In this document: piece by piece, positions 1-44,108 of the stretch | Layout: each line of letters begins with the position of its first letter | How positions within the stretch are numbered: position 1 is the first letter of the stretch | Assembly (NCBI GenBank): GCA_903874975.1 | Contig: CAIQUL010000070.1 | Location: 1-44,108 of the forward strand | Origin: an uncultured Chthoniobacter sp. | Lineage (GTDB): Bacteria > Verrucomicrobiota > Verrucomicrobiia > Chthoniobacterales > Chthoniobacteraceae | Length of the DNA stretch: 44,108 nt | Direction: 5' to 3' | The notes under the pieces: generated by a model | What the model was told of the DNA's origin: nothing | Databases searched by the model: none | What the model saw: only the letters and a program-made list of their open reading frames with translations | Translations under genes and position numbers: made by a program

Positions 1-145
1 ATGAAATGAACGTGACGAAACTCAGGATTCATAAGCTGGAAAAAGAGCGCGCACGCTAGCGAGCCCGCCCGCCCCGCGCAACGCCAGCTTTCCGCCGTGA
101 CTCGCCGCCGCCGCCCGGCGAAAGTCCGCGCCTTTTCCCCGAGCC

Positions 146-898
146 ATGCGCGCCTACATCCTAAACCTCGACGCTGCGAAAGACCGCTGGGCGGCGCTTT
201 CCGGAGCGTTCGAGCGGATCGGCTTTCCGGTGACGCGGGTGCCGGGTGTCGAAGGCGCGAAGTTGGAATTGCCGATCCCGGAATACGCGGAGGGCCGGTA
301 TCGCTGGTTCCACGGGCGACCCACGAATGTGCGCGAGGTGGGCTGCTACCTCAGCCACGTCGCGGCGTGCCGGGCCTTCCTCGAAACCGCCGACGAGCAC
401 GGCCTGATCTGCGAGGATGACCTCGTGCTCGGGCCGGATTTTCCGACCGTGCTGGCGGCCGCGCTGCGCCATCGCAGCTCGTGGAATATCCTGCGTCTGA
501 CCGGGCTCAGCGCAGGGCATGCGGTGCCCGTGCGCCAGCTCGGCGGCGGCTCCGTGTTGTGCGTGAATTTTGGCCGACTGAAAGGTGCAGGCGCCTACGT
601 GGTGGACCGCGCGGCCGCGCAGGCGTTGGTCGCGCATCTGCTGCCGATGTGGCTCCCGTGGGACCACGCCTTCGACCGCGAATGGTTCTTCGGCCTGCGC
701 GCGGCCAGCGTGCAGCCGTTCCCGATTTCGCAGACCGACAGCGGCTTCAAATCCTCCATCCAAGGCAGCTCCCGCCGCCCGCTGGCGTCGTGGCGGCGCT
801 GGTTCACCACGCACCCGTATCAGGCCGTGAACGAGGTCTCGCGCTGGCTGTTTCGCAGCGTGAGCTTTCTGCGGTGGAAAGCTGCGCGCGCGGAGTAG
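146..898 (+). CDS. Glycosyltransferase family 25 protein
   Basis: The 250-residue product begins with MRAYILNLDAAKDRW, the typical opening of family 25 (LPS/beta-1,4-galactosyltransferase-like) enzymes. It continues with the conserved VGCYLSHVAACRAF stretch near residue 70 and an acidic EDDLVL motif near residue 90, the expected metal/nucleotide-sugar site. No signal peptide or membrane segment is visible, so it should act in the cytoplasm on surface-glycan precursors; acceptor and sugar cannot be read from sequence. The length is normal for the family, so the gene looks complete. It converges on a HAD gene whose 3' part is missing right after this gene's stop. The 145 bases upstream show no convincing promoter. 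Confidence 0.85.
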   Translation: MRAYILNLDAAKDRWAALSGAFERIGFPVTRVPGVEGAKLELPIPEYAEGRYRWFHGRPTNVREVGCYLSHVAACRAFLETADEHGLICEDDLVLGPDFPTVLAAALRHRSSWNILRLTGLSAGHAVPVRQLGGGSVLCVNFGRLKGAGAYVVDRAAAQALVAHLLPMWLPWDHAFDREWFFGLRAASVQPFPISQTDSGFKSSIQGSSRRPLASWRRWFTTHPYQAVNEVSRWLFRSVSFLRWKAARAE

Positions 899-909
899 CG
901 GCGGCCGTC

Positions 910-1149
910 GCCGAGTTCGCGCAGGCGGGCATTGGTTGGGCGGTCGATGTCGAGGTAATCGAGCAGCGCCTTCATGTAGGCCAGCTCGTTGTCGAAGCCC
1001 TGCGCTTTCACCAACTCGTGGCAGTGCGCCCAGAATTTTTTCGGATCGATGCCAAAGGTCGGGAAGAGCACCTCGTCCTGCATGTAGTTCGGCGAGAGCG
1101 TCTGGTTGTAGTCATAGACGATGGCGATGGTGTTTTGCGGGGAGCTCAT
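910..1149 (-). pseudogene. HAD-like hydrolase, N-terminal fragment
   Basis: The first 80 residues look like a genuine HAD-superfamily start: IAIVYDYNQTLSPNYMQDEV carries a DxxxT-type motif I with Asn at the second acidic position, followed by a helical cap segment (FWAHCHELVKAQGFDNELAYM). After RPTNARLRELG, near 910, the reading frame runs into low-complexity Arg/Ser-rich sequence that is antisense to the end of the glycosyltransferase gene. Nothing of motifs II-IV remains, so the product cannot be catalytic. It lies 25 nt downstream of the Uma2 gene on the same strand and may share its promoter. Either the 3' part was deleted or the assembly is joined wrongly here. Confidence 0.65.
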
Positions 1150-1174
1150 GGGGCGGCTTCGGGCCGGACGGCGA

Positions 1175-1750
1175 CTACGAGCCGGTCAGGCCGGTGCCTT
1201 CGTAGATTTCGGCGAGCGGGAGTTCACACTCGATCTCGGGGAAAGCCAGCACCTGCTCGGGTGCGGCCGCATACTCCTGCGTCCAGCTTTCACCCGCGCG
1301 CCGCCAGAGCGTGACGGCCATCGTGTCGGTCTCGACGAGCGCGAGCACGCGGAGCGACGGGATGGTGAGATAGGCCTCGCGCTTTTCGCCGCGATCGAGG
1401 CGGGCGGTGGATTCGGAGAGCACCTCGAAGAGGACGACCGGCTTGTCCTGAAAATGGGCATCGGGGGAGTTCGGTTCGCAGATCACCGACAGGTCGGGGT
1501 AGTAGAAGCGCAGGTCGCTGCCTTGCTGGACGCGGATGAGGGCGTCGGAATTAAACGGCTCACAGCGTTTTCCGCGAAGGCGGGTGCCGAACGAGATCGC
1601 GAGATTCGTGCCGATGCGCGCGTGGCGGTTCGTTCCTCCTGCCATGGCATAGACCACGCCGTTGAGATACTCGTGCTTTTGCTCAGCGCCGTCCTCGCCG
1701 CGCAGGAAATCCTCGGGTGTAAGATAGGCGTGGCGCTGGGCGATGCTCAT
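1175..1750 (-). CDS. Uma2 family (DUF820) putative endonuclease
   Basis: The 191-residue protein has the Uma2/DUF820 layout: an N-terminal LTPEDFLRGEDGAEQKHEYLNG, the YYPDLSVICE strand and the VVLFEVLSESTARLDRGEK strand, matching the Asp and Glu positions of a PD-(D/E)XK-like core. The family is predicted to be a restriction-type endonuclease fold and is often highly multiplied in Cyanobacteria, Planctomycetes and Verrucomicrobia; its biological role is unknown. Length is typical. A textbook promoter ends only 6 nt before the ATG, so the mRNA is probably leaderless. The HAD fragment follows 25 nt downstream. Confidence 0.85.
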   Translation of the reverse strand: MSIAQRHAYLTPEDFLRGEDGAEQKHEYLNGVVYAMAGGTNRHARIGTNLAISFGTRLRGKRCEPFNSDALIRVQQGSDLRFYYPDLSVICEPNSPDAHFQDKPVVLFEVLSESTARLDRGEKREAYLTIPSLRVLALVETDTMAVTLWRRAGESWTQEYAAAPEQVLAFPEIECELPLAEIYEGTGLTGS

Positions 1751-1756
1751 GGGCGA

Positions 1757-1785
1757 AGGCTAGGGAGCACGGTTCGCGGTGTCAA
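1757..1785 (-). promoter_or_regulatory. Sigma70-type promoter of the Uma2 gene, leaderless
   Basis: On the minus strand TTGACA (1785-1780), a 17-nt spacer and TAGCCT (1762-1757) are followed after 6 nt by the ATG at 1750. The -35 box is a perfect consensus. Transcription would be expected to start at or next to the start codon, leaving no room for a ribosome binding site. Confidence 0.7.
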
Positions 1786-1800
1786 ATGGCGGACGGGCGG

Positions 1801-2679
1801 TCAGCCGAGCAGATTCTTCAGCGCGGGGGCAAGTTCGGCGAAGGTGAACCCAAAACCGTGGTCGAGGGCGGCGGCGGGGAGGACGCGTTTGCTGTCGAGG
1901 AGCTCGCGGGCGAAGTCGCCGAGCGCGGCGCGGAGGGCGAAGGCAGGGACGCGGAGGAAGGCCGGGCGGTGGAGGGTGGCGGCGAGCGTGCGGGTGAAGT
2001 CGGCGTTGCGCACGGGCCACGGGGCGGAGCCATTGAGCGGACCGCGGACGTCGAGGTTCTCGATGGCGAAGAGGGCGAGCTGCGCGAGGTCATCGAGGTG
2101 AATCCACGACATCCACTGGCGGCCATCGCCGAGCGGACCGCCGAGGCCGAGTTGGAAAATGGGTGTCATCGGCGCGAGCGCGCCGCCGCTTTTCCCGAGG
2201 ACAAGCGAGGTGCGCAGCGTAACCAGGCGGACTCCTTCAACCCGCTCCGCCTCGACCTCCCATGCCTGCGTGGTTGCGGCGAGGAAGCCGGTGCCACCGG
2301 GCGAAGTTTCGGTGAGTTCCGTGTCGCCGCGATCGCCGTAGAAGCCAATGGCGGAGCCGCTGAGCAGGACCTCGGGCTTTTCTCGCACGGCGTTGATTGC
2401 TTCGACCACCCGGCGGGTGCCGAGCACGCGGCTTTCCGTGATGCGGCGCTTTTTTGCCGCGGTCCACAGTCCCATCACGGACTCGCCGGCGAGGTGGATG
2501 AGCGCCTCGCAGCCGGCGATGTCGGGCGGGCGCTCCAGCGAAAAATCGCGCATTTCACACCCGGGAATCGCCCGTCGCGGAGCGCGCGTGAATGCCACGA
2601 TCTCGTGCCCGCGCCGCAGCGCGAGGTCGATGATTTTTCCGCCGATGAAGCCGGTCGCGCCGGTGACGCCGATGTGCAT
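1801..2679 (-). CDS. TIGR01777-type NAD(P)-dependent epimerase
   Basis: The 292-residue protein opens with MHIGVTGATGFIGGKIIDLA, an extended-SDR Rossmann motif (GxTGFIG). It then shows LIHLAGESVMGLWTAAKK, SGSAIGFYGDRGDTELTE (SDR Ser and Tyr region) and a C-terminal domain ending in LNVTP-like sequence rich in Ala and Leu, as in the YfcH/SulA family. These cytoplasmic proteins are annotated as nucleoside-diphosphate-sugar epimerases, but their substrate is unknown. The length is normal. It follows the amidase gene on the same strand, separated only by a hairpin-type repeat (2682-2750). Confidence 0.85.
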   Translation of the reverse strand: MHIGVTGATGFIGGKIIDLALRRGHEIVAFTRAPRRAIPGCEMRDFSLERPPDIAGCEALIHLAGESVMGLWTAAKKRRITESRVLGTRRVVEAINAVREKPEVLLSGSAIGFYGDRGDTELTETSPGGTGFLAATTQAWEVEAERVEGVRLVTLRTSLVLGKSGGALAPMTPIFQLGLGGPLGDGRQWMSWIHLDDLAQLALFAIENLDVRGPLNGSAPWPVRNADFTRTLAATLHRPAFLRVPAFALRAALGDFARELLDSKRVLPAAALDHGFGFTFAELAPALKNLLG

Positions 2680-2681
2680 TT

Positions 2682-2750
2682 AGGATTTAAGATTTAGGAT
2701 TTGGGACGGATTCGCCTTTGCTGCCGCCAAAATGCTCAATGCTAAATCCC
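2682..2750. repeat. Intergenic inverted repeat with heptad arms (locus A)
   Basis: Left arm 2682-2705 and right arm 2727-2750 are inverted repeats matching at 18 of 24 positions by eye, around a 21-nt loop. The arms consist of degenerate 7-nt units such as GGATTTA and AGATTTA and are AT-rich in a GC-rich neighbourhood. The element fills the gap between the amidase stop (2752) and the epimerase start (2679). Its sequence is unrelated to the other loci, but the design is the same. Confidence 0.75.
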
Positions 2751-2751
2751 C

Positions 2752-3759
2752 TTACGTTTCCGGTTGGTCGAAGCGACCGTGGATCCAGCGGTAGGGGAAT
2801 TTGTCGCCGGGGCAGTCGGTGGGCCAGCGGGGTGGGTTGATCGCGCGGTGGGGTTTCACGATGGCCCATCGGCCGTCGATCTTGCCCACGCGGTCGCGGA
2901 GGTAGCGGATCAGTTCGTCGCAGGCCGCGATCTGGCGTTCGGTGGGTTTGTCGCGATTGAAATCGCCGACGAGGCAGATGCCGAGGGACATGTTATTCAG
3001 GTTGTCGCTGTGCACGTGGCCACCCTGAAGCTGGCGGTGCCAGCGATTGCCAATTTCGATTTCGCCGTCGCCGGAGGAGTGGCCGTTGCCGATGACGAAA
3101 TGATAGGCCATGCCATTGGGCATGCCGCGGACGTTGCGGTGGTAGTATTCGAAAGCCTTGGCGTTGCCCTGCCGCGTGCCGCTGTTGTGGACCACGATGT
3201 AGCGCCAGCGGCGGCTCAGGACCGGTGCGGCGTTAATCTGTTTCCGCACTGGTTTGCTGAGGTATTTCCAACGCTCAAACCAACCGCCGCCTCCTGCGGG
3301 TTGAAAACCGGCCTGCTGCTCCACACCATCTTTGACGATCGTAATCGGAGCGGGTGGAGCGGGTGGCTCGGGTTTCGGTACCGGAGCGACCGGGGGGCTG
3401 CCCGGAGGCGTCCGGTTGAAGGGATGGGGCCGCGGGGTGGCTTCGGGTTCCGGCTGCGGGTCGGGTTGGGGTTTCGGCTTGGGCGTTGATTCCGGCTCCG
3501 GCTTGGGCTTGGGCTTCGGAGTGGCTTCCGGATCAGGCTTTGGTTTCGGCTTTGGGGTCGCGGGTGCAGGCGTGACCGTAGGTTTCGGTTTGGGCTTGGG
3601 CCGGGGCGTGGCTTCCGGCGAAGGCGTCATCGGAACGGTGCGGATTTCCTCGCGAGCCTTGAGGAACTGCCGCTTCTTCTCCTCCTCGCTCAATTCCGCG
3701 CGCAGCCCTGTGCCCATCAGGATTCCAAGGGCCAGCAACGACAGAAAAATGGGGCGCAC
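2752..3759 (-). CDS. N-acetylmuramoyl-L-alanine amidase with Pro/Lys-rich linker
   Basis: I place the start at the GTG at 3759, which gives 335 residues beginning VRPIFLSLLALGILMGTGL, a good signal peptide; the longer frame upstream has no such feature. A linker of KPKP/PEPE repeats (about residues 40-130) resembles wall- or periplasm-spanning stalks. The C-terminal 150 residues form an amidase_2/PGRP domain with YIVVHNSGT, GGHVHSDN and TDCPGDKFPY, the expected zinc-ligand positions (His, His, Cys/Asp). The enzyme should cleave the bond between muramic acid and the peptide stem in the periplasm. The -10 box TAGCAT ends 7 nt before the GTG. Part of the linker reads as Gly-rich sequence on the other strand, but that is a shadow. 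Confidence 0.85.
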   Translation of the reverse strand: MRPIFLSLLALGILMGTGLRAELSEEEKKRQFLKAREEIRTVPMTPSPEATPRPKPKPKPTVTPAPATPKPKPKPDPEATPKPKPKPEPESTPKPKPQPDPQPEPEATPRPHPFNRTPPGSPPVAPVPKPEPPAPPAPITIVKDGVEQQAGFQPAGGGGWFERWKYLSKPVRKQINAAPVLSRRWRYIVVHNSGTRQGNAKAFEYYHRNVRGMPNGMAYHFVIGNGHSSGDGEIEIGNRWHRQLQGGHVHSDNLNNMSLGICLVGDFNRDKPTERQIAACDELIRYLRDRVGKIDGRWAIVKPHRAINPPRWPTDCPGDKFPYRWIHGRFDQPET

Positions 3760-3766
3760 GCGGCGG

Positions 3767-3794
3767 ATGCTAGCAGCCGCGGCGTGCCGTTCAA
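3767..3794 (-). promoter_or_regulatory. Candidate leaderless promoter of the amidase gene
   Basis: On the minus strand TTGAAC (3794-3789), a 16-nt spacer and TAGCAT (3772-3767) lie 7 nt before the GTG at 3759. This supports the shorter start and predicts a transcript starting at or beside it. Confidence 0.55.
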
Positions 3795-3833
3795 GCCGGG
3801 CGCGCGGAAAGTGTTTCCCCCGCGTGAAGTGGC

Positions 3834-3862
3834 TTGGAAACAAGACACGCCGGACCTATCCT
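3834..3862 (+). promoter_or_regulatory. Candidate leaderless promoter of the small membrane protein gene
   Basis: TTGGAA (3834-3839), a 17-nt spacer and TATCCT (3857-3862) are followed after 6 nt by the ATG at 3869. The geometry matches the Uma2 and amidase promoters. It would drive the membrane protein gene and the overlapping trpF. Confidence 0.6.
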
Positions 3863-3868
3863 GCCCGC

Positions 3869-4276
3869 ATGAAACCATTCCTCATTCGCTGGTTGTGCTC
3901 GAGCGTCGCGGTGGCTGTGGCGGTGTACCTGACCCCGATGCAGGCGAGCGGCCTGACCGCGCTCATTTGCACGGCGCTGCTCCTCGGCATCGTCAATGCC
4001 TTCATCCGCCCCGTGCTGCTCTTGCTGAGCCTCCCCTTCATCCTCGTGACCCTCGGCTTTTTCATCCTCGTGGTGAATGCGCTCATGCTGAAGCTCGTGA
4101 GCGGAATCGTCCCCGGCTTCGACGCCGGCGGATTCTGGAGCGCCTTCTTCGGCGCGATCATCATCAGTATCGTGAACTGGGTGCTGAGCGCGTTTTTCAA
4201 GGACAGCGCGGGCAAGTATCAAGTCCTCACCCACCACGGGCAGATCAAGCAGGTGCAGGGGAAAGTCATCGAGTGA
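3869..4276 (+). CDS. Phage holin family / four-helix membrane protein (PF04020-like)
   Basis: The 135-residue protein is almost entirely hydrophobic, with about four membrane segments (residues 8-22, 28-46, 50-72, 92-112). It carries the GIVNAFIRPVLLLLSLPF and LGFFILVVNALML stretches typical of the YvlD/Mycobacterial 4-TMS holin family. Despite the name, these are widespread chromosomal inner-membrane proteins of unknown function, and nothing here suggests a prophage. The short charged tail (KYQVLTHHGQIKQVQ) should be cytoplasmic. Its TGA overlaps the GTG of trpF by 4 nt, so the two are translationally coupled. Confidence 0.85.
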   Translation: MKPFLIRWLCSSVAVAVAVYLTPMQASGLTALICTALLLGIVNAFIRPVLLLLSLPFILVTLGFFILVVNALMLKLVSGIVPGFDAGGFWSAFFGAIIISIVNWVLSAFFKDSAGKYQVLTHHGQIKQVQGKVIE

Positions 4277-4917
4277 GTGCGCGTGTGCGGGTGAAAATTT
4301 GCGGGCTCACGAACCGCGCGGATGCCGCCGCCGCCATCGACCTCGGTGCCGATGCGCTCGGCTTCAATCTCTTTCCCGGCTCGAAGCGCGTCATCAAACT
4401 CGAGGAAGCGACGGACTGGCTGCGCGCGCTGCCGCCCTTTGTCGCCCGCGTCGCGGTGGTCGTGAATCTCCCACTCGACGAGGCCCGCCATCTCGCGGCG
4501 CGGCCCGAGTTCGATCTCGTGCAGTTTCACGGCGACGAAGATGCGGCGTATTGCGCGGAGTTCGCCCGTCTGGGCCGGCCTTTTGTGAAAGCGCTCCGGC
4601 TGCAGGCTGCGGCGTCCATCGCGCTGGCGGGGACTTTTTCCACCCCGCACCTCCTGCTCGACGCCCCGGCCGGCGCGGCCTACGGCGGCACCGGCACGCT
4701 CAGCGATCTCGCGCTCGCCGAGGAGTGCGTGCGGCGGCATCCCGCGCTGCACATCATCCTCGCGGGCGGCTTGAACCCCGAGAACGTGGGGGCGGCCGTA
4801 AAGGCCGTGCGGCCCTGCGCGGTGGACGTGGCCAGCGGGGTGGAAATGGCTGGCGATGCGCGGCGGAAATGCGCCTCGCGAATGGAGCGGTTTCTCGCCG
4901 CGGCGCGGCCGGGTTAG
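4273..4917 (+). CDS. trpF: Phosphoribosylanthranilate isomerase
   Basis: This enzyme converts phosphoribosylanthranilate to CdRP in tryptophan synthesis. The 214-residue (beta/alpha)8 protein has VKICGLTN with the catalytic Cys at residue 10, DLVQFHGDE, the catalytic Asp region LLLDAP, and the phosphate-binding ILAGGLNPENV and DVASGVE motifs. I chose the GTG at 4273, which overlaps the previous stop (GTGA); GTG codons at 4285 and 4291 are alternatives. No other trp gene is in the window, so this is an orphan trpF coupled to an unrelated membrane protein gene. Confidence 0.93.
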   Translation: MSARVRVKICGLTNRADAAAAIDLGADALGFNLFPGSKRVIKLEEATDWLRALPPFVARVAVVVNLPLDEARHLAARPEFDLVQFHGDEDAAYCAEFARLGRPFVKALRLQAAASIALAGTFSTPHLLLDAPAGAAYGGTGTLSDLALAEECVRRHPALHIILAGGLNPENVGAAVKAVRPCAVDVASGVEMAGDARRKCASRMERFLAAARPG

Positions 4918-5037
4918 CGCGGGGCGGGGCGCGGCCCGCACACTAGGCATCGAAGCTGCTAAGTAGGCAAAGAACACGCCGCGACGTTACGGAAAAGGCT
5001 CCGCCATTTCCCCAGCCCGGAAGCGCCACTTCATACC

Positions 5038-5346
5038 ATGAGCCATCCCGTCACGAACCTCCGCCGCCTGCAAAGCCTGGCCCGCCGTCCGCTCGGTGTC
5101 CTGGCCCTCGCCGCCGCCTGTTTCGCCACTTTTTTCCCGCACGCCGCGGCCTACGGACCGGCCGGGCACCAGACCGTGGGAACCGTGGCCGATCGGCTGA
5201 ACGTCGGCACGCCCGCCGGTGCCCGCGTGCAAGCGCTGCTCGGCGGCGATTCGCTGGAATCCGCTGCCGCTGCGACCTGCGACCTCTGGGCCACGCAAAT
5301 CACCCGCCGCAATCTCGCCCTCGGCGGCTACCGCCTCGCCGCGGGG
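5038..5346 (+). pseudogene. S1/P1 nuclease, N-terminal fragment
   Basis: The first ~85 residues resemble the start of an S1/P1 (zinc-dependent single-strand nuclease) precursor: a signal peptide (LGVLALAAACFATFFPHAAA) followed by YGPAGHQTVGTVADRL, which corresponds to the conserved W-G-x-x-G-H mature N-terminus with Tyr replacing the usual zinc-ligand Trp. After about position 5295 the similarity fades, and from 5349 the sequence is antisense to the end of ribF. The remaining two thirds of the family, with most zinc ligands, are absent. As with the HAD fragment, the loss ends at the stop codon of a convergent gene. Confidence 0.65.
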
Positions 5347-5348
5347 CG

Positions 5349-6290
5349 TCATCGACCTGACGGCGCGCCGAGCACCGCGCGGGCGCGGGCGATGTCGCGG
5401 GCGATCTGGGCGCGGAGGGCTTCGCGGCTGGCGAATTTCTGCTCAGGGCGGAGAAACTGGCGGAAGGTGATTTCGAGGTCTTCGCCGTAGATGCTTTCGT
5501 CGAAGTCGAGGAGGTGGACTTCGAGGAGGCGCTCGCTGGTGGCGTTTTTGATCGTGGGCCGCACGCCGATGTTCACGGCGGCGGGAAGATTTTTGGAACC
5601 GCGGCGGGCTTCGGCCGCATAGACGCCGTTCGGGGGAAATTGCTCGTTGTGCGCGCTGAGGTTCGCGGTGGGAAAGCCGAGCGTCCGGCCGATGCGTTCG
5701 CCTTCGACCACGGTGCCGAGGATCGTGAACTCCCGGCCGAGCAGGCTTGCTGCGCGGGGCAGGTCGCCGGCTTCCACGGCCCGGCGAATGAGCGTGCTGC
5801 TGACAATCTCACCGTCCAAGGCCACCGCCGGCACGCCGACTTCGGCGAAGCCGTGCGCCGGTCCGAGTTTCCGGAGCAGGTCGAGATTGCCGGCGCGGCC
5901 TTTGCCAAAAGACCACTCGAAGCCGACGCAGATTTCGCGCAGCGGCCGCCCGGCGTCCGCGAGCGCGCGGATGAAGTCGGCGGGCTCGGTGGCGGCGAAG
6001 TCGCGGTCGAAAGGGATGACGAGAACGTGGTCGAGGCCGAGGCTGCGGATGCGCTGGAGCTTGTGCAGCGTGGAGGTGAGAAGGCGCGGTGCCTGGTCGG
6101 GGCGGAGGACGCGGATCGGGTGAGGGTCGAAGGTGACGGCGACGGCGGTGCCGCCCGCCAGGCGGGCGTCGTCGAGCGCGCGGCGGAGGACGGCTTGGTG
6201 CCCGAGATGCACTCCATCGAAGACGCCGATGGCGAGGAAGATCGGGCCGGGGAGGTGGGCGAGGTCGGGGATGGAGCGGAGGGGAGTCAC
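5349..6290 (-). CDS. ribF: Bifunctional riboflavin kinase / FAD synthetase
   Basis: The protein (313 residues, GTG start) phosphorylates riboflavin to FMN and adenylates FMN to FAD. The N-terminal nucleotidyltransferase domain shows AIGVFDGVHLGHQ (HxGH motif) and VTFDPHP, and the STLIRRAVEAGD segment precedes the kinase domain. The C-terminal domain has GRTLGFPTANL, NGVYAAEA and the VNIGVRPT strand. Length is standard. It is the last gene of the nusA-infB-rbfA-nrnA-truB-ribF series, separated from truB by a hairpin repeat that fills the whole gap. It ends GAPSGR beside the truncated S1/P1 gene. Confidence 0.95.
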   Translation of the reverse strand: MTPLRSIPDLAHLPGPIFLAIGVFDGVHLGHQAVLRRALDDARLAGGTAVAVTFDPHPIRVLRPDQAPRLLTSTLHKLQRIRSLGLDHVLVIPFDRDFAATEPADFIRALADAGRPLREICVGFEWSFGKGRAGNLDLLRKLGPAHGFAEVGVPAVALDGEIVSSTLIRRAVEAGDLPRAASLLGREFTILGTVVEGERIGRTLGFPTANLSAHNEQFPPNGVYAAEARRGSKNLPAAVNIGVRPTIKNATSERLLEVHLLDFDESIYGEDLEITFRQFLRPEQKFASREALRAQIARDIARARAVLGAPSGR

Positions 6291-6292
6291 GG

Positions 6293-6404
6293 GGGAAATG
6301 ACGAATGACGAATGACGAATGACGAACGAAGCCGAAAATCCGAATGGCGGGTTCCGGGCCAGGGTGAACGGGTTTGCTTCGTCATGGCGGCTTCGTCATT
6401 TCCC
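6293..6404. repeat. Intergenic inverted repeat with heptad arms (locus B)
   Basis: Four perfect tandem copies of AATGACG occupy 6297-6324. The other arm carries CTTCGTCAT at 6377-6385 and 6391-6399, exactly two heptads apart. The outermost 13 nt (6293-6305 and 6392-6404) are perfect inverted repeats. The element occupies the entire space between the truB stop (6405) and the ribF start (6290), so it would be transcribed within this operon. Confidence 0.8.
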
Positions 6405-7124
6405 TCACGCCCCGCGCATCCGCGAGACCGTCGGCAGACTGAGGATGCGGCTCTCAATGTCGCGGGGATCGAGTGTTTTGATTTCCTCGACGGTCACGGA
6501 ATGTTCGAGCGTGAACTTGCCGCTCTTGGTGCGGCGGAGGGATTTGAGGTGCGCGCCGCAGCCGAGTTCGTTGCCGATGTCGAAGGCGTAGGTGCGGACG
6601 TAGAAGCCTTTGGAGCAGACGACGCGGAAGTCAATCTCGGGCAGGCGCACGTCCTTGATCTCGTGCGCATAGACGTGGACGAAGCGCGGGTCGCGCTCCA
6701 CCACCTTGCCCTGACGCGCGAGTTTGTAGAGCGGGACGCCGTCTTTTTTGATCGCCGAAACCATGGGCGGCATCTGGTAAAAATCTCCGTGGAATTTGGC
6801 AAATGCGGAGTCAAGTTGCTCGCGGCTGAGGTCGGGCACGGGCTTGGTTTCGACGAGCTTGCCGTCGGCGTCCTGGCTGTCGGTGGTGATGCCGAGGGTC
6901 ATGGTGCCGGCGTATTCCTTGTCCTCGGCCATGAGCAGATCCTGAATCTTGGTGCCGCGTCCGAGCACGATGATGAGCAGGCCGGTGGCGAGGGGATCGA
7001 GCGTGCCGCAGTGGCCGACCTTTTTGGTATTGAGCGCGCGGCGGACGATGGCGACCACGTCGTGCGAGGTCATGCCGGGCGCTTTATCTACGAGGAGGAC
7101 ACCGTCAAGGCTGGTCAAATTCAT
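6405..7124 (-). CDS. truB: tRNA pseudouridine(55) synthase
   Basis: TruB makes pseudouridine at position 55 of tRNA. The 239-residue protein starts MNLTSLDGVLLVDKAPGMTS and has GHCGTLDPLATGLL, whose Asp is the catalytic residue, followed by the KEYAG and SKGFYVRTYAFDIG motifs. The ATG at 7124 is preferred because the family opens with G-x-x-x-x-D-K-P-x-G; it overlaps the nrnA stop by 20 nt, implying coupling. The C-terminal PUA extension seen in some homologues is absent. A heptad-arm hairpin begins 1 nt after the stop codon. Confidence 0.95.
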   Translation of the reverse strand: MNLTSLDGVLLVDKAPGMTSHDVVAIVRRALNTKKVGHCGTLDPLATGLLIIVLGRGTKIQDLLMAEDKEYAGTMTLGITTDSQDADGKLVETKPVPDLSREQLDSAFAKFHGDFYQMPPMVSAIKKDGVPLYKLARQGKVVERDPRFVHVYAHEIKDVRLPEIDFRVVCSKGFYVRTYAFDIGNELGCGAHLKSLRRTKSGKFTLEHSVTVEEIKTLDPRDIESRILSLPTVSRMRGA

Positions 7125-8085
7125 GGTCAAGGGCTTGTAAAACTTTTTCCTGCACTGCGGCGAGCGTCCCGGGTGTGCGGGCACCGGCGGCGAGTTGATG
7201 GCCGCCGCCGCCGAAGAGGCCGCAGATTTTGCTCACGTCGATCTTGGGCGATTTCGAGCGCAGGCTGATGCGGATTTTCCCGTCGCCCAGTTCCTCGAAA
7301 AACGCGGCGGCCACGACGGTGTCGATGCTGCGGATGGAGTCGATAAGCCCTTCGTTGTCCTCGGGCTGGATGCCGAGCGTGCGGGCGGTTTCGGCGGAAA
7401 GAGCGAAGCTGGCGACGCGATCCCGGCTCGTGAGGCGCAGGACGTTGAGCAGGGCGCGGAGGAGTTCCAGCCGGCGGCGCGGATAGCTCTCGTACATTTT
7501 CTGCGAGAGGTCGCCCACGTTCACGCCGAGCCGGATGAGGTCGGCCGCGATCTCGTAGGTGCGCGCGGTGGTGCTCGGGTATTGGAAGGAGCCGGTGTCG
7601 GTGCTGATCGCCGCGAAAAGGTTGTCCGCCATTTCGTAGGTCAGCGGCAGGTCGCACTGGCGGAAAAGTTCGTAAAGCACCTGGCCCGCGGCGGGCGCGG
7701 TGGCATCCACGTAGGCGAAGTCGCCGAAGCGCGGGTTCGTGTGGTGGTGGTCGATATTGATCCACACGTCGGCGTGCGCGATGGCCGTGCGCGCGGTGCC
7801 GGCACGGTTTTCGACGGCGTTGTCGAGGACGACGGCGACGTCGAAAGTCTGCGGATCGGCGGGCGGCTGGGTGACGAGTTCGGAGCCGGGGAGGTAGCGG
7901 AATTTTTCGGGCACGCCGTCTTCGTTCCAGGCGGTCACGTCTTTGCCGAGCTGGCGGAGGCAAAGAGTCATCGCGAGCGTGCAGCCGAGCGCATCGCCAT
8001 CCGGGCGCGCGTGGCTGATGACGACGAAGCGCTGCCGCGTGCGGAGAATGGCGGCGATCTCAGCGAGGGTGCAGTTACTTTTCAT
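7105..8085 (-). CDS. nrnA: DHH-family oligoribonuclease / pAp phosphatase (NrnA-like)
   Basis: The 326-residue protein has the DHH domain motifs SHARPDGDALGC, VVLDNA, the INIDHHHTN signature and STDTGSFQYP, then a DHHA1 domain with the GGGGHQLAAG nucleotide-binding loop near the end. Family members degrade nano-RNAs and dephosphorylate pAp using manganese. Location between rbfA and truB is the classical arrangement of this gene. The start overlaps the rbfA stop by 11 nt and the end overlaps truB. Confidence 0.92.
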   Translation of the reverse strand: MKSNCTLAEIAAILRTRQRFVVISHARPDGDALGCTLAMTLCLRQLGKDVTAWNEDGVPEKFRYLPGSELVTQPPADPQTFDVAVVLDNAVENRAGTARTAIAHADVWINIDHHHTNPRFGDFAYVDATAPAAGQVLYELFRQCDLPLTYEMADNLFAAISTDTGSFQYPSTTARTYEIAADLIRLGVNVGDLSQKMYESYPRRRLELLRALLNVLRLTSRDRVASFALSAETARTLGIQPEDNEGLIDSIRSIDTVVAAAFFEELGDGKIRISLRSKSPKIDVSKICGLFGGGGHQLAAGARTPGTLAAVQEKVLQALDHEFDQP

Positions 8086-8458
8086 CGGGCTCAGGCTCAG
8101 CCTGCCCGAGCGGTTCGTCGGGCGGAATTTCGATCTGCTCGAGGAGGGTGATGATGCGGGTGCCGCGCTCGATGGTTTCGTCGAGTTTGAAATGGAGGTG
8201 CGGCGTGTATTTGAGGACGACGCGTTTCGAGAGGAGGTGCTGGAGGCTCTTGCGGCTGGCGTGGAGTTTGGCGAGCACGGCGTGGCACTGCTCGGGGCTG
8301 CCCATGACGCTGACGAAAACGTGGGCGTTTTTCAGGTCGGGCGTGATATCGACCTGCTGTACGGTGACGAGCGCGGCGTCGAAGGAAACCTCGCGGTTGA
8401 TGAGTTCGCCCAGCTCGCGCCGCATCAGTTCGTTGACTCGTTCGAGGCGGTGCTTCAT
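8075..8458 (-). CDS. rbfA: Ribosome-binding factor A
   Basis: RbfA is a KH-like factor for maturation of the 16S rRNA 5' end. The 127-residue protein starts MKHRLERVNELMRRELGELI and has the VTVQQVDITPDLKNAHVFVSV strand and the helix KSLQHLLSKRVVLKYTPHLHFKLDETIERG, all diagnostic. The start at 8458 is chosen by homology; upstream codons lie inside a repeat. The gene is separated from infB by a heptad-arm hairpin and overlaps nrnA. Confidence 0.93.
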   Translation of the reverse strand: MKHRLERVNELMRRELGELINREVSFDAALVTVQQVDITPDLKNAHVFVSVMGSPEQCHAVLAKLHASRKSLQHLLSKRVVLKYTPHLHFKLDETIERGTRIITLLEQIEIPPDEPLGQAEPEPDEK

Positions 8459-8464
8459 GGGGAC

Positions 8465-8562
8465 GTTGAGTGTTGAATATTGATTGTTGAGTGACGCGAA
8501 ATTTCGGAGAGAGCGGTGCTGTTGGGCGCCTTTCACTCAACACTCAACTCTCATCACTCAAC
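8465..8562. repeat. Intergenic inverted repeat with heptad arms (locus C)
   Basis: Arms 8465-8494 and 8533-8562 are inverted and match at 25 of 30 positions, with a 38-nt loop. Each arm is four degenerate heptads (units such as GTTGAGT, ATTGATT and, on the other arm, GATGAGA). The element fills the gap between the infB stop (8571) and the rbfA start (8458), where these genes are normally tightly packed. Confidence 0.8.
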
Positions 8563-8570
8563 CTTCCTCG

Positions 8571-10724
8571 TCAGAGCTTCTGTGCGTGTTTTTCGAGCGT
8601 GTAGCACTCGATGATGTCGCCCGGCTCGTAGTCGTTGAAGTCGCCGAGTTTGATGCCGCATTCGAGGCCGGAGCGGACTTCCTTCACGTCGTCGGTGAAA
8701 CGACGGAGCGTCGCGAGGCCGCCGTCGTAGATCGGCTGGCGACCGCGGAGGACACGGGCGCGGCCAGTGCGGGAGATGCGCCCGTCGGTGACGGCGCATC
8801 CGGCCACGAGGCCCTTCGACAGCTCGAACACTTTTTTGACTTCGGCGTGGCCGATGACGGACTCGCGGGTCTCGGGATCGAGCAGGCCGGCCATGGCTTC
8901 CTTCACCTGGTCGATGAGTTCGTAAATGATCGAGAAGAGTTTGATCTGCACGCCTTCGCGGCGCGCGACATTCGCGGCGGTGGCTTCGGTTTTGACGCCA
9001 AAGCCGACGACGACGGCCTCCGAGGCGACGGCCAGCGCGATGTCGTTTTCGCTGATCGGACCGACGGCGCCGTGGATGATTTCGGCGTCGATCTTCTTGC
9101 TCTGGATTTCGCCGAGCGCGGTGATGATCGCTTCGAGCGAACCTTGCACGTCGCACTTGAGGACGAGGTTGAGCTTCTTCTTCTGCCCTTCCTTGATGGT
9201 GTCGAAAAGGCTTTCGAGCGTGGCGCGTTTCGGCGCGGCGAGTTTGCCCAAGCGCTCGGCTTCCATGCGCTCCGCGCCGAGTTCCTGCGCGGCGCGCTCG
9301 CTTTCGAGGACCACGAGTTCGTCGCCCGCAAAAGGCAGGCCCGAAAAGCCGAGCACGCGGCACGGGGTGGACGGCCCGGCCTCCTTGATGGGCTTGCCGT
9401 TGTCGTCAATGAGCGACTTCACCTTGCCAAAAAATTTGCCGCAGATGAAGGGCATGCCGATTTTGAGCGTGCCGGTTTTCACGATGATCGTAGCGGTCGG
9501 GCCGCGGCCCTGCTCGACCTGCGCCTCGATGACCGAGCCGCGGGCCAGTTGCTGGCCGCTGGCTTTGAGTTCCAGCACTTCGGCTTCGAGCTGGATGCGT
9601 TCGAGCAGTTCGTTGATGCCCTGCTTTTTGAGCGCCGCGACGGGGCAGACGCCGATGGTGCCGCCCCAATCCTCGGGCGTGAGACCTTTCTCCTGAAGCT
9701 GGCCTTTAACTTTGTCTAAGTTCGCGCCGGGCGCGTCCATTTTCGTGACGGCGACGATTATCCCGACCTTCGCAGCCTTGGCGTGGTTCATGGCCTCAAT
9801 GGTCTGAGGCATGATGCCGTCGTCCGCGGCGACGACGAGGACGACGATGTCCGTGACGCTGGCTCCGCGGGAGCGCATGGCGGTGAAAGCAGCGTGGCCA
9901 GGAGTGTCGAGGAAGGTGATCTGGTGGCTGTTGTGGGTGACGCTGTAGGCGCCGATGTGCTGGGTGATGCCGCCGGCTTCGCCCGCGGCGACGCGCGCTT
10001 TGCGGATGGCGTCCATGAGGGTCGTTTTGCCGTGATCGACATGGCCCATGAAGGTCACGATCGGGGCGCGCAGGTGGAGTTCGTCCGGCTTTGGTTTGGC
10101 GGGTTCCTTGGGCGGTTCCTTGACGACGACCGGCTTGTGGACGCCGCCGCCGACCTTGCGGGTTTCCCTTTCAAAAGTGTACCCGTGCTTGGTGCAAACC
10201 TTGGCCGCAACATCGGCCTCGATCGTCTGATTGATCGCGGCGAAAATGTTCATCTCCATGAGGTCGCCGATGACCTGGAATGGCCGGATGTTCATGGCCG
10301 TGGCGAGATCACGGACGGTGAACGGCGGCTTGAGATGGATGATCTTTTCGTTGGTCGGGGCCGCCGCTTCCGGGGCAGTGTCGGCGGGTGCGGCCGGCGC
10401 GACGATTTCCTGCGGTGCCGGGGCCACCACCGCGGCAGCTTTGGGCGCATCCGGCTCGAGGATTTTCGAGATCGGGATGTGCGCGAAGGGCTTGTTGGTC
10501 AACTCCGACGCTGTACGCGGGCGGCGCTTCGGCTTCGCGTCGATCAGTGAGACCGTTTCCTGGGGAACTTTCGGCGGTGCCGGTGGGGCGGTTTCCCTGG
10601 TCGCCGGAGCTGGCTCAGAGGTGGCGAATTTTCGCGTCGTCTTGGGCGCGGCACCAGGTTTGGCCTTGGCTTTGGCCTCGTCGGTCTTTTTCGCGCTCGC
10701 TTTGTTGGTCGTCTTGGTAGGCAT
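8571..10724 (-). CDS. infB: Translation initiation factor IF-2
   Basis: IF-2 is the GTPase that positions fMet-tRNA on the 30S subunit. The 717-residue protein has a Lys/Ala/Pro-rich disordered N-terminus (residues 1-150), an IF2-N helix motif ([20 protein letters not shown]), and the G domain with [18 protein letters not shown] and VTKMDAPG. Beta-barrel and IF2-C domains follow (ARRRGV-like loops and [18 protein letters not shown]). It is shorter than the E. coli protein because of a compact N-terminal extension. The ATG at 10724 is preferred over the adjacent TTG. It follows nusA by 30 nt. Confidence 0.96.
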
Positions 10725-10754
10725 CAAAGTTTTTTTTGGAGTTGGCCCTCATGG

Positions 10755-12020
<1,266 letters not shown>

Positions 12021-12043
12021 ATTTGGTGTCCGCATCCGGGGAC

Positions 12044-12070
12044 AAAAAAAAGTGGGTTGGTTACCCACTT
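12044..12070 (-). terminator. Intrinsic terminator in the nusA leader
   Basis: On the minus strand an 8-bp perfect stem (arms 12070-12063 and 12057-12050, loop of 5) runs directly into eight T residues (12051-12044). It lies 24 nt upstream of the nusA ATG and 76 nt downstream of the TPR gene stop. It can end TPR-gene transcripts or act as an attenuator controlling nusA; sequence alone cannot separate these. Confidence 0.8.
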
Positions 12071-12145
12071 GGCTTTAGCCGGGTTTGGAATTTCCCAAAA
12101 GTAGGAGAATCGCTGGAGGGCGTCAAGATGGGAAACCGCGACCGC

Positions 12146-13252
12146 TCAAAGCCCGGTCCGCTTCTTGATGCGCGAGATATTTTCCCGGGCAAAATCCCGC
12201 TGATCCTGGGGCAGGTCGGGATCGTTGAGCACATCCATAAAGGCATCGATCGCGCCCCGTCCGTCGCCCAGCGCCACATACGCCTGCCCGAGGTAAAGCT
12301 GGTAGCCCGACACCGGGCGGTCGTCGTCCTCCGCCCGGGCGATCAGCTTTTTCAGGGCCTTGACCTCGGCCGTGAAGGCGTGCGCTTCGTGGGCGATTTT
12401 GGCGTGATAGAAGAGGAGGTTCGGGTCCTCGGGCAGCCGCGCGATGAGTTGGGAGGAAAGCGCGTACGCGTCAGAAAATTGGCGCGTCCCGTAGAGCAGC
12501 AATGTCTTCGTCGCGAGCGACGGCAGGTGGTCTTTGTCCAGCGCCAGCGCACGGTCCGCGGCGGCGATCGCTTCCGCGTATTCACGGCGCTGCAAATGCA
12601 AAACCGCCTGCCCGTTCCACACCTCTGGAAGGCGCGCGTCGAGTTGCGCCGCTTCATCCAGCACCTGCTGCGCGGCGGGGAGTTCCCGCGCCGTCACCAG
12701 CCGCAGCCCCGTTTGCGCCAGGAATGTCGCCCGGTCCCGCACCGCCGCCCCGGCGAACCGCGCCCGCACCGGCTCCAGATCCGTGAGTTTCCACGCCGGC
12801 GCGCCGCCGCGTCGATAGATCATCCCCCAATGATCCACGTAACTCAGCGACCAATCCTTCGTGGCGACGAGATGCTCCAGCAGCGGTCGGTATTGGCTCG
12901 GATCGCCGAGGAAAAGCAGGGCATCGAAACGCTGCTGGCGGTCGGCCTGCCGGAAGATCGGCGGCGCGAGCACGGCCTGGGCAAAGGCGCGGGTGCGATC
13001 CGTCGGGCCGGCGCGATCTTCCGGCGGGAGCAGCTCCGGGCGGCGCGCTCGCAGCCAGTCGTAAGCCGGGCCGTTGAAATAAAGCGTCCCCGCCTCCACC
13101 GCCGCGAGCAATAGCACCGGCGACTCGAGCAGCGGATTCGCTGCCCGGAAACGTCCGCGTCCCCACCAGCCGGAAGCAGCGACCAGCAGCGCCCCGGCCA
13201 CCAGCCACGGCAGCCGTCGGCGGAGGGTTTCGCGGAAAAAAAATCGAGTCAT
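12146..13252 (-). CDS. Membrane-anchored TPR protein
   Basis: The 368-residue protein has a basic N-terminus and a single hydrophobic segment (LPWLVAGALLVAASGWWG, residues 14-31), consistent with a membrane anchor with the rest outside the cytoplasm. From residue ~165 onward helical pairs repeat with TPR spacing (AAQQVLDEAAQLDARLPEVW; EYAEAIAAADRALALDKDHL; DGRGAIDAFMDVLNDPDLP). It probably scaffolds a protein complex, but no specific partner can be named. The -10-like TACGCT lies 12 nt before the ATG with a poor -35. It is followed by the nusA leader terminator. Confidence 0.75.
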   Translation of the reverse strand: MTRFFFRETLRRRLPWLVAGALLVAASGWWGRGRFRAANPLLESPVLLLAAVEAGTLYFNGPAYDWLRARRPELLPPEDRAGPTDRTRAFAQAVLAPPIFRQADRQQRFDALLFLGDPSQYRPLLEHLVATKDWSLSYVDHWGMIYRRGGAPAWKLTDLEPVRARFAGAAVRDRATFLAQTGLRLVTARELPAAQQVLDEAAQLDARLPEVWNGQAVLHLQRREYAEAIAAADRALALDKDHLPSLATKTLLLYGTRQFSDAYALSSQLIARLPEDPNLLFYHAKIAHEAHAFTAEVKALKKLIARAEDDDRPVSGYQLYLGQAYVALGDGRGAIDAFMDVLNDPDLPQDQRDFARENISRIKKRTGL

Positions 13253-13331
13253 GGCAGAGTGCGGAGCGTAGCTGGAATATTTCCTTGCGCCACCCGGAGC
13301 GGTGAACTATTTACCGCCTCCCGTTTTGCAC

Positions 13332-13403
13332 GGGTTGGTAGCTCAATGGTAGAGCAGCGCCCTTTTAAGGCGTTGGTTCCGGGTTCAAGTCCCGGCCAAC
13401 CCA
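13332..13403 (+). tRNA. tRNA-Lys (UUU)
   Basis: A complete 72-nt cloverleaf folds by eye. The acceptor stem GGGTTGG pairs with CCAACCC (13396-13402); the D-arm is GCTC/GAGC; the anticodon stem GCGCC/GGCGT holds loop CTTTTAA with TTT at 34-36; the T-arm CCGGG/CCCGG holds TTCAAGT. The discriminator base is A and CCA is not encoded. Confidence 0.97.
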
Positions 13404-13446
13404 CTCCCCGTTGGCCGCGCGCGCTCGCGATTTTGTGGAGCCGACC

Positions 13447-13465
13447 GCCCGCCCACGAGGCGGGC
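13447..13465. terminator. GC-rich stem-loop between tRNA-Lys and a convergent gene
   Basis: GCCCGCC (13447-13453), loop CACGA and GGCGGGC (13459-13465) form a 7-bp perfect stem between tRNA-Lys (plus) and the methyltransferase gene (minus, ending at 13477). There is no T-run on either strand, so it may be a weak bidirectional terminator. Confidence 0.4.
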
Positions 13466-13476
13466 ACTTTGTGGCC

Positions 13477-14184
13477 CTACCGAATCTTTCTGGCCACCAC
13501 GACATAGTTCTTCGGATAGCCCGAGGCTTTGAATTTGCAGTGCGTCTCCAGTTTGTGAAAAAGCAACGAACCCACGGCGCTGGCCAGCTTGAGCAAGAGC
13601 ATCGCCGGCATCAGGATCAACCCACCGAGCGGGTTGCCAAACGCCTCCGGCTTCCAGGGGAGATACCGAGCCATGCAATTAAACTGGTAACCGACCGTGC
13701 CAAAATAGCCTTCCAGCCAGTCGAGGCGTTCGATTTCGAATCCGGCAGCGGCGAAGAATTTCCGCAGGGCAAACGGGGTGAAACGGAACATATCGTTCTC
13801 TCCCAAATCCTCATAAAACAGCGGGCCGGTGTACAAGACCCTGCCACCGGTTTTCATCACCCGGTTGAGTTCCTTGAGCACTGGCATCGGCTCCATGTAC
13901 ATCATGACTTGGTTAAAGATCACGGCCTCGAACCTGCCGTCCTCCACGGGGAGGTTATTCAAGTCGCAAGCGTAGGTGTGCTGCTTGCCGTGCATCGAAC
14001 CCCCCGCCTGGATATCCGCGGACTCGTACTTGGCGTGGGCAAACAAGTTCCAGTAAGGACACTCGCCTGCTCCGGCATCCAGGACCATCGCACCATTGGG
14101 CACGGACTTGGCGAAGGCACTGTTTTCCTCCAACAGGCGGTAACGAGACGAGTTGAAGGCGAGAAGACGATCGAAAAACGACAT
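13477..14184 (-). CDS. Class I SAM-dependent methyltransferase
   Basis: The 235-residue protein has motif I VLDAGAGECPYWNLFAH (residues ~34-50), an acidic residue in KYESADIQ, motif II-like RFEAVIFNQVMMYMEPMPVLKELNRVMKTGG and the post-motif strand VLYTGPLF, all of the Methyltransf_11 fold. The C-terminal part has a hydrophobic stretch (GGLILMPAMLLLKLASAVGSLL) that may sit on the membrane. The substrate is unknown; glycan or lipid methylation is possible. TTGACC lies upstream, but no convincing -10 could be assigned. Confidence 0.85.
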   Translation of the reverse strand: MSFFDRLLAFNSSRYRLLEENSAFAKSVPNGAMVLDAGAGECPYWNLFAHAKYESADIQAGGSMHGKQHTYACDLNNLPVEDGRFEAVIFNQVMMYMEPMPVLKELNRVMKTGGRVLYTGPLFYEDLGENDMFRFTPFALRKFFAAAGFEIERLDWLEGYFGTVGYQFNCMARYLPWKPEAFGNPLGGLILMPAMLLLKLASAVGSLLFHKLETHCKFKASGYPKNYVVVARKIR

Positions 14185-14413
14185 AAGTGAGTGAATGAAT
14201 TCCCCGCAATCGTCAGGTCAATAACGCCAATTGTGACAAGGCTGGGCGATGGCGCTGTTCACTTCAGGGAGGCGGAATTCGACCTCGTTTGTGCCAAAGG
14301 ATTCTTCGATCAGCAAGAAGTTTTTCCAGCCTTTGCCCGCCAGGGCGGAGCGCCCATTTTCTCGCGAAACCACCCGCGACATCCGGCGTTCCAGTCGGCA
14401 ATCACTGCATTAT

Positions 14414-14681
14414 TATGCTCCGCACGTTACTGATCCTCGCCACCGCCGCCCTCTTCGCCGCACTGCCTTCTCCGCGGCCCCCTCCGCCGTCACTGAACCG
14501 CGGAGGAGAAATTTGCCCCGCCCATGGGAGCGAGGTCAGCGGCCATCCTGCGGCCGTTCTACCGCGTTGCTTTCAATCGGATCATCCGCTTCCCGGTTGC
14601 GCCAACTCCCTGCCGCTTGGCCAAATAATGGGCGCCTCCGCAGCGGGTGAAGTCGGCGACGGGAATGTCGCCGCTCCTTGA
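14414..14681 (+). pseudogene. Remnant of a secreted-protein gene
   Basis: The frame begins MLRTLLILATAALFAALPS, a convincing signal peptide, then turns into Pro/Arg-rich sequence of no recognisable family. If one base is missing near 14465, the reading passes into another frame (FSAAPSAVTEP), more like a normal mature start. It stops 50 nt before the end of hisS on the opposite strand. The surrounding gap (14185-14730) shows no other gene, so a decayed or truncated gene is the best reading. Confidence 0.3.
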
Positions 14682-14730
14682 CGCCCTCCATTTTAGCCCG
14701 CCCCAAAAACTCGCGCGCGGGCCGGGTTGC

Positions 14731-15978
14731 TCAGGTTGACGGCTGGAAGCAGGCGAGGACGGCGTCGGCGGCGATGAACTGCTCCTCGCGGGTCGCCAGC
14801 GTCTTCACTTTCACCTGCGGCCATTCGTCGCCGACGAGCACGGCGATCCGCGCTCCGAGTTGCTCGGCGGTTTGGAACTGCTTGCCGATCTTGGCCGCCG
14901 TGAGCGGGAAGTCGGTGCGCTGCCCGGCGTCGCGCAGGCGCTGGACCAGCGCGAGCGCCTCGGGTCGGCGCTCTTCTTTCGCGATGACCACATAGACATC
15001 CGCCGCCCGCTCGCGCGCCAGCCAGGCATCGAGCTGCGCTTTCGCGGCGGGCGTGTCGTTGATGAGGTTCGCCAGCACCACGTCGCCCATGCCGAAGCCG
15101 AGCGCGGGCAGGTCGGTTTTGCCGTCGCTCATCAGGCTGAGCAGCTTGTCGTAGCGGCCGCCGCCGGCGAGCGCGCGTTCGTTTTTGCTGCGGTCGAAAA
15201 CCTCGAAGACTACGCCCGTGTAGTAGGCCAGCCCGCGCACGATCGCGTAGTCGATTTCGACGAACCCGCCGAGCCCGCGCGCGGTGAGGTCGGCGAGGAT
15301 CGGCGCGAGTTCCGCCGTGGCGGTTTTGCTCCGCATGAAATCGAGCACTTGCTGCGCGGTCAGTCCGAATTTCGCCAGCGCTGCGTCGGTTTTCTCCGGC
15401 GGGTTGCGCTCGGCCTTGTCCACGATTTGGAAGAACTCGTATTCATCCTCCGGCTGCCCGCCCGCCCGCGCGAAAAACTCCTGCCACGCAGTGCGGCTGC
15501 TCAGCCGGACGACGAAATCTTTTTCGCCCAGACCGAAGCCGCGCAGCAGGTCGATGACCACCGCGACCAGCTCGGCGTCGGCCGCCGGCGACGGTTCGCC
15601 GAGGATGTCGCAGTTGAGCTGGTAGAACTCGCGCAGCCGCCCGCGCTGCTGCTTTTCGTAGCGGAAAAACTGCGGCACGCAGAACCACTTCAGCGGCTTT
15701 TTGAAATCGCGCTCCCGCGCCGCGACCATGCGGGCAAGGGTGGGCGTCATCTCCGGGCGCAGGGCGACGTGGCGCTCGCCTTTGTCGGTGAAATCGAAGA
15801 GCTGGCCGACGAGTTCGCCGCCACTCTTTTTTTTGTAGAGTTCGATCGGCTCCAGCACCGGTCCGTCGAATTCCACAAAACCGTAGCGGCGGGCGACGCT
15901 GCGCCAGGTTTCGAGGATGTAGTTTCGGCGCGCGCAGTCGTCGGGATAGAAGTCGCGGAAGCCAGGGAGCAATTGCAT
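14731..15978 (-). CDS. hisS: Histidyl-tRNA synthetase
   Basis: The 415-residue class II synthetase charges tRNA-His. Visible are motif 1 region LLPGFRDFYPDD, motif 2 with ALRPEMTPTLARMV and QFFRYEKQQRGRLREFYQLNCDILG, the histidine-specific motifs GLAYYTGVVFEVFD and LAGGGRYDKLL, motif 3 LGFGMGDVVL and a C-terminal anticodon-binding domain (VYVVIAKEERRPEALALVQRLR). The ATG at 15978 (MQLLPGFRDF) is chosen because the upstream frame is Arg/Pro-rich and atypical. It lies downstream of hrpA, separated by hairpin repeat D. Confidence 0.96.
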   Translation of the reverse strand: MQLLPGFRDFYPDDCARRNYILETWRSVARRYGFVEFDGPVLEPIELYKKKSGGELVGQLFDFTDKGERHVALRPEMTPTLARMVAARERDFKKPLKWFCVPQFFRYEKQQRGRLREFYQLNCDILGEPSPAADAELVAVVIDLLRGFGLGEKDFVVRLSSRTAWQEFFARAGGQPEDEYEFFQIVDKAERNPPEKTDAALAKFGLTAQQVLDFMRSKTATAELAPILADLTARGLGGFVEIDYAIVRGLAYYTGVVFEVFDRSKNERALAGGGRYDKLLSLMSDGKTDLPALGFGMGDVVLANLINDTPAAKAQLDAWLARERAADVYVVIAKEERRPEALALVQRLRDAGQRTDFPLTAAKIGKQFQTAEQLGARIAVLVGDEWPQVKVKTLATREEQFIAADAVLACFQPST

Positions 15979-16105
15979 CGCGGGAGAAAAGCGGAAGCGC
16001 CGCGGGTTGGTAAAGCCGCTTCTCGCCGCCGGCTCAAGGCTGGCGCGGGGGCGGGGACGGGTGCGCATTTCCTGAGAGGGCATCGAAAAAGTCGATGGCC
16101 GCAAT

Positions 16106-16171
16106 TTCTTCCTCTTCCTCTTAATCTTTCAGCGGGGGAATGGAGGAAGATTTAAGCGGAAGCGGAAGAGG
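16106..16171. repeat. Intergenic inverted repeat with 6-nt unit arms (locus D)
   Basis: Left arm 16106-16130 is built of CTTCCT-type hexamers; right arm 16142-16171 is its imperfect inverse with CTTCCG-type hexamers, and the arms match at about 21 of 24 positions with one bulge. The loop is short (11 nt). It lies between the hrpA stop (16204) and hisS (start 15978). The design matches loci A-C and E, except that the unit is 6 nt. Confidence 0.7.
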
Positions 16172-16203
16172 AGGAGACAGGCCGCAGCCGATTTAGACGT
16201 TAT

Positions 16204-19200
16204 CTAAAATCCGCCGAGGGTGCGCAGCCGCTGGGCGGAGGCGGGTTGGGCGGTGCCGAGTTCCTGGGCGAAGAGCGAGACGCGGAACTCTTCGAGCATC
16301 CAGCGAAAGGCCTCGCGGTTGGCGGCGGGCACGCGGGTTTCCCATTGGGCGAAAGGGGTGAGCTGCTTCGCTTTCTCGGCGTCCTTTGCGGGGCTGACGT
16401 CGGCGCGCTCGGCGCGGATCTGGATGGCGCGGAGGTAGCGGTGGAGATGGGGCCGTTGCGCGTGCGGCGTGCGGGCGAGGAAGTCGGCGGGGAGGAGCCG
16501 CTGGAGATCGTGATCGAGAGCGGCGTAGCGTTTCGGCGAGGCGAGGATTTTCTGCCGGAGGTCGAGGAGCTGCTTGGTGGTTTCGCCGAGTTGATAAGTC
16601 AGCGCGGGGAGTTCGCGCCGGGCGGAGTCGAGCATCGCCACGAAGCGCGCCTCGCTGAGCGGGAAGACGGGGCGGAGCTGGAGGACGTGATCGAGCAGGT
16701 GCTGATACGCGGACTGCTGGAGCACTTCGGGCGTGGTGTGGGCGGCGGCGGGCGACTGAAGTTTTGCACTCATCTGCTGGAGCGCGGAGTGGAAACTGGC
16801 GGCCTGCTTCGGAGTGCCGGGGAGGTGGCGCGCGAGGCTGGCGAGTTCTTTCCACAACCGGGCGAGATCGCGGGCGAAGACGAGTTCGCCGAGCCGCCGC
16901 ACGGCGGCGGGCGCGGCGGTTTCCGCTTCGTCGCGTTTGCGGAAAAGGCGCACGTCCACCTCGGCATCGCGCAACACGAGGCCGGGATATGCGAGCAGCG
17001 GTGCGCCGCCGACTTCCTCCACGACCACCGACTCCGGCAGATCGTCGAACGACCACGCGCTGATCGCCCGCCGCTCCCAGTGCCGGGCCGCTTTCTCCCA
17101 GCCGTCGGAGCGCACATCGCGCGCCTCCACCTGCGCGTGAATCGCGGCGAGATCGCGTCCCGCGGCCACGGTTTTGTTGCCGCGATCCACGACCTCCACG
17201 CGTGGCTGCAAGTGCGCGGGCAGACTTTGCGCCGGCCAGTCCGCGGCGCGCACGGGCACGCGATATTTCCGCGTAAGGAACTCCGCGAGCGCGGTCAGAA
17301 AATCCGCGCGGCCCGGCTGAAACTCGGCGGCGATCTCGCGGATTTTCGGCTCCAGCGGCATGAGGGGCTTGCGCACGGTTTTTGGGAGCGCGCGGAGGAG
17401 CACGGCGATCTGCTCCTCGCGTAGGCCGGGCACCATCCACAGGAGCTGGCCGGTGGTGAGTTGGCTGGCGACGGGCAGCGGCACGCGCACGGTCACGCCG
17501 TCGGTGTCGTCGCCGGGCGTGTAGGCGTAGGTCACGGGCAGGGCGGTGTGGCCGAGCGAGACGGCGTCGGGAAAAAGCGCGCGGTCGTAGGTGGCGTCGT
17601 CGTCGCCGATGAGGTCGGCCTCGGTGGCGCAAAGGAAATCCGGGTCGCGAGTGAGGTACTCGCGGACGAGGCGGTTGAGATCGTGGACCGACGAGACGCC
17701 GGTGATGCGCGCGGCGTAAAACTGGTAGAGCGATTCCTCCAGATCATGCGCCCGTCGGCTGCGCACGCGGGTCAGCGCGGTCTCGATCTTGTCGCGCACT
17801 TTCCCGTTTTCGACAAAGAACCGGTGCGGCAGCCGCGCCTCCTCGGCCACCAGCGCGCCGCGGATGAATAGCTCCGTCGCCTTCACCGGATCGATGCGCC
17901 CGAAGTCCACCAGCCGCCGCACGACCTCCAAGCCGCTCACCAGCACGCGCTCCAGCACCAGCACGCGCCCGGCTTTCGCGCTCCAGTGCGGCTCGGTGTA
18001 GCGGAAATTGCAAAGGTGCGCGCCCAGTTCGATGACCCACTCCGGGTTGATTCCCGCGACGGTGCGCGCGAAAAGCTGCGACGTCTCCACGACCTCACCC
18101 GCGACGATCCACAGCGGCTGCTTGCTCTTGTCGTCGGGCTTCGCCGCGGGGCTGTTCTTGCGCGGCTTTTCGCGGCGTTCGTAGAGATTCGATCCGGGAA
18201 AAAGCGTGGTCAGCCGGTCGCCCGAAGCCTTGTAGGCATTGCGCTCCTGCCGCAGCGCGATCTGCCCGAGCAGGCCGGTGAGGATGGCGCGGTGGATCGC
18301 GGGGTAGCTGGCGTCCGCGCGCTTGCCCGCAGCAGGCGCGTCGTCTTCCACGGCGTCGGCGAGCTGGCGGAAAATGTCGCGCCATTCGCGCATGCGCGAC
18401 GCGGAGAGAAAGTTCGCTTTGCAGAAACGGCGGAGCGCGTTGCCGCTGCCCTTTGTTTCCGCCTCCGGCGCCGCGCGCCAGATATTGAGCAGCGTCAGGA
18501 AATCCGAATCGGGATCGGCGAACGCGCGATGCGCGGCGGCGGCGGCTTCCTTTTGGTCCTCCGGCCGCTCGCGCGGATCGGGCACGCTCAGCCCGGCGGC
18601 GATGATGAGCATCTCGGGCAGCGCCTTTTCCACGCGAGCCTGGAGCAGCATGCGGCCGAGCGTCGGGTCGATGGGCAGGCGCGCGAGTTCGTGGCCGAGC
18701 GGGGTGAGTTCATTGGCGTCGTTGAGCGCGCCGAGTTCGTGCAGGAGCTGGTAGCCGGCGCGGACGGCGGCGGAGACCGGCGGATCGATGAATGGAAACG
18801 TCTCGATGTCGCCGAGCTGGAAGGCCTTCATCCGCAGGATGACTTCCGCGAGATTCGCGCGCTGGATTTCCGGCTGGGTGAAACGCGGGCGCTTTTCAAA
18901 ATCATCCTGCGCGTAAAGCCGGATGCACGTCCCGTCCTGCACGCGGCCCGCGCGACCGGCGCGCTGATTGGCGCTGCTTTGCGCAACGTCCTCGACCGGC
19001 AGGCGCTTGGTGCGCGTGCGCGGATTGTAGCGGCTCAGGCGCGAAAGCCCGGCGTCGATCACGTAGCGGACGCGCGGCAGCGTGATGGAAGTCTCCGCGA
19101 TATTCGTGGCCACGATCACCCGCCGACGCGGCCCCGGCGCGAAGATGCGCTGCTGCTCGGCGGCGGGCATGCGCCCGAAAAGCCCGATCACCTCGATGCC

Positions 19201-19950
19201 GGAGCCGAGGCTGCCTTCGAGCAAGTCGCGGGTGTCGCGAATGTCGCGCTCGGTCGGCATGAAGACGAGCACGTCGCCGGCGTCCGACTCAATCAGCGCA
19301 TCCTCCGTCGCCCGCACCGCGGCCTCAATGTGCGTGAATTCTTCGTCGGTGGAAAACGACTCCACGGGCGCGTAGCGGATTTCCACGGGCCAGAGCCGCC
19401 CCGAGACCTCGATGATCGGCGCACCGCCAAACGCTTTGGAAAACGCCGCCGTGTCGATGGTCGCCGACGTGATGATGAGCTTCAGGTCGCCACGTTTCCG
19501 CAGCAGTCCCTGGAGGTAGCCGAGGAGGAAGTCGATGTTCAGCGAACGCTCGTGGGCTTCATCGAGAATGAGCGCGGAGTAGGCGCGGAGCAGGGGATCG
19601 GACTGGATCTCGGCGAGCAGAATGCCGTCGGTCATGAACTTGATCCGCGTGTCGCGCCCGGTGTCGTCGTTGAAGCGCATCTTGCAGCCGACCTCGCGGC
19701 CCCACGTCACACCCAGCTCCTCGGCGACGCGCCGCGACACACTTAGCGCCGCGACCCGCCGCGGCTGGGTGCAGCCGATTTTCCCGCGCTCGGCCAGTCC
19801 CGCATCGAGGCACATTTTCGGGAGCTGCGTCGTCTTTCCCGACCCCGTCTCTCCTGCGACGACGACCACCTGACTCGCCCGCAACGCCGCGATGATCTCC
19901 GCGCGCCGGGCGCTGATCGGGAGGTCTTCCGGGTAGAGGATGGTGGACAT
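16204..19950 (-). CDS. hrpA: ATP-dependent RNA helicase HrpA
   Basis: This 1248-residue DEAH-box helicase, close in length to E. coli HrpA, has motif I GETGSGKTTQLPK, motif II ILDEAHERS, motif III ITSATID, motif V VATNIAETSITLP and motif VI QRAGRAGRVQ. The winged-helix/HA2 region, OB fold (PHRFFVENGKVRDKIE onward) and long C-terminal DUF3418-type extension follow. HrpA acts on mRNA and on stalled ribosomes. The ATG at 19950 (MSTILYPEDLPISARR) is preferred to the upstream frame. TAGCGT occurs 25 nt before the ATG without a good -35. Confidence 0.95.
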   Translation of the reverse strand: MSTILYPEDLPISARRAEIIAALRASQVVVVAGETGSGKTTQLPKMCLDAGLAERGKIGCTQPRRVAALSVSRRVAEELGVTWGREVGCKMRFNDDTGRDTRIKFMTDGILLAEIQSDPLLRAYSALILDEAHERSLNIDFLLGYLQGLLRKRGDLKLIITSATIDTAAFSKAFGGAPIIEVSGRLWPVEIRYAPVESFSTDEEFTHIEAAVRATEDALIESDAGDVLVFMPTERDIRDTRDLLEGSLGSGIEVIGLFGRMPAAEQQRIFAPGPRRRVIVATNIAETSITLPRVRYVIDAGLSRLSRYNPRTRTKRLPVEDVAQSSANQRAGRAGRVQDGTCIRLYAQDDFEKRPRFTQPEIQRANLAEVILRMKAFQLGDIETFPFIDPPVSAAVRAGYQLLHELGALNDANELTPLGHELARLPIDPTLGRMLLQARVEKALPEMLIIAAGLSVPDPRERPEDQKEAAAAAHRAFADPDSDFLTLLNIWRAAPEAETKGSGNALRRFCKANFLSASRMREWRDIFRQLADAVEDDAPAAGKRADASYPAIHRAILTGLLGQIALRQERNAYKASGDRLTTLFPGSNLYERREKPRKNSPAAKPDDKSKQPLWIVAGEVVETSQLFARTVAGINPEWVIELGAHLCNFRYTEPHWSAKAGRVLVLERVLVSGLEVVRRLVDFGRIDPVKATELFIRGALVAEEARLPHRFFVENGKVRDKIETALTRVRSRRAHDLEESLYQFYAARITGVSSVHDLNRLVREYLTRDPDFLCATEADLIGDDDATYDRALFPDAVSLGHTALPVTYAYTPGDDTDGVTVRVPLPVASQLTTGQLLWMVPGLREEQIAVLLRALPKTVRKPLMPLEPKIREIAAEFQPGRADFLTALAEFLTRKYRVPVRAADWPAQSLPAHLQPRVEVVDRGNKTVAAGRDLAAIHAQVEARDVRSDGWEKAARHWERRAISAWSFDDLPESVVVEEVGGAPLLAYPGLVLRDAEVDVRLFRKRDEAETAAPAAVRRLGELVFARDLARLWKELASLARHLPGTPKQAASFHSALQQMSAKLQSPAAAHTTPEVLQQSAYQHLLDHVLQLRPVFPLSEARFVAMLDSARRELPALTYQLGETTKQLLDLRQKILASPKRYAALDHDLQRLLPADFLARTPHAQRPHLHRYLRAIQIRAERADVSPAKDAEKAKQLTPFAQWETRVPAANREAFRWMLEEFRVSLFAQELGTAQPASAQRLRTLGGF

Positions 19951-20059
19951 GCGTGGTGAAAAAGTGGCCGACACGCTACACGCCCGCCGCGTGCGCTGCC
20001 GATGATTTCCGTCTTGCTGCACTCCGCGCCGTGATTACCGTCAAAGTGCTTTTCCACTG

Positions 20060-20560
20060 ATGAAAAAACTCACCTCCCTCGCCGTTCTCCTCGCCCTTTT
20101 CAGCCCCGCGGCCGTGCGCGCCGCAGAGGGAGGAATCCGCGCCGCCGTGGTCATGCAATCCACCAGCGCGGAAATGCGGACAGTGAGTCCGGTCCGCTCA
20201 GTCGGCCGGGAGAGCCTCGTGCCCGGCGTCGTTTACGAAGTAACCAGCAAAGACGGCGCGCCTGTCGAATTGAAGATTGATGCCAATCGTGTTGCCGTGG
20301 CGCCTCCCGGCACGGTGCGTGTCCGCGACTGCACGGCGGCGGAGTTGAGCCAGGCTCAGGCGAAATTCAACGCTTTGAAACCCGACGCTCAGCGTGACGC
20401 CAAAAAGAAAATTGCGGACGCCCGGTCCAGCGCTGCATGTGCGACTGGTCCAAAAGTGCAGGCCAGCGCGCAGAAAAATTACGCAGCGCAGACCAATGCC
20501 ATGAAAGAGCAAAAAGAGGCGCTCCTGAAGGAAGCGCTCGCTTGGGCCTCGGCGAGCTGA
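20060..20560 (+). CDS. Small secreted protein of unknown function
   Basis: The 166-residue product starts MKKLTSLAVLLALFSPAAVRAAE, a clear signal peptide with an Ala-x-Ala site. The mature part has a short beta-rich region (VYEVTSKDGAPVELKIDANRVAVAPPGTVRV) and then an Ala/Lys-rich helical tail (QAQAKFNALKPDAQRDAKKKIADA; MKEQKEALLKEALAW) that may be coiled-coil. Two Cys residues in the mature protein could form a disulfide. I do not recognise the family. It is divergent from hrpA and stands alone. Confidence 0.65.
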   Translation: MKKLTSLAVLLALFSPAAVRAAEGGIRAAVVMQSTSAEMRTVSPVRSVGRESLVPGVVYEVTSKDGAPVELKIDANRVAVAPPGTVRVRDCTAAELSQAQAKFNALKPDAQRDAKKKIADARSSAACATGPKVQASAQKNYAAQTNAMKEQKEALLKEALAWASAS

Positions 20561-20813
20561 GGGCGGGTGCTGGGGAAGGGTTCCGCGGTCTTCTTCCGGA
20601 TTTCCAATCGTGAGTTTTTGTCGGTTGGTTTCTGCCCGCTGGTCAGGGAATGGGTCAGAAAGGCGCAGATTTGGTGGTGTGATTTGCGGGAGATCAAACT
20701 GATTGACAGTGATTTAGAGCGGAATCTTGCACCAAAGCCGGGTGGCGGAAGTCGACCGGCGAGACTGCGGTGACCCCGGCAAAAAAGGCCTATCTTTTCC
20801 CAGAAACCCGGCA
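20561..20813. other. Intergenic stretch upstream of rpsU
   Basis: With the promoter and leader of rpsU this makes a gap of 335 nt. No frame has protein-like composition. A TTGACA at 20703 has no matching -10. No other gene or structured RNA was seen. Confidence 0.5.
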
Positions 20814-20842
20814 TTGACGAGCCGACCGAGTCCCCCTAGCGT
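20814..20842 (+). promoter_or_regulatory. Sigma70-type promoter of rpsU
   Basis: TTGACG (20814-20819), a 17-nt spacer and TAGCGT (20837-20842) precede rpsU, leaving a leader of roughly 45-50 nt. This is a normal leadered promoter, in contrast to the leaderless ones elsewhere in the window. Confidence 0.65.
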
Positions 20843-20895
20843 TGCAGTCCGCTAGACCAAGACCTTTCAACTTCAACCAACCAAGAAACACCACC

Positions 20896-21093
20896 ATGCC
20901 AGAAGTTATCGTTCGCAAAGGAGAGCCGATCGACCGCGCTCTCAAACGCCTCAAGAGCAAACTCGACACCGAAGGAATCATGGACGAAATCCGCCGCCTC
21001 CGGGCTTTCGAGACGCCGACCCAGCGCACCAAGCGCAAAGCCAAGGCCAACGCCAAGCGCGCGAAAGCGAAATTTCGCTTCAGCCCGACTTAG
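20896..21093 (+). CDS. rpsU: 30S ribosomal protein S21
   Basis: The 65-residue basic protein starts MPEVIVRKGEPIDRALKRLK and contains the S21 signature (ALKRLKSKL ... EIRRLRAFETPTQRTKRKAKA), ending in a Lys/Arg/Ala tail. S21 binds the 30S platform and helps initiation. It has its own promoter and a strong terminator, so it is a single-gene unit. Confidence 0.95.
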   Translation: MPEVIVRKGEPIDRALKRLKSKLDTEGIMDEIRRLRAFETPTQRTKRKAKANAKRAKAKFRFSPT

Positions 21094-21125
21094 GCACCTG
21101 CCGGACTCCGCGTCCGCGAATTTTC

Positions 21126-21160
21126 AAACAGCCAGCCCGCACCGGGCTGGCTGTTTTGTT
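21126..21160 (+). terminator. Intrinsic terminator of rpsU
   Basis: A perfect 14-bp stem (21126-21139 with 21143-21156) has a 3-nt loop and is followed by a T-rich tract (TTTTGTTTTG including the stem end). It lies between rpsU (plus) and the convergent J-like/SUMF1 gene (minus, ending at 21180). On the minus strand the T-tract is weaker. Confidence 0.9.
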
Positions 21161-21179
21161 TTGTAGTGACCGCCGCTCA

Positions 21180-22847
<1,668 letters not shown>

Positions 22848-22877
22848 GCGCTAGGTGAGGATTCGCGCTCTGCCGGA

Positions 22878-24506
22878 TTAGACCACGTTGATTTGCAGCA
22901 GGTCCGCCGTCGCCGTCTCGAGCTCGCTTTCCGAAAGCCCGGTATTCCGCGCGATCTGCACGCGGTTTTGCCGGCCGTAGGCATCGACGATGACTTCGAG
23001 CACTTGGTTTTCGTTGTAGGTGTAGGTTAGCTCGACCGGCGAGCCTTTGGGCAGGAACGGCGGCAACTCGATGTCGCAAATACCGAGCGGCGTACACTCG
23101 CCCGGCACCGTGCTTTCACCCTCTACCACCCGCACGATCGCGTTCTTCATGTTCGCCTTCGCCGTGCCAAAGGAATTCTTCATCTCCGCGGGCACCGGTG
23201 TCATTTTGCGAATCATCGGAAAAACGTATTCCTCCACCTTGCTGTCATCCCACAGCACCACGCCCAGCGTGTGCGTGGTGATGTTCGTCACCCGGATCAG
23301 CGAGCCGTCCTCGGCGGAAAATTGGTCGCGCACCTCCTGCGAAAGCACGCGCTCGCCGGAGCTGTCTTCTTCGCCGAGGAGCGAGAGCACCGCCTGCACG
23401 GCCGCGCCAATCGCCACCGCTTCGTCCGGACTCACGTCGTCGGCGATGGGCACACTCGCCATCCCGCTGATCATCTCGCGGACCGACGGCATGCGGCTCA
23501 AGCCGCCCGTCAGCAGGATGCGATCGATCTGATCCCAACCCAGCCCGGCCTCCTGCATCACGATTTCGCAGATCGTCTTGCACTTTTCCAGCAGGTGCCG
23601 GCACCGATGCTCAAAGTCCTCGCGCGTCAGCTCCAGCTTGACGCTCTTGCCCGCATAGCTGTGCACGATGGTTGTCCGCATCCGGCTGGAGAGCTGGATC
23701 TTGGCGGTCAGCGCGCGGTTATAAAGGTCTTGGTAGCTCTGCAGATCGAGGAGCGGATTTTCGCCATGCGCCTTGTCGAATTCCTCCGCCACCCAATTCA
23801 CGATCACGTCGTCCCAATCCTTGCCGCCGAGCCGGTGGTCGCCGTTGCTCGCGACCATGCGGATGTGGTTGTCCTCGATCCTCATGATCGTCACGTCGAA
23901 CGTGCCGCCGCCGAGATCGAAAACGAAAACCGTCTGATTCGAGTCGAGCTTGTCCAGGCCATAGGCGAGCGCCGCCGAGGTCGGCTCGTTGATGACATTG
24001 AGCACGTTCAGCCCCGCGAGCTGGCCCGCGTGTAGCGTCGCCGTGCGCTCGGCGTCATTGAAGTACGCCGGCACCGTGATCACCGCATCCGTCACCGGCT
24101 CGCCGAGATATTTCTCCGCGTCGTTTTTCAGCTTCTTGATGATCAGCGCCGACAGCTCCTCCGCCGAATACTGCTTACTGTTAAACTCCCGGTGAAAGTG
24201 GACCTTGTTCTTGCCCATCTCCCGTTTCACGAAATCCACGATCTTCTCCGGCTCGGCGACCGCGTTCTGTTTCGCCATCGTGCCCACGATCGCGCTCGTG
24301 CCGTCGAAAAGGATCACCGACGGCGTGATGCGCTCGCTCTCCGCGTTCGGGATGATCTGAGGTTTGCCATAGGCGTCGATGTGCGCAACCGCGCAAAAGG
24401 TCGTGCCGAGATCGATGCCCACCGCTTTGCGCGTGGCGGGCGCGGGAGCCGGTTCGGTCATGGTGGCGGCGGAGGAGTTTCCGGGTGTGGCGAATGCGAG
24501 GTTCAT
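22878..24506 (-). CDS. Hsp70 family chaperone lacking the C-terminal lid
   Basis: The product is 542 residues; the ATG at 24461 (MTEPAPAPATRKAVG) is an alternative that removes 15 atypical residues. The nucleotide-binding domain has AVGIDLGTTFCAVA, ITVPAYFNDAERTAT, VINEPTSAALAYGLD, VFDLGGGTFDVTI and LLTGGLSRMPSVREMI. A beta-type substrate domain follows (TLGVVLWDDSKVEEYVFPMIRKMTPVP; ECTPLGICDIELPPFLPKGSP), but the protein ends soon after, without the helical lid that full DnaK has. It is an Hsp70 of DnaK type specialised by its neighbours: a GrpE-like gene 19 nt upstream and a J-like/SUMF1 gene downstream. It is unlikely to be the housekeeping dnaK. Confidence 0.85.
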   Translation of the reverse strand: MNLAFATPGNSSAATMTEPAPAPATRKAVGIDLGTTFCAVAHIDAYGKPQIIPNAESERITPSVILFDGTSAIVGTMAKQNAVAEPEKIVDFVKREMGKNKVHFHREFNSKQYSAEELSALIIKKLKNDAEKYLGEPVTDAVITVPAYFNDAERTATLHAGQLAGLNVLNVINEPTSAALAYGLDKLDSNQTVFVFDLGGGTFDVTIMRIEDNHIRMVASNGDHRLGGKDWDDVIVNWVAEEFDKAHGENPLLDLQSYQDLYNRALTAKIQLSSRMRTTIVHSYAGKSVKLELTREDFEHRCRHLLEKCKTICEIVMQEAGLGWDQIDRILLTGGLSRMPSVREMISGMASVPIADDVSPDEAVAIGAAVQAVLSLLGEEDSSGERVLSQEVRDQFSAEDGSLIRVTNITTHTLGVVLWDDSKVEEYVFPMIRKMTPVPAEMKNSFGTAKANMKNAIVRVVEGESTVPGECTPLGICDIELPPFLPKGSPVELTYTYNENQVLEVIVDAYGRQNRVQIARNTGLSESELETATADLLQINVV

Positions 24507-24525
24507 AGGAAAATCGGTGCTTGGG

Positions 24526-25374
24526 CTATTTTTCAGAGGCTGCGGTGCCGGCGGCTACGCGGGCGGATTCCTTCCATTTGCGGATCACGACCTCCTCCGC
24601 ACGGAAGACGCGTCCCTTCCACGTGAACCCGGGTTTCAGCGACCGCACGATCTCGCCGTCCTGCTCCGGTAGGTCGGCATCCTCGATGCGCAACGCCCGC
24701 TGCGTGACCTTGTCCAGGCGGCCCTCCCCCGGCGGCAGCAGGCTCACCTCGAGGCGCGCCAGCACCTCAATGAGAAATTCGCAGTTGTGCGCGACGTTGG
24801 TCTCCAGCGTTTTCAGTCGCTCGAAAAATTCGGAAAATATTCCGCCGCAGACCTCGCCGACGTCGCCCGCGGCTTGCTCCAGTTGCCGGTGGATTTTGGA
24901 AAAATCGTCGTGGAGGGAAATGAGGTCGCGAATGATCGGCTTGTGCAGGGCTTCGAGGAGAAAGCCGTCCTTATAGCCCTTCAGTTCCTCGTGCAGCGCC
25001 GCGAACATCTTTTGATTCACCCCGCTTTTTTGGTCGAGGAGCGACCGCAGACTCTCCGTAATTTCCGGGAGCGATCCCGCCGGGGTCGCCACGGCTTCGG
25101 TCCGCAGTTCCAGCTTCTCGCCGATCTTCTGGAGCAGCGCATTGTTTTCCCCCGCCGCCCGCGCCGCCGCTTGGATGCCGAGCAAAATCGGGCGCAGCAT
25201 CTGTGGCAGACTTTCTTTTAGCGACGCCTCATTCGCCTGTTCCGCGCGCGATTTCTCCCCCCGCGACCGCGCCGCTGGAGCGTGGCGATCCTCGATTTGC
25301 TTCTCCGCCTCCTCGAATAATCCCCGGAGTTGGGAATCGAAATCGATGTCCTGAATTTGATCTTGGTCGGGCAT
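24526..25374 (-). CDS. GrpE-like nucleotide exchange factor with long N-terminal extension
   Basis: The 282-residue protein has an acidic start, a charged region (residues 20-55) and a long helical/coiled-coil part. The GrpE-like pattern comes late: DLISLHDDFSKIHRQLEQAAG, then the C-terminal beta-type region DKVTQRALRIEDADLPEQDGEIVRSLKPGFTWKGR and FRAEEVVIRKW, which resembles the GrpE beta-wing. It should release ADP from the Hsp70 encoded next to it. The first ~100 residues are not found in ordinary GrpE. It heads the three-gene operon; no clear promoter was seen. Confidence 0.65.
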   Translation of the reverse strand: MPDQDQIQDIDFDSQLRGLFEEAEKQIEDRHAPAARSRGEKSRAEQANEASLKESLPQMLRPILLGIQAAARAAGENNALLQKIGEKLELRTEAVATPAGSLPEITESLRSLLDQKSGVNQKMFAALHEELKGYKDGFLLEALHKPIIRDLISLHDDFSKIHRQLEQAAGDVGEVCGGIFSEFFERLKTLETNVAHNCEFLIEVLARLEVSLLPPGEGRLDKVTQRALRIEDADLPEQDGEIVRSLKPGFTWKGRVFRAEEVVIRKWKESARVAAGTAASEK

Positions 25375-25437
25375 TGCCCAGTCGTCTCAGCGAAATCCAC
25401 GCCAGCCACGGCAGAGATTTCCCCCAACACGACCTCC

Positions 25438-25476
25438 GTCATCCTGAGCGCAGCGGAGCGGAGTCGAAGGACCTCG
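25438..25476. repeat. Dispersed REP-like sequence (TCATCCTGAGC type)
   Basis: The 39-nt sequence begins GTCATCCTGAGCG and ends GTCGAAGGACCTCG. From memory it matches a short interspersed repeat seen in intergenic regions of many unrelated GC-rich bacteria. Only one half is present and no inverted partner lies nearby. It sits between cobA-hemD and the GrpE-like gene. Confidence 0.5.
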
Positions 25477-25525
25477 AACTATTCTCAGGCGGCGGCGGGC
25501 GAAAGAACCACCATCCCCCGTTTCG

Positions 25526-27052
25526 TTACGCCCCGTAGAAGCCCCGCACCGCCGTCGCCAGCCCCGGGATGTCGAACTCCTTCGCCTCCACATCCACCGC
25601 CAGTCCGAGATCCCGCATCGTCTGCGAGGTGATCGGCCCGATGGACGCCGTCTTCAGCCCGGCGGGCAGCGGCAGTTTGAGGGCGAGGAAATTTTCCACC
25701 GTGGAGGAACTCGTGAACGTGATCAGGTCCGCGCCTTCCTCGCGGAACCGCGCGATCCCCCCGCTCACGTCCTCCGTCTCCGGCACGGTGCGGTAGGCGA
25801 TCGCCTCGTCCACGATCGCCCCGAGCTTCGTCAGCGCCAGCGGCAAGACATCGCGCGCCTGCTCGGGGCGCACGAGGAGGATGCGCAGATTTTCGACGGT
25901 ACATTCTTTCTGAAACGCCTTCACCACCGACTCGGCCACGTATTCTTCCGGCTGCAAATCCACATGCAGATGAAACTCCCGCACCCGCGCCGCCGTCGCC
26001 GGCCCGATCGCCGCGATGCGCACCCCGCCGATCTCCCGCGCGTCGTTGAAGATTTTGTAAAACATCTCGAAGAACGCGGTCACGCCATTCGGGCTCGTGA
26101 AGACCAGCCAGTCATAAGTGTGCGCGTCCTGCACGAGCTGGCCGAACTCGAACAATTCCTTCGGCGGCTCGATGCGGATCGTCGGCAGCTCGAAAACATC
26201 CGCGCCCAGCGCCCGTAGCGCCCCGCTCAGTACGCCCGCCTGCTGCCGCGTCCGCGTGACCACGATGCGCTTGCCGAAAAGGGGCCGCGTCTCAAACCAG
26301 TTCAGCTTTTCCCGCAGCCCCACGACGTCGCCAAACACCGCCACCGCCGGCGCCTTGAACCCCGCCGCCTCCACCTTCGCCGCGATGTCCCCCAGCGTCC
26401 CGCGCAGCGTTTGCTGCCGCCCCGTCGTCCCCCAGCGCACCAGCGCCACCGGCAGCGCCTTGGGCGCCCCGTGCTCCTGCAGTTTCGCCGTGATCGCCCC
26501 GATCCGCTCGACGCCCATCAGCATCACCTTCGTCCCCGGCGTCGCCGCGAGTTGGGCGAAATCGAGCGCGCTTTCCGTCTTCGCCGGGTCCTCGTGTCCG
26601 GTGAAAATCGTGAGCTGTGCCGCGTGGTCGCGATGCGTCACCGGGATGCCCGCGTAAGCCGGTGCCGCCAGTGCCGAGCTGACCCCCGGCACGATCTCAA
26701 ATTTCAGCTTCGCCTTCACCAGCGCCTCCGCCTCCTCGCCGCCGCGCCCGAAGAGAAACGGATCGCCCCCCTTCAGCCGCAGCACCCGCTTCCCTGCGCG
26801 CGTCTTTTCCACCAGCCGATCCTCGATCTCCTCCTGCCGCAGCGTATGCGCCCCGGCCTTTTTCCCCGCGTAAATGATCTCCGCGTCCGCCCGCGCCCAG
26901 CGCAGGATTTCCGGGTTGCACAGGTAGTCATAGACGATCACCTCCGCCTGCTCCACCAGCTCCTTCACCCGCAGCGTCACCAGCCCCAAATCCCCCGGCC
27001 CCGCTCCAGCGAGATGGCAGATTCCTTGATTTTTCGGCGTGGTCTTTTTCAT
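25526..27052 (-). CDS. cobA-hemD: Fused uroporphyrinogen-III C-methyltransferase / uroporphyrinogen-III synthase
   Basis: The 508-residue fusion combines two tetrapyrrole steps. Residues 1-245 form the SUMT domain (HLAGAGPGDLGLVTLRV, VYDYLCNPEIL, LRLKGGDPFLFGRGGEEAEAL, VPGVSSALAAPAYAGIPVTHR), which methylates uroporphyrinogen III toward sirohaem and cobalamin. Residues ~260-508 form the HemD domain (KRIVVTRTRQQAGVLSGAL, FTSPNGVTAFFEMF, AAIGPATAARVREFHL, ITFTSSSTVENFL, ASIGPITSQTMRDLGL), which cyclises hydroxymethylbilane. The fusion is known in several phyla. TTGGCG-N17-TAGTGT ends 12 nt before the ATG. No other haem gene is adjacent. Confidence 0.93.
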   Translation of the reverse strand: MKKTTPKNQGICHLAGAGPGDLGLVTLRVKELVEQAEVIVYDYLCNPEILRWARADAEIIYAGKKAGAHTLRQEEIEDRLVEKTRAGKRVLRLKGGDPFLFGRGGEEAEALVKAKLKFEIVPGVSSALAAPAYAGIPVTHRDHAAQLTIFTGHEDPAKTESALDFAQLAATPGTKVMLMGVERIGAITAKLQEHGAPKALPVALVRWGTTGRQQTLRGTLGDIAAKVEAAGFKAPAVAVFGDVVGLREKLNWFETRPLFGKRIVVTRTRQQAGVLSGALRALGADVFELPTIRIEPPKELFEFGQLVQDAHTYDWLVFTSPNGVTAFFEMFYKIFNDAREIGGVRIAAIGPATAARVREFHLHVDLQPEEYVAESVVKAFQKECTVENLRILLVRPEQARDVLPLALTKLGAIVDEAIAYRTVPETEDVSGGIARFREEGADLITFTSSSTVENFLALKLPLPAGLKTASIGPITSQTMRDLGLAVDVEAKEFDIPGLATAVRGFYGA

Positions 27053-27064
27053 AAAATGGGCTGC

Positions 27065-27093
27065 ACACTAAACGGGCCACTCACGCCCGCCAA
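27065..27093 (-). promoter_or_regulatory. Candidate promoter of cobA-hemD, near-leaderless
   Basis: On the minus strand TTGGCG (27093-27088), a 17-nt spacer and TAGTGT (27070-27065) lie 12 nt before the ATG at 27052, leaving a leader of only about 5 nt. Confidence 0.5.
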
Positions 27094-27508
27094 GTCATCG
27101 CGCACAATTCCGCGTTCATCGGGCAGATCGCGTGACTACATGCCCCGTCCGGTCATTGGCCGCTATCATGGCCGGTCCCACAGTAGGAAAATCCCCGTTC
27201 TCCCGAAATCCGGCCACTCGAATGGCCGGTCGAATGGCCGCACCTGCTCGCGGCCCCGCTCCGTCGAGATGGCATTGCGTGGAAGTCTCGCGCGCGGGAC
27301 GCCTCCGCGGAGCGGCACACTCCTGGGTGCCGCACCCCACTCGTGCACCGCGCCCAATCTTTCCCTCAGCAGACCGGCACGGCTGGCGCGGCCCGTGCGC
27401 GGTGGGGAGAAGGCGGATGCTGGAAGCGAGGGAAAGTGAAGGGGCAGTCTGTGATCATGCTCCCTATTGCCATCCTCCCGTTAGGTTTCTCACACACCAC
27501 CAAGAGGC
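27094..27508. other. Gene-free stretch with short GGCC repeats
   Basis: No frame looks protein-like. At 27210-27229 CCGGCCA and TGGCCGG form a 7-bp stem with a 6-nt loop, and TCGAATGGCCGS occurs twice in tandem (27218 and 27230). Other GGCCGG motifs lie at 27158-27176. It separates cobA-hemD from the end of the kamA-type gene. No RNA gene was recognised. Confidence 0.4.
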
Positions 27509-28852
27509 TCACCCTGCGAGCGCCGCATCAATCATTGCGCGGCGCTCGGTGGGCTGGGTCCAGCGCCATTGGTGCGCGGGGTCGAGCGCGGCGATGGGGT
27601 CGAAGTAGAGGAACTGCTTGCCCGGTTTGACGCTCGGACTTTCAAAGACGCTGATGCCGCTCGCGCGGTCGTAGCGCTCGGCGCTGTGGACGTCGCGTTT
27701 GCCGCCGCCGCCGGGGGTGTCGAGGACAAAGGCAGGCGTGTTGAAACCGGCGGTCGCGCCGCGGACGTGTTTCTCGAGGTGCTGCGCGGTGGCGAGTGAG
27801 GTCCGGAGGTCCTCCACGCCGGGGACCATGTCGTGCACGTAGATGTAATAGGCGTGGATGTTCACGTAGCTGAGGCGGCGAACGAGCTGCGTCATGGTGG
27901 TGGCGTCGTCATTGACGGTGCGCTGGAGGACGCCCTGGCTGCGGACGTGGATGCCGCGCTCGGTGAGGAGGTCCATGGCGTCGCGCGTGATGGCAGTGAT
28001 CTCGTTCGGGTGATTGAAATGCGTGTGGACGACCACGTCTTTGTGCAAGCGCCGGCCCAGCTCGACGACCCGGGTGAGGGCGTCGGTCCAGGCGTGGTCG
28101 CTGAGGATTTTCTGCGGCTGCACGCACAGGCCTTTGGTGGCGTAGCGCAGGCGGCGGATGTTCGGCATTTGCAAAAGGCGCTCGCCGATGAGCTGGAGAT
28201 GCCCGGCGCTGAGGTTGTAGCTGTCGCCGCCGGAGATGACGATGTCCTCGAGGTCGGGCTGGCTGGCGATGTAGGCGAAGGCTTGCTCCCAGCGCGCGAG
28301 GTTGGCGGTGAGCTTCATCTTTTCCACGGCGTCGGTATCGCTGCCGACGGCGTAGCTACGGGTGCAGAAGCGGCAATAGACGGGGCAGGAATCCTGCGGG
28401 AGAAAGAGCGCCTTGTCGCGGTAGCGGTGGGTCAGGCCGGGGACAGGCGAGTCTTCGCGCTCGTTGAGCGAGTCGTAGCGCAGCATCGGGTGATCGGGCT
28501 GCTGCTGGGTGCGGAGGGGGAGAAATTGCGTGCGGATCGGGTCAGTCTCGGGCGCGCGCCAGTCGATGAGCGCGAGGAGGTAGGGCGAGATACGCAGGGC
28601 CATCGGCGCATTTTTGACGCCGGCCTCGAGGTCGTCATAGAAGCTGGCGGGCACAAGGTCCGCGAGGGTTTCGCGGAGTTGGCGGGAGTTGGTGACGGTG
28701 TGGCGGTTTTGGAAAGTGTGGGTGCGGAATTCGTCGGCGGAGACGTGGGCGTAGGCGGGAATCGCGCGCCAGAAATCATCGCTGCGGAGATCGCGATGAT
28801 CGGGCGCGGAGGCGAGGGCGGGCGGGTCAACGTGGGCGGTGTCGGTGAACAT
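27509..28852 (-). CDS. KamA family radical SAM protein (lysine 2,3-aminomutase-like)
   Basis: The 447-residue enzyme has the radical SAM cluster motif CPVYCRFCTRSY (residues ~156-167), the SAM-binding ISGGDSYNLS region, RYATKGLCVQPQKI, the KDVVVHTHFNHPNEIT stretch and VRSQGVLQRTVND, typical of KamA. Near the C-terminus PAFVLDTPGGGGKRDV corresponds to the PLP-Lys region, so the enzyme should be PLP-dependent. Family members move an amino group from C2 to C3 of lysine, but this one could use another substrate; a longer N-terminus than clostridial enzymes and no beta-lysine genes nearby leave this open. It lies 51 nt downstream of an Rrf2 regulator, probably in one operon. Confidence 0.85.
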   Translation of the reverse strand: MFTDTAHVDPPALASAPDHRDLRSDDFWRAIPAYAHVSADEFRTHTFQNRHTVTNSRQLRETLADLVPASFYDDLEAGVKNAPMALRISPYLLALIDWRAPETDPIRTQFLPLRTQQQPDHPMLRYDSLNEREDSPVPGLTHRYRDKALFLPQDSCPVYCRFCTRSYAVGSDTDAVEKMKLTANLARWEQAFAYIASQPDLEDIVISGGDSYNLSAGHLQLIGERLLQMPNIRRLRYATKGLCVQPQKILSDHAWTDALTRVVELGRRLHKDVVVHTHFNHPNEITAITRDAMDLLTERGIHVRSQGVLQRTVNDDATTMTQLVRRLSYVNIHAYYIYVHDMVPGVEDLRTSLATAQHLEKHVRGATAGFNTPAFVLDTPGGGGKRDVHSAERYDRASGISVFESPSVKPGKQFLYFDPIAALDPAHQWRWTQPTERRAMIDAALAG

Positions 28853-28903
28853 GGTGCGTGTTTCGGTTGGTTGGTTTTCGGAAAGGAGATCGCTCGGCGC
28901 GGC

Positions 28904-29374
28904 TCACGCGGCCTTGCGTTTCGCCGGGCGGGCGGTGGAACGGCGCGGGGCTTTCTCCGCGGCCATGGCGGCGAGCACATCGGCGAGCGTGCGGCGGGCG
29001 AGGGCGGCTTCGAGGGCGGACTGCGCGGAGGCAAAGACCTCGGCGAGCACGCGCTCGATCCCGGCGCCGACGGGGCAGCATTTGTTCGGCTGCTGCGGAT
29101 GCTGGGAGAAGGGCACGCCCGTTTCGACCGCGCGATAGATGACATCGAGCCGGATGTCCTCCGGCGCAGCGACGAGCGTCGCGCCGCCACAGGAGCCTTT
29201 CTGCGTCGTGATCAACCCCGCGTGCCGGAGCCGCGTGAGCAGGCGGCGGATGATGACCGGATTGGTATTCACGCTGCCGGCCAGCAAGTCCGAGCAAACT
29301 CCGCCGCTCTCGCGCTTAAGAGCCAGCACGGCGAGCACATGAACGGCAAAGGCAAAACGGCAACTGGAGGCCAT
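28904..29374 (-). CDS. Rrf2 family transcriptional regulator
   Basis: The 156-residue protein has an N-terminal winged helix (FAVHVLAVLALKRESGG, VNTNPVIIRRLLTRLRHAGLITTQKGSCGGATLV) and the Rrf2 C-terminal CCPVGAGIERVLAEVFASAQSALEAALA. The Cys residues in GSCGG and KCCPVG could bind an Fe-S cluster or sense a thiol-reactive signal, but the pattern is closer to YwnA-like members than to IscR. An Ala/Arg/Lys-rich tail follows. A perfect inverted repeat overlaps its own promoter, so it probably regulates itself and the KamA-type gene downstream. Confidence 0.88.
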   Translation of the reverse strand: MASSCRFAFAVHVLAVLALKRESGGVCSDLLAGSVNTNPVIIRRLLTRLRHAGLITTQKGSCGGATLVAAPEDIRLDVIYRAVETGVPFSQHPQQPNKCCPVGAGIERVLAEVFASAQSALEAALARRTLADVLAAMAAEKAPRRSTARPAKRKAA

Positions 29375-29386
29375 GGAGTGGGGGTT

Positions 29387-29415
29387 ATGTAACTTTTTTG
29401 GTTACAGATTGTCAA
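29387..29415 (-). promoter_or_regulatory. Promoter with palindromic operator of the rrf2-kamA operon
   Basis: On the minus strand TTGACA (29415-29410), a 17-nt spacer and TTACAT (29392-29387) form a good promoter ending 12 nt before the ATG. TGTAAC and GTTACA (29388-29393 and 29401-29406), 7 nt apart, make a perfect palindrome over the -10 box and spacer. It is the likely binding site of the Rrf2 protein. The -35 box overlaps the stop region of the upstream sulfoxide reductase gene. Confidence 0.75.
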
Positions 29416-29888
29416 ATGCTGTCTGCGAGATGGTCGGCGACGAGCTGCTCCAGCGCGATCCGGTCCGTTTCGCCAAACGCCCCGACGCTGTAGCTGTCGA
29501 TGTCGAGCACGCCGGTCACACGGCCGTCTCGCGCACGGACCGGCACGACGATCTCCGACAAATCGCGCGGGTCGCAGGCGATGTAGTTCTCGCCGAGTTC
29601 GCGGACATCGCGGACGACCACCGTTTTTCCCGAAAGTGCCGCCGCGCCGCACGCGCCGTGCAGACCGATGGGCGAGCACGCCGGCTTGTCGCGCCGCGGG
29701 CCGAGCGTCATCTCGCCCTCGCCCAGCAGATAAAACCCGACCCACGAAACCGGCCGGTGCTCCCCGAATTCCTCCCAAAGCGCGTCCACGATGATCTGCA
29801 TGCGCGCCTCGCCCGGCACAGCCGGCGGAATCGCCGCGCCGATGGCGGCAGCAGCGCGGGCGTAGCGCCAGGCGAGTTCGTCGTTCAT
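29412..29888 (-). CDS. msrC: Free methionine-(R)-sulfoxide reductase (GAF domain)
   Basis: The 158-residue GAF-domain protein has WVGFYLLGEGEMTLGP and the three conserved cysteines of the fRMsr family in KPACSPIGLHGACG and NYIACDPRDLSEIVVP, then GRVTGVLDIDSYSVGAF. The family reduces free methionine-R-sulfoxide to methionine. Length is standard. It precedes the Rrf2 gene by 37 nt on the same strand and is divergent from pckA. Confidence 0.88.
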   Translation of the reverse strand: MNDELAWRYARAAAAIGAAIPPAVPGEARMQIIVDALWEEFGEHRPVSWVGFYLLGEGEMTLGPRRDKPACSPIGLHGACGAAALSGKTVVVRDVRELGENYIACDPRDLSEIVVPVRARDGRVTGVLDIDSYSVGAFGETDRIALEQLVADHLADSI

Positions 29889-29897
29889 GGGTGCGTT

Positions 29898-29965
29898 GGA
29901 ATGTTCAGTATTCAGTGCTTAGAATCCAGTGCAGGACTGAACACCGAATACGGAACACTCTTCCC
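29898..29965. repeat. Intergenic inverted repeat with heptad arms (locus E)
   Basis: The left arm has four heptads in register: GTTCAGT (29903), ATTCAGT (29910), GCTTAGA (29917), ATCCAGT (29924). The right arm, read on the minus strand, has GTTCCGT, ATTCGGT and GTTCAGT (29956-29936). The outer GGAA/TTCC ends also pair. Unlike loci A-D it lies in a divergent gap, between msrC and pckA, immediately upstream of the msrC start. Confidence 0.75.
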
Positions 29966-30086
29966 ACCAATGCACGCCCGCCCGCAAACGCTGCCGCACA
30001 AGCCCCGCCCGGCGTTGTGCAACCCGCGGTGAGATGCGCGCCCGGCCTGGGAACACACTAATTTTCAGTCACCAACATTTTCATCC

Positions 30087-31685
30087 ATGAGCACCAGCAT
30101 CCACCGCCTCGACCTCGCGCCCTACGGCATCACCCTCGAAAACGTCCACCGCAACCTCTCGCACGCCGTTCTCTACGAGCACGCCATCCGCTTCGAGCCG
30201 CGGTCCTCCATCGCCGACTCCGGCGCGCTGTGCGCTTACTCCGGCGCAAAGACCGGCCGCTCGCCGCAGGACAAGCGCGTGGTCAAACATCCCGCCTCGG
30301 AAAACGACGTGTGGTGGGGGTCGGTGAATTTCCCGATGGACGAGCGCGGCTTCCAGGTGAACCGCGAGCGCGCCATCGACTACCTCAACACCCGCGAGCG
30401 GCTCTACGTGGTGGACGGCTTCGCCGGCTGGCATCCGCAGCACCGGCGGAAAATCCGCGTCATCTGCGCGCGGCCGTATCACGCGCTCTTCATGCACATC
30501 ATGCTCATCCGCCCCACCGAGGAGGAACTGGCGAGCTTCGGCGAACCCGATTACGTGATCTTCAACGCGGGCCGTTTCCCCGCAAACCGCCTCACCGAAG
30601 GCATGACCTCGAAGACCTCCATCGACCTGTCATTTGAGGAAAGGCAGATGGTCATCCTCGGCACCGAATACGCCGGCGAAATGAAGAAGGGCGTCTTCAC
30701 CATCATGAACTACCTCATGCCGAAGCAGGGTCTGCTCTCCATGCACTGCTCGGCCACCGCCGACGCGCAGCAGGAACATTCGTCCGTGCTTTTCGGCCTC
30801 TCCGGCACGGGCAAGACCACGCTTTCCGCCGACCCGAAACGCCGGCTCATCGGCGACGACGAACACGTCTGGGGCGACGACGGCATCTTCAATATCGAGG
30901 GCGGCTGCTACGCCAAAGCCATCGACCTCACGCCGGAAAACGAGCCCGACATTTTCCACGCGCTCCGCTTCGGTAGCGTGCTGGAAAACGTGGTCTTCGA
31001 CGACGAGGGCCACCACGTCGATTTCCACGACACCAGCATCACGCAAAATACGCGTGGCGCGTATCCCATCGAGTTCATCAAGAACGCCAAGGTGCCGTGT
31101 GTCGCCGGCCATCCGACGGACATCATCTTCCTGACGTGCGATGCCTTTGGCGTGCTGCCGCCGGTCTCGAAGCTCACCACCGAGCAGGCCGTGTATCACT
31201 TCATCTCCGGCTACACCGCGAAAGTCGCCGGCACCGAAATGGGCGTGACCGAGCCGTCGGCGACCTTCAGTGCCTGCTTCGGCGCGCCCTTTCTCGTCTG
31301 GCATCCGGCGAAATACGCCGAGCTGCTCGCGGAGAAAATGCGCGAACACAAAGTCAACGTGTGGCTGATCAACACCGGCTGGAGCGGCGGCAGCCACGGC
31401 ATCGGCGCGCGCATCAAACTCAAGTTCACCCGCGCGATCATCGACGCCATCCACGCCGGCACCCTCGCCAGCGCGCCCACGCAGCCCGACCCGGTCTTCG
31501 GCATCCACGTCGTCACCGAGGTCCCGCACGTGCCCGCGGAAATCCTCATCCCCGAGCACACCTGGGCCGACAAATCCGCCTTCGCCTCGACCGCGCGCAA
31601 GCTCGCCGGGCTCTTCGTCACGAACTTCAAGAAGTTTGAGTCGGGAGTCACCGCGGAGGTCCAGGCCGCCGGGCCGAAGGCGTAG
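30087..31685 (+). CDS. pckA: ATP-dependent phosphoenolpyruvate carboxykinase
   Basis: The 532-residue enzyme interconverts oxaloacetate and PEP with ATP, the first gluconeogenic step. It shows GAKTGRSPQDKRVV, the P-loop LFGLSGTGKTTLSADPKR, the kinase-2 motif LIGDDEHVWGDDGIFNIEGG and YTAKVAGTEMGVTEPSATFSACFG, all of the ATP type rather than the GTP type. Length matches the family. No clear promoter could be fixed upstream. An accessory island begins directly after its stop. Confidence 0.97.
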   Translation: MSTSIHRLDLAPYGITLENVHRNLSHAVLYEHAIRFEPRSSIADSGALCAYSGAKTGRSPQDKRVVKHPASENDVWWGSVNFPMDERGFQVNRERAIDYLNTRERLYVVDGFAGWHPQHRRKIRVICARPYHALFMHIMLIRPTEEELASFGEPDYVIFNAGRFPANRLTEGMTSKTSIDLSFEERQMVILGTEYAGEMKKGVFTIMNYLMPKQGLLSMHCSATADAQQEHSSVLFGLSGTGKTTLSADPKRRLIGDDEHVWGDDGIFNIEGGCYAKAIDLTPENEPDIFHALRFGSVLENVVFDDEGHHVDFHDTSITQNTRGAYPIEFIKNAKVPCVAGHPTDIIFLTCDAFGVLPPVSKLTTEQAVYHFISGYTAKVAGTEMGVTEPSATFSACFGAPFLVWHPAKYAELLAEKMREHKVNVWLINTGWSGGSHGIGARIKLKFTRAIIDAIHAGTLASAPTQPDPVFGIHVVTEVPHVPAEILIPEHTWADKSAFASTARKLAGLFVTNFKKFESGVTAEVQAAGPKA

Positions 31686-31809
31686 CAGCACTGGAGCACC
31701 CGCTGCTGGCAACGAGTCGCGCGCACTCGCAGCCGCGTGCCAGGAACTGCACGCCAAGGAACGCGGGCGACTCCAGCGACTGCCTTCTGCGGCGAAACGA
31801 CTCTGACAG

Positions 31810-32240
31810 ATGGCGCCGGGTCGAGCTTCCATACATGCCGTGCCGCTGAGGGAACTCAAACATCCGCATCAAGTCACTGCCTGGCTCCACGATCGGGGTC
31901 GGCGGCTGGCGGAACCTGGGTCCATGATCCTGATCGGATCTGCGGGACGGTTGTGGCATGTCGCCGAGATCGGACGGGACGATCCGCTGCCTGAAAAAAG
32001 CATGGACGTAGATCCCGTGACCGACTGCGAAGCCGTTGCTGAACTCGCCAACGACGCGCTCATCGGCAGCGAGTTCGAGCGCGCCCACGGCTGGCAGGTA
32101 AACCTCATGCCCCGCATGGTTCTTGACCAACTTCCGACTGGATGGCGCGAGCGCAGCGCATTGGCCGAATACAGGCACCTGACGCTGATCGTTCCATCCG
32201 CCGCCGATCTTCTGGCTCCCAAACTGCGGCGCGGCGAATC
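31810..32240 (+). pseudogene. Nucleotidyltransferase-like gene (DUF6036 type), 3' end replaced
   Basis: The first ~145 residues look like a real protein: RLAEPGSMILIGSAGRLWHV, NSMDVDP-like KSMDVDPVTDCEAV, NDALIGSEFERAHGWQVNLMP and RHLTLIVPSAADLLAPKLRRGE. This resembles nucleotidyltransferase-fold proteins of the DUF6036 type (IGSAG for the GS motif, DVDP for the metal site). At about 32242 the frame runs into sequence antisense to fdhA copy 1, so the usual C-terminus is lost. The true start is uncertain. Such genes are often partners in MNT/HEPN-like defence or toxin modules. Confidence 0.5.
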
Positions 32241-32241
32241 G

Positions 32242-32433
32242 CGCGATCTCCGCGAGGACGCCGTCGGGCGTGCAGTCGGGCTGCGGGATGACTTCGTTCG
32301 CGCGCGGCAAGCCGTGCTCGCCATGGGTGAGGGTGCCGCTCTTTTCCAAGAACGACGCGCCGCGCAGCACGACGTTCGCGAACTTCGCGGTCTCTGACAT
32401 GAAAATTTCCTGCACGACGAGGAAATCGAGCGG
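32242..32433 (-). pseudogene. fdhA fragment, copy 1 (internal deletion)
   Basis: This ~192-nt segment is closely similar to fdhA at 35579-35840 (residues ~643-730) and translates to EIFMSETAKFANVVLRGASF and ANEVIPQPDCTPDGVLAEIAR. It lacks 66 nt that in fdhA lie between two copies of GCGGGATG (35625 and 35691), leaving one copy, which is the mark of a direct-repeat deletion. No start or functional domain remains. It abuts the HigA-type gene on one side and cuts into the DUF6036-type gene on the other. Confidence 0.85.
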
Positions 32434-32445
32434 GATCGGTGCTGT

Positions 32446-32736
32446 TTACGCGTGCAGCGCCTCCAGCACCGCCTCGGGGTGGCGTTCGGCGATGCGGAGT
32501 AGAGCGCGGGCGGTGCCTTCGGGGCGGCGGTGGCCTTGCTCCCAGTTTTGCAGGGTGCGGGGGCTGATGCCGATGAGCGCGGCGAATTCACTCTGGCTGA
32601 GGGCGAGTTTTTCCCGGACTGCCTTCGCATCAGGCCAGTGAAGTTTGGTCTTGCGCGAAGGCTTGGTTTTTCCGCGCAGGATGGCACTGCCTTCCTTGAG
32701 GCTGGTGACGAGTTGCTGGAAGAGTTCGTCTTTCAT
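32446..32736 (-). CDS. Helix-turn-helix antitoxin (HigA-type)
   Basis: The 96-residue protein starts MKDELFQQLVTSLKEGSAIL and has a clear HTH: VREKLALSQSEFAALIGISPRTLQNWEQG. It resembles Xre/HigA-type antitoxins, as well as the NadS group that follows RelE-like genes. The ATG overlaps the toxin stop (ATGA), so the pair is translationally coupled in toxin-first order as in higBA. It should bind the toxin and repress the pair's promoter. fdhA copy 1 begins 12 nt past its stop. Confidence 0.85.
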   Translation of the reverse strand: MKDELFQQLVTSLKEGSAILRGKTKPSRKTKLHWPDAKAVREKLALSQSEFAALIGISPRTLQNWEQGHRRPEGTARALLRIAERHPEAVLEALHA

Positions 32737-33056
32737 TTGTATTCGGTTTGGATGATGGATTTGAGGACTTTGAGTTGAGCGGGCGTGAGGTCTTCCTGCT
32801 CGTTTTTCGGATAGGCGAGGAGAAAGAGAATCGTACTGCCGGGCACATGCCAGTAGTAGATGACGCGCAAGCCGCCCCGTTTGCCACGACCGGAACCCGC
32901 CCAGCGGATTTTGCGAAGTCCGCCGGAGCCGCGGATGAGGTCGCCCCGTTCGGGATTGCCCATCAGCACCCATTGCAACGCATTCAACTCGTCATCCGAC
33001 AACAGCCCGGTGATCTGGCGGGTGAAGATTGCAGTTTCGCTGAAGGTCAGATGCAC
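32733..33056 (-). CDS. RelE/HigB-type toxin
   Basis: From the GTG at 33056 the product has 107 residues: VHLTFSETAIFTRQITGLLSDDELNALQWVLM, RGSGGLRKIRWAGSGRGKRGGLRVIYYW and STILFLLAYPKNEQEDLT, the RelE_HigB2 pattern with its Arg/Lys-rich centre. The family cleaves mRNA at the ribosome. A TTG at 33074 would add six residues, but the GTG is preferred because a promoter-like TTTACG-N17-TATAGA (33091-33063) ends exactly 6 nt before it. The stop overlaps the antitoxin start. fdhA fragments flank the module on both sides. Confidence 0.82.
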   Translation of the reverse strand: MHLTFSETAIFTRQITGLLSDDELNALQWVLMGNPERGDLIRGSGGLRKIRWAGSGRGKRGGLRVIYYWHVPGSTILFLLAYPKNEQEDLTPAQLKVLKSIIQTEYK

Positions 33057-33062
33057 GGAGCG

Positions 33063-33091
33063 TCTATACGTCAATGACGGCTTCTCGTAAA
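33063..33091 (-). promoter_or_regulatory. Candidate leaderless promoter of the HigB/HigA module
   Basis: On the minus strand TTTACG (33091-33086), a 17-nt spacer and TATAGA (33068-33063) lie 6 nt before the GTG at 33056, the same geometry as the Uma2 promoter. Confidence 0.5.
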
Positions 33092-33115
33092 TGGCGATTT
33101 TTGGAATACACCGTA

Positions 33116-33357
33116 ACGCGCGCGATTTCGGCGAGGACCCCGTCGGGCGAGTAGTCGGGCAGCGGGATGCCCATGCGGTTCATGATGCCGATACGATCTG
33201 GCCGTCGGTCTTCGTGCCGGCGAGCGGGGGGATAACTTCGTTCACGCGCTGCACGCGGCGCTCGCCATTGGTGAAGGTGCCGCTCTTTTCAAAGAACGAT
33301 GCGCCGGGCAGCACGACGTTCGCGAACTTCGCGGTCTCTGACATGAAGATTTCCCGT
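33116..33357 (-). pseudogene. fdhA fragment, copy 2
   Basis: About 240 nt correspond to fdhA 35579-35818 with roughly a dozen substitutions and a 1-nt loss near 33189 that breaks the frame. Both the 66-nt stretch missing from copy 1 and its two GCGGGATG-type ends are still represented here. Several bases differ from fdhA but agree with copy 1 (for example GACGTTCGCGAACTTCGCGG where fdhA has GACATTGG and CTTGGCGG), so copies 1 and 2 share ancestry. The next 220 nt (33358-33579) hold no recognisable gene. Confidence 0.85.
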
Positions 33358-33579
33358 GCAGCCAGCCTCAGCGTTCAAGAGCGATTCGCCGATGGTGGAA
33401 GGCTCAGATTTCAGCGACGCACCCACGGCGTGGGCGAAATGCGGCTGCTATTGTTTTCCAGCGGGCTGTCGAGCGTGGGATCAGGGGGCAGGTCAGAGTT
33501 GCGCCAGCAAGACCCGCGTTCGAACATTTCGGTAGGGAAATCTTCCCAAACCCCGGAAGTGCTTCCAGGCCTGATCCAA

Positions 33580-33997
33580 TCACGCACGCTGGTAACGTAT
33601 GACGGGCTCATCCACCGCTTGAATCCGGAATGAGTGCCCGGCGAACAACTCACCCGTGCGATACCGTGCGCGAATCCCGATGAACCGATCTATTCCGTCA
33701 CGCGTCAGTTCCCATTCGTCCCTGCGATGATTGAACATCAGACCTGCGACGACGGAGTCTTTCCTGCCCCATGCGATGAGCGTCTGCCAGCGTGGCTCGT
33801 TCGTGCAGCACGTTGGATAAGGCAGCAGGTCCTCGGGATGGAGGTCGAACCAGTGGCGCTCCCGGATAAAGGCGATGGTTTTCTGTTTCGAGTTCGTGCC
33901 GCGCAGTTCGTTGAGCGCGGCGCGGAGCATGCTGATGCACTGCCCACGGGGGGGTCACTACGTCGATGCTCGCAATCGTAGTCATGTTGATCGGCAT
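33580..33997 (-). pseudogene. Unidentified gene with a frameshift in a homopolymer
   Basis: The open frame 33580-33930 encodes NSKQKTIAFIRERHWFDLHPEDLLPYP, EPRWQTLIAWGRKDSVVAGLMFNHRRDEWELTRDGIDRF, which looks like a real winged-helix-type protein but has no good start. A second frame (from ATG 33997 or 33985) gives MTTIASIDVVTP and enters the first if one of the seven consecutive G residues at 33948-33954 is removed, giving TPRGQCISMLRAALNELRG. I infer one gene of ~138 codons with a +1 error or mutation in the G7 run. I do not recognise the family; its position suggests an accessory function. Confidence 0.5.
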
Positions 33998-34042
33998 TTT
34001 ATTGGTGCGGACGAGATGGATGGGCTCGCGGATGTGTGAGCG

Positions 34043-34200
34043 TTACGCAAGACGGACGTTGAACGCGGAATCGGGGAGTCCGAGCAGGTGAAGGGCGGAC
34101 TTGATATTGCTCACCTTTTGCCGGTTGTCTGTCTGCGTCAGGACATACATGTCTGTTCCGGGAATCCGATGGAGCGCATCAATCGCAATGTCGGCGGACG
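34043..34200 (-). pseudogene. C-terminal remnant of an unidentified protein
   Basis: The frame ending at TAA 34043 reads ADIAIDALHRIPGTDMYVLT and then QTDNRQKVSNIKSALHLLGL before ending in VRLA. The composition is protein-like, but no upstream part or start is present. Just upstream lies a toxin scrap in another frame. I do not recognise it. Confidence 0.3.
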
Positions 34201-34207
34201 CGGCCGA

Positions 34208-34262
34208 AGATAGGCGAGCAGGAAGAAGATCGTGCTGGCGAGCGTGATGTCACCGTCGGCGA
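34208..34262 (-). pseudogene. RelE/HigB-type toxin scrap
   Basis: On the minus strand this reads ADGDITLASTIFFLLAYLRPR, matching the HVPGSTILFLLAYPKNE part of the intact toxin at 32733-33056, with clear DNA similarity (ATAGGCGAG...ATCGT...). Nothing else of that toxin is left. It shows that a second such module once stood here or that the intact one was partly duplicated. Confidence 0.5.
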
Positions 34263-34268
34263 TGCACC

Positions 34269-34688
34269 TCAGGGCAACCCTCCACCCTCGCGTTCGATGC
34301 GAAGAAATTCGCCCGGCGTGACTACGCGCAGGCCGTAGATGGTCTGGCCAAGCAGGTCGCGGAAGTCGCGGCGGTCGAGCGTGAGCAGCACGTCGGCGCA
34401 CGCGAGCGCGCTGAACAGAACGGGCTTGTCTTTGGATGCTTCGAAGACAATCGGCCAGTCGAAAGTCAGTTCGTCGTCCTCGACCGTCGCCTTCGCGCGG
34501 AGCGATACCCACGCATGCGCGGCCTCGGGTGGCTTGTTGGCGAGGTTCTCGCGCACTTCGCGCAGCACCCAGGGGGAAACGAACAAGCGCCAGCCTTGAC
34601 GGGCGGCGTGGTTGAAAACTTCGCGCGATGCGCCGGTTGTCGAGAGGCTTGCGGCGACGGCGACGCTGCTGTCGAGAAAGATGTTCAC
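34269..34688 (-). CDS. PIN-domain toxin (VapC-like)
   Basis: The 139-residue protein (GTG start) opens MNIFLDSSVAVAASLS, with the first PIN acidic residue in LDSS. It continues with VFNHAARQGWRLFVSPWVLREVRENLANKP, an acidic centre, and ALACADVLLTLDRRDFRDLLGQ with the later acidic pair. PIN toxins are magnesium-dependent ribonucleases, often cutting tRNA or rRNA. Its start overlaps the antitoxin stop (GTGA), so translation is coupled. The gene looks intact, in contrast to the scraps just downstream. Confidence 0.85.
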   Translation of the reverse strand: MNIFLDSSVAVAASLSTTGASREVFNHAARQGWRLFVSPWVLREVRENLANKPPEAAHAWVSLRAKATVEDDELTFDWPIVFEASKDKPVLFSALACADVLLTLDRRDFRDLLGQTIYGLRVVTPGEFLRIEREGGGLP

Positions 34689-34882
34689 CGGCCCTGCCGG
34701 AAGCGTTCCCCGTCGGCCTCATCCTCGGCGAGCATGGTGGAGATTTCGTCGTCGGAATAAATGCGCGTTTTCGGCAGGGCGCGCTCTTTCCGCAGTCGCA
34801 TCGCGAGGAAGCGGAGCAGTTCCTCCTTTTCCTCGCTGGAAAGCGAGTCGGCGGCGGTTTCGATTTCGGCGAGCGTGCTCAT
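34685..34882 (-). CDS. Antitoxin of the PIN-domain module
   Basis: The 65-residue acidic protein MSTLAEIETAADSLSSEEKE continues ELLRFLAMRLRKERALPKT and ends IYSDDEISTMLAEDEADGER plus a basic tail. The start resembles small antitoxins that precede PIN genes (LSxEEKxELLRxL), with a disordered acidic C-terminus that would wrap the toxin. It is encoded directly upstream of the toxin and has its own promoter with a palindrome. It could bind that operator together with the toxin. Confidence 0.8.
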   Translation of the reverse strand: MSTLAEIETAADSLSSEEKEELLRFLAMRLRKERALPKTRIYSDDEISTMLAEDEADGERFRQGR

Positions 34883-34900
34883 GGTGCGAAGCGTGGCTGA

Positions 34901-34929
34901 GTCATACGGGATTCGTGTGTCCCGATCAA
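34901..34929 (-). promoter_or_regulatory. Promoter and putative operator of the PIN module
   Basis: On the minus strand TTGATC (34929-34924), a 17-nt spacer and TATGAC (34906-34901) precede the antitoxin ATG by 18 nt. The spacer begins and ends with CGGGA/TCCCG (34907-34911 and 34920-34924), a palindrome placed where an autorepressor would block the polymerase. Confidence 0.6.
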
Positions 34930-34982
34930 GGTGTTCGGTGTCATCGGATTTGTGCTGCGTCGCTCCAGCACGATCGCAGCCG

Positions 34983-35000
34983 GCGGACAGGATTGTCCGC
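34983..35000 (-). terminator. Stem-loop after fdhA
   Basis: GCGGACA and TGTCCGC form a perfect 7-bp stem with a 4-nt loop, beginning 1 nt past the fdhA stop. No T-run follows on the minus strand, so it may protect the mRNA 3' end or terminate only weakly. Confidence 0.4.
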
Positions 35001-35001
35001 G

Positions 35002-37767
35002 CTACTTCGCCGCGATCATCTCCGGCACCGCGGCCTTCTTTTCAACCGGCGCACTCACCCGCTCCACGTCCACGGCGACGACTTTGTATTCGGGGCACAT
35101 GGTGTCCTCGTCGCACTCGCTGCTGGTGACGACGTTCACGAGGTGTTCGGGGAAGTGGAAGGTGGTGTAGAGGATGCCGGGCTTCACTTCGTCGGAGACC
35201 TTGGCGTGGATGCGCACTTCGCCGCGGGCGGAGAAGATGCGGACGAGGTCGCCGGTGGCGATTTGCTTGCGCGCGGCGTCCTCGGGGTGGATGGCGAGGA
35301 CGTCCTCGGTGACGATGCGGGCGTTGCCGGTGCGGCGGGTCATGGTGCCGCAATTGTAGTGCTCCAGCACGCGACCGGTGGTGAGGATGAAGGGAAACTC
35401 GCCGTGATGCTGCACGATCTCGTTCGATTCCTTGAATGCGAAGAAGTGGAACTTGCCGAGGCCGCGCTTGAAGGTTTCGGTGTGGAGGATTTCGGTGCCG
35501 ACGCAGCCTTCCTGGATGGGCCATTGCTTGCCGTTGTCGCCGAGTTTTTCCCACACGGCGCCTTTGAAAAACGGGACGACGCGCGCGATTTCGGCGAGGA
35601 CGCCGTCGGGCGTGTAGTCGGGCTGCGGGATGCCCATGCGGTTCATGATGTCCACGACGATCTGGCCGTCGGTCTTCGTGCCGGCGAGCGGCGGGATGAC
35701 TTCGTTCACGCGCTGCACGCGGCGTTCGCCGTTGGTGAAGGTGCCGCTCTTTTCAAAGAACGATGCGCCGGGCAGCACGACATTGGCGAACTTGGCGGTC
35801 TCGGACATGAAGATTTCCTGCACGACGAGAAACTCCAGCGAGTTCAGCGCCTTCTTCACGTGCTCGGTGTTCGGATCGGTCTGCACGAGGTCCTGGCCCA
35901 TGACCCACATGGCTTTCAATTTTCCCGCGATGGCGGCGTCATACATCTGCGGGATCTTGAGGCCGATCTGGTCGGACATTTTTGCGCCGTAGAACTGCTC
36001 ATACAACGCGTGGTTCGCGGCGTCGTTCACCTGCAAATAGCCCGCGCCCTGGTGCGGTTGGCAGCCCATGTCGGCGGTGCCCTGCACGTTGTTCTGTCCG
36101 CGCAACGGGTTCACGCCGACGCCGCGGCGGCCGATGTTGCCGGTCATCATCGCGATGTCGGCGATGAGCATGATGGTCTTCGAGCCGTGCGTGTGCTCGG
36201 TGACGCCGAGGCCGTGGAAGGCCATCGCGTTTTCCGCGTTCGCGTATGCGAGCGCGGCGGCGCGCACGAGGTTGCGATCCACGCCGTGGATTTTTTCCAG
36301 TTCGTCGAGGTCGAGCGAGCGGAGGCCGGTTTCAAACTCGGCCCAGTTTTCGCAGCGCTTCTCGATAAAGTCGCGGTCCACGAGCCCGGCTTCGAGGATG
36401 TAAAAGGCGAACATGTCGAGCAGCGCGACGTTCGTGCCGGGGCGGAGCTGGAGGTGATATTTCGCAAACTTCACGATCTCGATCTCGCGCGGATCGATGA
36501 TGATGAGCGGCACGCCTTTCATCGCGCGTTGCTTGATCTTCGCGCCGGTCACGGGATGGCCCTCGGTCGGGTTAGCGCCGATGACGAGGATGCAGTTCGT
36601 ATATTGCAGATCGATCACCGAGTTCGTCGCCGCGCCGGTGCCGAAGGCCTTCTGCATGCCCCACGCCGTCGGCGAATGGCAGACGCGTGCGCAGGCATCG
36701 ATGTTGTTCGTGCCGAACGCCACGCGGATGAATTTCTGCATGAGGTAGTTTTCCTCATTCGTGCAGCGCGCCGACGAAATACCGCCGACCGCATCGCCGC
36801 CGTGCTCGGCTTTGATGCGCTTCAAGTTCGCCGCGATGTGGTCATACGCCTCGTCCCACGTCGCCTCGACGAAGTGGCCGTTGGTGCGGATGAGCGGCTT
36901 CCGCAGGCGGTCGGGGTGGTTGTAAAATTTGAACGCGTAGCGGCCCTTGAGGCAGGTGTGCGCCTCGTTCACCTCGGCGTCGAACGGCGCCTGGATGGAC
37001 AAAATCTCGTTGCCCTTTGTGGCGACCTCCAAGTTGCAGCCAACGCCGCAATACGTGCAAATCGTGCGGGTCTTTTTCGTCGCCTCGATGGACTTCGATT
37101 TGAAGACATCCGAAATCGCCGAGGTCGGGCACGCCTGCGAGCACGCGCCGCACGACACGCATTGCGAATCCTCGAAAGACGAATCAATCCCCTTGATGAT
37201 GCGCGCATCGAAGCCGCGCCCGTGCATCGAGAGCACGAACTGCCCCTGCACCTCGTCGCACGCGCGCACGCAGCGGTTGCAGTTGATGCACTTCGAGAGG
37301 TCCGAAGTCATGTAGGGGTGCGAGAGGTCCTTCTTGCGATCGAGATGGTTTTTGCCCGCCGGATAGCGCACGCCGCGGATGCCGACTTTCGCCGCGACGG
37401 TTTGCAGTTCGCAGTTACCGTTCACTTCGCAAGTGAGGCAGTCGAGCGGGTGATCGGTGAGCACCAGCTCGACGATATTCTTCCGCAACCCGCGCACTTT
37501 CGGCGACTCGGTGAAGATGTGCATCCCCGCCGTGAGCGGTGTGTGGCACGACGCGACCACGCGGCGCGGCCCGTCGGCGGACTGCGCGATCTCGACGGAA
37601 CACACGCGGCACGCGCCATACGGCTTGAGTTGCGGCGCATCGCAGAGCGTCGGCACATGCCCGCGCCCGCGGTGGCGGTCGATGAAATTGAGGAGCGTGT
37701 CGCCGTCCTGGAACTGGTGCGGCGTGCCGTCGATGTAGGCGGTGATGGTGGTGAGATCTTGAACCAT
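35002..37767 (-). CDS. fdhA: NAD-linked formate dehydrogenase, molybdopterin (alpha) subunit
   Basis: The 921-residue subunit oxidises formate to CO2 and passes electrons through Fe-S clusters to the NuoF-like partner. It has a [2Fe-2S] ferredoxin-like domain (CRVC region, residues 42-75), a NuoG-type CxxCxxxxxC segment (110-120), two [4Fe-4S] motifs (CINCNRCVRAC, CVSCGACSQAC; residues 160-213), a [4Fe-4S] at CTYCGVGCN (237) and the molybdopterin domains. The active-site residue is Cys363 in ARVCHSP, so no selenocysteine is used. Length and order match FdsA-type enzymes. It follows the HEPN gene by 11 nt. Two degenerate copies of its residues ~643-730 lie in the island downstream. Confidence 0.95.
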   Translation of the reverse strand: MVQDLTTITAYIDGTPHQFQDGDTLLNFIDRHRGRGHVPTLCDAPQLKPYGACRVCSVEIAQSADGPRRVVASCHTPLTAGMHIFTESPKVRGLRKNIVELVLTDHPLDCLTCEVNGNCELQTVAAKVGIRGVRYPAGKNHLDRKKDLSHPYMTSDLSKCINCNRCVRACDEVQGQFVLSMHGRGFDARIIKGIDSSFEDSQCVSCGACSQACPTSAISDVFKSKSIEATKKTRTICTYCGVGCNLEVATKGNEILSIQAPFDAEVNEAHTCLKGRYAFKFYNHPDRLRKPLIRTNGHFVEATWDEAYDHIAANLKRIKAEHGGDAVGGISSARCTNEENYLMQKFIRVAFGTNNIDACARVCHSPTAWGMQKAFGTGAATNSVIDLQYTNCILVIGANPTEGHPVTGAKIKQRAMKGVPLIIIDPREIEIVKFAKYHLQLRPGTNVALLDMFAFYILEAGLVDRDFIEKRCENWAEFETGLRSLDLDELEKIHGVDRNLVRAAALAYANAENAMAFHGLGVTEHTHGSKTIMLIADIAMMTGNIGRRGVGVNPLRGQNNVQGTADMGCQPHQGAGYLQVNDAANHALYEQFYGAKMSDQIGLKIPQMYDAAIAGKLKAMWVMGQDLVQTDPNTEHVKKALNSLEFLVVQEIFMSETAKFANVVLPGASFFEKSGTFTNGERRVQRVNEVIPPLAGTKTDGQIVVDIMNRMGIPQPDYTPDGVLAEIARVVPFFKGAVWEKLGDNGKQWPIQEGCVGTEILHTETFKRGLGKFHFFAFKESNEIVQHHGEFPFILTTGRVLEHYNCGTMTRRTGNARIVTEDVLAIHPEDAARKQIATGDLVRIFSARGEVRIHAKVSDEVKPGILYTTFHFPEHLVNVVTSSECDEDTMCPEYKVVAVDVERVSAPVEKKAAVPEMIAAK

Positions 37768-37778
37768 GTGCGTGGGAG

Positions 37779-38195
37779 TTAAGCGGGATGTGTTTCCTTC
37801 GGAAGCAGCGAGCGGACGAAGGCGTAGATGCGCTGCGCTGCGGCGAAGGCTTCGTCGAATTGCGCGCGCGTTGGGTTCAGCGGTGCGAAGTCATCAGGGT
37901 ATCGGAACGTGAACGCGAAGGGAGACAGCAGGGCGGCTTCTGCCTGCCACTGCTGAAAGCGCGTGTCCAACGACTCGCACATGGGCAGAAGCACCATCAA
38001 GTTGTGCGTTTTCGGAAACGCCATGGCATGTGCTACGAGGAATGCCTTGAACGCCTTTTCGCCAGCCTGCTGGCAATGATAGACGCAGGTGTCCAGAGCC
38101 TGATCATCCACCGTGCTTCCCCGTTCCGCTGCGAGCAGGTCGTGCGAAGCCTTGGTGAGCCAGCGATTGGTGGAATCAATGGTCGCCTGATCCAT
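37779..38195 (-). CDS. HEPN-domain protein
   Basis: From the ATG at 38195 the product has 138 residues (MDQATIDSTNRWLTKASHDL); a second ATG at 38213 would add six. The four-helix HEPN pattern is visible: RWLTKASHDLLAAERG, DTCVYHCQQAGEKAFKAFLV, the FPKTHNLMVLL turn and a Leu/Ala-rich last helix. The canonical Rx4-6H ribonuclease motif is not evident, so it may act through the nucleotidyltransferase partner. HEPN/MNT pairs are toxin-antitoxin systems in which the MNT protein often AMPylates the toxin. It overlaps the MNT gene and sits inside the formate dehydrogenase operon. Confidence 0.85.
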   Translation of the reverse strand: MDQATIDSTNRWLTKASHDLLAAERGSTVDDQALDTCVYHCQQAGEKAFKAFLVAHAMAFPKTHNLMVLLPMCESLDTRFQQWQAEAALLSPFAFTFRYPDDFAPLNPTRAQFDEAFAAAQRIYAFVRSLLPKETHPA

Positions 38196-38538
38196 AGAGC
38201 AGCCTTCCCTCATTGAGGATTTTGTAAGTCAGCGAGGATTTCACGGTTTGATACCGCGCAAACTCCGCCCTTGTCGGAACCATGATGTCGGCCCCCATCG
38301 GAATGCCATACACGCACAGCTGCGCCTTCTGAGCGCGGTGCAAATAGGACTCGTCGCTCGTCGGCACCACGACGACTAAATCCAAGTCGCTTTCAGTTCT
38401 CGGCTCACCCCACGCATACGAGCCGAAGAGCCAGACTTGCTCCGGCTTGAACTCCGCGACAAGGCGCTCGACGGCAGTGTCAATCGTCGCCTGGACTTTG
38501 GGGCTCAGCGCGGGACGCGTTGGTGCGAGGGTGCTCAT
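38176..38538 (-). CDS. MNT-domain nucleotidyltransferase (antitoxin partner)
   Basis: The 120-residue protein has the minimal nucleotidyltransferase motif WLFGSYAWGEPRTESDLDLVVVV (GSxAxG followed by SDxD), with a later acidic residue in GADIMV. It is the expected partner of the HEPN protein whose gene overlaps its 3' end by ~20 nt. Its ATG overlaps the fdhB stop (ATGA), so expression is tied to the formate dehydrogenase operon. That coupling is unusual, because such pairs generally have their own promoters. Confidence 0.88.
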   Translation of the reverse strand: MSTLAPTRPALSPKVQATIDTAVERLVAEFKPEQVWLFGSYAWGEPRTESDLDLVVVVPTSDESYLHRAQKAQLCVYGIPMGADIMVPTRAEFARYQTVKSSLTYKILNEGRLLYGSGDH

Positions 38539-40199
38539 TGGGCTTTGAAATACGCGGCCATCTCGTCGCCGAAATATTGCAGTGCGTTTTTGATCGGCAA
38601 GGGCACGCCGCCACCGAGGGCGCAGAGCGAGGTCAGTTCCATCGTGTCGAGTAGGTCGGCGATGAGCGTTCGGTCGATCTTATAGCTGCTGTCGCTGCGC
38701 GCCTTGGCGACGAGTTCCGCACCGCGGGTGCTGCCGAGGCGGCAGGGGAAGCATTTGCCGCAGCTCTCGTCGGCGGTGAATTGGAAGAGGTGCTGGATGT
38801 ATTCGATCATCGGGAACGACTCCGGGATGCTCACGACGCCGGCGTGGCCGAGGAGGAATCCGGCTTTCTTGAACGACTCGAAATCCACGGTGAGTTCGCC
38901 GATTTTCCCGATCGGCACGATGCCGCCGAGTGGGCCGCCGACTTGGATGGCCTTGATCTTCGTCTTGAAGCCGCCCGCGAGCGCGACGACATCGGCGAGC
39001 GGGGTGCCCATCGCGACTTCGTAGATGCCGGGCTTGGCAAAATGGCTGTCGAGCGAGAGCAGCTTCGGTCCGGTGCTCTGCGTGGTGCCGATGGTGGCGT
39101 AGCCTTTGCCGCCGAGCGTGAGGATGGCGTGGATGTTTGAAAACGTCTCGACGTTGTTGAGGATGGTCGGCTTGCGGTAGAGGCCCTCGACGGTGGGGAA
39201 GGGCGGGCGCACGCGCACTTCCGGACGCTGGCCCTCGATGCTCGCGAGCAGCGCGGTTTCCTCGCCGCAGATGTAGGCGCCGGCGCCCTTGATCGTCTTC
39301 AGCGCAAAATTGAATCCGCTGCCGAGGATGTTCTTCCCGAGCAGGCCGGCGGCGTGCAGCTCCGCGATGGCGGCGTCCATGATGCGAATCGAGTCGGGAT
39401 ACTCCGCGCGGATGTAAAGGATGCCGACCTCCGCGCCGGCGAACCAGCCCGCGACCATCATGCCGAGCAGCACCGAGTGCGGGCGTTGCTCCATGAGATA
39501 CTTGTCGATGTATGCACCGGGGTCGCCTTCGTCGGCATTGCACACGATGTATTTCACCTCGCCAGCGCTCGCGCGGCAGGCGGACCATTTGAAGTGGAGC
39601 GGGAACCCCGCGCCGCCGCGTCCGCGCAGGCCGGAGTCCTTGAGTTCGCCCGCGAGCCAGTCGCGATCCTTTTTCAGCAGCTCCCGGAACGGCGCGAAGT
39701 ATTCCTCCACGCCGGGAAACGGCGCGGTGAGTTGGGCGGGTTGCAGGTGCGAGACAACGGCATAGCGATCCTCAGAGTCACCTTTGCCGCCGCAAAAGAG
39801 TTCCCCGAGGTCGGCCTCCGATTGCCCGGAAAAGTTCCGCCCTTCAAACTGAAACGCCCCGCCTTGGTGGCACCTCCCGAGACAGCAGATGTGCCCGATT
39901 TCCTCCTCCTTGAAATGCCCGCCCAGCGAATGATGCAGCTTCTCCTGCGTCCCCGCCACGAGGCACGCTGAGCCGTTGCAGACGAACACCTTTTTTCCCG
40001 CGTTCTCCTTTTTCAGAAAATCATAAAACGACACCGCCCCCAGCGTGATCGCGTCGCCAAACAGCGACTCTTCGCCGAGTGCCCGCACGGTCTCCGGCGT
40101 AGCCGCGGTGCCCGTCTTGTCCGCAGCCTCCACCATGCGCTCGAACAGATTCTTGTCGGAGCTTTTGCGAAAGGAGAGGGCACTGAGGTTTTCGGACAT
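38535..40199 (-). CDS. fdhB: NAD-linked formate dehydrogenase, NuoE/NuoF-type (beta) subunit
   Basis: This 554-residue protein fuses a NuoE-like thioredoxin-fold [2Fe-2S] domain (FVCNGSAC and HICCLGRC, residues ~75-125) to a NuoF-like domain. The latter has the FMN/NADH-binding GLRGRGGAGFPLHFKW and CNADEGDPGAYIDK, then VGGPLGGIVP and the [4Fe-4S] motif ESCGKCFPCRLG. It transfers electrons from the alpha subunit to NAD+. The ATG at 40199 (MSENLSALSFRK) is chosen because the upstream frame is low in protein character. It is the first gene of the fdhB-MNT-HEPN-fdhA operon and is divergent from the binding-protein gene; no promoter could be fixed in the 186-nt gap. Confidence 0.93.
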   Translation of the reverse strand: MSENLSALSFRKSSDKNLFERMVEAADKTGTAATPETVRALGEESLFGDAITLGAVSFYDFLKKENAGKKVFVCNGSACLVAGTQEKLHHSLGGHFKEEEIGHICCLGRCHQGGAFQFEGRNFSGQSEADLGELFCGGKGDSEDRYAVVSHLQPAQLTAPFPGVEEYFAPFRELLKKDRDWLAGELKDSGLRGRGGAGFPLHFKWSACRASAGEVKYIVCNADEGDPGAYIDKYLMEQRPHSVLLGMMVAGWFAGAEVGILYIRAEYPDSIRIMDAAIAELHAAGLLGKNILGSGFNFALKTIKGAGAYICGEETALLASIEGQRPEVRVRPPFPTVEGLYRKPTILNNVETFSNIHAILTLGGKGYATIGTTQSTGPKLLSLDSHFAKPGIYEVAMGTPLADVVALAGGFKTKIKAIQVGGPLGGIVPIGKIGELTVDFESFKKAGFLLGHAGVVSIPESFPMIEYIQHLFQFTADESCGKCFPCRLGSTRGAELVAKARSDSSYKIDRTLIADLLDTMELTSLCALGGGVPLPIKNALQYFGDEMAAYFKAQ

Positions 40200-40385
40200 G
40201 AGATCGGGGAATGGGTGTGTGGGATTCAAAGCACGGACGCCGGAACATTGCCAGCGGTGTGTTCGAGCGGGGAGCGGAGTCTCGGCGCCACGACACAAGA
40301 TGCGGGCGGGTTTGTTCTAAACCTGCGCCGTGTTTGACCGATAGACGGTTGACGGCTGCGCCTGTGGCGCCGCCGCCGAACGTCC

Positions 40386-41051
40386 ATGAAACTCCCAACG
40401 CAATTCACATTCATCACGCTGCTCGCGGCCGTGGCGGCGTGGGTCTGCGCGGTCGGTGGTGAAAGGCGGGAGCGCGTCTTGCGGGTGGGCGTCAATCCCG
40501 CGCCGGGCTATGAGCTGATCTTTCTCGCGGAGGAAAAGGGATTCTTTCGCGAAGAGGGAGCGGAGGTGCGGCTGGTGGAATTCACGTGTCTCGCGGACTG
40601 CCGTCGGGCGTTTGAACGCGGGCAGGTCGATCTGATCGGCGGCACCGTGGTGCGGGTGCCGGCGGGGCGCGAGCCGGGGCGGTATTCGCCGAAAATCGCG
40701 GACGTGTCCGACGAGGCGGGCGGCTCGGCGGGACGGCTGGCGGCTGGCGGCGCACGGGCTGAGGAGGTCGCGAAATTTCTGCGCGCGCTGCATCGTGCGG
40801 TGGCCTACACGGAAGAAAATCAGGTCGAAGCGTGCCGCATCATGGCGCGGCACTCGCTGCCGCTGCTGGACGATGTAGGCGAAGCGGCGACGCAAGGCGT
40901 AGGTGTCTCGGTCCGGTCCGCGCCCGGCGAACGGCCGGTCACTTTCAGCGAGCCCGCGGACGAAGGCCGGCCGGGCGAAATCCGCGCCGGCGCCGCTGAC
41001 CGGCCGGCGGCGATCAACCTCGCGCGTTGGCAAATGAAAGCGCTGCCATGA
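40386..41051 (+). CDS. ABC-type substrate-binding protein (NMT1/THI5-like), internally shortened
   Basis: The 221-residue product starts with a signal peptide ([19 protein letters not shown]) and [36 protein letters not shown], typical of SsuA/THI5-like binding proteins. After [15 protein letters not shown] the central domain expected in a ~320-residue protein is absent: near 40720-40745 the sequence passes from [13 protein letters not shown] to a late helix ([32 protein letters not shown]). About 100 residues seem to be missing, so ligand binding is doubtful. The stop overlaps the kinase start (ATGA), so it may serve as an input protein for that kinase. Confidence 0.6.
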
Positions 41052-43822
41052 GTCCGCCGACCGGACCCACCGTCTTCCGTTCGCTGAAGCGCAAGCTGCT
41101 GCTGCCGCTCCTGCTGATCGGCGGCGCGGTGGCGGTGCTCGCCGTTGTGGACTTCGAGCATGAATCCCGGCGGCAGCTCGAAGGCAAGGTGCGGCAGCGC
41201 GCGGAGCTGGTGGCCAACATGGTGAACTACGCCGCCGAAAGCGTCTCGCGGTCGGGCGAGTTGCAGCGGCTCGTCACGGCGACGGGTGCGGAGTCGGACC
41301 TGCTGGAAATCGTGGTCGCCGGCGGGCAGCCCGCGCGGGTGCTGGCGAGCACGAAAAGTGTGTGGCTCGGGCAGCGGCTCGGCGAGCTGCCGGGGCGGGA
41401 TTTGGCCGACGACCTCCAGCGCACGATCCAGCTCCGGACTCCGCAGCAGCGGTTCAATACGGCCGGGCACCGGTTTGTTTTTGCGTCGCCCCTCATCCTC
41501 AGCCCCGCCGCAGTGGCGGACGGTGTTTTGGCCGAAAGCGCGGTCGTGGTCCACTTGGACACCCGGCCGATGGAGGCGGCGGTGCGCCAGGCCAGCCTGG
41601 AGTTTTCCGCCATCTTCCTCGGTGGGCTCGCGCTGCTCGTGATGCTCGGCTACCGGCTGCTCAGCCGCCTCGTCCTCCGCCCGATCGCGGCCATCGGCGC
41701 GGCGCTGCAGCGGGACGGCGCGGAGGCCGGCGAGAGCTGGTCGGCGGCGGCCACCGACGACGAACTGGGCCTGCTCGCCGGAGCGCTGCGCGATTCGCGC
41801 ACGCGCACGGATGGCGCGCTCGCCGAGCTGGAGCAGCAAAAGGAAGCGCTACTCGCCGCCAAGCAAAGCGCCGAGGACGCGAACCGCACGAAGAGCGCCT
41901 TCCTCGCGAACATGAGCCACGAGATTCGCACCCCGATGAATGGTGTCATCGGTATGACGAATCTCCTTTTGGCCACCGACCTGAACCAGCGTCAGCGCCA
42001 CTACGGCGCCACCATTCGCGCTAGCGCGGAGAGCTTGCTCGGCGTGATCAGCGACATCCTCGACTTCTCGAAAATGGAGGCCGGGAAGCTGCATTTCGAA
42101 AGCGCGGACTTCGATCTGCGGGAGAGCGTGGAGCAAACCATCGGGCTGCTCTCCGAGCGCGCGCACGCTAAAAAGCTCGAACTCGCCTGCCTCATTTACA
42201 ACGAGGTGCCCGCCCAATTGCGCGGCGATCCGAACCGTCTCCGCCAGGTGCTGACCAATCTCGTCAGCAACGCCATCAAGTTCACCGCGAGCGGCGAAGT
42301 CGTGGTCCGCGTCACGCGCGAGAGCGAGACCCAGAGCCACGCCACGCTGCGTTTCGCCGTCTCCGACACCGGCATCGGCATCCCGCCGGAAATCCGGCAC
42401 ACGCTTTTCCATTCCTTTTCGCAGGGCGATCCGTCCATCACGCGGAAATACGGCGGCACCGGGCTCGGCCTCGCCATTTCGCGCCAGCTCACCGCCTGCA
42501 TGGGCGGTGAGATCGGAGTGGAGAGCGAGGTGGGAAAAGGTTCGACGTTCTGGTTCACCGTGCGGCTGGCCAAGCCCGCGGCCAGTGCGCCCGCCGCGAG
42601 TGCGCCGCCCGCCGGGCTCGCCGGCCTGCGCGTGCTGGTGGTGGACGACAACGTCACCAACCGCAGCATCCTCGAACACCAGCTCGCCGCCTGGCAGATC
42701 CGCTACACCAGCGCCGCCGACGGTTTCCAGGCGCTGCTCAAGCTCCACCAGGCCGCCACCGAGGGCGCGCCGTTCGATCTCGCGATCCTCGATATGCAGA
42801 TGCCGTTTCTCGACGGCCTCAAGCTCGCCCGCGCCATCACCGCCGAGCCCACGCTCGCCGCCACGCGGCTCGTCATGCTCACCTCCGTGGCCGAGCATCC
42901 CGACGAGGAAACGCAGCGCCTCGCCGGGCTCAGCGCCTGCCTCGACAAACCGGTCCGGCAGTCCCAGCTCTACGCCTGCCTCACCGGCGCGGGGAAACGG
43001 CCCGCCGCCACCGCCGCGCCGGAGTTGCCAGACGCGGCTGCACCCGAGGGAGCCGCGGAAAAATCCCGCGTCCGCATCCTCCTCGCCGAGGACAACGTCA
43101 TCAACCAGGAGGTCGCGCTCGGCCTGCTCGAACAGCTCGGTTTCACCGCCGACATCGTCGCCAACGGCCGCGAGGCGCTCGCCGCGCTGGCGCGCAAAAC
43201 CTACGATCTCGTGCTCATGGATTGCCAGATGCCGGAGCTGGATGGCTACTCCGCCACCGCGCAGATCCGCGAGCGCGAACACGCCTTTGCCGCGTCCGGG
43301 GGGAAATCGGCGCGGCTCCCCATCATCGCCATGACGGCCAACGTCATGGCGCACGACCGCGCGAAATGCCTCGCCGCCGGCATGGACGACTACGTGGGCA
43401 AGCCCGTCGAGGTCGCGCAGCTCAAAGCGGCCAGCACCCGCGCCCTCGGCGGCAGCCCCGCCGAGCCTGCGCCCGCCGAGCCTGCGCCCGCTGGCGACGC
43501 CGTGGACTTGCGGCGGCTCAACCAGGCCGCCGGCAACAACCCCGCCCAGCGCCGCAAACTCCTGCACCTCTACTTTTCCGAGACCCCCAGGCAGCTCGAA
43601 GCCCTCGCCGCGGCCATCACCGAAAACCGCGTCACCGACGTGCGCCACATCGTCCACAAAGCCAGCGGCTCCAGTCTTTCGCTCGGCTTCACGGCCATGG
43701 CCCAGCCCTTGCTTAGACTGAAAGAAATGGCCGAGCAGGATCACCTCGATGACGGCGCAGTGGCTCTCCACCAGGAGCTCACGGCGCACCTTGAGCGGAT
43801 CAAAAAACAACTCGCGGCCTGA
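41048..43822 (+). CDS. Hybrid histidine kinase with two receiver domains and Hpt
   Basis: The 924-residue membrane sensor has TM1 at ~17-35, a periplasmic region to ~185, TM2 at ~187-205 and a coiled-coil linker. The HisKA domain follows with phospho-acceptor His291 in [10 protein letters not shown], then an HATPase_c domain ([28 protein letters not shown]). Receiver 1 (VLVVDDN ... AILDMQM), receiver 2 (ILLAEDN ... VLMDCQM) and a C-terminal Hpt ([10 protein letters not shown]) complete a phosphorelay. The sensed signal is unknown; the binding-protein gene overlapping its start is the best clue. It is followed by a response regulator. Confidence 0.93.
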
Positions 43823-43834
43823 GCCCTGTCACCC

Positions 43835-44108
43835 ATGAAAAAGATCGCAATTATCGACGACGACAAAATCGTCTGCGCCATTTACCAGGCACGTTTTGAG
43901 TCGGATGGATTTGCAGTCGCCACCGCTGCGGATGGCGAAGCCGGCCTCGCCCTCGTCGCCCCTCAAGCCTACACCGACGGCATCGGACCGCTGGCGACGG
44001 TTGCGCGCGCGGCGCCGTGGGCGGCCGCGTGGGGGGTGAGGCTGCTGCGCACCGAGGCGTTGCGCGGGGCGGCCAACAAGATGGCGTACGCCGACGTGGA
44101 CACGTACG
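43835..44108 (+). CDS. Response regulator, truncated and joined to foreign sequence
   Basis: The first 46 residues (MKKIAIIDDDKIVCAIYQAR ... APQAY) are a receiver-domain start with the acidic pocket IDDD, 12 nt after the kinase. From about 43973 the expected phospho-Asp strand (DLVLxDL) is absent, and the frame continues with TDGIGPLATVARAAPWAAAW and KMAYADVDTY. This does not belong to a receiver; it faintly recalls the lid region of alpha/beta hydrolases. The frame stays open to the window end. A contig-edge chimera is the simplest explanation; a gene fusion is possible. Confidence 0.6.
   Translation, partial: MKKIAIIDDDKIVCAIYQARFESDGFAVATAADGEAGLALVAPQAYTDGIGPLATVARAAPWAAAWGVRLLRTEALRGAANKMAYADVDTY

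Follow-up and report, generated by a model that had tools for sequence, protein, structure and literature searches.

The gap between infB and rbfA in the window (the whole 44,108-nt stretch of an uncultured Chthoniobacter sp. analysed here) is filled by an inverted repeat that is probably one copy of a dispersed, non-coding and non-autonomous inverted-repeat element, several families of which coexist. These families would follow one design, in which a tandem array of a unit of about 7 nt is followed, after a variable loop, by its inverted counterpart. The focal GTTGAGT repeat is the lone local copy of the GTTGAGA family that is repeated in Chthoniobacter flavus. The exact GTTGAGT repeat occurs a single time in the genome; in the 344 kb of C. 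flavus examined, GTTGAGA doublets form seven elements, while the 640 kb sampled from the window's genome has none. C. flavus and the congener G001 also have GTTGAGA hairpins at the infB-rbfA gap itself, and the same gap in G003, when examined, held neither a GTTGAGA hairpin nor any other.

The focal structure was recovered as it had been described in the original prediction, i.e. 30-nt arms of degenerate heptads between infB and rbfA (8465-8494 and 8533-8562) that match at 25 of 30 positions, with period 7 detected by TRF in both. When extended, the arms reach 35 nt each and are 80% complementary around the loop (Table 1). The repeat makes up the whole interval from the infB stop (8571) to the rbfA start (8459), both genes lying on the minus strand in the cluster nusA-infB-rbfA-recJ-truB-ribF. 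As RNA, the gap is predicted to fold at -42.6 kcal/mol (z -4.96), a value equalled by none of 200 shuffles.

Table 1. Coordinates of the focal repeat, its neighbouring genes and other inverted repeats (positions in the window unless a locus is named)
Feature	Position	Strand	Remarks
5' arm (plus strand), focal repeat	8460-8494		degenerate GTTGAGT heptads at 8465-8493
Loop between focal arms	8495-8532		38 nt
3' arm, focal repeat	8533-8567		ACTCAAC heptads at 8534-8562
infB (IF-2)	8571-10727	-	stop codon adjoins repeat; Pfam IF-2 and GTP_EFTU
rbfA	8075-8459	-	start codon directly past repeat on coding strand; translation MKHRLERVNELMRRELGEL...; infB neighbour in relatives
AATGACG-family hairpin filling truB-ribF gap	6293-6404		arms 6293-6319 and 6378-6404
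ATTTAGG-type heptad array with degenerate inverted partner	2678-2749		array 2678-2706, partner 2727-2749; intergenic
Inverted repeat, 6-nt unit (TCTTCC / AAGCGG)	16107-16175		arms 16107-16122 / 16160-16175, 88% complementary
CCGGGTGGAGCACTCGACCCGAGTGC GC-rich repeats	L006 2157-2348; L042 6864-7041; L046 9339-9530; L049 154-302; L050 15842-16029 and 18993-19155		

The original prediction had claimed four further loci of like design with different units (A, B, D and E), given without coordinates; three such loci were found in the window (ATTTAGG-type, AATGACG and TCTTCC), the last between two minus-strand ORFs. The genome was surveyed through a 640-kb sample of the draft assembly and targeted stretches. 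The sample contains 23 period-7 arrays, at most six of any other period from 4 to 13, and none after shuffling. The intergenic share of the period-7 arrays is 17 of 23 in DNA that is 17.5% intergenic, and a short-period inverted repeat is present in 33 of the 464 gaps and in 4 of 266 gaps after shuffling; in the C. flavus sample the corresponding counts are 31 of 256 and 0 of 164. These intergenic and gap proportions are approximate because genes were called by a simple codon-usage finder. Heptad arrays are thus more frequent in the genome than chance would give.

The best-represented unit illustrates what a single family looks like. AATGACG doublets, one mismatch being allowed, occur at 104 sites in the genome and the reversed-pattern control at none (for GTTGAGA and GATTTAG such controls are void because the units are mirror-symmetric). 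Intergenic positions account for 54 of the 58 loci analysed. Wherever both arms were recognised the order is fixed, AATGACG, loop, CGTCATT, 14 to 0. The copies have a common consensus that extends beyond the unit, roughly GGGGAAATGACGAATGACGAATGNCGAATGACGAA...loop...TTCGTCATTCNNCATTCGTCATTCGTCATT, so that they constitute one dispersed family related in sequence, the centres of which vary. Two-unit counts depend on lineage: 104 here and 72 in C. flavus, with other congeners at 38, 22 and 1. Genus g3 ranges from 0 to 3 and genus g6 from 6 to 189. Many AATGACG elements lie no more than about 250 nt from a contig end (L244, L245, L251, L256, L261, L264 and L265, on this genome's contigs C190, C214, C299, C322, C102, C117 and C125); the draft assembly is therefore likely to be interrupted at such elements, which makes their copy number an underestimate.

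There are accordingly several hairpin families of one design, each common unit being an ordinary dispersed multi-copy sequence family. The proposal of a repeat defined by architecture and not by sequence holds at the level of the design, which is common to many units even at one orthologous gap in congeners; for single copies it is not supported, given the site counts and shared consensus of AATGACG. Units coexisting in Chthoniobacteraceae include GTTGAGA, AATGACG, ATTTAGG, AAGGATG, CAGTAAT, ATTTTGA and others. Their 5' arm tends weakly to be purine-rich (75%, compared with 60% of other inverted repeats). As a general rule this was rejected, since the bias is reversed in the hexad families of C. 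flavus, and the one firm rule is the order of the arms inside each family. Two C. flavus loci, L187 and L191, carry period-6 inverted repeats (CTTAAT / GATTAA) in which the pyrimidine-rich arm leads, the reverse of what the heptad families show. Inverted repeats of the same design with 8-10-nt units were seen in the truB-ribF gap of L065 and in L177, L183 and L191 of C. flavus (CACGAAGG, CGCAGAG, CACGGATTA and CGCGAATGGA). Long GC-rich inverted repeats around CCGGGTGGAGCACTCGACCCGAGTGC form a family as well (Table 1).

Orthologous gaps in related soil bacteria show recurrent gain of hairpins. Automatic synteny between the samples of this genome and of its relatives yielded 26 such gaps, and others were reached by single-protein searches. 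In the exbB-exbD gap, AATGACG hairpins occupy 105 nt in the window's genome and 120 nt in G332, a CAGTAAT hairpin 102 nt in C. flavus and an ATTTTGA hairpin 115 nt in G331; in seven other relatives the gap measures -1, -1, 2, 3, 13, 17 and 35 nt, the 2-nt one belonging to the nearest congener, whose ExbB is 92% identical. The DUF58-batA gap holds AATGACG here and in G002, AATGCGG in C. flavus, ATTTCGG/AATCCGC in G009, GAATTCA in G003 and an unrelated GC-rich hairpin in G001, and is 3 nt long in G014. Between the fur-like gene and argH the unit is ATTTAGG here, ATTTTCG in G001 and GTTTAAG-like in G014, the gap being as short as 6 nt in other relatives. The M16-M16 peptidase gap contains AATGACG here and hairpins with 8-9-nt units in C. 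flavus and G001, and measures 17 nt in G010, while the truB-ribF gap is 114 nt here and 24-36 nt in most relatives. For six element gaps of the window's genome a syntenic gap exists in C. flavus, and four of these C. flavus gaps hold a short-period hairpin too, compared with 12.1% of all gaps in that species (binomial p 0.003), a value that is indicative only since the six were picked for their conserved flanking genes.

Such gaps could also house an ancient intercistronic RNA element, kept by selection as an mRNA stabiliser, an attenuator or a processing site, whose arms drift in pairs, the differing units at one gap then being descendants of one ancestral hairpin. It is the kind of structure that would explain why, among Verrucomicrobia, infB-rbfA gaps that reach 60 nt contain a short-period hairpin in 18 of 56 cases and nusA-infB gaps in none of 41 (Fisher p 2e-5), and why the infB-rbfA gap folds so strongly. 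The infB-rbfA hairpin of Verrucomicrobiaceae has been passed on by descent, its unit having drifted from GTTTCAA to GTTTAAA while two pairs were altered in both arms. The DUF58-batA array of C. flavus, which mixes AATGCCG, AATGACG and AATGCGG, would suit this explanation too. We nevertheless hold this explanation to be unlikely. Close relatives have no hairpin at all at the same gaps (2-35 nt, and G003 at infB-rbfA), and copies within one genome have a common consensus. Gene orientation is not preferred either, as 24 of 33 element gaps are codirectional and 165 of 233 other gaps are, which gives no sign of a dedicated end-of-gene function. On the InfB tree the units cluster by clade, yet several changes are needed. 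Inherited, drifting hairpins together with filled and empty gaps indicate that repeated gain and in-place drift both occur.

Heptad arrays were also encountered within coding sequence. A search of 289 genomes of the phylum with a 20-mer of the GTTGAGA unit revealed the 27-nt heptad core CTCAACCCTCAACTCTCAACTCTCAAC in frame in five genes that are unrelated to one another and come from other Verrucomicrobia (L207, L208, L209, L210 and L211, around 1490-1520). The core is read as QPSTLNSQ in four of them and in another frame in the fifth, with an identical C variant throughout. Two of the genes encode an alanyl-tRNA synthetase and a monomeric isocitrate dehydrogenase according to PDB matches; the remaining ones we take, from recognition of their sequences, to encode a helicase, an aldolase-like protein and an AMP ligase. 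In the presumed helicase gene (L209), the QPSTLNSQ-type peptide is encoded twice. Compared with the solved structure 1itw, the isocitrate dehydrogenase carries the core as exactly nine extra residues, i.e. 27 nt, and alignment of the alanyl-tRNA synthetase with more distant PDB chains gave no clean insert at the core. Slippage of each gene's own sequence is hard to invoke for an identical core in unrelated genes, and copying of arrays is favoured. This argues for arrays that may spread by copying of existing arrays and not only by local slippage.

A purely local origin, in which a short word close to the end of a gene is multiplied by slippage and then copied in inverted form across the gap by template switching, is for the same reason improbable. 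Unit use is moreover specific to each genome, and one unit with a longer consensus recurs across dozens of loci, sharing outside the unit having been seen for AATGACG. The dominance of period 7 would suit such an origin, and so would the mirrored deviations in both arms of single copies (L007 and L245, with 28/28 arm matches each). Over 22 copies the arms match better within than between copies, by a modest excess with a permutation p of 0.011 in the fair version of the test, the version with register choice being biased (p 5e-5). At L342, the end of exbB (aaattttga) runs into the ATTTTGA array between exbB and exbD so that the unit includes the stop codon, which may show local origin or chance. 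As the whole origin, the slippage and template switching first proposed do not account for empty sites beside filled ones, for lineage-specific copy number or for the identical in-frame core.

Known classes of repeats were compared with the dispersed element favoured here. MITEs are non-coding, dispersed and non-autonomous sequences with inverted ends; in the heptad hairpins, in contrast, neither a target-site duplication (0 of 22 at lengths 2-9, the borders being set by the inverted repeat) nor a fully conserved interior was detected. CGTC-tagged REPs (8-9 bp stem, 4-5 nt loop, CGTC tag) were rejected as the arms are about 30 nt and the loops mostly exceed 15 nt, and inspection of the AATGACG consensus for a small stem-loop found none evident. 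The signature of intrinsic terminators, a G+C-rich stem and a T-run, gave four matches, none at an element, for a shuffled mean of 7.1. At the Rfam gathering score the first 14 kb yielded only a tRNA (13332-13403). The focal element had no match in a plasmid collection, in which one weak Scytonema match to an AATGACG element was obtained.

REP/REPIN elements moved by the genomes' own RAYT (Y1) transposases were a further candidate, which the families resemble in several respects: inverted doublets, variable spacer, single arms that are possible remnants, fixed order and dispersed extragenic copies, as in PMC3116915. Candidate movers exist, with five Y1_Tnp genes in the window's genome and eight in C. 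flavus. Heptad inverted repeats are nevertheless absent around all 13 of these loci, no mobiliser was found tied to the repeats when Y1-type transposases were sought, and the GTAG tag is missing from the AATGACG consensus, so that this attribution seems very improbable. A GTAG-tagged, REP-like palindrome, GTAGCTTGGACTTYAGTCCAAAG, does occur in several copies (L006, L008, L018, L046 and L060), as a family distinct from the heptad repeats. One repeat of another short-period type, in L204, lies more than 1 kb from a Y1_Tnp gene. The REP, RAYT, MITE and terminator signatures are thus lacking.

Cyanobacterial STRR repeats likewise have heptad units, are intergenic and patchily distributed, and consist mainly of direct arrays of one unit. 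REPINs, or REP doublets, are the closest mobile analogue (PMC3116915; PMC3733652), to judge by their dispersed inverted doublets, variable spacer, single-arm copies, extragenic position and capacity to form hairpins; the arms here are, however, tandem heptads and not tagged stem-loops, with no GTAG and no RAYT linkage. In Xanthomonas, the GGGAATC / GGGNATC heptad repeats are intergenic and include 70-75 convergently oriented inverted pairs; most are flanked by the same genes in two species and vary in length and sequence (PMC4692102). The intergenic 7-nt tandem arrays described here likewise form inverted pairs and occupy like gene gaps in related species. Xanthomonas nevertheless uses one G-rich, quadruplex-forming unit, whereas many units are found here, most without G-tracts (GTTGAGT, AATGACG and ATTTAGG lack GGG), and congeners differ in their unit at the same gap. 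The TAACTGA repeats resemble ours in being heptad, intergenic and patchy among genomes (PMC4679880), although they are mainly direct arrays of one unit, with only one inverted case reported, in the BOGUAY genome (PMC4679880). According to work cited in PMC4692102 and PMC4679880, heptads outnumber every other class of long SSR in bacteria, and slippage has been proposed. The earlier statement that no named family of this kind exists must therefore be qualified, inverted heptads having been described in Xanthomonas (PMC4692102); open-access papers searched by unit sequence contained none that quotes the present units. No report of unit replacement at orthologous gaps was found in the open-access literature, and the swapping of units at a fixed orthologous gap appears new within the searchable open-access papers.

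Sequence comparison shows dispersed families with lineage-specific copy number, filled and empty gaps, a fixed arm order within each family and reuse of gaps by different units. Arrays would be copied in trans to new sites, perhaps through a single-stranded hairpin. They would settle in tolerant intergenic gaps, often exactly from stop to start inside a gene cluster, such that the same gap may be targeted more than once, by families that differ from species to species. Slippage would then alter the number of units, and pairing of the arms would be partly kept by template switching within the hairpin or by compensatory change. The element, once in place, would give the transcript a long hairpin between cistrons, and this hairpin may incidentally alter how stable the upstream message is. 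Counting against a mobile element are the absence of a linked mobiliser, of target-site duplication and of an intact element moving between strains of one species, and the inherited, in-place-drifting hairpin of Verrucomicrobiaceae fits a maintained structure equally.

More speculatively, and with little confidence on our part, these could be undescribed mobile palindromes whose copying machinery recognises an architecture, the heptad-array hairpin with its set arm order, and not a sequence. Units would then swap or evolve freely while the element spreads, a process whose trace would be the presence of differing units at a single orthologous gap. The excess of heptanucleotides in bacterial genomes has so far been put down to polymerase slippage, its function being unexplained. 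The heptad arrays described here behave like dispersed insertable elements, with copy number by lineage, empty and filled alleles, in-frame copies in enzymes and reuse of gaps. In the isolate genome of C. flavus Ellin428 they offer a concrete system for the spread of short-unit palindromes without an obvious transposase, and the same system bears on why certain gaps within operons accept hairpins and others do not.
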